Positions 1 through 64,000 of a stretch of DNA of 64,000 nt are shown piece by piece. The position numbers were made by a program, and so were the translations under genes. Location: assembly GCF_011742875.1 (NCBI RefSeq), contig NZ_JAAQTL010000002.1, forward strand, positions 372,001 through 436,000. Direction: 5' to 3'. The first letter of the stretch is position 1; every line of letters begins with the position of its first letter. The DNA is from Luteibacter yeojuensis. Its GTDB lineage: Bacteria; Pseudomonadota; Gammaproteobacteria; Xanthomonadales; Rhodanobacteraceae. Under the pieces are notes generated by a model. The model was not told the DNA's origin and made no database searches. It saw nothing but the letters and a program-made list of their open reading frames with translations.

Positions 1-1324
1 CACCGGCGCGCGCGAAGGCGTCGGCGTGAACGAGCTGCTGGAACTGGTGGAGCGCATCCTGCCCTGCCCGCGCGAGACCAATCCACCGCCGTTCCGCGAT
101 GCCGACGGCACGCCTTTCGCCGTGGCCGCCGACGCGGACAAGCATGTGGTCGCCGACGTGTTCAAGATCGTCAACGATCCCTTCGTGGGCAAGCTCGGCA
201 TCTTCCGCGTCTGGCAGGGCACCGTGCGCAAGGATTCGCAACTGCTCGTCGACGACGGGCGCAAGCCGTTCAAGGTGGCGCACCTGTTCCGCCTGAAAGG
301 GCGCGAGCATGTGGAAGTGGACGAGGCGCTGCCGGGCGACATCGCCGCGGTGGCGAAGATCGACGACATCCACTTCGACGCCGTGCTGCACGATGCCGCT
401 GACGAGGGCCGCATCCATCTGGAACCATCGGCCTTTCCGGCCCCGATGTACGGCCTCGCGGTGGAACCCGCGCACAAGGGCCAGGAGCAGAAGCTCTCGC
501 AGGCGCTGTCCAAGCTGGCCGAGGAAGATCCCTGCTTCCGCGTGGAGCACCACAAGGAACTCAACGAGACGGTGGTGCGCGGACTGTCCGACCTGCACCT
601 GAAACTCATGCTCGAGCGGATGAAGTCGCGCTACGACGTGGACGTGATCACGCATCCGCCGCGCATCGCCTACCGCGAAACGATCGGCGCCGGCGCCGAA
701 GGACACCATCGGCACAAGAAGCAGACCGGTGGTGCGGGCCAGTTCGGCGAAGTGTTCCTGCGCGTGGAGCCGCTGGAACGCGGCGCGGGCTTCGTCTTCG
801 ACGACGAAACCAAGGGCGGCGTGATCCCGGGGCAGTTCATGCCCGCCATCGAGAAGGGGGTACGCCAGGCACTCGACACGGGGGCGATCGCCGGCTATCC
901 GATCCAGGACGTGCGCGTGGTCGTCTACGACGGCAAGCACCATGCCGTGGACTCGAAGGAGGTCGCCTTCATCAGCGCGGGACGCAAGGCCTTCCTCGAC
1001 GCGGTGTCGCGCGCGCGTCCGCTGGTGCTGGAACCGGTGGTGGACCTCGAGGTGTCGATCCCGAACCACTACGTGGGCGACGTTACCGGCGGCCTCGCCT
1101 CGAAGCGTGCGCAGATCATGGGCACCGATTCGCTACGTGGCGGCGAAACGCTCATCAAGGCGCGCGTGCCGCTGGCGGAGCTGATCGACTATCCCACGCA
1201 ACTCAAGGCGACGACCGGCGGGCTGGGACGGTACGCGATGGCGTTCAGCCATTACGACACGGTGCCGCCGGGGGTGCAGAAGAAGCTTTCCGAAGCGTGG
1301 AAGCCGAAGGCCGAGGAGGACTGA
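1..1324 (+). CDS. EF-G-like translational GTPase, C-terminal part (5' end outside window)
   Basis: The reading frame is open from base 2, so the gene begins upstream; 440 residues are present. The visible part starts at the end of the GTP-binding domain (VGVNELLELVERILPCP) and runs through domains II to V of the elongation factor G fold, including the domain IV segment around GGAGQFGEV and the domain V segment GDVTGGLASKRAQIMG. The start of the segment resembles the EF-G-like paralogue group more than canonical ribosomal-operon FusA. No rpsG, rpsL or tuf lies alongside, which supports a stand-alone paralogue. Its exact role (translocation or ribosome recycling) cannot be read from this fragment. 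A paired repeat element follows 7 nt after the stop. Confidence 0.9.
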   Translation, partial: TGAREGVGVNELLELVERILPCPRETNPPPFRDADGTPFAVAADADKHVVADVFKIVNDPFVGKLGIFRVWQGTVRKDSQLLVDDGRKPFKVAHLFRLKGREHVEVDEALPGDIAAVAKIDDIHFDAVLHDAADEGRIHLEPSAFPAPMYGLAVEPAHKGQEQKLSQALSKLAEEDPCFRVEHHKELNETVVRGLSDLHLKLMLERMKSRYDVDVITHPPRIAYRETIGAGAEGHHRHKKQTGGAGQFGEVFLRVEPLERGAGFVFDDETKGGVIPGQFMPAIEKGVRQALDTGAIAGYPIQDVRVVVYDGKHHAVDSKEVAFISAGRKAFLDAVSRARPLVLEPVVDLEVSIPNHYVGDVTGGLASKRAQIMGTDSLRGGETLIKARVPLAELIDYPTQLKATTGGLGRYAMAFSHYDTVPPGVQKKLSEAWKPKAEED

Positions 1325-1331
1325 CTGTCCT

Positions 1332-1407
1332 TGTAGGAGCCGCTATAGCGGCGAGGAAACCTTGCGGTATGCGCAAGATTGCCCTCGCCGCTATAGCGGC
1401 TCCTACA
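1332..1407. repeat. BIME-like paired inverted repeat, copy 1
   Basis: Left arm TGTAGGAGCCGCTATAGCGG and right arm CCGCTATAGCGGCTCCTACA face each other over about 36 nt. Each arm contains the perfect palindrome GCCGCTATAGCGGC. The element starts 7 nt after the EF-G-like stop. The same arms recur at least ten more times in the window. Confidence 0.9.
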
Positions 1408-1427
1408 GGTAAGACGCCGACGAGGGA

Positions 1428-1910
1428 TCAGCCAGCCGACTTGCGCTTCGGCTTCAGCATCGTCCCGATGCACTTCGGCGAGCCGCAGCGGCAGGCCCAG
1501 ATCTTCTTCAGGCGGGCCGTGTGCGGCATGTCGAGCGTGATGCCGTAGTCGTAGACGAGCTCCTCGCCCGGGGCGATGTCGCGGATCGCCTCGATCAGCA
1601 CGCGGTCGTGCTTCGACGGCTTGCCTTCCACCGCTTCCTCGATCAGCGCCTGGCAGTTCGGGTCGCAGCCGTGGTTGATCCAGCGGGCGACATTGCCATG
1701 GCTGTTGCCGTCGACGATGTAGCGATCGTTGAGCGTGAAGAGGAACGTGTGGCCCGTCTCGCCGCCGTCGCCGTATCGCGTGTCCGCCTGCTTGTGGGTG
1801 ATGCGGTCGCCCTTGTATTCGACGACTTCGTCGCCGGCCTTGATCGGTGCGGTGGCGAAAACGCCATTTCCATGGATGGGCGAACGTCTTGCGGCGATGC
1901 GTCGGGTCAT
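1428..1910 (-). CDS. SET domain protein-lysine N-methyltransferase
   Basis: A 160-residue protein that is nearly all SET domain. It has an N-terminal GNGVFA motif, the catalytic core RWINHGCDPNC (NHxCxPN pattern) around residues 75-86, the ELVYDYGI motif that supplies the active-site tyrosine near residue 118, and a cysteine post-SET tail (CRCGSPKC) that should bind zinc with the core cysteine. SET enzymes transfer methyl from S-adenosylmethionine to lysine side chains; the bacterial substrate is unknown here. The gene stands alone between a repeat element and a divergent lipoprotein gene. Confidence 0.9.
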   Translation of the reverse strand: MTRRIAARRSPIHGNGVFATAPIKAGDEVVEYKGDRITHKQADTRYGDGGETGHTFLFTLNDRYIVDGNSHGNVARWINHGCDPNCQALIEEAVEGKPSKHDRVLIEAIRDIAPGEELVYDYGITLDMPHTARLKKIWACRCGSPKCIGTMLKPKRKSAG

Positions 1911-2050
1911 TGGGAAGTCTGATGCAGGGGAATAATCCGCGATGATGCCTGCTGGATCGTCGCTTGGGAACCGCGTTTGAAACGGGCGGCTCGCGCACGG
2001 GGCGTCGCGGGCGCTACCATCGAACGACTGTTCGACCCTTGCAGGAAGCC

Positions 2051-2557
2051 ATGGAAATGACTTCGATCGTCCGCCACCCGCTCATCCGTGCCGTGCTGCT
2101 CGCCGGCCTCGCCCTTCTCGTCGCCTGCGGCCCCGCGAAGAAAAGCGTCTTCCCACCCACGGTGACCCTGCAGGAGGTGGCGGCGAAACCCGGCGGCCCC
2201 TGGCACGTGACCCTGCGGATCCGTAACAACAGTTACGGCGGCATGTCCTTCGAGACATTCCAGGGCACGCTGCGGGTGGGCGACCTGGGTGGCGTGCTGC
2301 TCGACGCCAAGGTCGACCAGGACATCCCCTCCTTCGCCGCCGACGTCGCCTCCATCGACCTGCTGCCGACGGCCGAGATGTCGAAGGCGCTCGCCGAACT
2401 TGCCGCCAAGGGCAGTTCGGGCGCCCTCGCGTACAGCATCGACGGCCGGATCACGGCCACGCCGGAGAAGGAAAAGGAATCCCACTCGTATCCCGTGCGC
2501 GGCAAGAGCTGGCTCTCGCCCGTGCCCGGCATTCCCGATACCTACCGCTCGCCCTGA
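2051..2557 (+). CDS. Putative lipoprotein with LEA14-like (water stress/hypersensitivity) fold
   Basis: 168 residues. The ATG at 2051 is chosen because AGGAAG sits just upstream and because it gives a clean signal peptide (LLAGLALLVAC) ending in a lipobox cysteine at about residue 26; an in-frame start at 1964 would bury it. The mature part (TVTLQEVAAKPGGPWHVTLR, then a long beta-rich region) resembles the late-embryogenesis-abundant type 2 fold found in many proteobacterial lipoproteins. It lies 16 nt upstream of the acyl-CoA dehydrogenase gene and may be co-transcribed with it. The fold assignment is from general resemblance only. Confidence 0.75.
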   Translation: MEMTSIVRHPLIRAVLLAGLALLVACGPAKKSVFPPTVTLQEVAAKPGGPWHVTLRIRNNSYGGMSFETFQGTLRVGDLGGVLLDAKVDQDIPSFAADVASIDLLPTAEMSKALAELAAKGSSGALAYSIDGRITATPEKEKESHSYPVRGKSWLSPVPGIPDTYRSP

Positions 2558-2573
2558 GCCCACAGGACTCTCC

Positions 2574-4349
2574 ATGACGCTCTATAAAGCTCCACTCGAC
2601 GACATGCGCTTCGCGCTCTACGACGTCCTCGGCGCCGAAGCCGTGCTCGGCCGGCTCCAAGGCGGCGAAGCGCATACGCGCGACCTCCTCGACGCCGTGC
2701 TGGACGAAGCCGCCCGCTTCAACGAACAGGTGCTGGCGCCATTGAACGCCTCCGGCGACGCCGAGGGCTGCCACTACGACAAGGCCACCGCCACGGTCGC
2801 CACGCCCGCCGGCTTCAAGGAAGCGTACCGCCAGTACGCGGAGGGCGGATGGGCCGGGCTCACGGCGCGCGAGACCTTCGGCGGCCAGGGCCTTCCCGCG
2901 GTGCTGGGCGCGCTGACGAAGGAAATGATCGACTCGGCCAACCTCGCCTGGGGCATCTATCCGCTGCTTTCCCATGGCGCCACCGACGCGTTGGAACACC
3001 ACGGCGACGACTGGCAGAAGGACGTCTTCCTGAGGCCGCTCGTGGAAGGACGCTGGACCGGCACGATGTGCCTGACCGAACCGCAGGCCGGCTCCGACCT
3101 CGGCCTCCTGAAGACGCGCGCCGAACCGAATCCCGATGGCAGCTACCGCGTCACCGGCACCAAGATCTTCATCAGCGCGGGCGAACACGATTTCGCCGAG
3201 AACATCGTGCATCTCGTGCTCGCGCGCCTTCCCGACGCGCCCGCCGGCAGCCGCGGCATCTCGATGCTGGTGGTACCCAAGTTCCGCGTGGGCAAGGACG
3301 GCACCATGGGCGAACGCAACCACGTCGCCGCCGGTGCCATCGAGCACAAGATGGGCATCAAGGGCTCGGCCACCTGCGTCATGAATTTCGACGAGGCGGA
3401 AGGCTGGTTGATCGGCCCGCCCCACAAAGGCCTGATGGCGATGTTCACCATGATGAACGCGGCGCGCCTCGCCGTGGGCATCCAGGGCCTCGCCGTGTCC
3501 GAGCGGGCGCTGCAGAACAGCCTCAACTACGCCCGCGAGCGCCTGCAGATGCGCGCGCTGTCGGGCCCGAGGCTACCGGATAAACCGGCCGACCCGCTCA
3601 CCGCGCACCCGGACGTGCGCCGCATGCTGCTGACCCAGCGCGCCTTCGTGGAAGGCGGCCGGGTGCTCGCGGCCTATGCCGCGTTGCAGGCCGACATCGA
3701 GGCCCGCGCCGGCGACGCGCAGGAACGCAAGACGGCCGGCGAGCTGCTCTCCTTCCTCATTCCCATCGCCAAGGGCCTGCTCACCGAGGCCGCGCAGGAG
3801 TGCACGAAGGAAGCCCTGCAGATCTTCGGCGGCCATGGCTACATCGCCGAGCACGGCATGGAGCAGTTCGTGCGCGACGCCCGCATCATCACGCTGTACG
3901 AGGGCACCACGCAGATCCAGGCCCTCGACCTGCTCGGCCGCAAGATCATGCAGCTGCAAGGCGCCGGGTTGAAACACTTCCTCGGCGAGATATCGGCCTT
4001 CTGCCAGGCCAACCAGGGCAACGATGCGGTGAAGGCCTTCGTCGGCCCCCTGGCCGTGGCGGCGAAGACCTGGGGCGACCTGACCCAGGCCGTCGCGCAG
4101 TCCGCGCAGGCCAACCCGGAGGAACTGGGCGCCGCCGCCGTGGATTACCTGTACTTTTCCGGCTATGTGACCCTCGCCTATTTCTGGGCCCGGAGCGTCC
4201 TCGCCGCCGAAGGCTCCCACCTCTCCACGGAGCGCCGCCAGGCCAAGCGGGATACCGCCGGTTTCTACTTCGCCCGCATCCTGCCGCGCATCCACGTGCA
4301 CAAGGCCGCGATCGAGGCGGGCGTGGCCACGCTGCCCGAATTGCTCTGA
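2574..4349 (+). CDS. Acyl-CoA dehydrogenase (long type with extra N- and C-terminal domains)
   Basis: 591 residues, FAD-dependent alpha,beta-dehydrogenation of an acyl-CoA. The start at 2574 gives the small N-terminal helical domain typical of this subfamily (MTLYKAPLDDMRFALYDVL). The flavin-binding middle domain carries CLTEPQAGSDLG near residues 165-176. The C-terminal helical domain has GGHGYIAEHGMEQFVRD and the catalytic-glutamate motif LYEGTTQIQ near residue 445. The final 130 residues form the acetyl-CoA-dehydrogenase-like C-terminal extension. The layout matches fatty-acid dehydrogenases and 3-methylmercaptopropionyl-CoA (DmdC-type) dehydrogenases; the substrate cannot be decided from sequence. 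Confidence 0.93.
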   Translation: MTLYKAPLDDMRFALYDVLGAEAVLGRLQGGEAHTRDLLDAVLDEAARFNEQVLAPLNASGDAEGCHYDKATATVATPAGFKEAYRQYAEGGWAGLTARETFGGQGLPAVLGALTKEMIDSANLAWGIYPLLSHGATDALEHHGDDWQKDVFLRPLVEGRWTGTMCLTEPQAGSDLGLLKTRAEPNPDGSYRVTGTKIFISAGEHDFAENIVHLVLARLPDAPAGSRGISMLVVPKFRVGKDGTMGERNHVAAGAIEHKMGIKGSATCVMNFDEAEGWLIGPPHKGLMAMFTMMNAARLAVGIQGLAVSERALQNSLNYARERLQMRALSGPRLPDKPADPLTAHPDVRRMLLTQRAFVEGGRVLAAYAALQADIEARAGDAQERKTAGELLSFLIPIAKGLLTEAAQECTKEALQIFGGHGYIAEHGMEQFVRDARIITLYEGTTQIQALDLLGRKIMQLQGAGLKHFLGEISAFCQANQGNDAVKAFVGPLAVAAKTWGDLTQAVAQSAQANPEELGAAAVDYLYFSGYVTLAYFWARSVLAAEGSHLSTERRQAKRDTAGFYFARILPRIHVHKAAIEAGVATLPELL

Positions 4350-4369
4350 TCCGGCTCCGTGCGACTTTC

Positions 4370-4452
4370 TGTAGGAGCCGCCATGGCGGCGGGGGGCTTA
4401 CCTTGCCGCTTCGTCGCTCCGTTGGCTTCTCGCCGCTATAGCGGCTCCTACA
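4370..4452. repeat. BIME-like paired inverted repeat, copy 2
   Basis: Left arm has GCCGCCATGGCGGC and right arm GCCGCTATAGCGGC, each palindromic. The centre contains the subfamily block TTGCCGCTTCGTCGCTCCGT. It starts 20 nt after the acyl-CoA dehydrogenase stop. Confidence 0.88.
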
Positions 4453-4551
4453 AGGAAAGCCCTACCTTTCGGGAGGGGCTTTCCCCGGCCCGCGTGAAGG
4501 TGTAGAAAAAAGGTTCTGCCCGGACCTTCCACCGAGACGGTGCCCGATACG

Positions 4552-5028
4552 ATGAGTGACTCCCCGTTCCTGATCCGACTCGCCGAGAGCGACGACGACG
4601 AATTCATCCTCGGCCTGCTCCACCGTTTCGTCGACTTTCCGCTTCCGAACGGGCGCACGCGCACCGACTGCCTGAAGGGCATCGAGGCCGACCTCGTGAA
4701 GCACCTCGACGAGCAGCCCTCGAACAGCTACATCTTCGTGGCGGAGAACGAGGACGGCGATCCCGTGGGCTTCGTGCACCTGCAGAAGACGAAAGACTTC
4801 TTCACCCATCGCGACAACTGCCACATCTCGGACATCGCGGTGGCGGAGGAATACGAAGGCGCCGGCGCCGGCAAGTTCCTTCTCGACCACGCGTACACAT
4901 GGGCCAAGGAACACCGCTGCCAGTTCGTCACGCTGGCGGTGTTCCCCGGCAACGAACGGGCGCGCGACATGTACGTGAAGCACGGTTTCGACACCGACCT
5001 CATGCGCCTGGCCAAACCGGTTCGGTAG
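4552..5028 (+). CDS. GNAT family N-acetyltransferase
   Basis: 158 residues with the GNAT fold: N-terminal LIRLAESDDDEFILGLL, central beta strands VGFVHLQKT and HISDIAVAEEYEGAGAGKFLL (the acetyl-CoA pyrophosphate-binding signal, here EYEGAGAG), then LAVFPGNERARDMYVKHGF. It should transfer an acetyl group from acetyl-CoA to an amine, but the substrate is unknown. The ATG at 4552 is preferred; a GTG at 4540 is an alternative four codons upstream. It stands alone between two repeat elements. Confidence 0.88.
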   Translation: MSDSPFLIRLAESDDDEFILGLLHRFVDFPLPNGRTRTDCLKGIEADLVKHLDEQPSNSYIFVAENEDGDPVGFVHLQKTKDFFTHRDNCHISDIAVAEEYEGAGAGKFLLDHAYTWAKEHRCQFVTLAVFPGNERARDMYVKHGFDTDLMRLAKPVR

Positions 5029-5036
5029 AACTTCCC

Positions 5037-5119
5037 TGTGGGAGCCGCTATAGCGGCGAGAAGCCGACGGAGCGGAAGCCGCCAGGCAAGGTTCCCTCGC
5101 CGCTATAGCGGCTCCTACA
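5037..5119. repeat. BIME-like paired inverted repeat, copy 3
   Basis: Arms GGAGCCGCTATAGCGGCGAG and CTCGCCGCTATAGCGGCTCC, with central block AAGCCGACGGAGCGGAAGCC. It starts 8 nt after the GNAT stop codon. Confidence 0.9.
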
Positions 5120-5130
5120 AGACGGCGCAA

Positions 5131-5154
5131 AAAAGCCGCCCAAGGGCGGCTTTT
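5131..5154 (-). terminator. Rho-independent terminator of the sapC-like gene
   Basis: An 11-bp stem (AAAAGCCGCCC / GGGCGGCTTTT) with a 2-nt loop. Read leftward it ends in a run of at least six T and lies about 20 nt past the sapC-like stop. Its symmetry suggests it may also stop rightward transcripts from the GNAT gene. Confidence 0.8.
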
Positions 5155-5175
5155 CTGTTACGAAGCCTGGGAAAC

Positions 5176-5934
5176 TCAGGACTTCTTCGCGGAGTCTTCC
5201 TGCTGCTCGCGCTTGTCCAGGCGCGCCGCCATGCGGTCGATGTTGGCCAGCGACACGAGGTGGGCGTAGATCCAGCCGAGGGCGCCTTCGCGCAGGAATT
5301 CCTGGGCGGTCTTCTCGTCGAGGGCGCGCAGCTTCTCTTCGTTGATGACGAAGAGGCCGTTGAGGTTGATGCCCTTGCCTTCCTTCTGCAGGGTGATGGT
5401 GCGCGGCTCGAGCAGGTCGTGCTCGCGCAGCTTGCCCATGAACCACTGCGTGCGTGCGACGTGGTCCTGGAATTCACCGAGGAAGTTCACGGCGTTGGTC
5501 AGCGCCGGCGCGTCGGTGCCGTCGTCGTTGAACAGGCGTTCGCCTTCTTCGTTGTTGAAGCCTTCATAGGCCTCGTCGAGGAAGACGGTGAAGTCGTCGC
5601 CTTCGGTGCCGGCCGGCTTCTCGGCCAGCACGAACGGATAGCGCCGGACGAAGGCCGGGATGTAGAGGCCCTGCTCCCAGAAACCGTTGTCGCCGACCAG
5701 CAGGTTCTCGCCCTGGCGGAGGCCGAGGAGGGCCATCGGGCCCGCTTCCTCGATCGTGTTGCCAGCGAAGAGGATCGGGAAGTCGCGCGCGGCCGGCGCG
5801 AATTCCACGCCGGTCAGCGGCACGGAGTGCGCGGTGGCGGCGAAACGGATGTTGTTCACGGCCTTGAGACGCAGGTCGCGATGGGCGGTGCGGTTCAGGG
5901 GAACCGGACGCTCGTAGAAAAGCACTTCTGCCAC
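5176..5934 (-). CDS. SapC family protein
   Basis: 252 residues matching the SapC-like family (PF07277), a group named after an S-layer locus gene but without a settled biochemical role. Family features visible are the N-terminal VLFYERPVPLN, the segment FVRRYPFVLAEKPAG near residue 100, and the C-terminal part ITLQKEGKGINLNGLFVINE followed by a helical end. A GTG start at 5934 is chosen because GAGGG lies 8 nt upstream; frames extending further lack a ribosome site. There is no signal peptide. It is monocistronic here, with a promoter-like extended -10 and its own terminator. No S-layer protein or type I exporter is nearby. Confidence 0.8.
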   Translation of the reverse strand: MAEVLFYERPVPLNRTAHRDLRLKAVNNIRFAATAHSVPLTGVEFAPAARDFPILFAGNTIEEAGPMALLGLRQGENLLVGDNGFWEQGLYIPAFVRRYPFVLAEKPAGTEGDDFTVFLDEAYEGFNNEEGERLFNDDGTDAPALTNAVNFLGEFQDHVARTQWFMGKLREHDLLEPRTITLQKEGKGINLNGLFVINEEKLRALDEKTAQEFLREGALGWIYAHLVSLANIDRMAARLDKREQQEDSAKKS

Positions 5935-6018
5935 TGTGTAACCCTCATGGACCCACCGGACCTGGGAAGCCACCCCGGCCCCCCTTCCAAACCCGCCGGG
6001 TTTCGAATGCGAACCCCC

Positions 6019-6027
6019 ACTATAGCA
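6019..6027 (-). promoter_or_regulatory. Extended -10 promoter upstream of the sapC-like gene
   Basis: Read leftward the motif is TGCTATAGT, a TGn extended -10 with TATAGT. No good -35 box is present at 17 nt, as is common for extended -10 promoters. It would give a leader of about 80 nt. Confidence 0.4.
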
Positions 6028-6202
6028 GTAGAAAATGACAGGGGAGCCCCCGCAAGAAGCGTACCGACCGAATGTTTTTCCTTCACGATTATCGGCTATG
6101 CTCGGGTGGAAGCCCCTCGCGGGGCGAGGGGTCGGATTTTCCGATCCGCACGGAGTTCGGCTTGCTGGAACGCTCTTTCGCTTATGTGAAGGACGAGACC
6201 CG

Positions 6203-6811
6203 ATGACGATGGAAGTGCTCCAAGACGACCTGCCGAGGGTGGCCGCGTTGCATGCGACGCGGGTGCTGTCCCTCGATGCGGCAGGCCGCATCCTGGACTG
6301 GATCAGTTGGCAGGACGCCGTCTGCCTCTATGTGCGCGGCGTGGTCGCCTGGACCCTGGGCGACCCCTGCGTGACCGTCCGCGGCGGCATCAGCCGGGCC
6401 AGCGGCCTGCGCAGCAGCCTCGAGCTGCACCCCATCGTGGCGAGCACCGGGCATTGCCGCGAGCATGCCATCGACCCGGCTCCGGCCCTCACCAATACCG
6501 CCCTGTTCGCCCGCGACCGGCACGTCTGCCTGTATTGCGGCCACCAGTACACCCGCCACGAGCTCACCCGCGACCACGTGGTGCCCCTCTCCCGGAAGGG
6601 CGCCGACGAATGGGAGAACGTGGTCAGCGCCTGCCTGGCCTGCAACCTGCGCAAGAGCAACCGCACCCCCCAGCAGGCCAACATGCCGCTCCTGGCCGTC
6701 CCCTACCGGCCCAGCTGGGTCGAGCACCTGATCCTCTCCAACCGCAACATCCTGGCCGACCAGATGGAATTCCTGGTCAGCCACCTGCCGCGGGACCGGC
6801 GGCCGGCCTAG
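6203..6811 (+). CDS. HNH endonuclease family protein
   Basis: 202 residues. The C-terminal half carries an HNH nuclease module with two zinc cysteine pairs: CLYC near residue 109, the catalytic DHVVPLSRKG near 127, ENVVSACLAC near 142 and NLRKSNRTP after it. The N-terminal half is an uncharacterised domain usual in this proteobacterial group of stand-alone HNH proteins. The start at 6203 has AAGGA about 10 nt upstream. No phage, toxin or restriction partner is adjacent, so a housekeeping nucleic-acid role is as likely as defence. Confidence 0.85.
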   Translation: MTMEVLQDDLPRVAALHATRVLSLDAAGRILDWISWQDAVCLYVRGVVAWTLGDPCVTVRGGISRASGLRSSLELHPIVASTGHCREHAIDPAPALTNTALFARDRHVCLYCGHQYTRHELTRDHVVPLSRKGADEWENVVSACLACNLRKSNRTPQQANMPLLAVPYRPSWVEHLILSNRNILADQMEFLVSHLPRDRRPA

Positions 6812-6850
6812 CGGCCGGGCCAGGCTACCCGCCACCGCGACCACGGTCGG

Positions 6851-6899
6851 TGCCGCTTCTCCGCCTTGTCGGCTTCTCGCCGCCATAGCGGCTCCCACA
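6851..6899. repeat. Single REP half-element, copy 4
   Basis: Only the right half of the paired element is present: TTCTCGCCGCCATAGCGGCT then CCCACA, preceded by a degenerate central block. No left arm is found upstream. Confidence 0.75.
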
Positions 6900-6991
6900 G
6901 CCCTGCACTGGTTGGCGTTTTTGGCGGCCCGCCCCTTGCCATTCATCGATTGTCCCTTGCCCTGCCTCCTTTGGAGGCGAACAATACGGGA

Positions 6992-8887
6992 ATGAACGAC
7001 CTCTCCCATTACCCCTATCTGGCGCAGATCGAATCGCCGGAGGATCTCCGGCGCTTTCCGACGGAAGAGCTGCCGGCCATCGCCGACGAACTGCGCCGTT
7101 ACCTGATCGAGGCCGTGGCCTCGTCCGGCGGTCATTTCGGCGCGGGCCTGGGCGTAGTGGAACTCACCGTCGCCCTCCACCACGTGTTCGAAACCCCGCA
7201 CGACCGCCTGGTCTGGGACGTCGGCCACCAGTGCTATCCGCACAAGATCCTCACCGGGCGGCGCGACAGGATCACGACGATCAAGAAGAAGGACGGCCTC
7301 GCCCCCTTCCCGCGTCGCGAGGAGAGCGAGTACGACACCTTCGGCGTCGGCCACTCGTCCACCTCGATTTCCGCCGCCCTCGGCATGGCCGTGGCACTGC
7401 AGCGCCGCGGCGACCCGCGCAAGGTGGTGGCGGTGATCGGCGATGGCGCGATGACGGCCGGCATGGCCTTCGAGGCGCTGAACCACGGCGGCGACATCGA
7501 GCCGAACATGCTGGTGATCCTCAACGACAACGGCATGTCGATCAGCGAAAACGTCGGCGCGATGACCAAGATGATGGCCCGCGCGATGTCCAGCCGCACG
7601 CTCAACGCCTGGCGCGAACGCGCGAAGAAGGCGATGCCGCGCGAATCCTTCTTCGGCCGTTTCTTCAAGCGCTGGGAGGAACACGCCAAGGGCATGTTCG
7701 TGCCGTCCACGTTGTTCGAGGAACTCGGTTTCCATTACACCGGTCCGATCGACGGCCACAACATGGCCCAGCTGGTGAACGCGCTGGAAACGGTGAAGGC
7801 GCTCCCCGGCCCACAGCTTCTCCATGTGATGACCACCAAGGGCAAGGGCTACGAACCGGCCGAAAAGGCGCAGATCGAATACCACGCCGTGGGTCCGTTC
7901 GACCCCGTGGCCGGCGTCGTCAAGAAGGGCGCTCCGGCCAAGCCCACCTACACCGACGTCTTCAGCGACTGGCTCTGCGACATGGCCGCCGTGGACGAGC
8001 GCCTGCTCGGCATCACGCCGGCCATGCGCGAGGGCTCGGGGCTGGTCCGTTTCTCGAAGGAATACCCGCGGCGCTACTTCGACGTGGCGATCGCCGAGCA
8101 ACACGCGGTGACGCTCGCGGCCGGCATGGCCGTCGAAGGCGCGAAGCCGGTGGTGGCGATCTACTCCACCTTCCTGCAGCGCGCCTACGACCAGGCCATC
8201 CATGACGTGGCCCTGCAAAACCTCGACGTCACCTTCGCCATCGATCGCGCGGGCGTGGTCGGTCCGGACGGTGCCACGCATTCGGGAAGCTTCGATCTCT
8301 CGTTCATGCGCTGCCTGCCGAACATGGTGATCATGGCGCCGGCCGACGAGAACGAATGCCGCACCATGCTCAGCACGGGCTTCCGCTACGACGGCCCCGC
8401 GGCCGTGCGCTATCCGCGCGGAACCGGCCCGGGCACGCCGCTGGCGGCCACGCTGGACACCTACGCCATCGGCAAGGCCGAGGTGCGCCGCCGCGGCCAC
8501 CATGGCCTGGCGATCCTCTCCTTCGGCACGATGCTGGCGCCTGCCGCGGTCATCGCCGCCGAGGTGGACGCCACGCTCGTGAACATGCGCTTCGTGAAGC
8601 CGCTCGACGAGGCGCTCATCCTCGAACTGGCGCGTTCGCACAAGGCGTTCGTCACCATCGAAGACAACGCCATCGCGGGCGGCGCCGGCGCGGGCGTGGC
8701 CGAGTGCCTCGCCGCGCATGGCGTCACGCTGCCCATCCAGCACCTCGGCCTGCCCGACGCGTACCTGGAACACGGCAGCCGCGAGGAAGTGCTCACGATG
8801 GCGGGGCTCGACCTGCCGCAGATCCGTCACGCGGTGCGTAATCGCTTCCCGCAGTTCTGCGCTTCGCCGGTGGCCAGCGCGGGCTAG
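6992..8887 (+). CDS. dxs: 1-deoxy-D-xylulose-5-phosphate synthase
   Basis: 631 residues, the usual length for Dxs. It condenses pyruvate and glyceraldehyde 3-phosphate, with thiamine diphosphate, as the first step of the MEP isoprenoid pathway. Visible signatures are [19 protein letters not shown], the thiamine/Mg site [18 protein letters not shown] followed by NDNGMSIS, the pyrimidine-domain segment [14 protein letters not shown], and the C-terminal [16 protein letters not shown]. The ATG at 6992 has GGAGG about 14 nt upstream. It converges on prmC with only 4 nt between the stops. Confidence 0.97.
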
Positions 8888-8891
8888 TTCC

Positions 8892-9710
8892 TCAGTCGGC
8901 CTGCGCGCCGGTGACGCGGTCGCGGGCCTCGAGGTCCTGCGCCGTGAAGGCATGGGAGAGACCCGATTGCCTGAACAGGGCGCGCACCGCATCGCCCTGG
9001 TTCCACCCGTGTTCGACAAGCAGCCATCCGTCCTTGCGCAGATGCCGCCGCGCACCGTCCGCGATGCGCCGCATGTCGTCCAGGCCGTCGATACCGGAGG
9101 CAAGCGCGGACGCCGGTTCGTAACGCAGGTCGCCCTGCCGCAAGTGCGGATCGCCCGCCTCCACGTATGGAGGATTGCTCACGATCACGTCGAAGCGGCG
9201 ATCGTCCAGCGACGCATACCAGTCGCTCTCCCGCATCGCGACGCGCGCCAACCCGAGGCGCTCCGCGTTACGGCGGGCGACGGCGAGCGCCGCGGCGCTC
9301 GCGTCGACGGCTACGACCTCGATGTCGGGACGCTCGTTCGCCAGGGCCAGCGCGATGGCGCCGCTGCCGGTGCCCAGGTCGAGCACGCTTCCACCCCGGG
9401 GCAAACGCTCGAGGGCCAGCTCGACCAGCAGTTCCGTTTCGGGACGCGGTATCAGCGTCGCCGGCGTCACCTCCAGCGGAAGCGACCAGAAGTCGCGGCG
9501 ACCGAGGATGTAAGCCACCGGTTCGCCGGCCACGCGACGTGCCACCAGGGTCTCGAATCGCTCGACGGCGGCGGCGTCCGGCCGGTCCTCCGCATGCGCG
9601 AAAAACCACGCGCGATCCACGCCCAGCGCGTGCGCCAGCAACAGCTCGGCTTCGAGGCGATCGCCCAGGCGAACGCCGGCATCGCGCAAGATCGTACGGA
9701 TATCGGTCAT
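8892..9710 (-). CDS. prmC: Peptide chain release factor N5-glutamine methyltransferase
   Basis: 272 residues, class I SAM-dependent methyltransferase that methylates the GGQ glutamine of release factors. An N-terminal helical domain of about 80 residues is followed by the SAM motif [16 protein letters not shown] near residue 117 and the catalytic NPPY motif ([12 protein letters not shown]) near residue 185. [12 protein letters not shown], conserved in PrmC, precedes the SAM motif. In many bacteria prmC is next to prfA; here it is not, and it is convergent with dxs. It diverges from the lipoprotein hydrolase gene with only 38 nt between starts. Confidence 0.95.
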
Positions 9711-9748
9711 GCCGCCATTCTAGTAGCCCGCACGCCTACAATGCCGCG

Positions 9749-10657
9749 ATGCGCGCATCGGTCCTCGTCCTCGCCACCCTGCTGCTCGCCGGTTGCCATG
9801 CCACGTTCTTCGGCGCGGTGAACCTGGTGCAGCCCATCGCGGACGTCGTCGCGCGCCCGGACAATGTCTTCGATCCGGCGCACGGGCTCGCGCTGGACGT
9901 CTATGCGCCGCCGCACGCCGTCCACGCTCCCGTCGTCGTCTACTTCTACGGCGGCGACTGGACGACGGGAAAGCGGCAGTGGTATCGCTGGATAGGCGAG
10001 GCACTGGCGGCGCAGGGTATCGTCGCGATGATTCCGGACTACCGGCATTGGCCCGCCGTGCGCATGGACGGCTTCCTTCGCGACGGTGCGGAAGCCGTGC
10101 GATGGGCGCGCGACCATGCGGCCGAGTTCGGCGGCGACCCGTCGCGCCTGTTCGTCATGGGTCACTCGGCGGGCGGACATATCGCCGCGATGCTGGCTAC
10201 GGACAAGCAATGGCTGGCCACCGTCGGCATGAAGCCGCGCGACCTTTCCGGCTTCGTCGGGGTCGCGGGGGCCTATGCGTTCCTTCCCCTGGACGAGCCC
10301 CGTTACGTGGCGATGTTCGGCAACTCCCCCGAGGAGCAGGCACGCTCGCAACCGATCGACTTCGTCGACGGCGACGAGCCTCCCGCGCTTCTTTTGCAAG
10401 GCGAGGAAGACACCGAGGTGTTTCCCTCGGAAGCCATATCCATGGAAGGCCGGTTCCGCCAGATGGGCGAACCGGTGGAACTGAAACTGTATCCCCGCCT
10501 GGGACACGAAGGCCTCGTCTTCGCCTTGGGGCCGCTGCATCGCACCGCGCCGGTGCTCCGCGATGTAGCGAATTTCGTTCGTGCTTTGTGTGGGAGCCGC
10601 TTCAGCGGCGATGGGTACTCGCGACAAGATTGCCCGCTGCCGCGGGATCGCCGCTGA
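9749..10657 (+). CDS. Lipoprotein alpha/beta hydrolase with a repeat-encoded C-terminal tail
   Basis: 302 residues. An N-terminal signal with lipobox (LATLLLAGC, cysteine at about residue 15) suggests membrane anchoring. The catalytic domain is of the esterase/BD-FAE type: oxyanion motif YFYGGDW near residue 70, nucleophile elbow GHSAGG near residue 138, an acid in the EEDTEVFP region and a histidine in LGHEGL near residue 254. From codon 281, base 10589, the frame runs into a BIME-like repeat and ends inside it, so the last 22 residues (starting CGSRFSGDG) are repeat-derived. The substrate is unknown; carboxylester hydrolysis is the likely chemistry. Confidence 0.85.
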   Translation: MRASVLVLATLLLAGCHATFFGAVNLVQPIADVVARPDNVFDPAHGLALDVYAPPHAVHAPVVVYFYGGDWTTGKRQWYRWIGEALAAQGIVAMIPDYRHWPAVRMDGFLRDGAEAVRWARDHAAEFGGDPSRLFVMGHSAGGHIAAMLATDKQWLATVGMKPRDLSGFVGVAGAYAFLPLDEPRYVAMFGNSPEEQARSQPIDFVDGDEPPALLLQGEEDTEVFPSEAISMEGRFRQMGEPVELKLYPRLGHEGLVFALGPLHRTAPVLRDVANFVRALCGSRFSGDGYSRQDCPLPRDRR

Positions 10658-10670
10658 AGCGGCTCCCACA
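10589..10670. repeat. BIME-like paired inverted repeat, copy 5 (overlaps hydrolase 3' end)
   Basis: Variant arms TGTGGGAGCCGCTTCAGCGG and CCGCTGAAGCGGCTCCCACA with a central block related to copy 10 (both contain a CCGCGG-type inner palindrome). It begins exactly at a codon boundary of the hydrolase and supplies its stop codon. Confidence 0.9.
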
Positions 10671-10691
10671 AAAGACTCCCGTAAAAAAAAA

Positions 10692-10711
10692 CCGGGCGAT
10701 TTCTCGCCCGG
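10692..10711. terminator. Bidirectional rho-independent terminator
   Basis: An 8-bp stem CCGGGCGA / TCGCCCGG with a 4-nt loop. It is flanked by an A-run on the left and CTTTTCTTT on the right, so it can terminate both the rightward hydrolase transcript and the leftward M1 aminopeptidase transcript. Confidence 0.8.
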
Positions 10712-10738
10712 CTTTTCTTTACTCGAGAACGCCGACGC

Positions 10739-13423
10739 TTAGCGCAGGATCGCCTTCGGGTCCTGCTTGGCCTTCTGTGCGGAGCACAGCAGGATTTCCT
10801 CGCTGGTCTGGGCAAGACCGCGCTCGGCGCCGCTCACCTGGCTCATGCGCGGCTTGAAGAACGCGCTCAGGCGATCGGCTTCGGCCTTGGAGCAGCCACC
10901 GCCGCCGCCGAGGGCCGGGAGCCTGCCGCCCGCGAAGCTGCCCGTGCGACCCACGATCTTGTCGTAGTTCGCGGTGAACCACTTCCACATCTGCGCACGC
11001 GAGGCTTCCGTGTCGCGGCCGCCGCGCAGCACCATCGCCATCTCGCCGACCTTCACGTCCTTGCCCAGCGCGAAGTCGCGGGCCTTGTTCGCCAGCGCCG
11101 GATCCTTGATCTCGGCCAGCGCCGAGAGCATCGCGTTGCGCTTGGCCGGATCGGAGGTCTTCGGGATCTCCGCGATGATCGCGTCGACGGCCGGAGCGCC
11201 GCGTTCCTGCACCGCCACGCCCAGCGCGGTGCCGAGGAGGTCGGGATCGGCGGCCTCGAGGTCGAGGTGGCCGTCCTTCGTCTTCAGCGCGGCGTCGCCC
11301 TGCTTCAGCAGTTCGGCACGCACTTCGGGGACGCCGATGTCCTTGTCGCCCAGGACGCCCGCGAGCACGGTGCGGGTCAGCGTGTCGTTGTCGGGCTCAC
11401 CGGCCTTCTTACGGTAGCCGAGTGCCTGGAGCTTCGGCAGGTAGGCGTCGGCGGCCCACTTGCGCAGGTGTTCGCGCTGCGCGTCCGTCTGGGCCTCGTT
11501 GGCGAGGATCCAATGGAACGTGCCGAGCGGCGCGGTGAAGACCTCGCGGGTCTTCGATGCGGTGAGCGGCTTGTAGGCGGCCAGGACGTCGCCGGCATCG
11601 AGTTCGCCGTGCTGGAAGCCGGCCCGGACGGCGTCGGCATAGGCCAGCTGTTCCGCGTCGGTCAACGTACCGACCACCTTCGTCAGCGCGGCGAGATCGG
11701 CCTTGCTCTGCGCGAAGCGGTAGTAACCGCGGCCGTCGGCGTTCGGCAGCACCCAGCTGTTTTTCGCGGCGCCGTCGAGCACCATCGTGCCCGTGGCCTT
11801 GTCGAACAGCTCGCACTTCACCTTGTTGCCGCCGCCTTCGGTACCGTAACGCACGCACATCGGCACGCCCCACACCCGCTTGGCGTCGCCCGTGCTGCCC
11901 AGCGGCAGGTAGCGGCTCTGCGAGAGGTGCAGCACCGTCTTGCCGCCTTCGTTCTTCACCTCGGTGGCCACGTACGGCACGCCGGACTGGTCGAGGAAGC
12001 TGCGGAAAGCGCTCTTGAACGCATCGCCCTGGCCGGCGGCCTCGGCGATGGCATCGATGAGGTCGTCCGCCGTGGCGTTGGCGAACTTGTGCTTCTGGAT
12101 GTACGCGCGCATGCCCTTCTGGAACACCGGCTCGGTGACATAGCCCTCGAACATGCCGAGCACCGCGGCGCCCTTCTGGTAGGTGATGCCGTCGAACGCG
12201 GTTTCGATGTCGCCATTGCCCGTGATCGGCTGGCGGATCTTGCGCGCGCTGACCAGGCTGTCGTTGTTCATCGCGCCCTGCGCGCCGCGGACGCGGTCGA
12301 GGTCGGCGCGGTATTCCGGGTGCACCTTGATGGTGACCTTCTGCTGCATCCAGGTGGCGAAGGCTTCGTTGAGCCAGATGTCGTCCCACCACTTCATGGT
12401 CACCGTATCGCCGGTCCACTGGTGGGCCAGCTCGTGGGCATTGACGTTGAACGAGCCGCGCACGTACTGAGCCGCCGAATCCGGGTCGATCAGCAGCAGC
12501 CAGTCACGGAAGGTCACGAGGCCGGCGTTCTCCATGGCGCCCGCGCTGAAGTCGGGTGCGGCCAGCAGGTCGAGCTTGTCGTACGGGTAGCCGAAGCCGT
12601 AGTAGTCCTCGAGCGTGTGAATGATCGAGCTGGTCTCGCCCAGCACGTGCTGCATGCGGTGGCCTTCGCCCTTGGCGGCGATGCCGCGCAGCGGCGTGGC
12701 GGTGCTGCGGTACTGGGTCGGGGCGATGTCCGGGCCCTTCACGACGTCCCACGGGCCCACGGCGAAGGCGACCAGGTAGGTCGGCAGCGGCTTCGTGGTC
12801 GAGAATGTCAGCGTCTTCCAGCCCGGGCCGGCCTTCTCTTCCTTGATCTGGGCGGTATTGGCCACGCCCTGGTCGTCCGAGGGGATGGTAAGGCTGATGT
12901 CGAACGGCACCTTGAACGACGGCTCGTCGAAGCCCGGGAACGCGTAGCGCGCCGACACCGGCTCCATCTGCGTCATCGCATAGGGCACGCCCTCGTGCGA
13001 AACCTTGTACAGGCCCTGCAGCTGCTTGTTCAGCGGCGCGGTGAATGCCATCGCGAGGGTGATCTCGCCTTCGAGCTTCGCGCCCAGCTCGACCTTGGCG
13101 ACGCCTTCCTTCTCGGCGGCCACAACGTACTTGCCCGGATAGGTCTTCCCGGCGGCGTCGGTCACGGTGACCTTGGAGACCTTCAGGTCCTTGCCGTGCA
13201 GCCAGACGAAGTCGGTCGGCTGGGTGAGCTTGATGCGGATCGTCGAGGAACCCGAGTAGTTCTCCTGCTTGGGGTCCACCTTGAACGAGAGCTTGTAGGA
13301 CTCCGGCTGGGCCCAGGTGGGCAGGTGGCCGAGCGGCGGCGCGGCGTCCGAGCCGGCGGCAAGCGCGGCGCCACAGCAGGCAGCGAGCGCGGTAAGGACG
13401 AGAGGACGGACGAAACGACGCAT
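10739..13423 (-). CDS. Secreted M1 family aminopeptidase
   Basis: 894 residues with a cleavable signal peptide (about 22 residues, VLTALAACCGAALA). Zinc metallopeptidase of the M1 (aminopeptidase N / ERAP) family, removing N-terminal amino acids from peptides. The substrate-anchoring GAMENAGLV lies near residue 294 and the zinc motif HELAHQWTGD near 326, with the third ligand in LNEAFATWMQ about 19 residues on. The C-terminal half is the helical ERAP1-type domain. Unlike cytosolic PepN it is exported, pointing to periplasmic or extracellular peptide use. GGAG lies upstream of the ATG at 13423. Confidence 0.93.
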   Translation of the reverse strand: MRRFVRPLVLTALAACCGAALAAGSDAAPPLGHLPTWAQPESYKLSFKVDPKQENYSGSSTIRIKLTQPTDFVWLHGKDLKVSKVTVTDAAGKTYPGKYVVAAEKEGVAKVELGAKLEGEITLAMAFTAPLNKQLQGLYKVSHEGVPYAMTQMEPVSARYAFPGFDEPSFKVPFDISLTIPSDDQGVANTAQIKEEKAGPGWKTLTFSTTKPLPTYLVAFAVGPWDVVKGPDIAPTQYRSTATPLRGIAAKGEGHRMQHVLGETSSIIHTLEDYYGFGYPYDKLDLLAAPDFSAGAMENAGLVTFRDWLLLIDPDSAAQYVRGSFNVNAHELAHQWTGDTVTMKWWDDIWLNEAFATWMQQKVTIKVHPEYRADLDRVRGAQGAMNNDSLVSARKIRQPITGNGDIETAFDGITYQKGAAVLGMFEGYVTEPVFQKGMRAYIQKHKFANATADDLIDAIAEAAGQGDAFKSAFRSFLDQSGVPYVATEVKNEGGKTVLHLSQSRYLPLGSTGDAKRVWGVPMCVRYGTEGGGNKVKCELFDKATGTMVLDGAAKNSWVLPNADGRGYYRFAQSKADLAALTKVVGTLTDAEQLAYADAVRAGFQHGELDAGDVLAAYKPLTASKTREVFTAPLGTFHWILANEAQTDAQREHLRKWAADAYLPKLQALGYRKKAGEPDNDTLTRTVLAGVLGDKDIGVPEVRAELLKQGDAALKTKDGHLDLEAADPDLLGTALGVAVQERGAPAVDAIIAEIPKTSDPAKRNAMLSALAEIKDPALANKARDFALGKDVKVGEMAMVLRGGRDTEASRAQMWKWFTANYDKIVGRTGSFAGGRLPALGGGGGCSKAEADRLSAFFKPRMSQVSGAERGLAQTSEEILLCSAQKAKQDPKAILR

Positions 13424-13503
13424 GACGGGTGGGACTCCCTGGGGGTAATCCCTGCATCCTGCGAACAGGGGTGACCTTCGACACAGTGCCAGAAGGCACC
13501 CCC

Positions 13504-13542
13504 CAAGGGGGACTCTGAGCGAGTTTCGTCAGAATCCCCTTG
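13504..13542. repeat. Imperfect inverted repeat upstream of the M1 peptidase gene
   Basis: Arms CAAGGGGGACTCTGA and TCAGAATCCCCTTG differ by two positions and flank a 10-nt loop GCGAGTTTCG. The motif CTCTGAGCGAGTT spanning arm and loop recurs in the large inverted repeat at 18556-18625, suggesting a shared repeat family. Confidence 0.5.
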
Positions 13543-13563
13543 CCGCGGTGCGTCAAAGCCTAC

Positions 13564-13923
13564 TCAAAATTCCACGATGGGCTTGAAGCCGCCGAAGAAC
13601 ATCCGCTTGCCGTCGAAGGGCAGCGCCTTGGGCTCCGCGTATTCCGCAAGTCGCGGATCCGACATGACTTTTTGCATGATGCGGTCGCGGTCGCGGCGGT
13701 TCTTGTAGACGATCCAGGAGAACACCACCACCTCGCCCGGTTTCAGTTTCACCGACTGCGGGAACGAGGTGACCTTGCCTGGCTTCACATCGTCGGCCAC
13801 GCATTCGGAATAGGCGAGCGCGCCGTATTCCATCCAGATCTTGCCAGCCTTGCGAGCCATCTTCTTGTAATCGGCCAGCCGGTCCATGGGAACCGGGGCG
13901 ACGAAACCGTCGACGTAACTCAT
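13564..13923 (-). CDS. DUF1428 family protein
   Basis: 119 residues, complete DUF1428 (ferredoxin-like dimeric alpha/beta-barrel related) protein. The conserved opening MSYVDGFVAPVP and the middle VVVFSWIVYKNRRDRDRIMQKVMSDPR, with C-terminal FDGKRMFFGGFKPIVEF, are typical. The ATG at 13923 is chosen for the conserved N terminus and the GGAGG 6-7 nt upstream. The biochemical function of the family is not established. It is downstream of ahpD on the same strand but separated from it by a repeat and a terminator-like hairpin. Confidence 0.88.
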   Translation of the reverse strand: MSYVDGFVAPVPMDRLADYKKMARKAGKIWMEYGALAYSECVADDVKPGKVTSFPQSVKLKPGEVVVFSWIVYKNRRDRDRIMQKVMSDPRLAEYAEPKALPFDGKRMFFGGFKPIVEF

Positions 13924-13973
13924 GGGGAGCCTCCGCGCGTGGATGTCGCGGGAGCGTCGCTCATGAATGAGAA

Positions 13974-13995
13974 AGGCCGCGTTAAGACGCGGCCT
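13974..13995 (-). terminator. Probable rho-independent terminator after ahpD
   Basis: A 9-bp stem AGGCCGCGT / ACGCGGCCT with loop TAAG. Read leftward it is followed by TTTCTC. It lies past the ahpD stop and past repeat copy 6, and before the DUF1428 gene. Confidence 0.6.
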
Positions 13996-14006
13996 CGCAT
14001 ATCGCA

Positions 14007-14084
14007 TGCAGGAGTCGCTATAGCGGCGAGGAAATCTCCCGACGAAGCCGCAAGATCGCTCTCGCCGCTATAGCGGCTCCTACA
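14007..14084. repeat. BIME-like paired inverted repeat, copy 6
   Basis: Left arm GGAGTCGCTATAGCGGCGAG (one change breaks the inner palindrome) and right arm CTCGCCGCTATAGCGGCTCC. It lies 10 nt past the ahpD stop. Confidence 0.88.
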
Positions 14085-14094
14085 GGGTAGCGTT

Positions 14095-14637
14095 TCAGCC
14101 GGCCGCGTCGGCCTGCTCCAGCACCACCGCCACCGCGTGAATCACCGACGCGATGCGCACCGCGCTCTGGATCGCCTGCACGCCGATGCCGCCTTCGCGC
14201 AGCACACGATCGTGCGAGTCGATGCACAAACCGCAGCCGTTCACGGCGGACACCGCCAGCGAGACGAGTTCGAAATCGTTCTTCGCGTCGCCCTTGTACC
14301 CGGCGATGACATTCATGCGCAGCTTGGCCGGGATGGTCTCGTATTCCGGGTGGCTGACGAGGTGCTGGAAGCGATAGTAGATGTTGTTCATGCCCATGAT
14401 CGCGGCCGAACCCTTGGCGGCGGTCAACTGCTCGGGCGTGGCGTGTTCGGCGGCGAAGGCGGCGATCGCCTCGGTCAGCGGCTTGAAGCGGGAGGCGTAC
14501 GCCGAGCCCAGCGCGACCATCGCGATCTGCGCCATGTTGAGGCCCGGGGCGCCCGGCTCGCTCAGTACGGCATCGAGATTGAGCTTGAGGTCTTTCGCGT
14601 ATTCGGGAAGCTTGCTGCGCAGATCGGCGACGCTCAT
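14095..14637 (-). CDS. ahpD: Alkyl hydroperoxidase AhpD (carboxymuconolactone decarboxylase family)
   Basis: 180 residues of the AhpD fold. The redox pair is CGLCIDSHDRVLREGG (CxxC followed by the conserved histidine, near residues 131-138), and the conserved segment MGMNNIYYRFQHL is present. In the family, AhpD acts as a thiol peroxidase or as the reductant of AhpC, which suits its place directly downstream of ahpC. The ATG at 14637 is chosen since it matches the family N terminus (MSVADLRSKLPEYAKDLKLN). There is no ahpF nearby, so AhpD may be the AhpC partner. Confidence 0.92.
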   Translation of the reverse strand: MSVADLRSKLPEYAKDLKLNLDAVLSEPGAPGLNMAQIAMVALGSAYASRFKPLTEAIAAFAAEHATPEQLTAAKGSAAIMGMNNIYYRFQHLVSHPEYETIPAKLRMNVIAGYKGDAKNDFELVSLAVSAVNGCGLCIDSHDRVLREGGIGVQAIQSAVRIASVIHAVAVVLEQADAAG

Positions 14638-14742
14638 GGATGTACCTTCATCTTTGTGGCTTAAGGGGAAAGAGGCACGGAATGTCTCGGCACCTGCGGG
14701 CACCGGTTCACGTGGGAACGCGAAGGGAAAGAAGGGAGGGTG

Positions 14743-14778
14743 CCCCGCCGCGCGAGGGAGGGAGGGAACGCGGCGGGG
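14743..14778 (-). promoter_or_regulatory. Strong hairpin between ahpC and ahpD
   Basis: Perfect 10-bp arms CCCCGCCGCG / CGCGGCGGGG with a 16-nt purine-rich loop, 19 nt past the ahpC stop. Read leftward it is followed by a pyrimidine-rich stretch (CCTCCCTTCTTTCCC). It probably attenuates read-through or protects the ahpC message 3' end. Confidence 0.5.
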
Positions 14779-14797
14779 ACTTGGTGAAGCCTGTTGC

Positions 14798-15346
14798 TTA
14801 GGCGACCTTCAGGGTCTCGTCGCCGGCCTTCCAGTTGCAGGCGCACAGCTCGTCGGTCTGCAGGGCGTCGAGGACGCGCAGCACTTCGTCCGGGTTGCGG
14901 CCGACCGAACCGGCAGTCACGTAGGCGAACTGGATCTCGCCGTTCGGATCGACGAGGAAGGTGGCACGCTGGGCAACGCCTTCATCGGTCAGGATGCCGA
15001 GAGCCGCGGACAGCTCCTTCTTGATGTCTGCCAGCATCGGGAAGGTCAGGTCCTTCAGGTCGGCGTGGTCCATGCGCCAGGCGCGGTGGACGAACTCGGA
15101 GTCGGTCGACGCGGCCAGGATCTGGCAGTCGCGATCGGCGAACTTCTCGTTCAGGTCGCTGAAGCCCTTGATCTCGGTCGGGCAGACGAAGGTGAAGTCC
15201 TTCGGATAGAAGAAGACAAGCTTCCACTTACCCTCATAGGACTTGTCCGTCACGTCGACGAAGGCGTCCTCGATCTTGGTAGCCAGCGGGCCGCCGGCCA
15301 CGGCCTTGAGGTTGAACTGGGGGAACTTGTCGCCAATGCTCAGCAT
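14798..15346 (-). CDS. ahpC: Alkyl hydroperoxide reductase subunit C (2-Cys peroxiredoxin)
   Basis: 182 residues. The peroxidatic cysteine lies in FYPKDFTFVCPTE near residue 45, and a C-terminal cysteine-rich end (ELCACNWKAGDE) holds the resolving cysteine. It reduces hydrogen peroxide and organic hydroperoxides. The ATG at 15346 is chosen (MLSIGDKFPQFNLKA) with GGAG upstream; an in-frame codon at 15403 would add 19 non-family residues. An OxyR-like operator and a 17-nt-spaced promoter lie upstream, next to divergent oxyR. Confidence 0.96.
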   Translation of the reverse strand: MLSIGDKFPQFNLKAVAGGPLATKIEDAFVDVTDKSYEGKWKLVFFYPKDFTFVCPTEIKGFSDLNEKFADRDCQILAASTDSEFVHRAWRMDHADLKDLTFPMLADIKKELSAALGILTDEGVAQRATFLVDPNGEIQFAYVTAGSVGRNPDEVLRVLDALQTDELCACNWKAGDETLKVA

Positions 15347-15403
15347 GTAAGACTCTCCGTTGAGGGTTGGGTAAAAGGGGGTTGGGTCGGACTTGACCAA
15401 CAA

Positions 15404-15432
15404 AGCTTACCGGCCTGGTACATATATTCCAA
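15404..15432 (-). promoter_or_regulatory. ahpC promoter
   Basis: Read leftward: -35 TTGGAA at 15432-15427, a 17-nt spacer, and -10 TAAGCT at 15409-15404. The -35 abuts the OxyR-like operator, the usual geometry for OxyR activation through RNA polymerase contact. Confidence 0.6.
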
Positions 15433-15469
15433 ATCGATTGTAGGCATGAATGTGATAGGCTGCATCTAT
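15433..15469. promoter_or_regulatory. OxyR operator between ahpC and oxyR
   Basis: Four tetranucleotides with 7-nt spacing: ATCG-7-GCAT-7-ATAG-7-CTAT. The family consensus is ATAG-n7-CTAT-n7-ATAG-n7-CTAT with t and a inside the outer spacers; the first spacer ATTGTAG has both. The right half is exact (ATAG/CTAT). The operator lies directly upstream of the ahpC -35 and 25 nt before the oxyR start, so it can activate ahpC and autoregulate oxyR. Confidence 0.7.
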
Positions 15470-15494
15470 CAGAAGCCCCTTCGAGGCAGCCGCC

Positions 15495-16454
15495 ATGAAT
15501 CTGCGTGACCTGTCCTACCTCGTCGCCCTGGCGGAGTACCGTCATTTCGGCCGGGCCGCCGAAGCCAGCTTCGTCAGCCAGCCCACGCTCTCCACCCAGA
15601 TCCGCAAGCTCGAGGACGAACTGGGGGTGGCGTTGGTGGAACGTACCCCGCGAAAGGTCCTCCTCACGGAAACGGGGCGTGAAATCGCCCGCCGCGCCCG
15701 GGCCGTGCTCTCCCAGGTGGACGAGATCAAGTCGATCGCCCAGCGCACGCGCGATCCCGAATCCGGCACGATCCGCCTGGGCATCTTCCCCACCCTCGGC
15801 CCCTACCTCCTGCCCCATGTGATCCCGCGCCTCCGCGAACGGTTTCCGCGGCTGGAACTGCTGCTGCGCGAAGAGAAGACCGAACAGGTGCTGCACATGC
15901 TGCGCGAGGGCACCCTCGATGCGGGCATCCTCGCGCTGCCGGTGCACGACGATTCCCTGCACACGGAGTTTCTATTCGAGGAACCGTTCCTGCTGGCCGT
16001 GCCGGGTGGGCACCCGCTCGCCTCGCGGCGGAAGTTGCGCATGGAAGACCTCTCGGAGCAGAACCTGCTCCTGCTCGAGGACGGCCACTGCCTGCGCGAC
16101 CAGGCGCTCGAGGTCTGCCACATGGCCGGCGCGGGCGAGAAATCCGGCTTCCGCGCCACCAGCCTCGAGACGCTGCGGCAGATGGTGTCGGCGAACGTCG
16201 GCATCACCCTCCTGCCCGCGCTGGCCGTCAAGCCGCCCATCGCGCAGTCGGCCAATGTCCAGCTCGTGGAATTCGACGCCCCGGCACCGAGCCGGCGCAT
16301 CGCCATGCTGTGGCGGAAGAGTTCGGCCATGACGCCGTTCTTCGAGGCGCTGGCGGCGGTGATCCGCGACGTCCCCGCCCATCTGCTCAGTGCCAATGGC
16401 TGCGCCACGGGTCAACCGGATGCCACGCCGCACGTTGCCCCTCCATCGTCTTAA
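15495..16454 (+). CDS. oxyR: OxyR, peroxide-sensing LysR-type regulator
   Basis: 319 residues, slightly longer than E. coli OxyR. The N-terminal winged helix-turn-helix is MNLRDLSYLVALAEYRHFGR through ASFVSQPTLSTQIRKLEDELG. In the regulatory domain the two redox cysteines are in GHCLRDQALEVC, the C199-x8-C208 arrangement that forms the peroxide-induced disulfide. The gene diverges from ahpC over an OxyR-like operator. The last 30 or so residues (after the LysR fold) are a short low-complexity extension. Confidence 0.95.
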   Translation: MNLRDLSYLVALAEYRHFGRAAEASFVSQPTLSTQIRKLEDELGVALVERTPRKVLLTETGREIARRARAVLSQVDEIKSIAQRTRDPESGTIRLGIFPTLGPYLLPHVIPRLRERFPRLELLLREEKTEQVLHMLREGTLDAGILALPVHDDSLHTEFLFEEPFLLAVPGGHPLASRRKLRMEDLSEQNLLLLEDGHCLRDQALEVCHMAGAGEKSGFRATSLETLRQMVSANVGITLLPALAVKPPIAQSANVQLVEFDAPAPSRRIAMLWRKSSAMTPFFEALAAVIRDVPAHLLSANGCATGQPDATPHVAPPSS

Positions 16455-16465
16455 CGGTTCGCTCC

Positions 16466-17071
16466 ATGCGTCTCTGGCTCGTCGTCCTGCTCCTGCTCTG
16501 TGGCTGGGGCGCGCACTCCTGGTGGAAGCACCGGCCCTTCCACAACACACCCGGCATCCTCGCGGCGGACCAGCCGGCACAGGAGACCTTCGACGCGGGC
16601 GCGACGCTCCGTCGCGGGCACTTCACGCTCAGCACGCGCGCCACCTTCGCCATGACCGGCCGCGTACTGTCGCGCGAGGACTACCAGCTGGACGACCTCG
16701 CACCCATCGCGCCGACCGACCTCGCCATGGGCTGGGGACGCATGTCGGACAGCGCGGTACTGGACCGCATCCGCATCTCGCAGTCCAACCGCTTCTACTA
16801 CTGGTACACGGACCGGTTCCCCATCCCGCGCCATGAAATCGAAGACTCCAGCGCGAACATGCACATGATTCCCGCGAACGACACGGCCGCCCGCGCCTTG
16901 CGCGACGTGCGCCCCGGGCAGGTCATCCACTTCGAGGGCTTCCTCGTCGACGTGAAGCGCGACGACGGCTGGCACTGGAACACGTCGCTGACGCGCGACG
17001 ATACCGGCGCGGGCGGCTGCGAGATCGTGCTGGTGGAGCGCCTGAGGGGAGACGAGGCCACCGCCGAGTGA
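16466..17071 (+). CDS. Membrane-anchored protein of unknown function
   Basis: 201 residues starting at the ATG at 16466, 11 nt after oxyR. A single N-terminal hydrophobic segment (LWLVVLLLLCGWGAHSWW, residues 3-20) is followed by a soluble part that should face the periplasm. Recognisable stretches are TMTGRVLSREDYQLDDL-like and SQSNRFYYWYTDRFPIPRHE, then VRPGQVIHFEGFLVDVKRDD, which resembles proteins seen in many proteobacteria as conserved hypotheticals. No enzymatic motif is seen. It may share the oxyR transcript. Confidence 0.75.
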   Translation: MRLWLVVLLLLCGWGAHSWWKHRPFHNTPGILAADQPAQETFDAGATLRRGHFTLSTRATFAMTGRVLSREDYQLDDLAPIAPTDLAMGWGRMSDSAVLDRIRISQSNRFYYWYTDRFPIPRHEIEDSSANMHMIPANDTAARALRDVRPGQVIHFEGFLVDVKRDDGWHWNTSLTRDDTGAGGCEIVLVERLRGDEATAE

Positions 17072-17080
17072 CCGGCCGCC

Positions 17081-17599
17081 TCAGTACCCGATGAGGGCGT
17101 GCAGCGGCAGGTCGCCCGACCAGCGTGCACGGCCGTTGAGCCCCGCGAGTTCGATCACGACGCTCGCACCGACGACCTCGGCGCCCAACCGTTCCACCAG
17201 CCGGCGCCCGGCCTCCAGCGTGCCGCCCGTCGCGAGCACGTCGTCGACCACGACCACCTTTTCGCCCGGGGCGAGGGCATGCGTCCCGATCTCCAGGCGG
17301 TCGAGGCCGTACTCCAGGCCGTAGTCGACGCCGATCACCGGCGGCGGCAGCTTGCCGGCCTTGCGCAGGGGCACGAAGCCGGCCCCCAGTGCCCGCGCCA
17401 TCGCGGCACCGAAGATGAATCCCCGCGATTCGATGCCGCAGACGGCGCCAACGCCCTGCTCGCGCCAGGGCTCGCACAGGGCGTCGATGCAACCGCCGAA
17501 TGCCGCCGCATCGGCGAGCAGGGGCGTGATGTCCTTGAACATGATGCCGGGACGCGGAAAGTCCGGCACGTCGCGGACGAGGTCGAGAATGGCCTGCAT
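17081..17599 (-). CDS. apt: Adenine phosphoribosyltransferase
   Basis: 172 residues, full-length type I phosphoribosyltransferase. It salvages adenine with PRPP to AMP. The hallmark PRPP loop VVVVDDVLATGGTLEA lies near residues 116-131. The N-terminal PDFPRPGIMFKDITPLL and the VCGIESRGFIFGAA segment identify Apt among the PRTases. It is convergent with the preceding membrane-protein gene (9 nt between stops). Confidence 0.96.
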   Translation of the reverse strand: MQAILDLVRDVPDFPRPGIMFKDITPLLADAAAFGGCIDALCEPWREQGVGAVCGIESRGFIFGAAMARALGAGFVPLRKAGKLPPPVIGVDYGLEYGLDRLEIGTHALAPGEKVVVVDDVLATGGTLEAGRRLVERLGAEVVGASVVIELAGLNGRARWSGDLPLHALIGY

Positions 17600-17626
17600 G
17601 GGGATCCTGGAAGGTGGAGCGGGCGA

Positions 17627-17899
17627 TCAGGCCGGGATGGTAACCGCGCCGAAGTCGTCGTCGGACGCCGCGGCCTTGCGGGCCGCGGCCAGCTGGGCAT
17701 CGATCCGGCGGACGATGCCCTCCGCCGCTTCGGCGGCACCGTCCGGGACCATCACCGCCAGGAAGTCGCGGGCGGGCAGCTGGCCCACCGCGCCGGTGAG
17801 GAATTCGCCGGCGATGAACGCCGGAATCTCCGCACGCTCCAACGCATCCTTTACAAGATGGGCGTCGATCAGTGATTCGGCGTGGTAGGCGATGCGCAT
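17627..17899 (-). CDS. DUF2007 family protein
   Basis: 90 residues. The opening MRIAYHAESLIDAHLVKDALERAEIPAFIAGEFL is the typical DUF2007 ferredoxin-like half-domain (often labelled putative signal-transducing protein). A low-complexity Ala-rich helix follows. The gene ends 27 nt before the apt start on the same strand, so the two probably form a small operon. Function unknown. Confidence 0.85.
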   Translation of the reverse strand: MRIAYHAESLIDAHLVKDALERAEIPAFIAGEFLTGAVGQLPARDFLAVMVPDGAAEAAEGIVRRIDAQLAAARKAAASDDDFGAVTIPA

Positions 17900-18326
17900 G
17901 GCTGCAAGCTACCCCGCCGTCAGCCCATTCGGCAAGCGCCGCGCGTTGGAAGACGACGCCGCTGCCCGGCGATGCCCTCGGTGGGTCCGGCTCGCTTCGC
18001 CATCGCGTTTTGTTCGCGCCCCTGGGTGGCGGAGTGGAGCCGTCGGGCGCCGTTGTTGTCGCTAAGTCCTCGTCCGGCCATCGCCTCCCTGCGGAATCGC
18101 TCCAACAACGACACCCGACGACTCCTCCGGACGTGACACAAGCTTGCAGGCGAGCCCGGCACACCCAACGGTGCGACTGTCATCTGGGCCGTGCTCGTAC
18201 AGGAGCGACAGTTCGTCCGCTCTCTCCTTACCCTGAAAATCGCCCAAAGCACTTTCCGTCCTTCCATCACCCTTGACATCGTCTTGTCCCTCCAAGGAAT
18301 CGATCCAAACCATGCGAGCCACACCT
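17900..18326. other. Long gene-free stretch of lower GC
   Basis: Between the DUF2007 start and repeat copy 7 no open frame has a recognisable product, ribosome site or third-position GC pattern like its neighbours. An 86-residue leftward frame (18062-18322) looks hydrophilic but shows none of the local codon bias. The stretch has AT-richer patches around 18230-18310. It could be a decayed gene or a recently acquired fragment; I see nothing definite in it. Confidence 0.4.
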
Positions 18327-18411
18327 TGTAGGAGCCGCTATAGCGGCGAGGAAAACCCGCCTCACGGCGTCACCGTGTCATAGGCTTCTCGCCGCTATAG
18401 CGGCTCCTACA
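18327..18411. repeat. BIME-like paired inverted repeat, copy 7
   Basis: Arms TGTAGGAGCCGCTATAGCGG and CCGCTATAGCGGCTCCTACA, both perfect. Unlike most copies it does not follow a recognised gene end. Confidence 0.9.
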
Positions 18412-18555
18412 AAAAAGCTCGGTCATCAACATGAGAAGCGGCGCCGTTCGCCCTATCGCCAGCCGCGCTGCCTGCGAATCCCCGATAGCAGCCATCGGGG
18501 CCGGGTGACCGCTTTTCGCTCGCCCATCCCGTTATCCCAGTGATCCGAGAGGTGT

Positions 18556-18625
18556 CGGGCCAAGCCCCTCTGAGCGAGTTCGGTCGCTTGCGACCGCATG
18601 TTTGAGCGCAGAGGGGCTTGGCCCG
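18556..18625. repeat. Large inverted repeat with nested hairpin
   Basis: Perfect 17-bp arms CGGGCCAAGCCCCTCTG (18556-18572) and CAGAGGGGCTTGGCCCG (18609-18625). Nested inside is a second perfect stem CGGTCGC-TT-GCGACCG at 18581-18596. The arms belong to a family different from the GCCGCTATAGCGGC elements. No gene is recognised on either side within 150 nt. Confidence 0.75.
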
Positions 18626-18757
18626 GCGCCTCCTGCCGGGCACCACGGTGTGCCAGCCCCCACGATGGCGAGAGCCGAGCCGGAGCCCCCCATCGGCCCC
18701 AAATGCCGACGAGCCTTTCCAGCGAGGCGACGGAAACCGCAAGAGGCCTCCAAGAGA

Positions 18758-18793
18758 GGTAAACTCGGAGGTTTACCGCGCCCCACCTCCGAG
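18758..18793 (+). promoter_or_regulatory. Two overlapping, mutually exclusive hairpins in the glnS leader
   Basis: Hairpin A: GGTAAAC / GTTTACC (18758-18777, 6-nt loop). Hairpin B: CTCGGAGGT / ACCTCCGAG (18764-18793, 12-nt loop). They share bases 18764-18777, so only one can form at a time. They end 10 nt before the glnS ATG, which lacks a clear Shine-Dalgarno. A regulatory role is possible but unproven. Confidence 0.35.
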
Positions 18794-18803
18794 CCCCTTC
18801 GCG

Positions 18804-20531
18804 ATGTCGACCGAAACGCCCGTCCTGCAGCAGCACTTCATCCGCCAGATCGTCCGTGAAGACGTAACCTCCGGAAAGCATGCGCAGATCCGTACCCGCT
18901 TCCCGCCGGAGCCGAACGGCTACCTGCACCTGGGCCATGCCAAGTCGATCTGCCTCAATTACGGTCTCGCCGTCGAATTCGGCGGCATCTGCAACCTGCG
19001 TTTCGACGACACCAACCCCTCGAAGGAAGACCTCGAGTTCGTCGAGGCCATCCAGCGGGACGTGAACTGGCTGGGTTTCGAGTGGGCCGAGCTGCGCCAT
19101 GCCTCGGACTACTTCGAGGTGTTCTACCGGTCGGCGCTGAAGCTCATCCGTCTCGGCCTCGCCTATGTGGACGACCTCAGCGCGGACGAGGTGCGCGAGT
19201 ACCGCGGCACGCTGACCGAGCCGGGCCGCAACTCGCCGTACCGCGAGCGTTCGGTCGAGGAGAACCTCGACCTGTTCCGGCGCATGCGCGCCGGCGAGTT
19301 CGCGGACGGCAGCAAGACGCTGCGCGCGAAGATCGACATGGCGTCGGGCAACATCAACCTGCGCGATCCCGCGCTGTACCGCGTGCGCAAGGTTCACCAC
19401 CAGAATACCGGCGACGCGTGGCCGATCTATCCGATGTACGACTTCGCGCACTCCCTTTCCGACGCGCTGGAAGGCATCACGCATTCGCTGTGCACGCTGG
19501 AATTCGAAGACCACCGGCCGCTGTACGACTGGTGCGTCGACAAGGTGGACCTCGCGCACGATCCGGAGCTGTGGGAACCACTGCTCGCCGCGGGTCTGCC
19601 CACGGTACCGAGCAAGCCACGCCAGATCGAATTCTCGCGCGGCAACCTCAACTACACCGTGATGAGCAAGCGCAAGCTGATCACCCTGGTCTCCGAAAAC
19701 CTCGTGGACGGCTGGGACGATCCGCGCATGCCCACGCTCGCCGGCATCCGCCGCCGCGGCTTCACGCCCGCGAGCATCCGCCTGTTCTGGGAGCGCATCG
19801 GCGTCAGCAAGCAGAACAGCACGATCGACATGAGCGTGCTCGAGGGCGCCGTGCGCGACGACCTCGACGGCACCGCGCCTCGCCGCCTCGCGGTCATCGA
19901 TCCGCTGAAGCTGGTCATCACCAACCTCGACGAGGCGCATGCCGAGTCGCTGACCTTCCCCAACCATCCGAAGGACGAGTCGTTCGGCACACGCAGCGTG
20001 CCCTTCTCGCGCGAACTGTGGATCGAACGCGACGACTTCGCCGAAGTGCCGCCGAAGGGCTTCCATCGCCTGAAGCCGGAAGGCGAAGTGCGCCTGCGCG
20101 GCGTCGGCATCGTGCGTTGCGACGAGGTCGTGAAGAACGCCGATGGCGACGTGGTGGAACTGCGCTGCACGCTCGACCTCGCGTCGCGCACCGGCATGCC
20201 GGGCGCGGACCGCAAGGTGAAGGGCACCATCCACTGGGTGAGCGCACGCGATGCGGTGCCGGCCGTGATTCGTCTCTACGATCGCCTGTTCGACCTGGCC
20301 GATCCAGACGACGACAGCGACGGCAAGACCTATAAGGACCACATCAATCCGCACTCGCGGCACATCGCGCACGGCTACGTGGAACCGGCCGCCGCGGGCG
20401 CCGCGCGCGAGGACCGCGTGCAGTTCGAGCGTCTCGGCTACTTCGTCGCCGACATGCACGACCATACGCACGCCGCGCCGGTATTCAACCGGGTGGTGAC
20501 CCTGCGCGACTCCTGGGCGAAGCAGGCCTGA
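18804..20531 (+). CDS. glnS: Glutaminyl-tRNA synthetase
   Basis: 575 residues, class I synthetase charging tRNA-Gln. The HIGH-type signature is HLGH in [16 protein letters not shown] near residue 40, and the KMSKS-type loop is VMSKRK near residue 287. The two C-terminal anticodon-binding beta barrels follow. The N-terminal start [20 protein letters not shown] is the family start; longer in-frame extensions run into repeats. Its stop overlaps the next ATG by one base (TGATG). Confidence 0.97.
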
Positions 20532-21088
20532 TGCTGTACGCGCAGGTCCATCTCACCCTTCCGCCCTGGGTGCACGAGACGGTGAACACCTCGGCGGACT
20601 ACGCCGGCGACGAGGCCAAGGTGGGCCTTGCCATCGAACTGTCGGCACTCAACGTCGACCTGGGCACGGGCGGTCCGTTCGGCGCGGTGGTGTTCGACGG
20701 CAACGACCGCATCGTCGCCGTCGGCGTGAACCGCGTCGTGCCGCTCAACACTTCCGTGGCGCACGCCGAGATGATGGCATACATGACGGCGCAGCTACGC
20801 CTGCAACGCTTCCGCCTCAACGAGGACGGTGGCCGCTTCGTCCTCGCGACCAGTGCGCAACCTTGCTGCCAGTGCTTTGGCGCAACGGTATGGGCCGGCA
20901 TCGACGAACTGCTGATCGGCGCGCGGGCCGAAGACGTCGAGGAACTCACGACCTTCGACGAGGGCCCGCTCCCGCCGGACTGGATCGGCGAACTCGAGCG
21001 CCGCGGCATCGCCGTGCGCCGGGACATCCGCCGTGAGGAGGCATGCGCCGTGCTGCGCCGCTACGGCGAATCGGGCCCGGCGTATTGA
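20531..21088 (+). CDS. Cytidine/deoxycytidylate-deaminase superfamily nucleoside deaminase
   Basis: 185 residues. The zinc site is HAEMMAYM (HAE, near residue 79) with PCCQCFGA (PCxxC, near residue 117). The spacing and flanks fit the guanine-deaminase/TadA-like branch rather than tRNA adenosine deaminase itself, but the substrate (guanine, cytosine or other) cannot be fixed. Translationally coupled to glnS by a TGATG junction. Confidence 0.85.
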   Translation: MLYAQVHLTLPPWVHETVNTSADYAGDEAKVGLAIELSALNVDLGTGGPFGAVVFDGNDRIVAVGVNRVVPLNTSVAHAEMMAYMTAQLRLQRFRLNEDGGRFVLATSAQPCCQCFGATVWAGIDELLIGARAEDVEELTTFDEGPLPPDWIGELERRGIAVRRDIRREEACAVLRRYGESGPAY

Positions 21089-21115
21089 GCCGGTGCGCGC
21101 CAGGGACACCCTGAG

Positions 21116-21823
21116 GTGACCGGCCGCTGGCGCGCCCTGCTGCCATTGCTCCTTCTCCTCGCCGGAGGCGCCGCGCTGTTCGCCAGCGGCGCGCTCGACC
21201 GTTTCGAACCGCACCGTCTGCTTGCCGAGGAGGGTCACCTCCGTGCGGGAATCGCCGCAAACCCCGTGACCTCGCGGCTCGCCTTCGCCGGCCTGCTGGC
21301 GCTGGCGATCGCCACCGGCGTGCCCGGTACCATCCTGCTCGTGCTGGGCGGTGGCCTGTTGTTCGGGGCCGTGGAGGGCACCGCCCTTTCGTCGGTGGCG
21401 CTCGTGCTCGGCTCGCTGGCGTTGTACCTCGCCAGCCGTTATGCCTTCGGCGCCGGCCGGAAGGACCCACCGCTGCTCGCCCAGCGCCTGCGCAAGGGCT
21501 TCGCCGCGCATCCCGTGACCTACACGCTGGCCCTCCGGTTCGTGCCCGTCGTCCCGCTCGGCGCCATGACGGTGGCCCTGGCCTGGCTGCGCTGCCCGCT
21601 GTGGCTCTTCATCGGCGCCACCTGGCTCGGCGGCACGGTGTCGCTGTTCGTGGAGAGTTCCGTGGGGGCGGGGCTCGGCGAGACGCTGGGGGACGGCAAG
21701 GCGGTGAGCGCCGCCAACCTGCTGGACGGCCGTATCCTCGTGCCGCTGGCCGCCTTCGCGATCCTCACGATCCTTCCCCTGGCCGCGCGCACCCTGGTCA
21801 CGCGTCTGCGCCGTCCGCGCTGA
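21116..21823 (+). CDS. TVP38/TMEM64 (VTT domain) membrane protein
   Basis: 235 residues with about five hydrophobic segments. The VTT/SNARE-associated core includes GVPGTILLVLGGGLLFGAVEG and the LRFVPVVPLGAMTVALAWLR signature with its conserved arginine and prolines. The family belongs to the DedA superfamily of membrane proteins implicated in lipid scrambling or transport. A GTG at 21116 is used, 27 nt after the deaminase gene, probably the same operon. Confidence 0.85.
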   Translation: MTGRWRALLPLLLLLAGGAALFASGALDRFEPHRLLAEEGHLRAGIAANPVTSRLAFAGLLALAIATGVPGTILLVLGGGLLFGAVEGTALSSVALVLGSLALYLASRYAFGAGRKDPPLLAQRLRKGFAAHPVTYTLALRFVPVVPLGAMTVALAWLRCPLWLFIGATWLGGTVSLFVESSVGAGLGETLGDGKAVSAANLLDGRILVPLAAFAILTILPLAARTLVTRLRRPR

Positions 21824-21904
21824 CGCCGCCTCTACTCCGTTCTGCGTTAGGCTTACGCCCTCGCGTGGCCTTTGGACGGGTAGCGCCAGGGGAACAATGA
21901 ACGC

Positions 21905-23827
21905 ATGCGTGACCTATCCGCTCCATGGCTGGAAAAAGTCTGGCGACGCACGTCGCTCGTGCAGCGCCTGACCTGCGTGGCGCTCGTACCGACGGCAATC
22001 AGCGCGATCCTGCTGGTCACGCTCCTCACCCGCCACCAGATGGACACCCTGCACGAAATGGGGCGGTCCACCGCGGACGCGATCGCGCAACAGGCCGCCA
22101 CAGTGTCGGGCGACGCCCTGCGCACCGGCGAACGGCGCGAACTGGGCCGGATCGCGCAGTCCATCGTGCAGCTGCCGCAGGTGTCGCGCGTGCGCATCAG
22201 CGACCGCGACGGCGAGATCCTGGCCGATCGCGTGAACGGGTCCATCGCCGCCGCCGGCGACGACGACGACAACGGTCTCACCGTATCCCGCGAGATCCTC
22301 GATCCGCTGTCCCGCCGCGCGGTCGGCTCGGTCACCGTGGACGTCAGCGTGGAAGACGCTGTCGCGGCGCAGCGAGCCAGCTTGCACAACGCGCTGGTCT
22401 GGCTGGCCCTCAGCCTGCTCATCGCCGTGATGATCGGCTGGTCCACGGCGCGTTGGCTGAGCGCGCCCCTGCGCAACCTCGCCATCGCCGTGCGCCAGCT
22501 GGGCCTCGGCGACCGCACGGTGGTGGTCCCGGTCACCGACGACACGGAGATCGGCGACCTGCAGCGCGGCTTCAACGGCGCGGCCTCCAAACTGCTGCAC
22601 GCGCAGATCGGCATGGAGCGCGAGATCGCCACCGCGACCGACGAGCTGGCCCGCAAGAACGCCGCCCTGGAGGCGGCCAGCGTGGCCAAGGCACGCTTTC
22701 TCGCCGCCGCGTCCCACGACCTGCGCCAGCCCCTCTACGCGCTCACGCTGTTCTCCTCCGGGCTGGCGGTGGACGAGTACGACCCGGTGCGCCTCAACCG
22801 CATCGCGCACATCCAGGAATGCGTCGAGTCGCTCGACCACCTGTTCGGCGAGCTGCTCGACCTCTCGCGCCTCGAGACCGGCGCGATGCCCGCGGTGATC
22901 CGCGACGTGCCCCTGGACGAAGTCTTCGAGGAAGTCAGCGTGAACTTCCGCATGGTGGCCGAGCAGCACGACCTCCGTCTCGTGGTGCGCACGACCCGCC
23001 TCTGGGTGCGCTCCGACCGCACCATGCTCGCGCGCATCCTGAACAACCTCGTGAGCAACGCGCTGCGCTACACGCGCACCGGCGGCGTGCTCGTGGGCGC
23101 GCGGCGGCGGCAGGACGGCAGCGTTCGCGTGGATGTCTGGGACACCGGCCTGGGCATCGCCAAGGAACACCTGCAGCACATCTTCGACGAGTTCTACCGG
23201 GTGGAGGGCGGCCCGGAGACCGGGCGGCCGGAAGGCACGCGGCGCGGCCTGGGGCTCGGCCTGTCGACGGTACAGAAGCTGGCCGGCCTGCTCGGCACCC
23301 GCGCGACCGTCCGTTCCCGGCCGGGCAAGGGCACCCTCTTCTCGATCGTCCTGCCCGAGGCGCAACCCGGGATGATGGATGCCGCGCCCGCGCCGGCCGT
23401 CGACCCGGGCATGCCACGCGACATCGTGGGCATGCGCGTGCTCGTGATCGACGACGAACCGACCATCCTTGCCGGAATAAGCTACCTCCTGGGCAGTTGG
23501 GGGTGCGAGGTGATGACCGCCGAGGACGCCCAGCAGGCGATGGAGGCCGTCCACCAGTGGATGCAGCCGCCGGACATCGTCATCTCGGACCTGCGCCTGC
23601 GCGAGGGCACGGGCATGGAGGTGATCGACCTGCTCGACCGTTACTACCGCCGCCGGCCCGGCGATCCGCCGCCGTTCGCCCGCGTGCTGATCACGGGCGA
23701 GACCCGAGGCGAGTTCCTGCATCACATAGACCAGACGGCCACCCAGGTGCTGTTCAAGCCAGTATCCCCGGAGCGTCTGCACGAGGTAATGGTTTCGGCA
23801 TGGACTGTCCATCGGGCAGCCGTCTGA
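21905..23827 (+). CDS. Hybrid sensor histidine kinase / response regulator
   Basis: 640 residues. Two membrane segments (about residues 22-42 and 160-180) flank a periplasmic sensor of about 115 residues with no recognised ligand fold. A HAMP-like linker follows, then the H-box AAASHDLRQPLYAL near residue 270, the N-box ILNNLVSNALRY near 378, the G boxes DTGLGIAKEH and GLGLGLSTVQKLA, and a C-terminal receiver with VIDDEP, phospho-acceptor aspartate in VISDLRLREG near 561 and the conserved lysine in LFKPVS. It heads a cluster with a NarL-type regulator, a PhnD-like binding protein and a second kinase. Confidence 0.92.
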   Translation: MRDLSAPWLEKVWRRTSLVQRLTCVALVPTAISAILLVTLLTRHQMDTLHEMGRSTADAIAQQAATVSGDALRTGERRELGRIAQSIVQLPQVSRVRISDRDGEILADRVNGSIAAAGDDDDNGLTVSREILDPLSRRAVGSVTVDVSVEDAVAAQRASLHNALVWLALSLLIAVMIGWSTARWLSAPLRNLAIAVRQLGLGDRTVVVPVTDDTEIGDLQRGFNGAASKLLHAQIGMEREIATATDELARKNAALEAASVAKARFLAAASHDLRQPLYALTLFSSGLAVDEYDPVRLNRIAHIQECVESLDHLFGELLDLSRLETGAMPAVIRDVPLDEVFEEVSVNFRMVAEQHDLRLVVRTTRLWVRSDRTMLARILNNLVSNALRYTRTGGVLVGARRRQDGSVRVDVWDTGLGIAKEHLQHIFDEFYRVEGGPETGRPEGTRRGLGLGLSTVQKLAGLLGTRATVRSRPGKGTLFSIVLPEAQPGMMDAAPAPAVDPGMPRDIVGMRVLVIDDEPTILAGISYLLGSWGCEVMTAEDAQQAMEAVHQWMQPPDIVISDLRLREGTGMEVIDLLDRYYRRRPGDPPPFARVLITGETRGEFLHHIDQTATQVLFKPVSPERLHEVMVSAWTVHRAAV

Positions 23828-23915
23828 GCCGGATGGCCTGCTTGCCGACCGGGGCCCGTAGGGCTATGGTCCCCTCAACGGGGTGGCTCGCAAGCCTGGC
23901 GGGCGGAGGAAAGGC

Positions 23916-24602
23916 ATGCGTGTTCTGATCGCGGACGATCATCGGCTCATCATCGAGGGCGTGAAGCTCAAGCTTCGCGAACTGGGCGACGATGTCGATT
24001 TCGTCGAAGCCGAAAGCGTCAGGGAACTCGAGCAACGGCTCAAGGAGTTGCCTGCGCCGGACGTGGCCCTCATCGACATGGCGATGCCGGGCGCGGAAGG
24101 TGTCGACCATATCAAGGCCGCCGTGGCCGCCCTGCGCGATCCCGGCGACGACACCGGGTCGCGCGGCCGTCCCGTGATCGTGCTGTCCGGCACCGAGGAT
24201 CCTTCGGCGATCCGCCACGTCCTCGATCTCGGCGTGCAGGGATACATCCCGAAGTCGTCGCCGCCCGACGTCATCCTCAATGCCGTGCGCCTCGTGGTGG
24301 GCGGCGGCATCTACGTTCCGCCCGAGGCGATGAAATCGGCCGCCGCGACCGTGGCGCCCACCTTCGCGCTGTCCAACGGCAACGACGGGCTGACCACGAA
24401 GGAACGGCTGGCGACGGTCCTCACCGATCGCCAGATCGACGTCCTGAAGCTCCTCGCGAAGGGCCGTCCGAACAAGCTGATCGCGCGCGAGCTGCAGATC
24501 AGCGAGGGCACGGTGAAGATCCACCTGGCTGCGATCTTCCGCGCGTTGCATGTGCGCAACCGGCTCGAGGCCCTCGTCGCCGCGCAACACCTCGGCGACT
24601 GA
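23916..24602 (+). CDS. NarL/LuxR-type response regulator
   Basis: 228 residues, GGAGGA 5 nt before the ATG. The receiver has LIADDH at residues 4-9, phospho-acceptor aspartate in ALIDMAMPGAEG near residue 54 and the lysine in YIPKSS. The output is a LuxR-type helix-turn-helix, LTDRQIDVLKLLAKGRPNKL to SEGTVKIHLAAIFRAL, from about residue 168. It is the likely phosphorylation target of one or both kinases in the cluster. Its stop is 2 nt before the next start. Confidence 0.93.
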   Translation: MRVLIADDHRLIIEGVKLKLRELGDDVDFVEAESVRELEQRLKELPAPDVALIDMAMPGAEGVDHIKAAVAALRDPGDDTGSRGRPVIVLSGTEDPSAIRHVLDLGVQGYIPKSSPPDVILNAVRLVVGGGIYVPPEAMKSAAATVAPTFALSNGNDGLTTKERLATVLTDRQIDVLKLLAKGRPNKLIARELQISEGTVKIHLAAIFRALHVRNRLEALVAAQHLGD

Positions 24603-24604
24603 TC

Positions 24605-25600
24605 GTGCGAGGCTGGCTGGCCGCATGGCTGGTCTGCCTGCTCGCCGCCCTGCCGGCCGGCGCCGCGACGCCCGGCGACGTGGATCCCCAGGCGCCACTG
24701 ACCTTCGGCATCCTTCCCATCGGCGGCCCCGCGGAATCGCTCGAAGCCTGGCGGCCCATGCTGGACGACCTGCAGAAGGCGCTCGGCCGCCAGGTGCGCC
24801 CCGTCTCGGTCACCACCTACGAAGGCATCGCGCAAGCGATCAGCGAGCAGCGCGTCGACATCGCCTTCCTCTCCGGGCGGCTGGCGCTGGATGCCGTCAC
24901 CCGGCAGAACATGCAGGTAATCGGGCAGCTCACGCGCGGCGACGGATCGCGCGGCTATTACGCCGTGCTGGTCGTGGCCGCGGATTCGCGCCTGCGCACC
25001 CTCGCCCAGCTCTTCGCGCACCCCGGAAAGTGGCGCTTCGCGCGCGGCGAGGCCTTGTCGGTATCCGGTTACCTGGTTCCCGAAACGCAGCTGTTCGCGA
25101 ACCGCGGCGTGGATTCGGACACCTTCTTCGCCAGCGTGCATGTCGACAACCACCAGAACAACGCGCTGGCGGTATCGAACGGCGAGGTGGACGTGGCGAC
25201 CAACAACACGGCCGACCTGGAGCGCTTCCAGCAGCACTTCCCCGAGCAGTACGCGCGCCTGCGCATCCTGTGGAAGTCCTCGCTGATCCCGCACGCGGTG
25301 ATCGTGATCCGCAACGACCTGCCCGCCACCTTGCGGGCCCAGGTCGCGGCCTTCATCACGGGCTACGGCAAGGGCAAGGACGGCCCGCGCGAGGAAGCCA
25401 ATCTCAAGCGGATCCACGACATCAGCGGCTTCGCCCCCGCGGGAAACGCCGAGCTCGTTCCCTTCGCCGACATCGAATACACGCTGGAGCAGCGCCGCGC
25501 CAGCAGCGCGCAATGGGTGAGCGAGGGCGCGCGCGATGCCCGCTTCCACAAGATCCGCAGCGATCACGACGGCCTCGTCGCGCGCCTGCGAGGGAAGTGA
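24605..25600 (+). CDS. PhnD-like periplasmic substrate-binding protein
   Basis: 331 residues with a signal peptide (LAAWLVCLLAALPAGAA). The fold is the PhnD/phosphonate-phosphite binding type: LTFGILPIGGP at the start, LDDLQKALGRQVRPV, the YEGIAQAISEQRVDIAFLSG hinge segment, and VSNGEVDVATNNTADLERF. No ABC permease or ATPase is near. Its place between a response regulator and a second histidine kinase argues that it senses a ligand for the kinases rather than feeding a transporter. GTG start at 24605. Confidence 0.85.
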   Translation: MRGWLAAWLVCLLAALPAGAATPGDVDPQAPLTFGILPIGGPAESLEAWRPMLDDLQKALGRQVRPVSVTTYEGIAQAISEQRVDIAFLSGRLALDAVTRQNMQVIGQLTRGDGSRGYYAVLVVAADSRLRTLAQLFAHPGKWRFARGEALSVSGYLVPETQLFANRGVDSDTFFASVHVDNHQNNALAVSNGEVDVATNNTADLERFQQHFPEQYARLRILWKSSLIPHAVIVIRNDLPATLRAQVAAFITGYGKGKDGPREEANLKRIHDISGFAPAGNAELVPFADIEYTLEQRRASSAQWVSEGARDARFHKIRSDHDGLVARLRGK

Positions 25601-25676
25601 TAGGCCGGACGATATAGGCCGCGGGATTAGCTCCCCTTGTCTATCGCGAAACCTCCCCGCGTTTCATAGATTCGTC

Positions 25677-27089
25677 ATGAGACTCCGCGCCCTAAGGCCC
25701 CTCATGACCGTGTCGCCGCGATCGCCAGGAAGGCCTGCGTCACTGCGAAGGCAGCTGATCGTCAAAGGTTTGCTGCCGATGACCGTCGTTGCCTTGCTCC
25801 TGGCGGCCATGCTCGGCGCCCTGCACATGCGCGCCGCGACTGCGGAAGCCCACGCTGTCGCGAGCATCCAGGCGATACGCATCGCGGCATCGATCGCCGA
25901 AACCTCGAACGACGACGCCACGCGCGACGCGCTCGCCCGCGCCCTGTTGCGCAGCGCACCCACCCAGGAAGCCATCCTTCACAGGGACAACGCGAGCGAC
26001 CTCGTCGTGGACAGCGGTCGACGGCTCGCACCCGGCCGCCACCTGCACGTCTGGACGAACACCGACGCGGGCGAGCTCGAGACCGTCACGGACGCGACGG
26101 CGCTGCACGAACGCCATGTGGCGGGATTGCTCATGACGATGCTTCTGTGCACTGGCGTGGTGTGGCTCTTCGCGCTCGCGCGGCGCGGCCTCGAGCGCGA
26201 CATGCTGGCCCCCGTCGAACGGATGCGTGCGCGCATCGATCGCATCCTCCATCCGCGTACCGCGCTGGAGCGCGGCGGCGACGACGAACTGCATGCGATC
26301 GACCGGCTGCTCGACGAGCTGGTGGACCTGCGCGCACGACATGACGCGGCGATGGCGGAAGCGTTGCGGCAGCGCCTGCAGGACATCGCCCGGCATACCC
26401 GCTTCGTCGAACAGGTGGGCGATCACTTCCGCCAGCCCTTGCAGGCACTCGCGCTCTTCGTCGCGGGCATGCAACCCGGCGAGGATCTTCGCCAGCGTGC
26501 CGTGCTCGGTCAGATGCGCAGCAGCCTCACCCGGCTGGGCGAGCTGCTCGACGGCCTTCTCGACATGGCTCGTTTCGACGCCGGCGCGGTGGAGCCCGCG
26601 GCGGTGGACCTCATCGCCGCCGACCTCTTCGTGCGCGGTCGCTCGGCGATCGAGGCGGATGCCGCGCGGCTCGGCGTCGACGTGCGCTGGCGCGGCGGGC
26701 GCGTGCCGCTGCACACCGATCCCGCGCTGTTCGGCGAACTGCTGCACCGGCTGGTGTCCAACGCCGTGCTCAGCACCCCGCACGGACGCGTGCTGGTCGC
26801 GATCCGCCGCCGCGGAAACGCCATCCGGCTGGAGGTGCGCGACAACGGCATGGGTCTCGAGCCGGGAATGCAGGCACGCGTCTTCGAGGAGTTCACGCGC
26901 CTGCCGGGCCACCCGGGTTATGGACTCGCCCTTGCCGTGGCCCGTCGCATCGCGGACACACTTGGCGGCCGGATCGGCGTGCGCTCCAGCCCGGGCCGCG
27001 GAAGCCTCTTCTGGGCGGAATTCGAAGGCACGGCCATCGGCCCGGCCGCGCGTCACGCCGCCGCCCTCCAATGGCATTCCGCCTGGTAG
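25677..27089 (+). CDS. Sensor histidine kinase
   Basis: 470 residues. Two membrane segments (about residues 25-48 and 150-168) flank a short periplasmic loop. The H-box VGDHFRQPLQALALF near residue 249 is of the same DHxRQPL type as in the hybrid kinase upstream. The ATPase domain has LVSNAVLSTP near 361, the DNGMGLEPG box and GYGLALAVARRIAD. There is no receiver. The start is uncertain: ATG 25677 is used, and 25704 is possible. It lies 76 nt after the PhnD-like gene on the same strand. Confidence 0.88.
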   Translation: MRLRALRPLMTVSPRSPGRPASLRRQLIVKGLLPMTVVALLLAAMLGALHMRAATAEAHAVASIQAIRIAASIAETSNDDATRDALARALLRSAPTQEAILHRDNASDLVVDSGRRLAPGRHLHVWTNTDAGELETVTDATALHERHVAGLLMTMLLCTGVVWLFALARRGLERDMLAPVERMRARIDRILHPRTALERGGDDELHAIDRLLDELVDLRARHDAAMAEALRQRLQDIARHTRFVEQVGDHFRQPLQALALFVAGMQPGEDLRQRAVLGQMRSSLTRLGELLDGLLDMARFDAGAVEPAAVDLIAADLFVRGRSAIEADAARLGVDVRWRGGRVPLHTDPALFGELLHRLVSNAVLSTPHGRVLVAIRRRGNAIRLEVRDNGMGLEPGMQARVFEEFTRLPGHPGYGLALAVARRIADTLGGRIGVRSSPGRGSLFWAEFEGTAIGPAARHAAALQWHSAW

Positions 27090-27171
27090 GAAGGGTTCCC
27101 CTCTGTCGCGCGTCCGGCGACCGGCGTATCGTTGCGGGGAGCAAGGAAACCCCCTTTCGAGGAACACGGGC

Positions 27172-28116
27172 GTGGCGAGCATCAACTGGTCGGACACGGC
27201 GCCCATCGTGGCGTTCGTCGGCGTGTTCGCCGGTGCCATCGGGCTGCCCGTTCCGGCGATGCCCACCCTCATCGTTCTCGGCAGCACGCTGGTCGCGGCA
27301 CGCGACCCGTTGCTGATCATCGGCACCTTCTTCGCCGCGCTCGCCGGCGCCTTCCTCGGCGACGCCGCCTGGTTCCTCACCGGCCGCCGCTTCGGCTATC
27401 GCGTACTGGACGGACTCTGCCGCATCTCGCTGTCGCCGGACACCTGCGTGCGCCGCGCGAGCGGTTTCTTCGAGAAGCGTGGCGTGAAGTTGTTGCTGGT
27501 ATCCCGCTTCATTCCCGGGTTGTCGCTGGTGGCGATTCCCATCGCCGGCGCGGGCGATACCCGCTTCTCGCGCTTCACCGTGTACGACCTGGTCGGCGCC
27601 GCGCTGTGGGTGGTGGTGGGACTGTCGGCCGGCATGTTGTTCTACCGGCAGATCGATGCCGTGCTGGCGCTGCTTCGCGAGTTCGGCATCGGTATGGCCG
27701 CCGTCGCGGCGATCGGCCTGGCGCTGTGGATCGCCTTCCGCTACGTGCGCCGCACGCTGCTCCTGGCGCGGCTGCGCAAGAGCCGGATTTCCGTCGACGA
27801 GCTGTCGCTGCTGCTGGCTAACGAGCCCGGCGCGCTGATCGTCGACGTGCGCTCGGCCATAAGCCGCCGTGACGACCCGTACGTGATCCCCGGCTCGCGC
27901 CTGTTCGACCTCGCCACCGCCGACCAGGAACTGGCCACCCTGCCCCGGCACAGTGCCCTGGTCATTTATTGCTCGTGCCCCAACGAGGTATCCGCCGCGA
28001 AGGTCGCGGAGCGCCTGAGCAAACTCGGCTTCTCCAACGTCCGCCCACTCACCGGCGGCCTGGGCGCCTGGCGCGAGGCAGGTGGCGATGTCGAGGCCAT
28101 CGTGCTCAGCACCTGA
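27172..28116 (+). CDS. DedA family membrane protein fused to a rhodanese domain
   Basis: 314 residues. The first 200 are a DedA/SNARE-associated membrane domain: FVGVFAGAIGLPVPAMPTL, the AFLGDAAWFLTGRRFGYRV segment, and the signature SRFIPGLSLVAIPIAGAG near residue 120. A basic linker leads to a C-terminal rhodanese domain of about 100 residues, LIVDVRSAISRRDDPYVIPG, with the catalytic cysteine in VIYCSCPNEVSAAKVA. GTG start at 27172, GAGGA upstream. The fusion suggests sulfur or redox chemistry attached to a lipid-related membrane protein; its partner is unknown. Confidence 0.85.
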   Translation: MASINWSDTAPIVAFVGVFAGAIGLPVPAMPTLIVLGSTLVAARDPLLIIGTFFAALAGAFLGDAAWFLTGRRFGYRVLDGLCRISLSPDTCVRRASGFFEKRGVKLLLVSRFIPGLSLVAIPIAGAGDTRFSRFTVYDLVGAALWVVVGLSAGMLFYRQIDAVLALLREFGIGMAAVAAIGLALWIAFRYVRRTLLLARLRKSRISVDELSLLLANEPGALIVDVRSAISRRDDPYVIPGSRLFDLATADQELATLPRHSALVIYCSCPNEVSAAKVAERLSKLGFSNVRPLTGGLGAWREAGGDVEAIVLST

Positions 28117-28172
28117 ACCGGAATGGTTGTGCGGGCCGCCTTCGCCTCGTAAACTTACCGGTTCTCGCGTGT

Positions 28173-28248
28173 GGGTCGTTAGCTCAGTCGGTAGAGCAGC
28201 GGACTTTTAATCCGTAGGTCGACGGTTCGAATCCGTCACGACCCACCA
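28173..28248 (+). tRNA. tRNA-Lys (anticodon UUU)
   Basis: A 76-nt cloverleaf. Acceptor arms GGGTCGT / ACGACCC pair fully, the D-arm is GCTCAGTCGGTAGAGC, the anticodon stem GCGGA / TCCGT carries loop CTTTTAA (anticodon TTT), the T-arm is GACGG-TTCGAAT-CCGTC, and CCA is encoded. It faces rightward, 22 nt from the leftward queC stop. Confidence 0.97.
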
Positions 28249-28270
28249 TTCGCTCCCGCCATCGTCTGGA

Positions 28271-28954
28271 TCAGGCGTAGCGCGTCGGGTCGATCACTCC
28301 AGCCTTCGCAAAACCTTCCGCGCGCAGGCGGCACGCATCGCAGTGGCCGCAGGCGCGCCCGTCGGCGTCGGCCTTGTAGCAGCTGACCGTCGCCGCGAAA
28401 TCCACGCCGAGGCGCATGCCTTCCCGCACGATGTCGCCCTTGCCCATCTGCATCAGCGGCGCATGGATGCGGATGCCCGCACCTTCCACGCCCGCCTTCG
28501 TCGCCACGTTCGCCAGCGCCTGGAAGGCCTCGATGAAAGCGGGGCGGCAATCCGGATAGCCGGAATAGTCGACGGCGTTCACGCCGCAGAAGATGTCGTT
28601 GGAACCCAGCACCTCGGCCCAGCCCAGCGCGATCGACAGCATGATCGTGTTGCGCGCCGGCACATAGGTCACGGGAATGCCCTCCCCACCCTCCTCCGGC
28701 ACGTCGATGTCGGCGGTGAGCGCCGAACCGCCGATGCTGCGCAGGTCGACGTGAACGGTCTTGTGCCTGACGGCGCCCAGCATGTTCGCGACGCGCTCGG
28801 AGGCCTCCAGTTCGGAGTTATGGCGCTGGCCGTAGGCGACGCTGAGCGCGTAGACCTCGAAGCCCTGCTCGCGCGCCATGGCGATCGTGACGGCGGAGTC
28901 CATGCCACCGGAGACGAGGATGACGGCCCTGCGGGGAGTGTTCGGAGCGTTCAT
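28271..28954 (-). CDS. queC: 7-cyano-7-deazaguanine synthase
   Basis: 227 residues. It converts 7-carboxy-7-deazaguanine to preQ0 with ATP and ammonia, in queuosine biosynthesis. PP-loop [15 protein letters not shown] near residue 14; the zinc cysteines are [17 protein letters not shown] near the C terminus. It ends the long Tol-Pal/Que leftward run, 15 nt after queE. Confidence 0.95.
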
Positions 28955-28969
28955 GCGGTTACCCTGGAA

Positions 28970-29662
28970 TCAGTGGCCCGCGGCGTCGTTCCAGAGCAGC
29001 TTGTGCAGTTGCAGCTGGAAGCGCACGGGGAGGCGTTCGGCGAGTATCCACTCGGCCAGTTCGCGCGGCTCGACCTTCGACCACACGGGGGAGAAGAGGA
29101 CCATGGCCTTGCGATCGAGCGCATGCTCGCGCACGACGTCGCGCGACCACTCGAAATCGGCCCGGCTGGCGATCACGAACTTGACCTGGTCGTGCGGCAG
29201 CAGGTGGTCGAGGTTGGACCACAGGTTGCGCGCGCTCTCGCCGGAGTCCGGCGCCTTCAGGTCCATGACCTTGCGGACGCGCGGGTCCACGGACGACACG
29301 TCGAGCGCACCGGAGGTTTCCACCGACACCTCGTAGCCGGCGTCGCAGAGCTTGCGCAGCAGGATCAGGCAGCGCTTCTGCGCCAGCGGCTCGCCGCCGG
29401 TCACGCAGACGTGGCGCGCGCCATGCCGGGCGACCTCCGCGAGAATCGCGTCGATGTCGTGCCACTGGCCGCCGTGGAAGGAGTATTCGGTATCGCACCA
29501 CACGCAACGCAGCGGGCAACCGGTAAGGCGCACGAACACGGTGGGCCAGCCGATGGCGTCCGCCTCGCCCTGCACGGAATGGAAGATCTCGGTGATGCGC
29601 AGCCGCTCCCGGACGGGCGCGGCCGGCGAAACATCCGCCGGCGTTGCGGTGCTGCCGTTCAT
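28970..29662 (-). CDS. queE: 7-carboxy-7-deazaguanine synthase
   Basis: 230 residues, radical SAM enzyme of the queuosine pathway. The cluster motif is CPLRCVWCDTEYS (CX3CX2C, near residues 48-55). The N-terminal LRITEIFHSVQGEADAIGWP and HVCVTGGEPLAQKR are typical. It lies 4 nt after cpoB and 15 nt before queC, so it is translationally close to the Tol-Pal operon end. Confidence 0.95.
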   Translation of the reverse strand: MNGSTATPADVSPAAPVRERLRITEIFHSVQGEADAIGWPTVFVRLTGCPLRCVWCDTEYSFHGGQWHDIDAILAEVARHGARHVCVTGGEPLAQKRCLILLRKLCDAGYEVSVETSGALDVSSVDPRVRKVMDLKAPDSGESARNLWSNLDHLLPHDQVKFVIASRADFEWSRDVVREHALDRKAMVLFSPVWSKVEPRELAEWILAERLPVRFQLQLHKLLWNDAAGH

Positions 29663-29666
29663 CGGA

Positions 29667-30515
29667 TCAGTTGGCCGTCTGGCGCTGCAGGCGGCGCAGG
29701 CGTTCCTGTGCGAGGCCGGCGGCCTTCGTGCCCGGATACTTGGCGGAAACCTGCTTCAGCGTGGCGATGGCGGCATCCTGCTGCTTCAGTTCGATCTGGC
29801 AGTAGCCGACCTTGAGCAGCCCGTCGGAAACCTTGTCGCTCTGCGGGTACTGCTTCACGAGCCGCTGGAAGGCCTCGATGGCCACGGGGTAGTTCATCGT
29901 CACGTAGTACGACTCGCCCAGCCAGTAGTAGGCATTGGGCGCGAGCGGGCTGTCCGGGTACTTCACCAGGAAGTCGCGGAAGCCGCGGGAAGCGGTGACG
30001 TAATCGCCGGCACGCAGCGACTTGAAGGCGGCGTCGTACGCGGCTTGCTGGTCGGCGTCCGCATGGGCCGGCGCGCTGCTGGCGGGCGCCGGACCCGGTG
30101 CCGCGGCGGCAGTCGGTGCCTGTGTCGCGGCCGAAGGCGCGGTGGGCGCCGGCGTGGTGGCCGAGGCGGCGGGCTGCTGGCCCTGCGGCGCCCCACCCTT
30201 TTCGATCCGGCCCAGCCGCGAATCGATGTCCGCGTACTGTGCCTTCTGGGCATCCTGGAGTTGCTGGTTCTGGTGCTGCAGTTCCTCGATCTTGCCCTGC
30301 AGCTGCGAGAGCTGCTGCTGGAGATCGTTGACCTGGTTCACCAGGGAAAGGCTGCCGGCCTGCGCCTGCGACTGCTGCTCGAGCCGCGACACGCGGTCGG
30401 CGAGGCTGAGGCGGGTGTCCTGCGCGATGGCCGGGAAAGCAAAAAGCGTGGCGGACGCGATCGCGCCCGCCACGCCAAGCCTGGCCGTGAAACTGTTAGC
30501 CAGAGTCTTCTTCAT
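29667..30515 (-). CDS. cpoB: Cell division coordinator CpoB (YbgF)
   Basis: 282 residues with signal peptide (FAFPAIAQ before the mature start). An N-terminal coiled coil rich in Q (VNDLQQQLSQLQGKIEELQ) mediates trimerisation; then an Ala/Pro linker of about 60 residues; then three TPR units (AAYDAAFKSLRAGDYVTASR, AYYWLGESYYVTMNYPVAIE, DGLLKVGYCQIELKQQDAAI). CpoB couples peptidoglycan synthesis with outer-membrane constriction via Tol-Pal. ATG 30515 is used, preceded by a GTG codon at 30518 that could also serve. It directly follows pal. Confidence 0.93.
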   Translation of the reverse strand: MKKTLANSFTARLGVAGAIASATLFAFPAIAQDTRLSLADRVSRLEQQSQAQAGSLSLVNQVNDLQQQLSQLQGKIEELQHQNQQLQDAQKAQYADIDSRLGRIEKGGAPQGQQPAASATTPAPTAPSAATQAPTAAAAPGPAPASSAPAHADADQQAAYDAAFKSLRAGDYVTASRGFRDFLVKYPDSPLAPNAYYWLGESYYVTMNYPVAIEAFQRLVKQYPQSDKVSDGLLKVGYCQIELKQQDAAIATLKQVSAKYPGTKAAGLAQERLRRLQRQTAN

Positions 30516-30518
30516 CAC

Positions 30519-31028
30519 TTACTTCGCGGTGTACACGATCTCGACGCGACGGTTCTTGGCCCAGCAGTCTTCGTTGTGCTCACGGCAGGTCGGCTTCTCC
30601 TTACCGTAGCTGGTCACGTTGATCTGGCCAGCCGAACCGCCAGCGGCCTGGAGGGCGCTGGAGACGGCATTGCCGCGGCGCTCGCCGAGGCCCAGGTTGT
30701 ACTCGCGGGTGCCGCGCTCGTCGGTGTTGCCTTCGAGGGTCATCGCGGACTGCGGACGGTCCTGCAGGTACTTGGCGTGGCAAGCGATGATCTGCTGGAA
30801 CTCCGGCTTGACGTCGTTCTTGTCGAAGTCGAAGTACACGACGCGCTGACGGAGGCAGGCATCGGTATCGAGATCGGACGGCTGGTACTTGCCGTCGCTG
30901 GTCGGGGCCTGGGTCTGCGCGACCGGCTGCTGTTCCGGCGGGGCGACGGGCTTGGTGTTCTTCTTCGAGCACGCGGCGGCGCCAACGCAGAGCAGGGCAG
31001 CCAGGGTGACGGTAACGGTCTTATTCAT
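30519..31028 (-). CDS. pal: Peptidoglycan-associated lipoprotein Pal
   Basis: 169 residues. Lipobox ALLCVGAAAC gives the acylated cysteine near residue 20. The C-terminal OmpA-like domain binds peptidoglycan: VYFDFDKNDVKPEFQQIIA, then EGNTDERGTREYNLGLGERR with the diaminopimelate-binding Asp and Arg. ATG at 31028 is used, since the upstream in-frame codon adds five non-conserved residues. Part of Tol-Pal, linking outer membrane to the cell wall during division. Confidence 0.95.
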   Translation of the reverse strand: MNKTVTVTLAALLCVGAAACSKKNTKPVAPPEQQPVAQTQAPTSDGKYQPSDLDTDACLRQRVVYFDFDKNDVKPEFQQIIACHAKYLQDRPQSAMTLEGNTDERGTREYNLGLGERRGNAVSSALQAAGGSAGQINVTSYGKEKPTCREHNEDCWAKNRRVEIVYTAK

Positions 31029-31272
31029 GGGACGTTCCTTCAACAGTTGAGTTCCGACAGTCGGTTTTCGGTTTCGGGACAGGCACCGCCGGTTGTCCGG
31101 CTGTTTTTTTACTTACATCTACGCCGACGGGGCGCTGTCCCGCGCCCGGCGTCTTCGCTCCGGCAGCCGCCCGGAGGCAGCTGCCAGAAAACCTTACGTC
31201 CGCCGAAAAGGCGCGGACATGCCGCGCCCTTCCCTGGACGTTGCCCATGTCGCCGCCCGCGAGGGCGCGCCA

Positions 31273-32601
31273 TCAGCGCTGTCGATAGGGTCCCCATGAC
31301 GGTTCGCGCACGTCGCCATCCGAAAGCACCAGACGCTGACGCACGAGCCCGTCGGCTGAAACCGCATACAGGACGCCGCGCGTGCCCTGCGACGCCGCAT
31401 ACAGCAGCATGCTGGCGTTGGGCGCGAAGCTGGGCGAATCGTCCACGTTACCCGGGGAAACGAAGCGCACCTGGCCACCCAGACTACGGTCCATGATGGC
31501 GATACGATACACGTTCCCGTTTCCCTGCACCATCGCAATCTGCTTGCCGTCGTAGCTCACGGAGGCGCTGGCGTTGAAGCCGCCCTGGAACGTGAGCCGC
31601 TGGGCGGAACCGCCGGACGCCGGCATCTGGTAGAGCTGCGGCTTGCCCGAGCGATCGGAGGTGAAAATGATGCTCTGGCCGTCCGGCGTGAAGGTGGGCT
31701 CGGTATCGATGGCGAAGTTGTTGGTGACCCGGGTCTCGGTCCGGCTGGCCACGTCGATGACGAAGATCTCCGGATTGCCCACGTAGGACAGGCTCACCGC
31801 CAGCTTGCTGCCGTCCGGCGACCACGACGGGGCGCTGTTGATGCCGCGCGGATGCGAGGCAATCAGGCTGCGCGAACCGGTCGAGATGTTCTGTATGTAG
31901 ACCTGCGAGTTGCCGCTCTCGAAAGATACGTAGGCGATCTTGCTGCCGTCCGGCGACCAGGCCGGGCCAAGCAGGGACTCGCGCGAGCGGGCCACGACCT
32001 GCGGGTTATAGCCGTCCGAATCCGCCACGATCAGCGAGTAGGTGGTGTTGTTGCCGGTACCCACGGCGGTGATATAGGCGATACGGGTCCAGAAGGCACC
32101 GCGGACGCCGGTGATCTTCTCGTAGATCTGGTCGGCGATCTGGTGGGCCACACCGCGGAGGTCCCCCGCCGGGGCGGTGAAGGACTGGGCGAGCAGGCTC
32201 TGCTGGCGGTTCACGTCCCACAGTTCGTACTCGACCTTGAGCATGCCGCCGCCGGCGTCGCTGATGCGGCCGATGGTCAGGTAATCCTGCTTGAGCAGAC
32301 GCCAGGTGGCGAACTTGATGTCGGAACCCTGCGACGGGGTCTCGACGATGTCGTTCTTCTCCAGGGAGCGGAACTTGCCCGAGCGGTTGAAATCGGCCCG
32401 GATGACGTCGGAGACGTCGGTCGGCAGTGGCGCACCGCCCGCCTGGGCGAACGGGACGACGGCGATGGGGATGGCCGTCTTCAGTCCGCCGACGATTTCC
32501 ACGTTGAGCGACTGGGCGGCGGCGGGGCCGGCCACGAGGGCGGCCAACGCGGCGAGGAGGAGGACGAGTCGGGAAAACGTTCTGCGCATGGGCGGGTTCA
32601 C
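31273..32601 (-). CDS. tolB: Tol-Pal system protein TolB
   Basis: 442 residues, periplasmic. Signal peptide (LVLLLAALAALVAGPAAAQ), an N-terminal alpha/beta domain (TAIPIAVVPFAQAGG), and a C-terminal six-bladed WD40-like propeller with repeated WSPDGSKIA / WSPDGSKLA / FTPDGQSIIF blades. It shuttles between Pal and TolA. The GTG at 32601 has AGG upstream; the ATG at 32589 is an alternative four codons later. The gap to pal is 244 nt, long for this operon. Confidence 0.95.
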   Translation of the reverse strand: MNPPMRRTFSRLVLLLAALAALVAGPAAAQSLNVEIVGGLKTAIPIAVVPFAQAGGAPLPTDVSDVIRADFNRSGKFRSLEKNDIVETPSQGSDIKFATWRLLKQDYLTIGRISDAGGGMLKVEYELWDVNRQQSLLAQSFTAPAGDLRGVAHQIADQIYEKITGVRGAFWTRIAYITAVGTGNNTTYSLIVADSDGYNPQVVARSRESLLGPAWSPDGSKIAYVSFESGNSQVYIQNISTGSRSLIASHPRGINSAPSWSPDGSKLAVSLSYVGNPEIFVIDVASRTETRVTNNFAIDTEPTFTPDGQSIIFTSDRSGKPQLYQMPASGGSAQRLTFQGGFNASASVSYDGKQIAMVQGNGNVYRIAIMDRSLGGQVRFVSPGNVDDSPSFAPNASMLLYAASQGTRGVLYAVSADGLVRQRLVLSDGDVREPSWGPYRQR

Positions 32602-32641
32602 TGCGACCTGGGTATGTGGGACTGCGAAATGTTAACGCGAC

Positions 32642-32703
32642 GGTCACGTCATGCGTGACCCGAATCTGAACCGCCCCTCCCGGCACGGGGCCGGGACGGG
32701 GCG
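32642..32703 (-). promoter_or_regulatory. Two hairpins in the tolA-tolB gap
   Basis: Hairpin 1: CGCCCCTCCCGGC and GCCGGGACGGGGCG (32672-32703), 13 pairs with one bulged base, 7 nt past the tolA stop. Hairpin 2: GGTCACG / CGTGACC (32642-32660). Neither is followed by a T-run, so they may slow or protect the transcript rather than terminate it. Confidence 0.4.
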
Positions 32704-32710
32704 CGCTACA

Positions 32711-33652
32711 TCATTGCGGCCTGAACGTGAACGTTAGGTTGCGCTGGAAGACATCCTCGAAGCCCTGGTAGGGCAGCGGCTGGGCGCGCAGCACGGCGTT
32801 TTCGACCGAAGCGCGGCCGGCGGCGTCGTAGGGGCAGCTGGCGTCGACCTTGGCGCTCAGCACCTGGCCGCCCGGTACCTGGACGATGTGCACCACGCAG
32901 GAGGTCGCCGGCATGCTGTCCGGACGGAGCCAGTTCTGCGTCACCGAGTTCTGGATCGCGGCCAGGTACTGGCCCAGCTTCCCGGTGTCGCGGCCATTGG
33001 TGCCCGACTGCCTCTGATCCGCCGGGGGCAGGTCCGGCAGGCCGTCGTCCTTGGCGTTCTGCAGGTCTTTCAGCTGCTGCTCGGCCTGCTTCTTGGTGCT
33101 GTCGGCCTTCCTGGTCTGGGCCTTCGCGGCGTCGAGCTGCTTGAAGATCTCGTCGATTTCCTTTTGCTTCTCTTTCTTCTTCTGCTCCTGCTCGGCGTCC
33201 AGCTCGGCCTGGCGCTGGCGCTGCTTCTCTTCCTGCAGCCGCTTGGCGTCCTCGGCCTTCTGCACCGCGTCGTCGACCACTTTTTCCTGGTCCTTGAGGT
33301 CCGGCTGCTTGGGCGGCGGCGGGAGGGTCTCGACCTTGGGTTTTTCCTGCGGCGGCGTCGGCGTCGGCACCACCGGGGGCGGCGGCGTGGTGTTCGGCAC
33401 GGGCTTGGCCTTCGTCGCCTTCGGCGGCGGACTGCCGGTGGGCCCCACCAGGGTTGCCTCGATGATCTGGCCGGGCAATTCCAGCGGCGCCGGGCACGTC
33501 AGAGGATTCCACTCCGCGGGCAGGCCGATGGCCTCGGCCCATTTCTCGTAATCCGAGCACGGAATGATGGCGAGGCCCAGGAAGGCCACGATGCCGATGT
33601 GCAGGAGCGCGGCGAGGACGACCGCGCGGGGCGTGCCGTTACGGTTTTCCAT
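32711..33652 (-). CDS. tolA: TolA, inner-membrane Tol protein
   Basis: 313 residues. One N-terminal membrane helix (AVVLAALLHIGIVAFLGLAI). A Pro-rich linker (PPPPVVPTPTPPQE) leads to a long charged coiled coil (residues about 120-205, KRLQEEKQRQRQAELDAEQE), and a C-terminal TonB-like domain begins YLAAIQNSVTQNWLRPDS with a disulfide-type cysteine pair (SCVVHIV, SCPYDAAG). Shorter coiled coil than in E. coli TolA (421 residues). Starts within the last 14 nt of tolR. Confidence 0.93.
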   Translation of the reverse strand: MENRNGTPRAVVLAALLHIGIVAFLGLAIIPCSDYEKWAEAIGLPAEWNPLTCPAPLELPGQIIEATLVGPTGSPPPKATKAKPVPNTTPPPPVVPTPTPPQEKPKVETLPPPPKQPDLKDQEKVVDDAVQKAEDAKRLQEEKQRQRQAELDAEQEQKKKEKQKEIDEIFKQLDAAKAQTRKADSTKKQAEQQLKDLQNAKDDGLPDLPPADQRQSGTNGRDTGKLGQYLAAIQNSVTQNWLRPDSMPATSCVVHIVQVPGGQVLSAKVDASCPYDAAGRASVENAVLRAQPLPYQGFEDVFQRNLTFTFRPQ

Positions 33653-34082
33653 TCTGCGCCGACTGGGGCTGGCTCATCAGGCCGATCTTGGAGACACCCG
33701 CCTCCTGGAGGATCGGGAGGATCGAATAGACCTTGCCGTAGCCCACGCGCTGGTCGCCCGCGACGAGGACCTGGAGCTCCGGGTTCGCGTCGTGGAAGGC
33801 GGTGACCTTCTTGCGGAATTCGTCCTCGCTGACCGGCTCGCGCTTGGCGCCGTTGGCCGTGAGGTAGATCTGCCCGTTCTCGTCCACGGACACGACAATC
33901 GGGTCCTTCTTGTCCTGCAGCGACTTGGCGTTCGTCTGCGGCAGCTGGATGTCCACGCCGAGGTTCATCATCGGCGTGGTGACCATGAAGATGATCAGCA
34001 GCACGAGCATCACGTCGATGTACGGAACGACGTTGATCTCGGACTTCAGTTTCCGCTTGTGCCGGCGGTAGTTAGTGCGCAT
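33639..34082 (-). CDS. tolR: TolR, Tol-Pal motor subunit
   Basis: 147 residues. A single N-terminal membrane helix MLVLLIIFMVTTPM preceded by the proton-path aspartate in VVPYIDVM near residue 23, shared with ExbD. The periplasmic domain includes DPIVVSVDENGQIYL and VAGDQRVGYGKV. ATG at 34082 is used as it matches the family (MRTNYRRHKRKLKSEINVVP). It overlaps tolA by 14 nt and follows tolQ by 14 nt. Confidence 0.95.
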   Translation of the reverse strand: MRTNYRRHKRKLKSEINVVPYIDVMLVLLIIFMVTTPMMNLGVDIQLPQTNAKSLQDKKDPIVVSVDENGQIYLTANGAKREPVSEDEFRKKVTAFHDANPELQVLVAGDQRVGYGKVYSILPILQEAGVSKIGLMSQPQSAQNGKP

Positions 34083-34096
34083 CGCGTACGCTCCGC

Positions 34097-34780
34097 TCAG
34101 GCCGCTTCGTCGGTATGGATCTGGCGCTGCAGCACGGAGGAGAACTCTTCCTGGAACACCTCGTAGCGCGACGCGATGCGCTCGACCTTGTTGGCGTAGC
34201 GGTTGTACGCCCAGACGGCCGGGATCGCCGCGAACAGGCCCATGGCCGTGGCGATCAGGGCCTCGGAGATGTGCGGGGCGACCACCGAGATGGTCACGTC
34301 CTTCATCTCGCCCAGGCCCTGGAACGCGCCCATGATGCCCCACACGGTACCGAACAGGCCCACGTAAGGGCTGATCGAACCGACGTTGGCCAGGAACTCC
34401 AGGTTCTGCTCCAGCTTGCCGATCTCGCGGGTACCGGCCACGCGCATGGCGCGTTCCGAACCCTCGATGACGCGGTTGGCGTCGGTGACGCGGCGCTGGC
34501 GCTGGCGGGCGAACTCGCGGAAACCCGCCTCGAAGACGTTCTCGATGCCGTGCTGGCCGTCACGGTTGCCCACTTCGCGGAACAGGGCGGCCAGGTCGGC
34601 GCCGGACCAGAAGCGGTCCTCGAAGGTCTCGGCGTTGTCGTGTGCCGTCTTCAGCTGGCTGTACTTGCGGATGATGATCACCCAGGACAGGAACGAGAAC
34701 ACCAGCAAGAGGAGCATCACCCCTTGTACGGGCAGGCTCGCTTCCGAAACCAGCTTGAAAATGTTCAGTCCACCGTTCAT
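34097..34780 (-). CDS. tolQ: TolQ, Tol-Pal motor subunit
   Basis: 227 residues, three membrane helices: GVMLLLLVFSFLSWVIII near residue 20, NVGSISPYVGLFGTVWGIMG near 130 and ISEALIATAMGLFAAIPAVW near 163. With TolR it forms the proton-driven motor energising TolA, homologous to ExbB and MotA. ATG at 34780 matches the family start (MNGGLNIFKLVSEASLPV). 28 nt after ybgC. Confidence 0.96.
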   Translation of the reverse strand: MNGGLNIFKLVSEASLPVQGVMLLLLVFSFLSWVIIIRKYSQLKTAHDNAETFEDRFWSGADLAALFREVGNRDGQHGIENVFEAGFREFARQRQRRVTDANRVIEGSERAMRVAGTREIGKLEQNLEFLANVGSISPYVGLFGTVWGIMGAFQGLGEMKDVTISVVAPHISEALIATAMGLFAAIPAVWAYNRYANKVERIASRYEVFQEEFSSVLQRQIHTDEAA

Positions 34781-34808
34781 CGCTTGAGGGCTCTCCGCCG
34801 GGTAACTT

Positions 34809-35213
34809 TCAGGTAATGGGGAATTCTTGGGCGAACAGGCCCGCGGGGATCTGCGCCGGGCGCATCGTGTCCAGGTTGACGCACGCCACCCGCACTTTCG
34901 CGCGGACCAGTGCCTCCTCCCCTCGCACAATCTCCTGACCGAACAGCATACTGGCTGAACGACGCTCTTTGACGCTTACCGTGACCCGGAGTTCATCATC
35001 CAGACGGGCCGGGCGATGGAAATCCAGGTGCATGTCGCGGACCACGAACCCGAGCGCCGTCTCCTCGCGCAGGGCGAGCTGGTCGATGCCCTGCGCACGT
35101 AACCACTCGGTCCGTGCCCGCTCCATGAAACGGATGTAGTTGGCGTGGTAGACGACGCCGCCGGCGTCGGTGTCTTCCCAATAGATGCGCACGGGCCAGC
35201 TGAAAACGCTCAT
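34809..35213 (-). CDS. ybgC: Tol-Pal associated acyl-CoA thioesterase YbgC
   Basis: 134 residues, hot-dog fold. The catalytic motif [20 protein letters not shown] (active Asp at residue 16) is of the 4-hydroxybenzoyl-CoA thioesterase type. It precedes tolQ in most Tol-Pal operons. Its ATG overlaps the ruvB stop by 4 nt (ATGA), giving translational coupling. Confidence 0.95.
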
Positions 35214-36250
35214 GCCTCGTCCGAGAAAAGGTCCGGGGTGGCCGCCTGGCGGGGTGGCGGGGTCAGGCCCAGGTGCCGCCAGGCCTTGGCCGAGGCCATG
35301 CGGCCCCGCGCGGTCCGGATCAGGTAACCCTGCTGGATGAGGTAAGGCTCGACCACGTCCTCGAGGGTGCCGCGGTCCTCGCTCAATGCGGCCGCCAGCG
35401 ATTCCACGCCCACCGGGCCGCCGTCGAAGTTCTCGATGATGATCCCGAGCAACCGGCGGTCGAGGTCGTCGAAACCCTCGGCGTCCACCTTGAGCATGTC
35501 GGTGGCGGCACGGGCCAGTTCATGGGAGATCCGTCCGTCGCCGCGTACCTCGGCGAAGTCGCGCACGCGGCGCAGCAGGCGGTTCGCGATGCGCGGCGTG
35601 CCGCGCGAGCGGCGGGCGATCTCGATCGCGCCGTCCACGTCGCACTCGATGCCGAAGATCCGCGCCGCCCGGCGCACGATCGCCGTGAGTTCGTCGACGC
35701 TGTAGAACTCCAGCCGCTGGATGATGCCGAAGCGGTCGCGCAGGGGGCCGGTGAGCAGGCCCGCGCGCGTGGTCGCGCCAATCAGCGTGAAGGGAGGGAG
35801 GTCGAGCTTGATCGAGCGGGCCGCCGGGCCCTCGCCGATCATGATGTCGATCTGGAAGTCTTCCATCGCCGGATAGAGCACTTCCTCGACCACCGGGGAC
35901 AGGCGATGGATCTCGTCCACGAAGAGGACGTCGTTCGCCTCCAGGTTGGTCAGCAAGGCCGCGAGATCGCCCGCGCGTTCGAGCACCGGGCCGGAGGTGG
36001 AGCGCACGCTCACGCCCAGCTCGTTGGCGATCACGTGCGAAAGCGTCGTCTTGCCCAGGCCGGGCGGGCCGAAGATGAGGGTATGGTCCAGCGCCCCGCC
36101 CCGCCGCCGCGCGGCCTCGATATAGATGGCCATCTGCTCGCGCACCGCCCGCTGGCCGAGGTACTCGGCCAGTCGCTTGGGTCGGATGCTGGCCTCCAGC
36201 GCCTCATCGTCCATGGCGGCGGCGGAGGAAATGATGCGGTGCTCGGACAT
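35210..36250 (-). CDS. ruvB: Holliday junction branch-migration helicase RuvB
   Basis: 346 residues. AAA+ ATPase driving branch migration with RuvA. Walker [11 protein letters not shown] near residue 62, Walker B VDEIHRL near 111, sensor 1 [10 protein letters not shown] near 156, arginine finger region GPLRDRFGI, and a C-terminal winged helix ([14 protein letters not shown]). The start at 36250 (MSEHRIISS) matches relatives; an ATG three codons upstream is possible. Separated from ruvA by kup. Confidence 0.96.
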
Positions 36251-36274
36251 GGCGGCCATTATGGCAGTGCTTTT

Positions 36275-36352
36275 GTCGTCGTGCCTGCGGAGGCAGGCAC
36301 CCAGCGACTCCTGCGTTGAAGACGCTGTGCTCCTGCCTTCGCAGGAGCGACG
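36275..36352. repeat. Second-family inverted repeat between kup and ruvB
   Basis: Left half GTGCCTGCGGAGGCAGGCAC is a palindrome (GTGCCTGC/GCAGGCAC). The right half has CTCCTGCCTTCGCAGGAG. Flanks are GTCGTC and GCGACG. It looks like the CCTGC-GCAGG type of repeat widespread in Xanthomonadales and is unrelated to the GCCGCTATAGCGGC elements. Confidence 0.65.
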
Positions 36353-36355
36353 GGT

Positions 36356-38257
36356 TCAGATCTCGACCTGGGCGCCCAGTTCGATCAGGCGGTTGCCCGG
36401 AATCTGGAAGAACGCCGTGGCCGGCATCGCGTTGCGGGCGAGGAAGGCGAACAGCTTGTCGCGCCACAGGGCCATGCCGGGCCGGCGCACGTCGGCCACG
36501 ATGGTTTCGCGGGAGAGGAAGAACGTGGTGTCCATCATGTCGAAGTCGAGGCCGAGCGCGCCCGCGCGGGAGAGCGACATCGGGATGTTCGGATCCTCGG
36601 CGAAACCGTAACGCAGCTGCAGGCCATAGAACCCGCTGCCGTATTCGATCACTTCCATCCGCTCCTCGTCATCCGCCACCGGCGTCTCGAGCATTTCCAC
36701 GGTGAGCAGCACGTTGCGCTCGTGCAGCACCTTGTTGTGCTTCAGGTTGTGCAGCATGGCGTGCGGCACCGCGTTCTGGTTCGCGGTGAGGAACACGGCC
36801 GTGCCCGGCACCATCAGCGGCGGGTGATCGGCGATGTTCGCCACGAACGGCTCCAGCGCCAGGCCCGACTGCTTGATCTCGCGGACCACGAGGTCCCTGC
36901 CGCGGCGCCACGTGGTCATCACGGTGAAGATGATCACGCCCAGTACCAGCGGGAACCAGCCGCCATGGGCGATCTTGAGCGCGTTCGCGCCGAAGAACGA
37001 AAGGTCGACGATGAGGAAAATGATGCCCACGGTGATGACCGCGGACCAATGCCAGTTCCAGCGGCGGCGCGCCACCACCAGCGCCAGCAGCGTGGTCATC
37101 GTCATCGTGCCGGTCACCGCGATGCCGTAGGCTGCACCCAGGTTGTTCGAGGAGCGGAAGCCGAGCACCGCGAGGAACACGAGCACCAGCAACAGCCGGT
37201 TCACCCATGGCACGAAGATCTGTCCGGACATCTCGTGCGACGTATGCACGACGGCCATGCGCGGCGAATAACCCAGCGACATCGCCTCGCGCGTCATCGA
37301 GAACGCGCCGGAAATGACCGCCTGCGAGGCGATGATCGCCGCCATCGTCGCCAACGCCACCATCGGGTAAAGCCAGTCTTCCGGCACCAGCCGGTAGAAC
37401 GGATTCTCGATCGCGGTCTGGTCGTGCAGCAGCAGCGCGCCCTGGCCGAAATAGTTGATCAGCAGCGCGGGAAGCACGAAGCAGAACCAGGCGAGGCGGA
37501 TCGGCCGCTTGCCGAAGTGGCCCATGTCCGCGTACAGCGCCTCGGCGCCGGTCAGCGACAGGACCACGCCGCCCAGCGCGATGAAGGAAAGCTTGCCGTG
37601 CTCCTGGAAGAACCTGACGGCGTAGCGCGGATCCAGCGCCTCCAGCACCTGCGGGTGGGCCACGATCTGGCGCAGGCCCAGGAAGGCCAGGACGAGGAAC
37701 CATGCCACCATCACCGGCGCGAAGGCCTTGCCGACGATGTTGGTGCCGTGCCGCTGCACGGCGAAGAGCACGAAGATGATGACCAGGCAGATGGGCAGCA
37801 CGTAGGTATCGAGCTGCGGCGCGGCGACCTCCAGGCCTTCCACCGCCGAAAGCACGGAGATCGCCGGGGTGATGACGCCGTCGCCGTAGAACAGCGATGC
37901 ACCGAAGATGCCGATCGCCGCCAGCACCCAGCGGGCCCGCGGCGACCCCGCGACGCTACGCTGCGCCAGCGCCATCAGCGCCATGATGCCGCCCTCGCCC
38001 TTGTTGTCGGCGCGCATCACGAAGGTGACGTACTTGAGCGACACCACCATGATCAGCGACCAGAAGATCAGCGAGAGGACGCCGAGGACGGCCATCGGAT
38101 GCGGCGTCATGCCGTGCGTTCCCAGCGTTTCCTTCATCGTGTACAACGGGCTGGTGCCGATGTCGCCGAAGACGACGCCGATGGCGCCGAGCGCGAGCGC
38201 GGTGAGCCTGCGGCCGTGCGCGTGCTGAATGTCTTCGGTGTGGTTTTCCGTCTTCAC
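36356..38257 (-). CDS. kup: Kup family potassium uptake protein
   Basis: 633 residues, a low-affinity K+ importer with about 12 membrane helices and a C-terminal soluble domain of about 130 residues. Signatures are LGAIGVVFGDIGTSPLYTMK near residue 20, FYGDGVITPAISVLSAVEGL near 112 and SLTGAEALYADMGHFGK near 220. GTG at 38257 is used, with GGAGG 6-7 nt upstream. It sits between ruvA and ruvB, 2 nt after ruvA. Confidence 0.95.
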   Translation of the reverse strand: MKTENHTEDIQHAHGRRLTALALGAIGVVFGDIGTSPLYTMKETLGTHGMTPHPMAVLGVLSLIFWSLIMVVSLKYVTFVMRADNKGEGGIMALMALAQRSVAGSPRARWVLAAIGIFGASLFYGDGVITPAISVLSAVEGLEVAAPQLDTYVLPICLVIIFVLFAVQRHGTNIVGKAFAPVMVAWFLVLAFLGLRQIVAHPQVLEALDPRYAVRFFQEHGKLSFIALGGVVLSLTGAEALYADMGHFGKRPIRLAWFCFVLPALLINYFGQGALLLHDQTAIENPFYRLVPEDWLYPMVALATMAAIIASQAVISGAFSMTREAMSLGYSPRMAVVHTSHEMSGQIFVPWVNRLLLVLVFLAVLGFRSSNNLGAAYGIAVTGTMTMTTLLALVVARRRWNWHWSAVITVGIIFLIVDLSFFGANALKIAHGGWFPLVLGVIIFTVMTTWRRGRDLVVREIKQSGLALEPFVANIADHPPLMVPGTAVFLTANQNAVPHAMLHNLKHNKVLHERNVLLTVEMLETPVADDEERMEVIEYGSGFYGLQLRYGFAEDPNIPMSLSRAGALGLDFDMMDTTFFLSRETIVADVRRPGMALWRDKLFAFLARNAMPATAFFQIPGNRLIELGAQVEI

Positions 38258-38259
38258 TC

Positions 38260-38859
38260 TCAACCTCCGAGCGCCGCGCGCAACGCCTTGCGGATGATGG
38301 CCTCGGCGGAATCGCCTTCCGCGGCCGCCTTCTGCACCAGCCGCGACGCTTCCACGGGCTTGTAACCAAGTTGCTGCAGGGCGACGGTTGCTTCGCCCAC
38401 GGGGTCCACCGGGGCCGCTTCGCCCCCGACGGTACTGACGGGCAGGCGCACGCCCACGGCGTCCACGCGGTCGCGCAGTTCCACCACCATACGCTCGGCC
38501 GTCTTCTTTCCGATACCGGGAATCTTGGTCAGCGCCACGACGTCGCCCGCGTGGACGAGCCGCGAGAGCTCGTCGGTGGCAACGCCCGAAAGCACTGCCA
38601 GCGCGATTTTCGCGCCGATGCCGCTCACCTTGAGCAGATGCCGGAACATCGCCCGCTCGGCCTCGCGCAGGAAGCCGTAGAGCGCGACGCCGTCCTCCTT
38701 CACCGCGTAATGGGTAAGCAGGATCACTTCCTTGCCTGTGGCGGGAAGGTCGTAGATGGTCGACATGGGGGCGTCGACCTCGTAACCCACGCCACCGACC
38801 TCGACGAGGAGCGACGGGGGTTGCTTGCTGACGAGAGTGCCACGCAGGCGGCCGATCAT
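38260..38859 (-). CDS. ruvA: Holliday junction DNA-binding protein RuvA
   Basis: 199 residues: N-terminal OB domain [20 protein letters not shown], two helix-hairpin-helix motifs ([18 protein letters not shown] and [20 protein letters not shown]), and the C-terminal RuvB-binding domain ([19 protein letters not shown]). Its start overlaps the ruvC stop by 4 nt. Confidence 0.96.
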
Positions 38860-39377
38860 CGGCGACGTCTCCATGCGGTGCGCGGGATGCCCACGCGTTC
38901 GATGCTGGAACGGGTGTGCGCATGGGCGATCGCGATCGCCAGCGCATCGGCGGCATCCGCCTGCAGCGGACCCTTGATGCCGAGGATCATCCCGATCATG
39001 TGCTGGACCTGGGCCTTGTCGGCGCGGCCGGTACCGACCACCGCCTGCTTCACCTCGGTCGCTGCGTACTCGTGCACGACGATTCCCTGGCTGACCACGG
39101 CACACACGGCCGCGCCGCGCGCCTGGCCGAGCTTGAGGGCCGAGTCCGCGTTGCGCGCCATGAACACGCGCTCGATCGCGGCTTCCGCCGGACCGTGCTC
39201 GCCGATGATGCCGCACAGTTCGTCAAATATGCGTTTCAGGCGCAGGGGAAAGCTCGCTTCCCCGCCCACCACCAGCGCGCCGTGCCATACATGGCTCACG
39301 GCGCCGCCGTCCGCCACGTCGATGACGCCGACGCCCGTGCGCTGGCTACCCGGATCGATACCTAGGATGCGGGTCAT
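38856..39377 (-). CDS. ruvC: Holliday junction resolvase RuvC
   Basis: 173 residues. RNase-H-like nuclease with catalytic acids in [12 protein letters not shown] (Asp7), [15 protein letters not shown] (Glu near 69) and [15 protein letters not shown] (Asp pair near 142). Head of ruvC-ruvA, 40 nt after yebC. Confidence 0.96.
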
Positions 39378-39417
39378 GGCAGGATGCAGGCGCGCAGGAC
39401 GGCAGGCCGACGGGGCA

Positions 39418-40161
39418 TCAGCCCTCGTCGTCGGCCGGCAGGACGGCGTTGTGGTAGACCTCGTCCACGTCGTCGAGCGAATCCAGACGTTCGAGCAGTT
39501 TCTCGAACTGCTCCAGCGCTTCGCCGGTCGGCGTGACCAGCGGGCCGTTCGGGCGCATCACGACGTCGGAGCTTTCGACGTCGAAACCGGCCGCCACCAG
39601 CACCTTGCGCATGGCTTCGACGGCGATCGGGTCGGAGGCGAGCAGCACGGTGCCGACGCCGTTTTCGATGGCGATGTCCTCGGCGTTGTTCTCGATGGCG
39701 GCCTCTTCGAGCTTCGCCTCGACACCGGCGTCGCCGCCGGTGTGCACCACCACCTGGCCCACGCGGGTGAACTGGAACGCCACCGAATTGGTGGTACCCA
39801 TGTTGCCGCCGAACTTGTTGAGCGCGGAGCGCACGTCGGCCACGGTACGGGTCTGGTTGTCGGTGACGCAATCGATGATGAGCGCGGTGCCCGCCGGGCC
39901 ATAGCCCTCGTAGCGGATCTCGTGCATGTCCGCGCCGCCCTCGGCACCCGAGCCGCGCTTGATCGCGCGCTCGATGGTGTCCTTGGTCATGTTGGCCGCC
40001 AGCGCCTTGTCGACGGCGGCGCGCAGGCGCGGGTTGCCGTTCGGATCGGGCACGCCGCCGCGCGTGGCGATGGTGATTTCCCGGATCAGCTTGGTGAACA
40101 CCTTGGCGCGCTTGGCGTCTTCGGCGTTCTTGCGACCTTCGATGGACGGGCCTCTACCCAT
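39418..40161 (-). CDS. yebC: YebC/PmpR family transcriptional regulator
   Basis: 247 residues, full three-domain Yeb[21 protein letters not shown], then [40 protein letters not shown] and the acidic C terminus [19 protein letters not shown] at 40161 with AGGAA 7 nt upstream. YebC proteins bind DNA as regulators and some act in ribosome rescue at proline stretches; it is often upstream of ruvC, as here. Confidence 0.95.
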
Positions 40162-40220
40162 GTTCGATTCCTGGACATACCGGACGGACTGGGCCGCGAT
40201 TCTAGCGGAAGTGGCCTTCT

Positions 40221-40305
40221 TGTAGGAGCCGCTATAGCGGCGAGGGGAACCAGCCTTGCCGCTTCGTCGCTCCGTGGGCTTCCCGCCGCTATAGCGGCTC
40301 CCACA
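40221..40305. repeat. BIME-like paired inverted repeat, copy 8
   Basis: Arms TGTAGGAGCCGCTATAGCGG and CCGCTATAGCGGCTCCCACA with the central block TTGCCGCTTCGTCGCTCCGT. It lies 4 nt past the stop of the leftward hydrolase gene. Confidence 0.9.
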
Positions 40306-40309
40306 GGAA

Positions 40310-40936
40310 TCAGGCGTCGAAACGGCCTTCGCGCAGGAAAAGCGCCGCCTGGCGGGCCACGTCGGCCGAAACCAGCATGCCGGTGTGGCTCGTCTCCAGG
40401 ACGCAGTGGGCGGTGAGGCCCGGGAGCCGGGTTTCCTCCACCCCCACCGTCCCGTCGTGTTCGATGCCCACATCCCCCACCAGCGAACCGAGTCCCATGG
40501 GCTGGCGGCCGGCGATGACGCCCACCTCGCGGCGACCGTCCCAGCGGTCGAGGCCATGCTCCAGCAGTTCCTTCGAGCGCCCCAGCAGCATGTCGCCGCC
40601 CCAGCGATGGGTGAGGCCGCGCGCGGCGCCGCTGCCGCTGAGCGGCGAGCCGAGACAGACGATCCGCCCTTCCGGCAGGTCGTCGTCACGGCAGGCAAGC
40701 AGCGCCAGGACGCCGCCGAGACTGTGCCCCACGACGTGGACGGGCCCCGGCGCCAGCGCACGGATGCGCTTGCGCAACCGCGCGATCGCCTGTTCCGGCG
40801 GCGCGGCCACGCTCATGTACTCGAACTGGTGCACCTGGAAACCCTCTTCGCGGAGGCGCCGGTGCAGCATGGCCATGGCGAAGCCGCGCATCCACAGCCC
40901 GTGCAGCAGCAGGACGTGAATGGGGGAGGCGGTCAT
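40310..40936 (-). CDS. Alpha/beta hydrolase (lipase-like)
   Basis: 208 residues. The oxyanion segment VLLLHGLWMRGFAM starts at residue 8. The nucleophile elbow is VVGHSLGGVLAL near residue 73, and a late histidine lies in LETSHTGMLVS near 187. It resembles small PGAP1-like or triacylglycerol-lipase-like hydrolases without a signal peptide. It starts 13 nt after the aspS stop, so it is likely co-transcribed with aspS; its substrate is unknown. Confidence 0.85.
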   Translation of the reverse strand: MTASPIHVLLLHGLWMRGFAMAMLHRRLREEGFQVHQFEYMSVAAPPEQAIARLRKRIRALAPGPVHVVGHSLGGVLALLACRDDDLPEGRIVCLGSPLSGSGAARGLTHRWGGDMLLGRSKELLEHGLDRWDGRREVGVIAGRQPMGLGSLVGDVGIEHDGTVGVEETRLPGLTAHCVLETSHTGMLVSADVARQAALFLREGRFDA

Positions 40937-40949
40937 CGGGCCATCCGGG

Positions 40950-42722
<1,773 letters not shown>

Positions 42723-42742
42723 GCGCTGGGAACTCTGGGGAA

Positions 42743-42775
42743 AAGACCCCGGATCGTACCACGAGCCGGGGTCTT
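42743..42775 (-). terminator. Rho-independent terminator of the DUF3011 gene
   Basis: Perfect 10-bp stem AAGACCCCGG / CCGGGGTCTT with a 13-nt loop. Read leftward it is followed by TTTTCCCC. It separates the DUF3011 gene from aspS. Confidence 0.75.
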
Positions 42776-42806
42776 CATAGCGGCGAAAACAGGCGCCGGA
42801 CGGCGC

Positions 42807-43358
42807 TCAGCGGCCGATGGCGAACTTGCCGCGGCAGCCCCTGTCGGCCCAGATGCCGTCGCGGGTGAAGCCGTAGCTGTAGCCCTCCCGGCAGATGGCC
42901 TGCGAGGTCTGCTCCACGAGACGGGCGCCGCGGCCGATGGGCCAACGGCAGAAGACGCGCTTGTTGTCGTTGCTGTCGCAGGAGACGATACGGCCGTCGC
43001 CGCCGGGACCACCGCCCCAGCCCGGACGATGATCGTCCCAACCCGGCCGATGATCGTCCCAACCCGGTCGGCCACCGCCGCCCCAGCCGCGCGCCTCCTG
43101 GAAGATGCCCCGGCAGCCGTCGTCCACCCACAAGCCGCCGCGGTCGATATCCCAGGTACGGCCGCGAATGCAGGCCGTCCTGGAGTCCTGCCGGATGAGG
43201 CGGGCATCGCGCCAAGGCACGCGGCAGTACGATCGGCGGCCGTTGTCGCTGTAGCAATTGACCGTGTCGCCACCGCGCTGCGCCTGCGCGACGTGCGGCG
43301 CCACGAAGGCCGCGGCGCCGACGGCGATCGTCGCGGCCAGAGCCAGGATGCTTTTCAT
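42807..43358 (-). CDS. DUF3011 domain protein, secreted
   Basis: 183 residues with a signal peptide (LAATIAVGAAAFVAPHVAQA). Two DUF3011 modules (CYSDNGRRSYCRVPWRDARL and CDSNDNKRVFCRWPIGRGAR), each with conserved cysteines, flank a Gly/Trp-rich linker holding a short peptide repeat GWDDHRP. DUF3011 proteins are common and uncharacterised in Xanthomonadales. It has its own terminator and may be monocistronic. Confidence 0.85.
   Translation of the reverse strand: MKSILALAATIAVGAAAFVAPHVAQAQRGGDTVNCYSDNGRRSYCRVPWRDARLIRQDSRTACIRGRTWDIDRGGLWVDDGCRGIFQEARGWGGGGRPGWDDHRPGWDDHRPGWGGGPGGDGRIVSCDSNDNKRVFCRWPIGRGARLVEQTSQAICREGYSYGFTRDGIWADRGCRGKFAIGR
43020..43072. repeat. 21-bp tandem repeat inside the DUF3011 gene
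   Basis: The unit CGATGATCGTCCCAACCCGG repeats about 2.5 times, encoding GWDDHRP repeats in the linker. Such in-frame repeats can change copy number by slippage. Confidence 0.7.
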
Positions 43359-43518
43359 GTCCCTACCTCCGATGTGAATGACCCCAACTTATCGGAGAAA
43401 GTCGCAACGATCATTGAATGGATCGCAAGAACCCGAGGGGGCATTCAGTAACCGATGCCCCATCCAACGCGGCCCGCCGTCGAGACGAGAAGCCGTGCCG
43501 ATGGCGCCAGGACCGTAA

Positions 43519-43824
43519 TCACGTGGACGACGAGCCGCCCGGCGAGGTGGCGGCAGCTGCGGGAGCCGGGGCGGGAGCCGGTGCGGGCGCGGCGGCCGGC
43601 GCACCGGACGAACCTTCCGCGAGGTTGCGCTTCTTGTCGCCGTCCTTCTTGAAGTCCGTCTCGTACCAGCCGCTGCCCGCGAGACGGAACTGCGGCGCGC
43701 TCAGCAGGCGGCCGACCCGCGGTTCGCCGCAGGTGGGACAGTCGGTCGGATCCGGATCGGACATCTTTTGCAGACGGTCGAAGCGGTGGCCGCAGGCCTG
43801 GCACTGGAATTCGTAGATGGGCAT
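43519..43824 (-). CDS. FmdB family zinc ribbon protein
   Basis: 101 residues. The N-terminal zinc ribbon MPIYEFQCQACGHRFDRLQK with CPTCG supplies the four cysteines. The middle WYETDFKKDG is typical of the family, and the tail is a low-complexity Ala/Pro run (APAPAPAPAPAA). FmdB-type proteins were named as putative formamidase regulators, but their role is unclear. It is followed leftward, after 160 nt with no gene, by the DUF3011 gene. Confidence 0.9.
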   Translation of the reverse strand: MPIYEFQCQACGHRFDRLQKMSDPDPTDCPTCGEPRVGRLLSAPQFRLAGSGWYETDFKKDGDKKRNLAEGSSGAPAAAPAPAPAPAPAAAATSPGGSSST

Positions 43825-43870
43825 GGGTGGAGCGTCCTGGGGATTTCAGCCGGTGAATTATGGTGATTTC

Positions 43871-43900
43871 CCCTAGGAGCCGCCATGGCGGCTCCTAGGG
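43871..43900. repeat. Compact 30-bp perfect palindrome, REP core copy 9
   Basis: CCCTAGGAGCCGCC joined directly to its complement GGCGGCTCCTAGGG around ATGG. It looks like one arm of the BIME family made fully palindromic. It lies 3 nt past the clpB stop and may stabilise or end that transcript; there is no T-run. Confidence 0.85.
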
Positions 43901-43903
43901 CAT

Positions 43904-46486
<2,583 letters not shown>

Positions 46487-46548
46487 CGTGGTGGTCTCCG
46501 AAGGTCATGGCGCGCCCCGGGCCCTCCCCGCGACCGCCTTGGCGACAC

Positions 46549-46577
46549 AGATGCGGGTCGCAGGGCCCACCTTCAAC
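46549..46577 (-). promoter_or_regulatory. Sigma-32 (heat-shock) type promoter of clpB
   Basis: Read leftward: GTTGAAG as the -35 (consensus CTTGAAA) at 46577-46571, a 14-nt spacer, and CCGCATCT as the -10 (consensus CCCCATnT) at 46556-46549. Spacing is in the usual 13-15 range. It starts about 60 nt before the clpB ATG. Confidence 0.6.
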
Positions 46578-46605
46578 GGTAGAGCCCGGTAGGAGCAACT
46601 GTCTT

Positions 46606-46688
46606 TGTGGGAACCGCCTATGCCGGCGATCCCGCGGCAGCGGGCCAACAGGCCGCGCGCACCCATCGCCGCTGAAGCGGCTCCCACA
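46606..46688. repeat. BIME-like paired inverted repeat, copy 10
   Basis: Left arm TGTGGGAACCGCCTATGCCG is degenerate; right arm CCGCTGAAGCGGCTCCCACA is intact. The core block (CCCGCGGCAGCGGG) matches copy 5, so the two form a subfamily. It lies in the divergent clpB-otsB gap rather than behind a gene. Confidence 0.75.
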
Positions 46689-46743
46689 ACGACGGTTGCC
46701 ACGGGGTTTCCGCTCCCAGCGGTATTTTCACGGTCCGGCGTGC

Positions 46744-47562
46744 ATGCTTGAGGGGATAACCGATCCTGGAACCGCCGTGACCGCCACCCGTGCCCGCCTG
46801 CCTCGTCCTTCCGCCGACCTCGTCACGCCCGCCTCCGCCCTCTTTCTCGACGCGGACGGCACCCTGCTCGCCTTCGCCGACGACCCGGATGGCGTGGTCG
46901 TGCCGGACGGCATGCTGGATACGCTGGACGCCATCCACGATGTGCTCGGTGGCGCGCTGGCCCTGGTGAGCGGGCGCGCCATCGCCAGCCTCGACGGCAT
47001 CTTCGGCCGTCCCGGCTGGGCCGCCGCCGGCCAGCACGGCCTGGAACGCCGTGACGCGGAAGGCAGGACCACCACGGTGCCGGTCGACGCCGGCGAACTG
47101 GCCCGTCTGCGCACGATGGTGCACGGCGTGGCGGACCGCCTGCCCGGCGTACGCGTGGAGGACAAGAGCTGGTCGGTCGCGTTGCACTGCCGCGAACACC
47201 CCGAACATTCGCCCGAACTCGAGCGTATCGCGCCGGCCATCGCCGCGCGTTTCGACGGTTTCGAACTCCAGCCCGGCAGCTACGTTTACGAGTTCAAGCC
47301 GCGCGGCATGGACAAGGGCGTGGCCGTGGCCGCCTTCCTCGACAACGAACCTTTCATGGGGCGGCATCCGGTATACCTGGGCGACGACCTCACCGACGAA
47401 CACGCCTTCGCCATGGTGAACGAACGCGGCGGGGCGTCGGTACGCGTTGGTGCAAGAACCCCGTCATCCGCCGTGTTCACATTGTCTAGTCCGGCCGATG
47501 TCCATGCTTGGCTGGATTCCGTGAAGACCGCATTGACGCAAGGAGCCGCCGGGAGACAATGA
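46744..47562 (+). CDS. otsB: Trehalose-6-phosphate phosphatase
   Basis: 272 residues, HAD-superfamily phosphatase. The catalytic motif is ALFLDADGTLLAFA near residue 33, with conserved LVSGRAIASLDGIF near 77 and YLGDDLTDEHAFA near 218. It dephosphorylates trehalose-6-phosphate made by OtsA. The ATG at 46744 is used (a GTG at 46777 is possible). Its stop overlaps the otsA start by 4 nt. Confidence 0.95.
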   Translation: MLEGITDPGTAVTATRARLPRPSADLVTPASALFLDADGTLLAFADDPDGVVVPDGMLDTLDAIHDVLGGALALVSGRAIASLDGIFGRPGWAAAGQHGLERRDAEGRTTTVPVDAGELARLRTMVHGVADRLPGVRVEDKSWSVALHCREHPEHSPELERIAPAIAARFDGFELQPGSYVYEFKPRGMDKGVAVAAFLDNEPFMGRHPVYLGDDLTDEHAFAMVNERGGASVRVGARTPSSAVFTLSSPADVHAWLDSVKTALTQGAAGRQ

Positions 47563-48974
47563 GTCGTCTAGTCGTCATATCGAACCGCGTCGCGCTGCCG
47601 AAGCAGACGCAAACGGGCGGACTGGCGTCCGCGATGAACGCGGCGCTGCAGGAAAGGGGCGGGCTTTGGTTCGGGTGGAGCGGCAACATCGCCGCGGAGA
47701 CCGGCAAGGAGTTGCACGAGGTCCAGGACGGAAACATCAGCTACGCCACCATCGACATGTCCAAGGCGGACCATGACGATTATTACAGTGGTTTCGCCAA
47801 TCGCGCGCTGTGGCCGCTCTTCCACTATCGCGGCGACCTCGTGGACTACCGTCGCGACCACCTGGAAGGTTACCTGCGGGTCAACCGCATCTTCGCGAAA
47901 CGGGTGGCGAAGCTGCTGCGCAAGGACGACATCGTCTGGGTCCACGACTACCACCTGATTCCCCTCGCCGCGATGCTGCGCCAGCTGGGCGTGGAGAACC
48001 GCATCGGCTTCTTCCTGCACACGCCGCTTCCCGCGGCGGGCCTGCTGATCACGCTGCCGCGCCACCGCGAGATCCTGGAACCCCTGGCTTCGTACGATCT
48101 CGTGGGCGTGCACACGCAGCGCGACCTGCGTGCGCTGGAAGACTATTTCCTGCACGAACTGGGCGCCGCGATGCGCACGGGCGGCCGCATCCGCGCGGCG
48201 AACGGCCGCATCTTCCGCGCCGGCGTCTTCCCGATCAGCATCGACACCGCCGAGGCGGTGGAGCTGGCCCATCGTGCCGAGGACAGCGGCGCCGTGGAGA
48301 AGCTGAAGGCCTCCATCGACGACCGCGCGTTGATCATCGGCGTGGACCGGCTCGACTACTCCAAAGGCCTGCCCGAGCGCTTCGAAGGTTTCGCCCGCCT
48401 GCTGCGCGACCATAAGGAGATGCGCGGCCGCGTATCCCTGCTGCAGATCGCGCCACCCTCGCGTTCGGACGTACCGGAATACCGCTCGCTGCGCCGCGAA
48501 CTCGAACGCAGCGCGGGCCATATCAACGGGCAATACGCGGAACCCGACTGGGTGCCGATCCGCTACGTGAACAAGTCTTTCGCGCACAAGGTGCTGGCGG
48601 GGTACTTCCGGGTGTCGAAGGTGGGCCTGGTCACGCCGCTGCGTGACGGCATGAACCTCGTGGCGAAGGAATACGTGGCCTGCCAGGACCCGCAGGATCC
48701 CGGCGTCCTGGTGCTCTCGCGCTTCGCCGGCGCGGCGCAGGAGCTCGACGCCGCGCTGCTGGTGAATCCGTCGGACCTGGACGAGGTATCGGAAGCGCTG
48801 AAGCGCGCGCTCGAGATGCCCCTGAAGGAACGGCGCATGCGCTGGCAGTCGATGATGGATGTGCTCGAACGCAACGACATCACGACCTGGCGGAACGCGT
48901 TCCTGCAGGCACTGACGGAGCCGCCGAAGGTGAAACCGGAGATCTACATTCCGTCGCCGATGACGGTCTCCTGA
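47559..48974 (+). CDS. otsA: Trehalose-6-phosphate synthase
   Basis: 471 residues, GT20 glycosyltransferase joining UDP-glucose and glucose-6-phosphate. Motifs are MSRLVVISNRVALPK, VHDYHLIPLAAMLR near residue 128, VDRLDYSKGLPERF near 262 and VTPLRDGMNLVAKEYVA near 357. GGGAG sits 5 nt upstream, and the ATG overlaps otsB (ATGA). The otsBA pair makes the osmo- and desiccation-protectant trehalose. Confidence 0.96.
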   Translation: MSRLVVISNRVALPKQTQTGGLASAMNAALQERGGLWFGWSGNIAAETGKELHEVQDGNISYATIDMSKADHDDYYSGFANRALWPLFHYRGDLVDYRRDHLEGYLRVNRIFAKRVAKLLRKDDIVWVHDYHLIPLAAMLRQLGVENRIGFFLHTPLPAAGLLITLPRHREILEPLASYDLVGVHTQRDLRALEDYFLHELGAAMRTGGRIRAANGRIFRAGVFPISIDTAEAVELAHRAEDSGAVEKLKASIDDRALIIGVDRLDYSKGLPERFEGFARLLRDHKEMRGRVSLLQIAPPSRSDVPEYRSLRRELERSAGHINGQYAEPDWVPIRYVNKSFAHKVLAGYFRVSKVGLVTPLRDGMNLVAKEYVACQDPQDPGVLVLSRFAGAAQELDAALLVNPSDLDEVSEALKRALEMPLKERRMRWQSMMDVLERNDITTWRNAFLQALTEPPKVKPEIYIPSPMTVS

Positions 48975-48991
48975 CCCCGTAGCACGGTCCC

Positions 48992-49070
48992 CGTAGGAGC
49001 CGCTATAGCGGCGAGAAGCCTACGGAGCGATGAAGCGGCGAGGTAAGTCCCCTCGCCGCCGCCTCCCACA
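48992..49070. repeat. BIME-like paired inverted repeat, copy 11 (decayed right arm)
   Basis: Left arm GTAGGAGCCGCTATAGCGGC is intact. The right arm has lost its inner palindrome (CTCGCCGCCGCCTCCCACA). It fills the gap between convergent otsA and pgeF. Confidence 0.8.
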
Positions 49071-49074
49071 GGAA

Positions 49075-49824
49075 TCAGCGCGTCCAGATCAACGAGGCAA
49101 ACCGCCCGCTGGCGGCACCGTCCCGCCGGTACGAATACAACCGTTCGTCGCGGAAGGTATCGAAGCCGCCACCGCTGATCCGCGTTACGCCCGCGGCCGC
49201 GAGCTTCCGGCGGGCCAGCACGTAGAGGTCGCAGTTCCAATGACCCGGCCGGGTCGGGACGAATGCCGCTTCCGCCATCCGGTCGCGCTCGACGAAAGCC
49301 GCACGGACCTCGGCCCCTACCTCGTAGGAGGCGCCACCGATGGCGGGCCCGAGCCATGCGACCAGGGATTCGGGTGGCACGCCCATCCGCGTGACGGTGT
49401 TCCCGAGCACGCCGGCGGCCAGTCCGCGCCAGCCGGCATGGGCCGCAGCGATCGTGGCGCCGTCCGCGCTCGCGAACAGTACCGGCAGGCAGTCCGCGGT
49501 GAGGATCGCCAGCACCTTGCCGGGCCCCCGCGCCACCGCGGCGTCGGCGACCGGCTCCCCGCCGGAAACCGCTACGGAATCCGTCGCGTCGGCCACGTCG
49601 GTGCCATGCACCTGGCGCAGCCACAGCGGTGGCGCCGGCAGGTCCAGGGCGAGGGCCAGCGCGTCGCGGTTCGCCGCCACGGTCGCCGGATCGTCGCCGG
49701 AGCGCGAGCCCAGGTTCAACCGGTCGTAGGGCGGCGCCGAGCGTCCCGGCCCGAGCCGGGTCGACACCGCCGCACCCACGTTCGCCGGGGCATCCCACTC
49801 CGGCACGATCCAGGGACCGGCCAT
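49075..49824 (-). CDS. pgeF: PgeF/YfiH family protein
   Basis: 249 residues of the DUF152 (polyphenol-oxidase-like/purine nucleoside phosphorylase) family. The copper/zinc-type motifs are LRQVHGTDV near residue 70, ILTADCLPVLFA near 107 and AAAHAGWRGLAAGVL near 124. E. coli YfiH was linked to peptidoglycan editing, others to purine nucleoside phosphorolysis. The ATG at 49824 is used, 2 nt after the rluD stop. Confidence 0.9.
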   Translation of the reverse strand: MAGPWIVPEWDAPANVGAAVSTRLGPGRSAPPYDRLNLGSRSGDDPATVAANRDALALALDLPAPPLWLRQVHGTDVADATDSVAVSGGEPVADAAVARGPGKVLAILTADCLPVLFASADGATIAAAHAGWRGLAAGVLGNTVTRMGVPPESLVAWLGPAIGGASYEVGAEVRAAFVERDRMAEAAFVPTRPGHWNCDLYVLARRKLAAAGVTRISGGGFDTFRDERLYSYRRDGAASGRFASLIWTR

Positions 49825-49826
49825 GC

Positions 49827-50801
49827 TCAGTCCTCGATCGGATGCAGGACGGTATCGGCCCGCAGCGCCTCGATCAGGGCCTCCTGGTCGGCCGGCCGCG
49901 GCGAGTCGAATTCGAGGGATTCCCCCGTGACCGGGTGCTCGAAGGCCAGTTTCTCGGCGTGCAGGGCCTGACGGCGGAAGCCGCGCAGGGCGTCGATCAA
50001 GGCCTGGCTGGCCCCTCGCGGAAGGCGCAGCCCGTTGCCATAGAGCTGGTCGCCGACCAGCGGATGGCCGAGATGGGCCATGTGCACGCGGATCTGGTGG
50101 GTGCGACCCGTCTCCAGGTTGCACTGGACGACGCTATGGGCGCGGAAGCGCTCGCGCACCCGGTAGTGCGTGACCGCTTCCTTGCCGCCGTCCTCCACGT
50201 CGCGCACGCCCTGCTTGAGGCGATCATGCTGGTGCCGGCCGATGGGCTGGTCCACGGTGCCGCCCGCCACCATCGTGCCCAGCACCACGGCCTCGTACTG
50301 CCGGTGCACGTCGTGCCGGGCCAGCATGGCCACCAGCGCGGTATGCGCCGCCATGCTCTTCGCCACCACCATCAGGCCGGCAGTGTCCTTGTCCAGACGG
50401 TGCACGATGCCTCCGCGCGGCAGCTCGGCCAGCGCCGGGCTGTGGTGCAGCAGGGCGTTCAGCAGGGTACCCGCCGGATTGCCGGCCCCGGGGTGCACGA
50501 CCAGCCCCACGGGCTTGTCGATCACCATCAGGTCGTCGTCCTCGAAGCGGATGTCCAGCGCGATGTCCTCGGGCTGGGCGTCGACCTCCGCTTCCAGCTC
50601 GGCCTCCAGGACCACCTGCTCGCCACCCCGCACGAGGTGGCGCGGGGCCACCCGGGCGCTGTCCAGCAGCACCTTGCCCTCCTTGATCCAGCCCGTGAGG
50701 CGGGATCGGGAGTAATCGGGGAACATCTCCGCCAGGGACTGGTCGAACCGCCGACCCGCCGCCGCCACCGGCACGGTGGCCTCGTGTCTGACCGTCGTCA
50801 T
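49827..50801 (-). CDS. rluD: 23S rRNA pseudouridine synthase RluD
   Basis: 324 residues. N-terminal S4 RNA-binding domain (DQSLAEMFPDYSRSRLTGWI), catalytic motif GIVHRLDKDTAGLMVVAKS with Asp near residue 137, and the conserved LETGRTHQIRVHMAHLGHP near 231. Full-length RluD type; next to bamD (divergent), as in many gammaproteobacteria. Confidence 0.95.
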   Translation of the reverse strand: MTTVRHEATVPVAAAGRRFDQSLAEMFPDYSRSRLTGWIKEGKVLLDSARVAPRHLVRGGEQVVLEAELEAEVDAQPEDIALDIRFEDDDLMVIDKPVGLVVHPGAGNPAGTLLNALLHHSPALAELPRGGIVHRLDKDTAGLMVVAKSMAAHTALVAMLARHDVHRQYEAVVLGTMVAGGTVDQPIGRHQHDRLKQGVRDVEDGGKEAVTHYRVRERFRAHSVVQCNLETGRTHQIRVHMAHLGHPLVGDQLYGNGLRLPRGASQALIDALRGFRRQALHAEKLAFEHPVTGESLEFDSPRPADQEALIEALRADTVLHPIED

Positions 50802-50870
50802 ACCGCCTCGCCCGGCCCACGGCCGGTTTCGGCTATCATGCCCTTTCGCTCAAGCATCCGAACTCTCTCA

Positions 50871-51698
50871 ATGCGTGCAACCAAGATCACCATCCTGCTC
50901 GTCCTCGCCTTGTCGATGAGCGCCTGCTCGATGTTCCGCAGCAAGAAGGAGACGATCGACACGATGCCGGTCGACCGGCTCTATGCCAATGCCCACGATT
51001 CGCTGGAGCATTCCGACTATGCCGCGGCCGAAAAGGCCTACGAGCGCCTTATCGCGCGCTTCCCGTCGGGGGACATCAACGAACAGTCGCAGATCGAACT
51101 GGCTTACGCGCAGTACAAAGACAACAAGCCGGACGACGCGTACTCGACGATCAACCGCTTCATCAAGACGTTTCCGACCCACAAGCATGCCGATTATGCC
51201 TATTACCTGCGTGGTCTGATCAATTTCGACCGCACGGGGGGCTTCATCGAGCGCTACCTGTCGCGCGGCAACAGCGCCTCGACCCGCCGCGACCAGGGCT
51301 TCAACCTCACGGCGTTCGACGATTTCAGCCAGCTGACCCGCCGCTACCCGAACAGCGCGTACGCCACGGACGCCCGCCAGCGCATGATCTTCCTGCGCAA
51401 CCAGCTGGCCCAGTTCGAGATCAACGTGGCCGAGTACTACCTGCGCACGAAGTCGTACATCGCCTCGGCCGACCGTGCCCAGTACGTGATCGAGCACTAC
51501 CAGCAGTCGCCGCAGACCGCCGACGCGCTGGCCATCCTCACCCGCAGCTACATCGCGCTCGACCGCCAGCCGCTCGCCGACCAGACCCGCAAGGTGCTGG
51601 CCCTGAACTACCCGGACCACCCGTACCTGACCGACCCGAACTGGCCGCACCATCCGTCCATTTGGCGTAAGGCCATCCCGTTCTCGGGACATCACTAA
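50871..51698 (+). CDS. bamD: Outer-membrane assembly lipoprotein BamD
   Basis: 275 residues. Lipobox LALSMSAC gives an acylated cysteine near residue 19. The mature part carries five TPRs, e.g. LYANAHDSLEHSDYAAAEKA and YARGLINFDRTGG-like stretches. BamD is the essential partner of BamA in beta-barrel insertion. ATG 50871 is preferred; an in-frame ATG at 50838 would lengthen the signal. Divergent from rluD. Confidence 0.95.
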   Translation: MRATKITILLVLALSMSACSMFRSKKETIDTMPVDRLYANAHDSLEHSDYAAAEKAYERLIARFPSGDINEQSQIELAYAQYKDNKPDDAYSTINRFIKTFPTHKHADYAYYLRGLINFDRTGGFIERYLSRGNSASTRRDQGFNLTAFDDFSQLTRRYPNSAYATDARQRMIFLRNQLAQFEINVAEYYLRTKSYIASADRAQYVIEHYQQSPQTADALAILTRSYIALDRQPLADQTRKVLALNYPDHPYLTDPNWPHHPSIWRKAIPFSGHH

Positions 51699-51723
51699 TT
51701 GTCTTAATGGCCTTCGGGGAAAG

Positions 51724-53340
51724 TTAGCGCCAGCCCGACGTGATCGGATACCGCCGTTCGCGTCCGAAGGCCTTCGTGGTGACGCGCGGCCCCGGTGCCG
51801 CCTGCCGGCGCTTGAACTCGTTGACGTAGACCATGCGGATCACACGGCGCACGGTGGCGTCGTCATGGCCCGCGGCGACGATGTCATCCGCGGAAGCCTC
51901 GCCTTCGATGAACAGCTCGAGGATCGCGTCGAGGTCGTCGTACGGCGGCAGGGAATCCTGGTCGGTCTGCTCGTGGCGCAGTTCGGCCGAGGGCGGCCGG
52001 TCGATGACGGCCATGGGAATCGCGCCGTCGATCGCGGCACGCCAGCGCGACAGCGCATACACCGTGGTCTTGTAGACGTCCTTCAAGGGGGCATAGGCGC
52101 CGCACATGTCGCCGTAGAGCGTGGCGTAGCCCACGGCCATCTCGCTCTTGTTGCCGGTGGAGAGCAGCAGCTTGCCGGTCTTGTTCGACATCGCCATCAA
52201 CAGCACGCCGCGCGTGCGCGATTGCAGGTTCTCCTCGGTGATGTCCGGCTGGCGACCGGCGAACACCGGCGACAGCGCACCCGTGAAGGCGTCGTAGATG
52301 CCCCCGATCGGCAGCACGTGGTATTCGACGCCAAGGTGCTCCGCCTGCGCCTTGGCCTCGCGCAGCGACAGCCCGGAGGTGTACTCCGTGGGCATCATCA
52401 CGGCGGTGACCTTGTCCTTCCCCAGCGCATCCACGGCGATGGCGAGGGTGAGCGCGGAATCGATGCCGCCGGACAACCCGAGCAGCACGCCGGAGAATCC
52501 GTTCTTGCCGATGTAGTCGCGCACGCCGCGCACGAGGCCCGCATACATGATCGCCTCCGGCGAACGCGTATCCGGCGCCGGCCAGTCGATGGCCGACAGC
52601 CGCTTCGTGGCGCTGTCGTATTCCACCGCGAGCAGCATTTCCTCGAACGAGGGTGCGCGGGCCGCGACCTCGCCGTCCGCCTGCACGAGCAGCGAATGGC
52701 CGTCGAACAGCAGGTCGTCCTGGCCACCGACGAGGTTCACGTAGGCGACGGGCACGCCGTTCTCCGTGGCGCGGCGACGCAGCAGTTCTTCGCGCGTGGC
52801 GGCCTGGCGGCGGTCGTAGGGCGAGGCGTTGATCACCAGGAGCAACTCGGCGCCCGCCTCCGCGGCATGCGCCGCCGGCTCGGCTTCCCAGATGTCCTCG
52901 CAGATAAGCATGCCGACGCGCACGCCCTCGATCGTGAAGACGCGCGTGGCCTCGCCATGCTGGAAATAGCGTTTCTCGTCGAACACCGTGTAATTGGGCA
53001 GCGCCTGCTTGTGGTATGTCCATTCCGCCCTGCCCTCGCGGATGAGCGTGGCGGCGTTGAACACCTCCCCCCGCGTGTCCGGATGGCCCACGACCGCCGA
53101 AATGCCCTCGATCCGCGGCGCCAGCGCCGCCAGTTCCTTCGCGCAGGCCTCGAGGAAGCTCGGGCGCTGCAGGAGATCCTCGGGCGGATACCCCGAAAGG
53201 GTGAGTTCGGGAAAGGCGATCATCGAGGCACCCAGGCGATCGCGCGCTTCCTCGGCCAGGGCCTGCACGCGCCGGGCATTGGCGGCGGCGGCACCCACGG
53301 GGAAGTCGAACTGGGCCAGGGCGAAACGGAACGTGGACAT
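51724..53340 (-). CDS. nadE: Glutamine-dependent NAD+ synthetase
   Basis: 538 residues, two-domain enzyme. The N-terminal nitrilase-type glutaminase has catalytic Glu in IAFPELTLSGYPPED near residue 45, Lys in YHKQALPNYTVFDEKRYF and Cys in MLICEDIWE near 148. The C-terminal ATP-pyrophosphatase has LGLSGGIDSALTLAIA near 283. It amidates nicotinic acid adenine dinucleotide to NAD+ using glutamine. Convergent with bamD (25 nt). Confidence 0.95.
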   Translation of the reverse strand: MSTFRFALAQFDFPVGAAAANARRVQALAEEARDRLGASMIAFPELTLSGYPPEDLLQRPSFLEACAKELAALAPRIEGISAVVGHPDTRGEVFNAATLIREGRAEWTYHKQALPNYTVFDEKRYFQHGEATRVFTIEGVRVGMLICEDIWEAEPAAHAAEAGAELLLVINASPYDRRQAATREELLRRRATENGVPVAYVNLVGGQDDLLFDGHSLLVQADGEVAARAPSFEEMLLAVEYDSATKRLSAIDWPAPDTRSPEAIMYAGLVRGVRDYIGKNGFSGVLLGLSGGIDSALTLAIAVDALGKDKVTAVMMPTEYTSGLSLREAKAQAEHLGVEYHVLPIGGIYDAFTGALSPVFAGRQPDITEENLQSRTRGVLLMAMSNKTGKLLLSTGNKSEMAVGYATLYGDMCGAYAPLKDVYKTTVYALSRWRAAIDGAIPMAVIDRPPSAELRHEQTDQDSLPPYDDLDAILELFIEGEASADDIVAAGHDDATVRRVIRMVYVNEFKRRQAAPGPRVTTKAFGRERRYPITSGWR

Positions 53341-53401
53341 GGGGGATCCGTGCGGGCGCGGGGAATCCCCATGATAAGCCATCGACCCACAACAAGCCTT
53401 C

Positions 53402-54439
53402 CTACAGGTACAGGTGGGCGATGGCCAGGGCGGTCTTGTAGGGTTCCGGATCGTTGCGGTTGGTCAGCAGGACCACCGTCAGGCGGCGGTCGGGATAGCG
53501 GACGATCACGTTACGGAAACCGATGGTCTCGCCCGAGTGCCACACGGAGTCGCCGGTGATGCGCCAGCCATAACCGTATTCCACCGTGGGATCGTCCGTG
53601 CGCGTGTGCGGCGTGAACGCGGCCGCCCGGGACGATTCGCTGAGCAACCGGTCGCCGTAGAGCGCCGCGTCCCAGCGCGCCATGTCGTCGATGGACGAAT
53701 AGATGCCGCCGTCGCCGAGCACCGAGCTGGTCATGCTCTGGTCGGTCCGCACCCAATGGCCGCCTTCCTCGCTATAGCCGTAGGCGCGGTTGGGAACGGG
53801 CGGGCCTCCCTTCACGTAGGCCAGCGTATGGGTCATGCCCAATGGCACGAAGATGCGATCGCGCAGGAAATCCTGGAACGACGTGCCTGAAGCCTTCTCG
53901 ACGATGAGCGCCAGCATGGCGTAGCCGCCGTTGCTGTAGCGATACGACGTGCCCGGGGCGAAGTAGAGGTGGTCGGTCTTCGCCATCAGCGCCAGCACGT
54001 CCTTGTCGCGCAAGGGAACGGTCGTATCCGCCGGCATCACGTCCTCGTAATCGACCAGGCCGCCCTGGTGGCTGAGCAACTGGCCGACTGTGATGGCATC
54101 GGCCGCGGGGGGAAGCCCGGGAAGCCACCGACGCGCCCGGTCGTCGAGGGAAACCTTACCGTCCTGCACGAGAAGCAGGATCGCCGCGGCGGTGAACTGC
54201 TTGCTTACGGATGCCAGCCGGTAGTCGGTCTGCGGCGATGCCGGCACGCGCTTTTCGAGGTCGGCAAACCCGTAGCCGCGCCGTACCAGCGGCACGCCGT
54301 CGCGGACCACCAGCAGCGAGGCACCGGGCCCGTGGCCGTCGTAACGCGCCATCAGCGCATCCACCGATGTATCGGGCGACGGCCTGGCGGCACAGGCGGC
54401 CAGCAGGATGCCGGCGGCAAGAAGGACGGCGGGTCGCAT
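53402..54439 (-). CDS. Lipoprotein serine hydrolase (class C beta-lactamase family)
   Basis: 345 residues. Signal with lipobox (LAAGILLAAC). Active-site motifs of the S12/beta-lactamase fold are SVSKQFTAA (SxxK, Ser near residue 77), YSNGGYAML (YxN, near 170) and HSGETIGFRN (HxG, near 303). This family holds DD-peptidases, D-aminopeptidases, esterases and AmpC enzymes. Given the adjoining dipeptidases, a D-amino-acid peptidase role is favoured. It begins 2 nt after the VanX-like gene. Confidence 0.88.
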   Translation of the reverse strand: MRPAVLLAAGILLAACAARPSPDTSVDALMARYDGHGPGASLLVVRDGVPLVRRGYGFADLEKRVPASPQTDYRLASVSKQFTAAAILLLVQDGKVSLDDRARRWLPGLPPAADAITVGQLLSHQGGLVDYEDVMPADTTVPLRDKDVLALMAKTDHLYFAPGTSYRYSNGGYAMLALIVEKASGTSFQDFLRDRIFVPLGMTHTLAYVKGGPPVPNRAYGYSEEGGHWVRTDQSMTSSVLGDGGIYSSIDDMARWDAALYGDRLLSESSRAAAFTPHTRTDDPTVEYGYGWRITGDSVWHSGETIGFRNVIVRYPDRRLTVVLLTNRNDPEPYKTALAIAHLYL

Positions 54440-54441
54440 GC

Positions 54442-55143
54442 TCACTCCACGGGAACGTCGTAGATGGTGTCGGCGGCCGCGGCGGACGGCAGCGAGTAGT
54501 GCCACCATTCCTGCGGGTAATTGACGAACCCCTCTGCCGCCATCGCGCGGAGCAGGCGCTGCCGGTTCGCGCGCTGTGCGGCGTCGATGCCGGGAGACGC
54601 GGTATGCGCGCGCGGATCGAAGAAGTCGAAGTCCGTGCCCATGTCCAGCGGCGTGCAGCGGTCGCCATCGCAATGCATGAGCGTGAGATCGACGGTGGCG
54701 CCGCGACTGTGCCCGGAGACGGGCGCGATGTATTCGCCCAGCAGCTTGTCCTTGTCGAGGTTCGGATAGTGCGCGGCCTTCGTCCGCGTGTCGGACAGAT
54801 CGCCCGCCCAGCGGACGAAGTGCGCCACCGCGCGCGCGGGGCGATAGCAGTCCCAGAGCCGCAGGCGGTAACCCTCCTTGCGCAGTTCGCTCTCCACCCG
54901 CGCCAGCGCCTCGGCGGCGGTCGTGCGGAGGAAACACTTCGGCGCGCGGTAACCGTCGACGACGACGCCGGTGAAGTTGTCGCTGCCCGCGTAATGGATG
55001 GTTTCCGCGATATCCGGCACCAGCGACCGGATATCCGTCAGGCCGGCTTCCGCGGGCGTGCGCGCCGGCGAGACGCGCGGGGGCGCATCCGTCGCGTGGG
55101 CGCTAAGGGCAAGCGCGCACGCGAGTGAAATCCAGGTCTTCAT
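54442..55143 (-). CDS. M15 family D-alanyl-D-alanine dipeptidase (VanX/DdpX-like)
   Basis: 233 residues with a short signal peptide (MKTWISLACALALSAHA), so exported. Zinc motif SGHSRGATVDLTL (SxHxxGxxxD) near residue 149 and the catalytic EWWHYS near 217. The YRPARAVAHFVRW arginine segment matches VanX-type substrate binding. The family hydrolyses D-Ala-D-Ala; E. coli DdpX lets cells use it as a nutrient. Its start lies 41 nt inside the upstream fusion gene in another frame, indicating tight coupling. No vanH or vanA genes are present, so resistance is not implied. Confidence 0.9.
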   Translation of the reverse strand: MKTWISLACALALSAHATDAPPRVSPARTPAEAGLTDIRSLVPDIAETIHYAGSDNFTGVVVDGYRAPKCFLRTTAAEALARVESELRKEGYRLRLWDCYRPARAVAHFVRWAGDLSDTRTKAAHYPNLDKDKLLGEYIAPVSGHSRGATVDLTLMHCDGDRCTPLDMGTDFDFFDPRAHTASPGIDAAQRANRQRLLRAMAAEGFVNYPQEWWHYSLPSAAAADTIYDVPVE

Positions 55144-57745
55144 AGTCGTTGCTGAAGTCGGCATCGGGATCGACCTTGGTGAGTCGCAGACGGTCGGGCG
55201 CGGCGAGATCGAGCCAGGGCTCGGCATCCATCCGCGTGCCGTTCCACTCTACGAGGTAACGCGTGCCCACGCGCTGGAGCGTGCCGGTCATGACGGGCGA
55301 ACGTGCCGCGGCGAAACCCACGCCGCCTTGCACCGGACAAATGCTCACCTCGCCGAACCACGGATCGCGCCATACGCCGAGCAGGGCCTTCGCTCCGGCT
55401 GCCGAGGCCGCGGCGCGCGACGAGGTGTCGGGCGCCCGCGAGGCGCCGGGAGCCGAGGCTTCGGCGGCGACACGGTCCGCGTACTCGCCTACCGTATGTC
55501 TCTCCCCGGGGGCCGTGAAGCGCTTCAGGATGGCTTCGGCGAGCGTGTCGCGAGCGTCCTCGCCGCCGCCGTTCATCATGATCACGAAGCCGCTGCGCTG
55601 CCCGGGCAACAGGCTGAGCGTGGAGTACATGCCGGACAACGTGCCCGTATGCGACACGCTCCATTGGCCGTCCACGTCCGCGAGTCGCCAGCCGTATCCG
55701 TAGCCGTACAGATGGGTGTCGTTCCAGGCCTTGCGGCGCTGGCCGACCGGCATCGGATTCTGGATCGACCACAACGGCTCGCGCTGCTTCGCATCGAGCC
55801 AGGCCCGCTGGGAGGCGTCGGGCGTCAGCCAGTTGCCCGCCCAGCGCAGCATGTCGTCGAGATCGCAGCGCACGCCGCCGGCCGCCGCCGAGGTTATCGC
55901 GGGAATCGTCGACGGGTCGGCGTTCGTCACCTCGTTGCCGTGCTCGCCATGGCGGTGCGGCTGGGCGACGTTACCGATGCCGTCACGCGACCAGCTGCCG
56001 ACCTGGCAGCGGGAGAGGCCGAGCGGCTCGAACACCTCGCGGCGAAGAAGGGTCTCGTAGGGAGCGCCACCGGCCGCCGCGGCCACTTCGCCCGCGACGA
56101 CGTACAGCAGGTTGTCGTAGGCATAGCGCGAGCGGAAGCTGTGCTCCGGCTTCAGGTACGCGAGCCCGGCGAGGATGTCCTTGCGCGTGAACCGGTTCGG
56201 CTCCGGCCACAGCATCAGGTCGCCCGCGCCTTCGCGCAGGCCGCTGTTATGGATCAACAGGTCGCGCACCTGGATCTCGCGCGTCACCCATGGGTCGTTC
56301 ATCCGGAAGTCCGGCAGGTACTTCACCACCGGGTCGTCCCAGCGCAGCTTGCCGGCGGCCACGAGGCGCGCCAGCAAGGCCGTGGTCATCGCCTTGCTGT
56401 TGGAAGCGATCTTGAACAACGTGCGGCTGTCGACCTTGCGACCGTCCGTTTCGGCCAGCACGCCGGCCGTACGCGTGTAGACCACCCTCCCCTCCCGGAT
56501 CACGCCCACGGCGATCCCGGGAATGTCGTAACGGGCGATGGCCTCGTCCACCAGCGTGTCCAGCGATGCGCTGGACGCGGCTTCGTCCGCGGCCCAGACG
56601 CGCAAGAGATTGCCGCTCCAGATCTTCGCGATGTCCGCATCGGAGAAGCCGCGTCGCTTGAGCCCCGCGGTGACGTTGCGTGTCTCGGACGCATCCATCC
56701 ACCCGGTGATCTCGCCCCCGCCGTCGAAGTCGGAGGCGATCCCCACATGGTCGATGCCGGCGACCTTCACCATGTGCTGGATGTGATCGAGGAAATCGTC
56801 CAGCGTCGCCAGCGGATGTTCGCGCTGGATCGCCTTCATGCCTTCGATGTAGGAAGGCAGGTAATCGTGCTTCTCGCTGTCGTAAGCCTTGTCGCCGGCT
56901 CCTTCGACCACGCGCTTCTGCAAGGCCTTTTCGGCCGCCTCGCGGGCGGGATCCTTCTTCAGGAATTCCTTGTATGCCACCGCCTGGATCACGCCACCGT
57001 TGGCGGCGATCGCCTTCAGCAGGTCGTCGGGCAGGTTGCGCGGATGATCGGTGATCGCGCGCGCGGAGGAATGCGAGGCGATGATGGGCGCGGTGGAGAG
57101 CGCCAGCACGTCGCGCACGCAGGCGTCCGAGGAATGCGAAACGTCTACCATCATGCCCAGCGCGTTCGCCCGCCGGACCACCTGGCGGCCGAAATCGCTC
57201 AGGCCGAGGTTGCTGTCGGGCTTGTCGCCCAGTTCCTTGCTCGGCAGGGAACTGCCGCAGAGGTCGTTATTGCCCACATGCACCAGGCCGACGTAGCGCG
57301 CGCCACGCGCGTAGGCGGCGTCCAGCCGTTTCAGGTCGTGGCCCAGCGAATAGCTGTTCTCGATGCCGATCATCGCGGACAGGCGCCCGGCGGCCTTGTT
57401 CGCACGGACGTCGTCCGGCGTGCGCGCCAGCCGGATCTGGTCCGGGTAACGCGCCAGCATGAGGTCGATGCCGTCGTACTTCCGCGCCGCCTGCGCCACG
57501 GCCTTCGCATAGCCCGCCTTCGTCAGCGGGCCCTGCTCGACATAGATGACGAAAAAAGCCGCATCGAGGCCGCCGCGGCGCATCTTCGGCAGGTCCACCT
57601 TGAGCGGACCGTCCTTGCCGGCGTCGAACTTGGGGTCGTGCATGTACGACAGGGGAATGTCGACATGCGTATCCAGGGTGAGGGGATGGTCCTGCGCCTG
57701 CGCCGCCGCGCAGAAGAGCAAGGCCAGGCCGAGGGTTCGCTTCAT
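55103..57745 (-). CDS. M19 membrane dipeptidase fused to a serine hydrolase
   Basis: 880 residues with signal peptide (LALLFCAAAQAQ). Residues about 20-385 are an M19 (renal dipeptidase) domain with all metal ligands visible: HVD in DTHVDIP (27-29), Glu129 in IGIENS, His in VDVSHSSD and IIASHSSARA, and the terminal Asp in IASDFDGGG. From about 395 to 745 a complete beta-lactamase/penicillin-binding-like hydrolase follows, with SNSK (near 447), YDN (near 541) and HTG (near 698). A tail of about 130 residues (LLGVWRDPWFGEVSICPV) resembles the C-terminal domain of such hydrolases. M19 enzymes cleave L,D- and D-containing dipeptides. A repeat element sits between this gene and the TonB receptor upstream. 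Confidence 0.9.
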   Translation of the reverse strand: MKRTLGLALLFCAAAQAQDHPLTLDTHVDIPLSYMHDPKFDAGKDGPLKVDLPKMRRGGLDAAFFVIYVEQGPLTKAGYAKAVAQAARKYDGIDLMLARYPDQIRLARTPDDVRANKAAGRLSAMIGIENSYSLGHDLKRLDAAYARGARYVGLVHVGNNDLCGSSLPSKELGDKPDSNLGLSDFGRQVVRRANALGMMVDVSHSSDACVRDVLALSTAPIIASHSSARAITDHPRNLPDDLLKAIAANGGVIQAVAYKEFLKKDPAREAAEKALQKRVVEGAGDKAYDSEKHDYLPSYIEGMKAIQREHPLATLDDFLDHIQHMVKVAGIDHVGIASDFDGGGEITGWMDASETRNVTAGLKRRGFSDADIAKIWSGNLLRVWAADEAASSASLDTLVDEAIARYDIPGIAVGVIREGRVVYTRTAGVLAETDGRKVDSRTLFKIASNSKAMTTALLARLVAAGKLRWDDPVVKYLPDFRMNDPWVTREIQVRDLLIHNSGLREGAGDLMLWPEPNRFTRKDILAGLAYLKPEHSFRSRYAYDNLLYVVAGEVAAAAGGAPYETLLRREVFEPLGLSRCQVGSWSRDGIGNVAQPHRHGEHGNEVTNADPSTIPAITSAAAGGVRCDLDDMLRWAGNWLTPDASQRAWLDAKQREPLWSIQNPMPVGQRRKAWNDTHLYGYGYGWRLADVDGQWSVSHTGTLSGMYSTLSLLPGQRSGFVIMMNGGGEDARDTLAEAILKRFTAPGERHTVGEYADRVAAEASAPGASRAPDTSSRAAASAAGAKALLGVWRDPWFGEVSICPVQGGVGFAAARSPVMTGTLQRVGTRYLVEWNGTRMDAEPWLDLAAPDRLRLTKVDPDADFSNDYEDLDFTRVRACP

Positions 57746-57762
57746 TCCTGCCTTCCTTCACA

Positions 57763-57846
57763 TGTAGGAGCCGCTACAGCGGCGAGAAGCCCACGGAGCG
57801 ATGAAGCGGCGAGGCAGATCCCCTCGCCGCCATGGCGGCTCCTACA
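57763..57846. repeat. BIME-like paired inverted repeat, copy 12
   Basis: Left arm TGTAGGAGCCGCTACAGCGG, right arm CCGCCATGGCGGCTCCTACA, central block AAGCCCACGGAGCGATGAAG. It fills the gap between the TonB receptor stop and the fusion-dipeptidase start inside a probable operon, 7 nt past the receptor stop. Confidence 0.88.
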
Positions 57847-57853
57847 TCGAACC

Positions 57854-60847
57854 TCAGAAATCGATCGAGACCGTCAGCTGCCCGAAGCGCGGCGGCTGGA
57901 AGCGGATCGGCTGCAGGTACGTGTTGCTGTTGCTGCCGATCGACGTCTGCAGGTCCTGGTCGACGCCGGTGGTGCGCTGCTGGTTCAGCAGGTTGTACAC
58001 GGCGAACTTCACGCGGAGGTTGTTCTTCTCGTCCAGCGGCAGCAGGTAGGTGATGCTGGCGTTGAGGTTGAAGGTCCAGGGCGTGCGCTTCGCGCCGCGC
58101 GAAGACTCGACGTACACGCGGTTCTCGGAGACCGGATCGGCGCAGTTCTCCACGCAGATGAAGTAGCTGTGGTAGGAGGTCTTGTCGTAGGGATTACCGA
58201 CGCCGTAGGCGGTGATCGGGCTGCCCGATAGCGCCGTGACGTCGGCGCCGACCTGCCACTGCTTGTTGATCGCGTAGGTGCCGCGCAGCTTGAACTGGTG
58301 GCGGTGATCGTTCGGCAGGTAGCCACCCGACAGGTTCACCCACGGGTCGTCGAAGTTCTCGGTACGACCGGTATCGTCGAAGTTGGTGTCCGAGTTGACC
58401 GGGCCTTCCGCGTTGCCGCGGCTCCACGAAAGCACGTACGACGCGTTGAGCATCCACTTCTCGTCCCAGGCACGGTCCACCTGGAATTCCAGGGAGCCGA
58501 ACGTGCGCCGGGGCTTCTTCCAGCCGCGCTGGCCGAGGTAGTTCCCCGAGGCGTCGTACAAGGCCCAACCCTGCTTCGATGTGTCGATGGTGAGGTAGCC
58601 GTCCGGCGTGCCGTCGCAATTGGTGTCGCCGTAGACGGTGACGTTGCGGCCTGGGTTGCCCATCACGTAGCCGATGTAGCCGTCGCCACCGCATTGCGGC
58701 GTGGCGCTGATCTCCATGTCGTCGATGGCGTCGTGCAGCTTGCGGTAGGTACCGCTCACGCCCCACGACCACTTGTCGGTGATCATCTGCTGGAAGCCCA
58801 GGATGGCCTCGTCCTGGTAGACCGGGTCCATGTTCTTGTCGACTTCGGCACGCAGGTCGCCCACGGTGCCGTTACCCTGCGACGTATCCACCGCGCCGAT
58901 CTGCTGGCCGAGGATCGGCACGGCATACTGCGATCCGTTGCGCTCGAGGATCTGGTAGCCCTCGAAGGTGTAGAACGTGCGCTCGTCGAGCAGGCCGCCG
59001 GCCTGCTTGATGTTGATCACGTTGGCGACCGGCAGGTAATAGCGGCCGAGGTTGCCGAAGATCTTCGTCCTGCCGTCGCCGTTGAGGTCCCAGGAGAAGC
59101 CCAGGCGCGGCGCGATCATGTTATCGACCTTGATGTAACTCTTGCCTTCGGCGGTCTTGTTGTCGAAGGAGTCGCTGCGCAGGCCCACGTTCAGCAGGAA
59201 GTCCGGCGTGATGTTCCAGTTGTCCTCGATGTAATACGCGTTGTTAGTCGTCTCGAAGGTGCCCCCGATGTTGTAACGGCGCTGGCGCACGTACATGTCG
59301 TAGCCGGGCGGCATGACGCCGTCGTTCTCGATGGTGGAGCCCGGATCGGCATGGACGATGCTGTAGTAGTACTCGCCCGGCCCCGGGTAATGACGCTGAT
59401 ATTCCGAGGTGTCCACCTCGTGGTCGTAACCGAAGCGGACGAGGTGGTCGCCCAGCGTCCATTCGAAGTCGGCGCGACCCTGCTTGCGGGTATCGTTGCG
59501 CTTCTCGACCATCGTGCTCGCACTGCAGCCCAGCGGCACATCCGGGGCGTCCGCGCTGTCGTCGATCCGCACCGGGTTGCACTCGGCGTCGGCGAGGCCG
59601 TGGGTGAAGGACTCGCGCTCGTTCCGTCCATACATCAGTTTCATCGACAGGCTGTCGACGAGGTAGCTGGTGAAGGTGCCGTTCCAGTTCCTGCCGCCCG
59701 TGTCGCTGGTGATGACGTCGTTCTTCGTACCCTTGGTATGCGTGGCGAAGTCGTACGAATAGACCGAGCCCTCGTTCCGGTCCTTGTCCGAGAAGGCCAT
59801 GAACTCGAGCAGGTTCTTGTCGTTGATGTGCCAGTCGATCTTGGTGCCCCAGAAACCGGAGTCGGTGTCGTTCTGGGTGAGCAGGGTGCCTTCGTCGTTG
59901 GTGTTCTGCGGGGTGTAGCCGCGCGCCTCGTACATGGCGAAGAAGAACAGCTTGTCCTTCACGATGGGACCGGACGCGTACACGTTCATCTTCGTGCGCG
60001 AGTAGTGGTCCTCTGACGACGTGATGTAGCGCTCGCCGTCCCAGTAGCGGTTTTTCGTGGTGGCCTGCCAGGCGCTGGGCTCGAAGGTCATCTCGGCGCC
60101 GGCCTTGAACTCGTTGGTACCCGAACGGGTCACCGCGTTCACCACGCCGCCGGTAGTACGGCCGAATTCCACCGAGTAGCCGCCGGTCTTGACCTGGAAT
60201 TCCTGGTAGAAGGCGAACGGCGCCTCGGAAAAGCCGTTGCGGTTGTAGAAGTCGGTGACGTTGAGGCCGTTCACGTAGAACGAATTCTCGGCGACGGACG
60301 AACCGCCGAAGGAGATGCCGCCGAAGCCGGCATTGCCCTTGTTCACCGCCGGCGCCAGGAGCGCCACGGACTGCACGTTCTGGTCGACCGGCAGGCGGCG
60401 GATTTCCTCGCGGCTGACGTTCGTCGCGATTTCGGTGGAACTGACGTCCACCGCGTTGATGACCACCGGCGCGCTGACCTGCACGCCTTCGAGTTCCGTG
60501 GTGGCGGCATTGCGCTCGACCAGGTTCACCGTGGTGGCGTTACCGAGGCTCACGTTCACCTCGGTGGTGGTGCTCACCGGCTTGCCGTCCTTGCTGCTGT
60601 CCAGCTGGTAATGACCCACCGGCAGGAACGGGAAACGGAAGTTGCCGTCGGCATCGGCGGTTACCGTGCGCGTCAGCCCGGTACCCGGGTCGCGCACGGT
60701 GACCGTGGCGCCCGCCTTGGTGCGGCCGACGATCGAGCCGTCGGTGTTCGCGCCCCAGGCCACGCCGGACACGGCCAGGCCCAGTCCGATCGCCAAGCAC
60801 AAGGCGCCGTGGCGCAAAGCACGCCGGTTCGTCTTGATATCCCCCAT
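57854..60847 (-). CDS. TonB-dependent receptor, Oar type
   Basis: 997 residues. A signal peptide (LAIGLGLAVSGVAWGA) is followed by a carboxypeptidase-regulatory-like domain (SIVGRTKAGATVTVRDPGTG, about residues 35-115). Then come the plug (EEIRRLPVDQNVQSVALLAP, near 150; TTGGVVNAVTRSGTNEF, near 232) and a long beta barrel ending in Phe (QLTVSIDF), as outer-membrane proteins do. Oar-type receptors are frequent in Xanthomonadales and are tied to peptide or glycan uptake and to protein secretion in some. Placement before the dipeptidases suggests peptide import. Confidence 0.93.
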   Translation of the reverse strand: MGDIKTNRRALRHGALCLAIGLGLAVSGVAWGANTDGSIVGRTKAGATVTVRDPGTGLTRTVTADADGNFRFPFLPVGHYQLDSSKDGKPVSTTTEVNVSLGNATTVNLVERNAATTELEGVQVSAPVVINAVDVSSTEIATNVSREEIRRLPVDQNVQSVALLAPAVNKGNAGFGGISFGGSSVAENSFYVNGLNVTDFYNRNGFSEAPFAFYQEFQVKTGGYSVEFGRTTGGVVNAVTRSGTNEFKAGAEMTFEPSAWQATTKNRYWDGERYITSSEDHYSRTKMNVYASGPIVKDKLFFFAMYEARGYTPQNTNDEGTLLTQNDTDSGFWGTKIDWHINDKNLLEFMAFSDKDRNEGSVYSYDFATHTKGTKNDVITSDTGGRNWNGTFTSYLVDSLSMKLMYGRNERESFTHGLADAECNPVRIDDSADAPDVPLGCSASTMVEKRNDTRKQGRADFEWTLGDHLVRFGYDHEVDTSEYQRHYPGPGEYYYSIVHADPGSTIENDGVMPPGYDMYVRQRRYNIGGTFETTNNAYYIEDNWNITPDFLLNVGLRSDSFDNKTAEGKSYIKVDNMIAPRLGFSWDLNGDGRTKIFGNLGRYYLPVANVINIKQAGGLLDERTFYTFEGYQILERNGSQYAVPILGQQIGAVDTSQGNGTVGDLRAEVDKNMDPVYQDEAILGFQQMITDKWSWGVSGTYRKLHDAIDDMEISATPQCGGDGYIGYVMGNPGRNVTVYGDTNCDGTPDGYLTIDTSKQGWALYDASGNYLGQRGWKKPRRTFGSLEFQVDRAWDEKWMLNASYVLSWSRGNAEGPVNSDTNFDDTGRTENFDDPWVNLSGGYLPNDHRHQFKLRGTYAINKQWQVGADVTALSGSPITAYGVGNPYDKTSYHSYFICVENCADPVSENRVYVESSRGAKRTPWTFNLNASITYLLPLDEKNNLRVKFAVYNLLNQQRTTGVDQDLQTSIGSNSNTYLQPIRFQPPRFGQLTVSIDF

Positions 60848-60892
60848 CTCCCCACTCCCATAAGATGATGTTTCGGGTTGTCTGCTGCCCCG

Positions 60893-62443
60893 TCAGTGCA
60901 TCGTGCCGCCGGCCCCTTCCGGCGTGTCGACACGATGCCAACGGAAGTCGTAATCCCACTGGTCGAAATACAGGTTGCCGCCCTTCCACTCGACTTCGCC
61001 GCGTTGCGAATCGACCGTCTCCGAGCGGAAGAAGGTCTTCGCCGGCACGAACGGCCGCGAGTAGTCGTCGTTGAAGGCGATGCGATAGGCGTCCAGGCCG
61101 CCGAGGTAGAACCACTCGAGCTTGTCGTCGCCCGGCTTTGCGTTCGCCCCGGCCGCGAGGCGGCCGAAGGTCACGTCCATCGGTACCCATCCATACGGGG
61201 CGAGGTACACCTGCCCCCAGTCGTGGATGTTGTTGTATTTGCCATCGGAGAAGATCCAGCCGGACTGCCAGCGCGCCGGAATGCCGTTGAGGCGCAGCAG
61301 CGTCATCAGCAGCAGGGTCTGCTCGCCACAGTCGCCGTGGCCGGCGTGCAGCGTGTAGTCGCCGATGTTGGAGAGGGTGGAATACTCGCGCGCGCCGGCC
61401 CAGGGAATGGTGTCAACGGCGGCGAACAGCTTCTGCGCGATACGGTAGGGATTGGTCTCGTTACCCACCGCACGCTTCGAGTAGGCGCGCATGGCGTCGG
61501 TGAACACGATGTGCGGCGCACGCTCGGCGACGAAAGGCGCCAGTTCGGGTGTGATCGGCGCACGAACGACCTTCGCGGGATCGATGTCGACGTAGCGGGC
61601 GTACAGCGTCAGCTCGTAGGTGATCGAGAATGCCGTGGGCTTCCCTGCCACCGCCTTCTTCTCGAGGTAAGCGGTGCGCTGCATCGTCGACTCCGGGGCG
61701 ATCCGCGCACCCGCGGGTTCGCTGGACACCAGGCGGATGTCCTCCTGCTGGCCCTCGATCGCACGCGGATAGGGAATCCACGCACGGATCGTCTCGCCGG
61801 CCGGCACGGCGTCCGCCTCCACGGTGAGGACCTGGGTCACGCTCTCGCGCCGCGGGAGCACGCTGCTGGTGTGCTTCGCCAGCGCGGCTTCACGCACGGC
61901 GCGGTGATGATCGTTGAGGACCTCGTTCGGGCCGTCGTCGAACGGCTTCGGGTCGCTGCGCCGCGCGCGGGCCTCGGCGCTGATGCGGAAGAGGTTGCCC
62001 GGGGAGCGCTTGAAATACAGCGTGCGGCCGTCGATCGTCTGCTTCTCGAGCAGGCCCGCCGCATCCCACTTGGCGAACTCGGCGTCGGTGAGGTCGGGTA
62101 TCTGCTTGCGCAGGCGCGACTTCACCGCATCGGCATCGAGGGTGAAATCGATGAGGATGCGGCGCATGCGCTCGCGCTGGAATGCAAGGGTGTTGCGTTG
62201 GGCGGGAGTCAGGCCGGGCTGCGCGAGGGCCTTGGCGATGGTCGCCTCCGCATCCTTGAAATGGCCCGCATCGATCTGCTTCGACGGGACATCGCCGACA
62301 GGGTCGCTGCCCACCAGGCCGCCCGACTCGCCGGTCGCCTGACGCATCGCCGCGTCGGCAGACGGCGGAACCAGCGAGGACGATGCCAACAGGCACGCCG
62401 CCAGCGCGGAGCGAATCGTCGCGTTTCGTAAAGCCGCTTTCAC
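60893..62443 (-). CDS. Secreted transglutaminase-like domain protein
   Basis: 516 residues; a GTG at 62443 gives a signal peptide (LAACLLASSSLVPPSADA). The C-terminal half holds a transglutaminase-like core: catalytic Cys in GHGDCGEQTLLL near residue 370, His in YNNIHDWGQVYL near 407 and Asp in VPMDVTFG near 421. Such domains act as cysteine proteases or amidases as well as crosslinkers; cleavage of peptide or peptidoglycan material is plausible. First gene of the probable leftward operon; the gap to the receptor is 45 nt. Confidence 0.85.
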   Translation of the reverse strand: MKAALRNATIRSALAACLLASSSLVPPSADAAMRQATGESGGLVGSDPVGDVPSKQIDAGHFKDAEATIAKALAQPGLTPAQRNTLAFQRERMRRILIDFTLDADAVKSRLRKQIPDLTDAEFAKWDAAGLLEKQTIDGRTLYFKRSPGNLFRISAEARARRSDPKPFDDGPNEVLNDHHRAVREAALAKHTSSVLPRRESVTQVLTVEADAVPAGETIRAWIPYPRAIEGQQEDIRLVSSEPAGARIAPESTMQRTAYLEKKAVAGKPTAFSITYELTLYARYVDIDPAKVVRAPITPELAPFVAERAPHIVFTDAMRAYSKRAVGNETNPYRIAQKLFAAVDTIPWAGAREYSTLSNIGDYTLHAGHGDCGEQTLLLMTLLRLNGIPARWQSGWIFSDGKYNNIHDWGQVYLAPYGWVPMDVTFGRLAAGANAKPGDDKLEWFYLGGLDAYRIAFNDDYSRPFVPAKTFFRSETVDSQRGEVEWKGGNLYFDQWDYDFRWHRVDTPEGAGGTMH

Positions 62444-62492
62444 CGTTCGGTATCCCCGATGCAACCGTGGTGGATGGACGTGCTGTGCTGGC

Positions 62493-62521
62493 TGTGTAAC
62501 ATGCTTGCAAAGCGCGGTCAA
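62493..62521 (-). promoter_or_regulatory. Promoter of the transglutaminase-led operon
   Basis: Read leftward: -35 TTGACC (62521-62516), 17-nt spacer, -10 TACACA (62498-62493) with a TGT extension before it. It overlaps the opposing rightward promoter. Confidence 0.4.
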
Positions 62522-62532
62522 TAATTTATGCT
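62505..62532 (+). promoter_or_regulatory. Promoter of the DUF819 gene
   Basis: -35 TTGCAA (62505-62510), 16-nt spacer, -10 TATGCT (62527-62532). It shares bases with the leftward promoter, so RNA polymerase can bind only one at a time. Confidence 0.4.
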
Positions 62533-62547
62533 TCGGGCTACTTCGTT

Positions 62548-62563
62548 AGGAATAGATATTCCT
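62548..62563. promoter_or_regulatory. Palindromic operator candidate
   Basis: AGGAATA-GA-TATTCCT, a perfect 7-bp inverted repeat, about 16 nt downstream of the rightward -10. It is placed where a repressor would block the DUF819 promoter. No regulator gene is visible next to it within the window. Confidence 0.45.
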
Positions 62564-62598
62564 GACGACCGTCGTGACACCACCCGGGGAGGGGACGC

Positions 62599-63747
62599 GT
62601 GATCCAGTCGGTTTGGCCTTATCTGGCCGTGATGCTGCTTGCGGCGGGGTTCTGGCCGGCCATCGAGCGCCGTTTTGCCTGGAAGGCCTTCGACATCCTT
62701 CCGCCCATCGTGCTCACCTACCTCACCGTCACGGCGCTCTCCGTGGCCGGCGCATGGACCGCCTCGCCGGACATCCACCAGGCGCAACAGGTGCTCGTGG
62801 CGCGCATGGTGCCCGCGTTGCTCTTCCTGCTGATGATCAACTGCGACCTGCGCGCCATCCTGGCGCTCGGGCCGCGCGTGCTCGCGGTCTTCGCCTGCAC
62901 CTCGGTCGCGCTGTTCACGGCGTTCGTCCTCACCTACCTCCTCTACCGGCACTGGATGCCCGGCGACGAATGGAAGCCCCTCGCGTCGCTTTCGGGGAGC
63001 TGGATGGGGGGCACGGCGAACATGATCGCGGTGAAGCAGGCGATCGGGATGTCCGACACGTCGCTCGCAACGACGCTGCTCACCGACGCTCTTTGCTATT
63101 CCATGTGGGTCGTGGTGCTGTTCTCCGTCGCCCGCCTTGCACCGGCGTTCAATCGCTGGACGCGGGCCACGTCGAGCGCCGATATCACCGTGGCCGAAAC
63201 CGCCGTCCGGGCACCCGCCACGGGCGACAGCGTGCTCCTCTGGCTGGGGCTGGCCGTGCTGGTATCGACGCTCTCGGCCAACCTCGGCGCCAGGCTCCCG
63301 ATAGGGAACATGGTGTCGGCCACGACCTGGACGATCCTCATCGCCACGACGGCGGGACTGGTGGCGGCGCACACGCCGCTCGCGCGCCTTCCCGGCGCCC
63401 AGTCGGTATCGAGCGCCCTGCTGATCTCGGTGGTCGCGGTGCTCGCCTCGCAGAGCAGCTTCGCCGGCATCGCCGCGGCGCCGGTCTACCTCCTCGCCGG
63501 CGTCACCGTCATCGCCATCCACGCGTCGCTGCTTTGCATCGCCGCGCGGATCTTCCGCTTCGACCTCTATCTCTGCGGCATCGCCTCGCTCGCCCATATC
63601 GGCGGGGTGGCGGCCACCCCGGTGCTGGCCGCCACGTATTCGCGTTCGCTGGTGCCGGTGGGCATCCTGCTCGCGCTGCTCGGCTATATCCTCGGAACCG
63701 GATTCGGCCTGGTCGTCTCCGCGGTGCTATCCGCGCTGGCCTCCTGA
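62599..63747 (+). CDS. DUF819 family membrane protein
   Basis: 382 residues with about ten to twelve hydrophobic segments (first: VWPYLAVMLLAAGFW). The duplicated core has SGSWMGGTANMIAVKQAIG near residue 130 and GIASLAHIGGVAATPVLAA near 330, small-residue signatures of the DUF819 (YjcL-like) family, which are thought to be transporters. GTG at 62599 with GGGGAGGGG upstream. Given the neighbours, export or uptake of amino acids or dipeptides is a guess. Confidence 0.85.
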   Translation: MIQSVWPYLAVMLLAAGFWPAIERRFAWKAFDILPPIVLTYLTVTALSVAGAWTASPDIHQAQQVLVARMVPALLFLLMINCDLRAILALGPRVLAVFACTSVALFTAFVLTYLLYRHWMPGDEWKPLASLSGSWMGGTANMIAVKQAIGMSDTSLATTLLTDALCYSMWVVVLFSVARLAPAFNRWTRATSSADITVAETAVRAPATGDSVLLWLGLAVLVSTLSANLGARLPIGNMVSATTWTILIATTAGLVAAHTPLARLPGAQSVSSALLISVVAVLASQSSFAGIAAAPVYLLAGVTVIAIHASLLCIAARIFRFDLYLCGIASLAHIGGVAATPVLAATYSRSLVPVGILLALLGYILGTGFGLVVSAVLSALAS

Positions 63748-63760
63748 CAAGGAACTCGCT

Positions 63761-64000
63761 ATGAACACGTTTCGTCATACCGTCCTCGCAACCCTGCTGG
63801 CCCTTTCACTCGCCGCCCCGCCCGTCCTTGCGGCGGAGATGAAGGTACCGCCATCCGGCATCGTGGGCGTCGGGGACGCGCAGCTCACCCCGGACTTCTG
63901 GGTGGCGAAACTCACCGACGGCGACAAGGTGGTGATGGACCGCGCCGCCATCGCGGCATTGAACGAACGCGTCGCGACCCTCGATCCTTCCATGCACGAC
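63761..64000 (+). CDS. Secreted protein, N-terminal part (possible SH3/NlpC-P60 peptidase)
   Basis: 80 residues are visible; the gene runs off the window. The ATG at 63761 has AGGA upstream and is 13 nt after the DUF819 stop, so the two are probably co-transcribed. A signal peptide (ATLLALSLAAPPVLA) is clear. The mature start (VGDAQLTPDFWVAKLTDGDK then VVMDRAAIAALNERVATLD) resembles, from memory, the N-terminal stabilising domain of SH3-containing NlpC/P60 (C40) cell-wall peptidases. The catalytic part is outside the window, so the assignment is tentative. Confidence 0.55.
   Translation, partial: MNTFRHTVLATLLALSLAAPPVLAAEMKVPPSGIVGVGDAQLTPDFWVAKLTDGDKVVMDRAAIAALNERVATLDPSMHD

Follow-up and report, generated by a model that had tools for sequence, protein, structure and literature searches.

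The window (the whole stretch of 64,000 nucleotides of Luteibacter yeojuensis DNA that was analysed) ends inside what looks like a gene cluster of two arms, which this soil bacterium shares with many relatives and which brings along a regulator, an outer-membrane receptor and a probable DNA switch of its own. Five minus-strand genes diverge from a rightward set that runs on past position 64000 in close packing, from the NlpC/P60 gene to that for the D-amino-acid dehydrogenase. Pfam profile scores for the locus proteins all exceed the family cut-offs.

53402..54439, minus strand: S12 (beta-lactamase-fold) lipoprotein hydrolase (Beta-lactamase PF00144, 243.8 bits)
54442..55143, minus strand: VanX-like M15 D-Ala-D-Ala dipeptidase, probably exported (Peptidase_M15 PF01427, 155.8 bits, cut-off 27)
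55103..57745, minus strand: M19 dipeptidase-S12 fusion, probably exported (Peptidase_M19 PF01244, 337.4 bits, and Beta-lactamase PF00144, 217.9 bits, in one ORF)
57762..57847, no strand: REP-like inverted repeat (25-nt arms, 88% complementary) occupying much of the 108-nt Oar-M19 gap
57854..60847, minus strand: Oar-type TonB-dependent outer-membrane receptor (OMP_b-brl_4 96.4, CarboxypepD_reg 51, TonB barrel 38.5 and Plug 32.7 bits)
62443-60893, minus strand: transglutaminase-like protein (GTG start of my choosing; Transglut_core, 64.2 bits)
62543..62568, no strand: palindrome between the divergent arms and candidate operator of both (12-nt arms, 92% complementary; core AGGAATA-GA-TATTCCT at 62548-62563)
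62599..63747, plus strand: DUF819 membrane protein (PF05684, 247.8 bits)
63761-65155, plus strand, crossing the window end at 64000: SH3b-NlpC/P60 peptidase gene (SH3_6 and NLPC_P60)
65177-66268, plus strand: YkfB-like dipeptide epimerase
66279-67124, plus strand: MurR/RpiR-type regulator (HTH_6 76.6 and SIS 44.6 bits)
67136-67897, plus strand: YkuD-domain protein
67894-69129, plus strand: SDF symporter
69126-70253, plus strand: DauA-like D-amino-acid dehydrogenase (DauA, 443.7 bits)
70270-71061, plus strand: DUF347

From the transglutaminase-like gene to the S12 gene, the leftward genes are separated by 45 nt, 108 nt, a 41-nt overlap and 2 nt; coordinates and Pfam domains alike agree with the first-pass annotation, which described five tightly packed genes of these families. 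It credited four of them with an export signal, and read by eye all five products look exported. The REP-like repeat went unmentioned there. The VanX-like protein matches VanX (1r44) at 147.1 bits and contains both zinc-site segments, SxHxxGxxxD and ExWH, which a pattern search also recovered in 43/46 and 44/46 homologues, respectively; it scores below the NCBIfam equivalog cut-offs (NF033115, 181.2 vs 320 bits; PRK10178, 123.6 vs 176 bits). The M19-S12 fusion, the sole M19 match in the genome, aligns with PDB entry 2rag at 233.0 bits. The S12 lipoprotein has an SVSK motif and, by eye, an LAAC lipobox, and its PDB relatives are Flp (4gdn, 116.9 bits) and a D-aminopeptidase (1ei5, 99.5 bits). 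A PDB sequence search with the transglutaminase-like protein gave no match; it is a putative exported transglutaminase-fold cysteine peptidase.

The divergent membrane protein does belong to DUF819, and the partial gene at 64000, previously flagged as a possible NlpC/P60 peptidase, encodes both domains listed above. Its product looks exported, is of the gamma-D-Glu-diamino-acid type and has 3m1u as its nearest PDB relative. It shares the catalytic-cysteine arrangement of YkfC, a DCS segment with Y-x-W ahead (YGW...RDCSG), a pattern present in 91/103 homologues. The YkfC subfamily of NlpC/P60 is marked by Asp at position 256 of BcYkfC (PMC2954226). At that position the locus protein has Asn, by position count, and so departs from YkfC, as do nearly all of the 91 scored homologues (Asn 89, Asp 2). 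The epimerase aligns with YkfB (1jpm/1tkk) at 338.7 bits and keeps R24, K160/K162, K267, the metal ligands and D321/D323; in four diverged homologues R24, K160, K162, D190, E218, D243, K267, D321 and D323 are invariant. The YkfB sites present are its catalytic lysines, the residues that bind metal, Arg24 and the D-x-D pair. I call the protein YkfB-like only, because it falls short of the equivalog cut-offs of NF041118 (255.3 vs 500 bits) and PRK15129 (113.2 vs 343 bits). A PDB sequence search with the YkuD protein returned chance-level rows only; the best re-aligned chains for its predicted model are Pgp2, Bd1075 and Csd6. The first-pass annotation had named an NlpC/P60 domain and a dipeptide epimerase as things to look for downstream, and both are there. 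It also proposed looking for LdcA and AmpG. Neither of these lies among the locus genes scanned; two S66 (LdcA-family) genes and one AmpG copy are found elsewhere in the genome.

Both arms share a single divergent gap with the conserved palindrome, and the MurR/RpiR-type regulator gene adjoins. The palindrome has a single copy in the genome at 0-1 mismatch, and a looser form of it occupies the divergent gap in 53/89 loci with RpiR and 0/11 without. The regulator scores below the cut-off for MurR (PRK15482, 85.8 vs 408 bits). With no MurQ match above cut-off in the genome, nothing supports MurNAc-6-phosphate, made for the MurQ route, as its effector. Scans for promoters (one promoter-like site, 62496-62525, vs 1.6 expected) and terminators (eight sites vs 7.6 expected) carry no weight as evidence.

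The conserved neighbourhood that the first-pass annotation looked for in Xanthomonadales exists. Among 39 sampled epimerase loci, NlpC/P60 lies directly upstream in 32 and a VanX-like gene nearby in 29, and the same neighbourhood includes YkuD (26), Oar (26), the transglutaminase-like gene (22) and RpiR (20). In the order sample, 34 genomes have a strong M15/VanX match; the epimerase is also found in 32 of these, and in 29 of the 32 genomes with both, the two lie at most 15 kb apart. This linkage is above chance, by p values that ignore kinship. The leftward operon contains lysA (diaminopimelate decarboxylase) in 32/113 distinct loci, as an extra copy beside a stand-alone one in 9/9 tested genomes; one such protein (L050) is a diaminopimelate decarboxylase by its TIGR01048 score (467.2 bits, cut-off 297.9). 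In L006 and L044, lysA occupies the Oar-M19 gap, where the REP-like repeat lies here. An AmpD-like amidase lipoprotein is found near the epimerase in 12/113 distinct loci.

DUF819 matches 24/299 genomes in the phylum sample (21 above cut-off). In seven genomes there the epimerase scores 350 bits or more, and all seven have DUF819, linked to the epimerase in two. Six off-locus DUF819 stretches, judged by ORF starts, have no recognised peptidoglycan neighbours, and with linkage in 2/7 I reject DUF819 as a general peptidoglycan marker. An M15-DUF819 pair appears in Neisseria (PMC12671195), and the DUF819 family is placed among CPA/AT transporters (PMC8396727). The DUF819 protein of the locus is a candidate importer of peptide products.

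How does this arrangement compare with known systems? E. coli ddp combines the VanX-type DdpX with an ABC transporter for the use of D-Ala-D-Ala. The present locus likewise sets a VanX-type dipeptidase beside transport genes, but here it is one among many enzymes, is probably exported, and is accompanied by a TonB receptor rather than an ABC transporter. E. coli MurR controls the use of MurNAc. The regulator here, an HTH_6-SIS protein of the MurR/RpiR type, similarly adjoins a peptidoglycan-use operon; unlike MurR, whose cut-off it misses in a genome with no MurQ above cut-off, it would govern peptide rather than sugar genes. Bacillus ykfABCD serves murein-peptide use and, like this locus, pairs an L-Ala-D/L-Glu epimerase with a neighbouring SH3b-NlpC/P60 endopeptidase (PMC3305447; PMC2954226). 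The locus is nevertheless not a ykfABCD-type operon, since its genes include neither S66 LdcA nor an ABC component. It adds a TonB receptor, a D-amino-acid dehydrogenase, an RpiR-type regulator and exported M15, M19, S12, transglutaminase-fold and YkuD proteins, and its NlpC/P60 protein looks exported and is without the YkfC Asp256. The Caulobacter GlcNAc cluster groups a TonB-dependent receptor, an inner-membrane transporter, catabolic enzymes and a likely local regulator (PMC13046382), as does this locus, but serves the sugar part of peptidoglycan whereas the present one would serve the peptide part. A description of this locus was absent from the literature searched, a weak negative with subscription papers mostly outside coverage; in the excerpt of PMC6090828 'dipeptide epimerase' is merely a list entry.

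A receptor, enzymes, genes for transporters and a regulator lie together in a conserved cluster, which is the make-up of a TonB-dependent nutrient utilisation locus. It is probably a co-regulated, TonB-linked pair of divergent operons by which stem peptides of peptidoglycan would be taken apart and used; the enzymes' targets, what the receptor captures, the transport steps, DNA binding by the regulator and growth on such peptides are what I infer. The target would be L-Ala-gamma-D-Glu-mDAP-D-Ala, either as such or extended by one more D-Ala. The Oar receptor would move fragments into the periplasm, where exported enzymes of the families identified would cleave them: the YkuD-fold protein, as an L,D-carboxypeptidase, may remove the D-Ala beside mDAP, the VanX-like enzyme split D-Ala-D-Ala, NlpC/P60 cut the gamma-D-Glu-mDAP bond and M19 hydrolyse L,D-dipeptides; other bonds would fall to the S12 and transglutaminase-fold proteins. 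DUF819 and the SDF symporter would bring the products inward. In the cytoplasm, the epimerase would convert L-Ala-D-Glu to L-Ala-L-Glu for ordinary peptidases, the DauA-like dehydrogenase would oxidise D-amino acids and, in relatives, LysA would turn mDAP into lysine. The RpiR-type protein, which co-occurs with the inter-arm palindrome, may bind it as a repressor of both arms. The muropeptide pathway from capture to cleavage suggested by the first-pass annotation is thus supported by gene set and conservation; uptake of muropeptides by Oar and action on peptidoglycan peptides in the cell I infer.

Do the enzymes instead degrade stem peptides shed from the cell's own wall, keeping muropeptide signals low, with the receptor serving other peptides? 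Most of the hydrolases look periplasmic by eye, minimal loci exist without Oar and RpiR (L022, L033-L035, L037, L038), and Bacillus ykf enzymes influence beta-lactamase induction (PMC3305447). However, the genome already has the recycling genes AmpG (434.7 bits) and Mpl (643.8 bits), and the extra LysA, the D-amino-acid dehydrogenase and the amino-acid transporters indicate catabolism, so I consider this account improbable, if a serious contender. S12 D-aminopeptidase-like enzymes, those of the M19 family and DauA tolerate a wide range of D-residues, and Oar could take another ligand, as would suit a locus whose substrates are D-amino-acid peptides of a different kind, for instance neighbours' nonribosomal lipopeptides or antibiotics; the gamma-D-Glu-diamino-acid NlpC/P60 protein and YkfB-like epimerase, and the lysA and AmpD-like amidase of related loci, fit peptidoglycan instead and make this very unlikely. 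Equally hard to credit are two unrelated adjacent operons, the left for general peptide scavenging and the right for peptidoglycan: minimal loci do lose the transglutaminase-like gene, Oar and RpiR jointly, but VanX stays next to NlpC-epimerase-YkuD in them, as does M19 in L034 and L037, and one gap and one palindrome are common to both arms.

Stem-peptide use thus remains the preferred function. A more specific form, which I offer tentatively and would not expect to hold in every part, is a locus that does for peptidoglycan what a polysaccharide utilisation locus does for polysaccharides. It would combine a muropeptide-dedicated Oar-type receptor, an exported stem-peptide-dismantling set, a DUF819 protein that imports L-Ala-D-Glu across the inner membrane and an RpiR-type repressor that senses the sugar-phosphate portion of these fragments, and would let Xanthomonadales such as Luteibacter, Dyella, Rhodanobacter and Lysobacter live on wall material from neighbours that have lysed. 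Such enzymes could also alter muropeptide pools, which have a signalling function; beta-lactamase induction in Bacillus licheniformis, for example, is set off by a dipeptide from peptidoglycan (PMC3305447). If true, the proposal would give a conserved dozen-gene locus of a large bacterial order a nutrient role, supply testable substrates for the Oar receptor, the DUF819 transporter and the transglutaminase-fold peptidase, and provide a Gram-negative route to the peptide part of foreign peptidoglycan, beyond recycling of the cell's own.

Five tightly packed leftward genes make up the minus arm of the locus. Their order and spacing, described in the first-pass annotation from sequence alone, are borne out by their coordinates, and each family scores above its Pfam cut-off. 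That annotation also suggested looking downstream of the window for a dipeptide epimerase and for an NlpC/P60 domain, and when the contig was read on beyond the window end (64000) both were there, in the plus arm, a rightward operon.

Genes of the locus (window coordinates, strand, product)
62443-60893, minus, transglutaminase-like protein
60847-57854, minus, Oar-type TonB receptor
57745-55103, minus, M19-S12 fusion
55143-54442, minus, VanX-like M15 peptidase
54439-53402, minus, S12 lipoprotein
62599-63747, plus, DUF819 protein
63761-65155, plus, SH3b-NlpC/P60 protein
65177-66268, plus, enolase-superfamily dipeptide epimerase
66279-67124, plus, RpiR-family regulator
67136-67897, plus, YkuD-domain protein
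67894-69129, plus, SDF symporter
69126-70253, plus, FAD D-amino-acid dehydrogenase
70270-71061, plus, DUF347 protein

From DUF819 to the dehydrogenase, the genes are separated by 10-21 nt or overlap by 4 nt, given the start codons I chose. Directly beyond the plus arm lies a second Oar-type TonB receptor (minus strand, L002:19099-20000 and L003:2-2209, consecutive stretches running past the window), and an arginase-family hydrolase gene lies about 12 kb beyond the locus (L003:9643-10518, minus strand). For Neisseria meningitidis, PMC12671195 reports 75 genomes in which a DUF819 gene comes after an M15 metallopeptidase gene, an independent pairing of both families.

The catalytic segments SGHSRGATVD and EWWH were found in the VanX-like protein, SxxK in both S12 domains (fusion and lipoprotein), and invariant Cys, His and Asp across 12 transglutaminase-like proteins. 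Aligned to 2rag, the M19 domain of the fusion contains all of its catalytic segments: HxD, Glu, two with His, and Asp. Export signals of the minus-arm products were judged by eye only. Among homologues from the loci, a simple pattern search matched the majority of proteins, not every one: HxD in 19/19 and IEN in 13/19 M19 proteins, S[NVT]SK in 46/64 homologues of the fusion's S12 domain, S.SK in 10/16 S12 proteins, and the YkuD site in 45/50; those missed may carry a variant motif or be wrongly called ORFs. M19 and S12 share one reading frame (55103-57745) in the Luteibacter-type loci L002, L004, L006 and L042, and occupy separate frames in the other eight of 12 loci where they lie side by side. 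The M19-S12 gene is a lineage-specific fusion of neighbours.

The neighbourhood that the annotation proposed looking for in other Xanthomonadales is conserved. A search of 121 genomes from the order detected the epimerase in 39 (E <= 1e-40), and the stretches around all 39 genes (L002, L004-L041) were read. With strand and distance limits applied, and some stretches cut by contig ends, NlpC/P60 lies upstream of the epimerase in 32/39 and VanX occurs in 29/39; the other counts are YkuD (26), Oar (26, at >= 20% coverage), transglutaminase-like protein (22), RpiR (20), SDF (14), DUF819 (11), M19 (11), LysA (9), amino-acid permease (9), dehydrogenase (8) and AmpD-like amidase (3); the S12 domain of the fusion (22) and S12 (21) were counted with two queries that cross-match. 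In this count L032, L039 and L041 have none of the other locus genes around the epimerase, and L040 has S12-type matches only. Minimal forms also occur, such as L034, where M19 and VanX face NlpC-epimerase-YkuD. A strong M15 match was found in 34 genomes, 32 of which contain the epimerase, and both lie within 15 kb in 29 of these 32 (p values for this linkage take no account of kinship).

A scan of named genomes, covering the best 80 of 575 relatives, recovered, among others, Luteibacter (the nearest named relative being Luteibacter sp. SG786, whose epimerase identity of 98% puts the window within or close to Luteibacter), Dyella, Rhodanobacter, Frateuria, Fulvimonas, Lysobacter, Luteimonas, Pseudoxanthomonas, Vulcaniibacterium, Stenotrophomonas, Xanthomonas, Dokdonella and Tahibacter, and, outside the order, Rheinheimera, Pseudidiomarina, Lacimicrobium and Bowmanella. 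The 113 distinct loci contain NlpC (105), Oar (90), RpiR (85), YkuD (80), transglutaminase-like protein (79), VanX (61), SDF (57), DUF819 (33), LysA (32), M19 (29), permease (24), dehydrogenase (19) and amidase (12), with far genes undercounted because named-genome stretches extend just 10 kb upstream. An amino-acid permease after YkuD replaces the SDF symporter at L110:13061-14395 and in 24/113 loci. In L107 (Rheinheimera maricola), an LppC/LpoA-type lipoprotein gene lies near the NlpC, epimerase and RpiR genes; also nearby are genes whose starts resemble, by eye, the mra/dcw cell-wall cluster.

Two genes that relatives carry in addition suggest meso-diaminopimelate and muramyl peptides as targets. 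Diaminopimelate decarboxylase (lysA) lies within the minus operon in 32/113 loci, including L. rhizovicinus, and one such protein scores 467.2 bits against TIGR01048 (cut-off 297.9). Another LysA match sits in a long frame (874-1469 aa) in 11/11 genomes tested, G106 exceeding the cut-off only together with neighbours and three frames containing a stop. The locus lysA is an extra stand-alone gene in all nine tested genomes that have it; G000 (the source genome) and G074, without it, have no other stand-alone LysA match above the cut-off. An AmpD-like amidase lipoprotein lies <= 14 kb from the epimerase in 12/113 loci (Amidase_2, 93.9 bits; AmpD equivalog 84.3, below the cut-off of 143). Where relatives carry lysA, the window has a REP-like inverted repeat (57762-57847), and TGTAGGAGCCGC or its complement recurs at 1332/1396, 4370/4441, 5108, 14073, 18327/18400 and 40221.

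The divergent gap contains a palindrome (core AGGAATA-GA-TATTCCT, 62548-62563; 12-nt arms 92% complementary), unique in the genome at <= 1 mismatch, with three further sites at two mismatches; a reversed control pattern gave two matches per strand. A looser pattern, [AG]GAAT-N4/5-ATTC[CT], sought in the 300 bp that precede the first plus-strand gene, was scorable in 100/113 loci and, counted in the same loci from which it was derived, occurs in 53/89 with RpiR versus 0/11 without (Fisher p 1.2e-4, kinship ignored). The remaining 36 of the 89 have no exact match. Shuffled gaps gave 0.115 matches per 100 loci, and the rest of the loci outside the gaps 7 in 1.96 Mb. The Rheinheimera-type loci L107, L114, L117 and L119, whose RpiR proteins have 34-37% identity, carry GGAATATTT[CG]ATTCC before NlpC.

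I found no earlier description of the locus in the literature searched. The epimerase and NlpC/P60 pair is common to this locus and Bacillus ykfABCD (PMC3305447), whereas the S66 and ABC parts of the latter are absent from the Luteibacter locus, which adds a TonB receptor, a D-amino-acid dehydrogenase, an RpiR-type regulator accompanied by a conserved palindrome, and probably exported M15, M19, S12, transglutaminase-fold and YkuD proteins.

Most likely, the locus serves to dismantle and use peptidoglycan stem peptides, which fits the families, neighbourhood and palindrome together; from these I infer substrates, localisation, transport and binding. The pathway would begin with capture by the receptor and finish with amino-acid catabolism. 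AmpG and Mpl are encoded in the genome too, so that ordinary recycling is provided for separately, which favours feeding on fragments; the locus may nonetheless handle turnover products of the cell's own wall as well. On this reading the locus would behave as a nutrient utilisation locus does.
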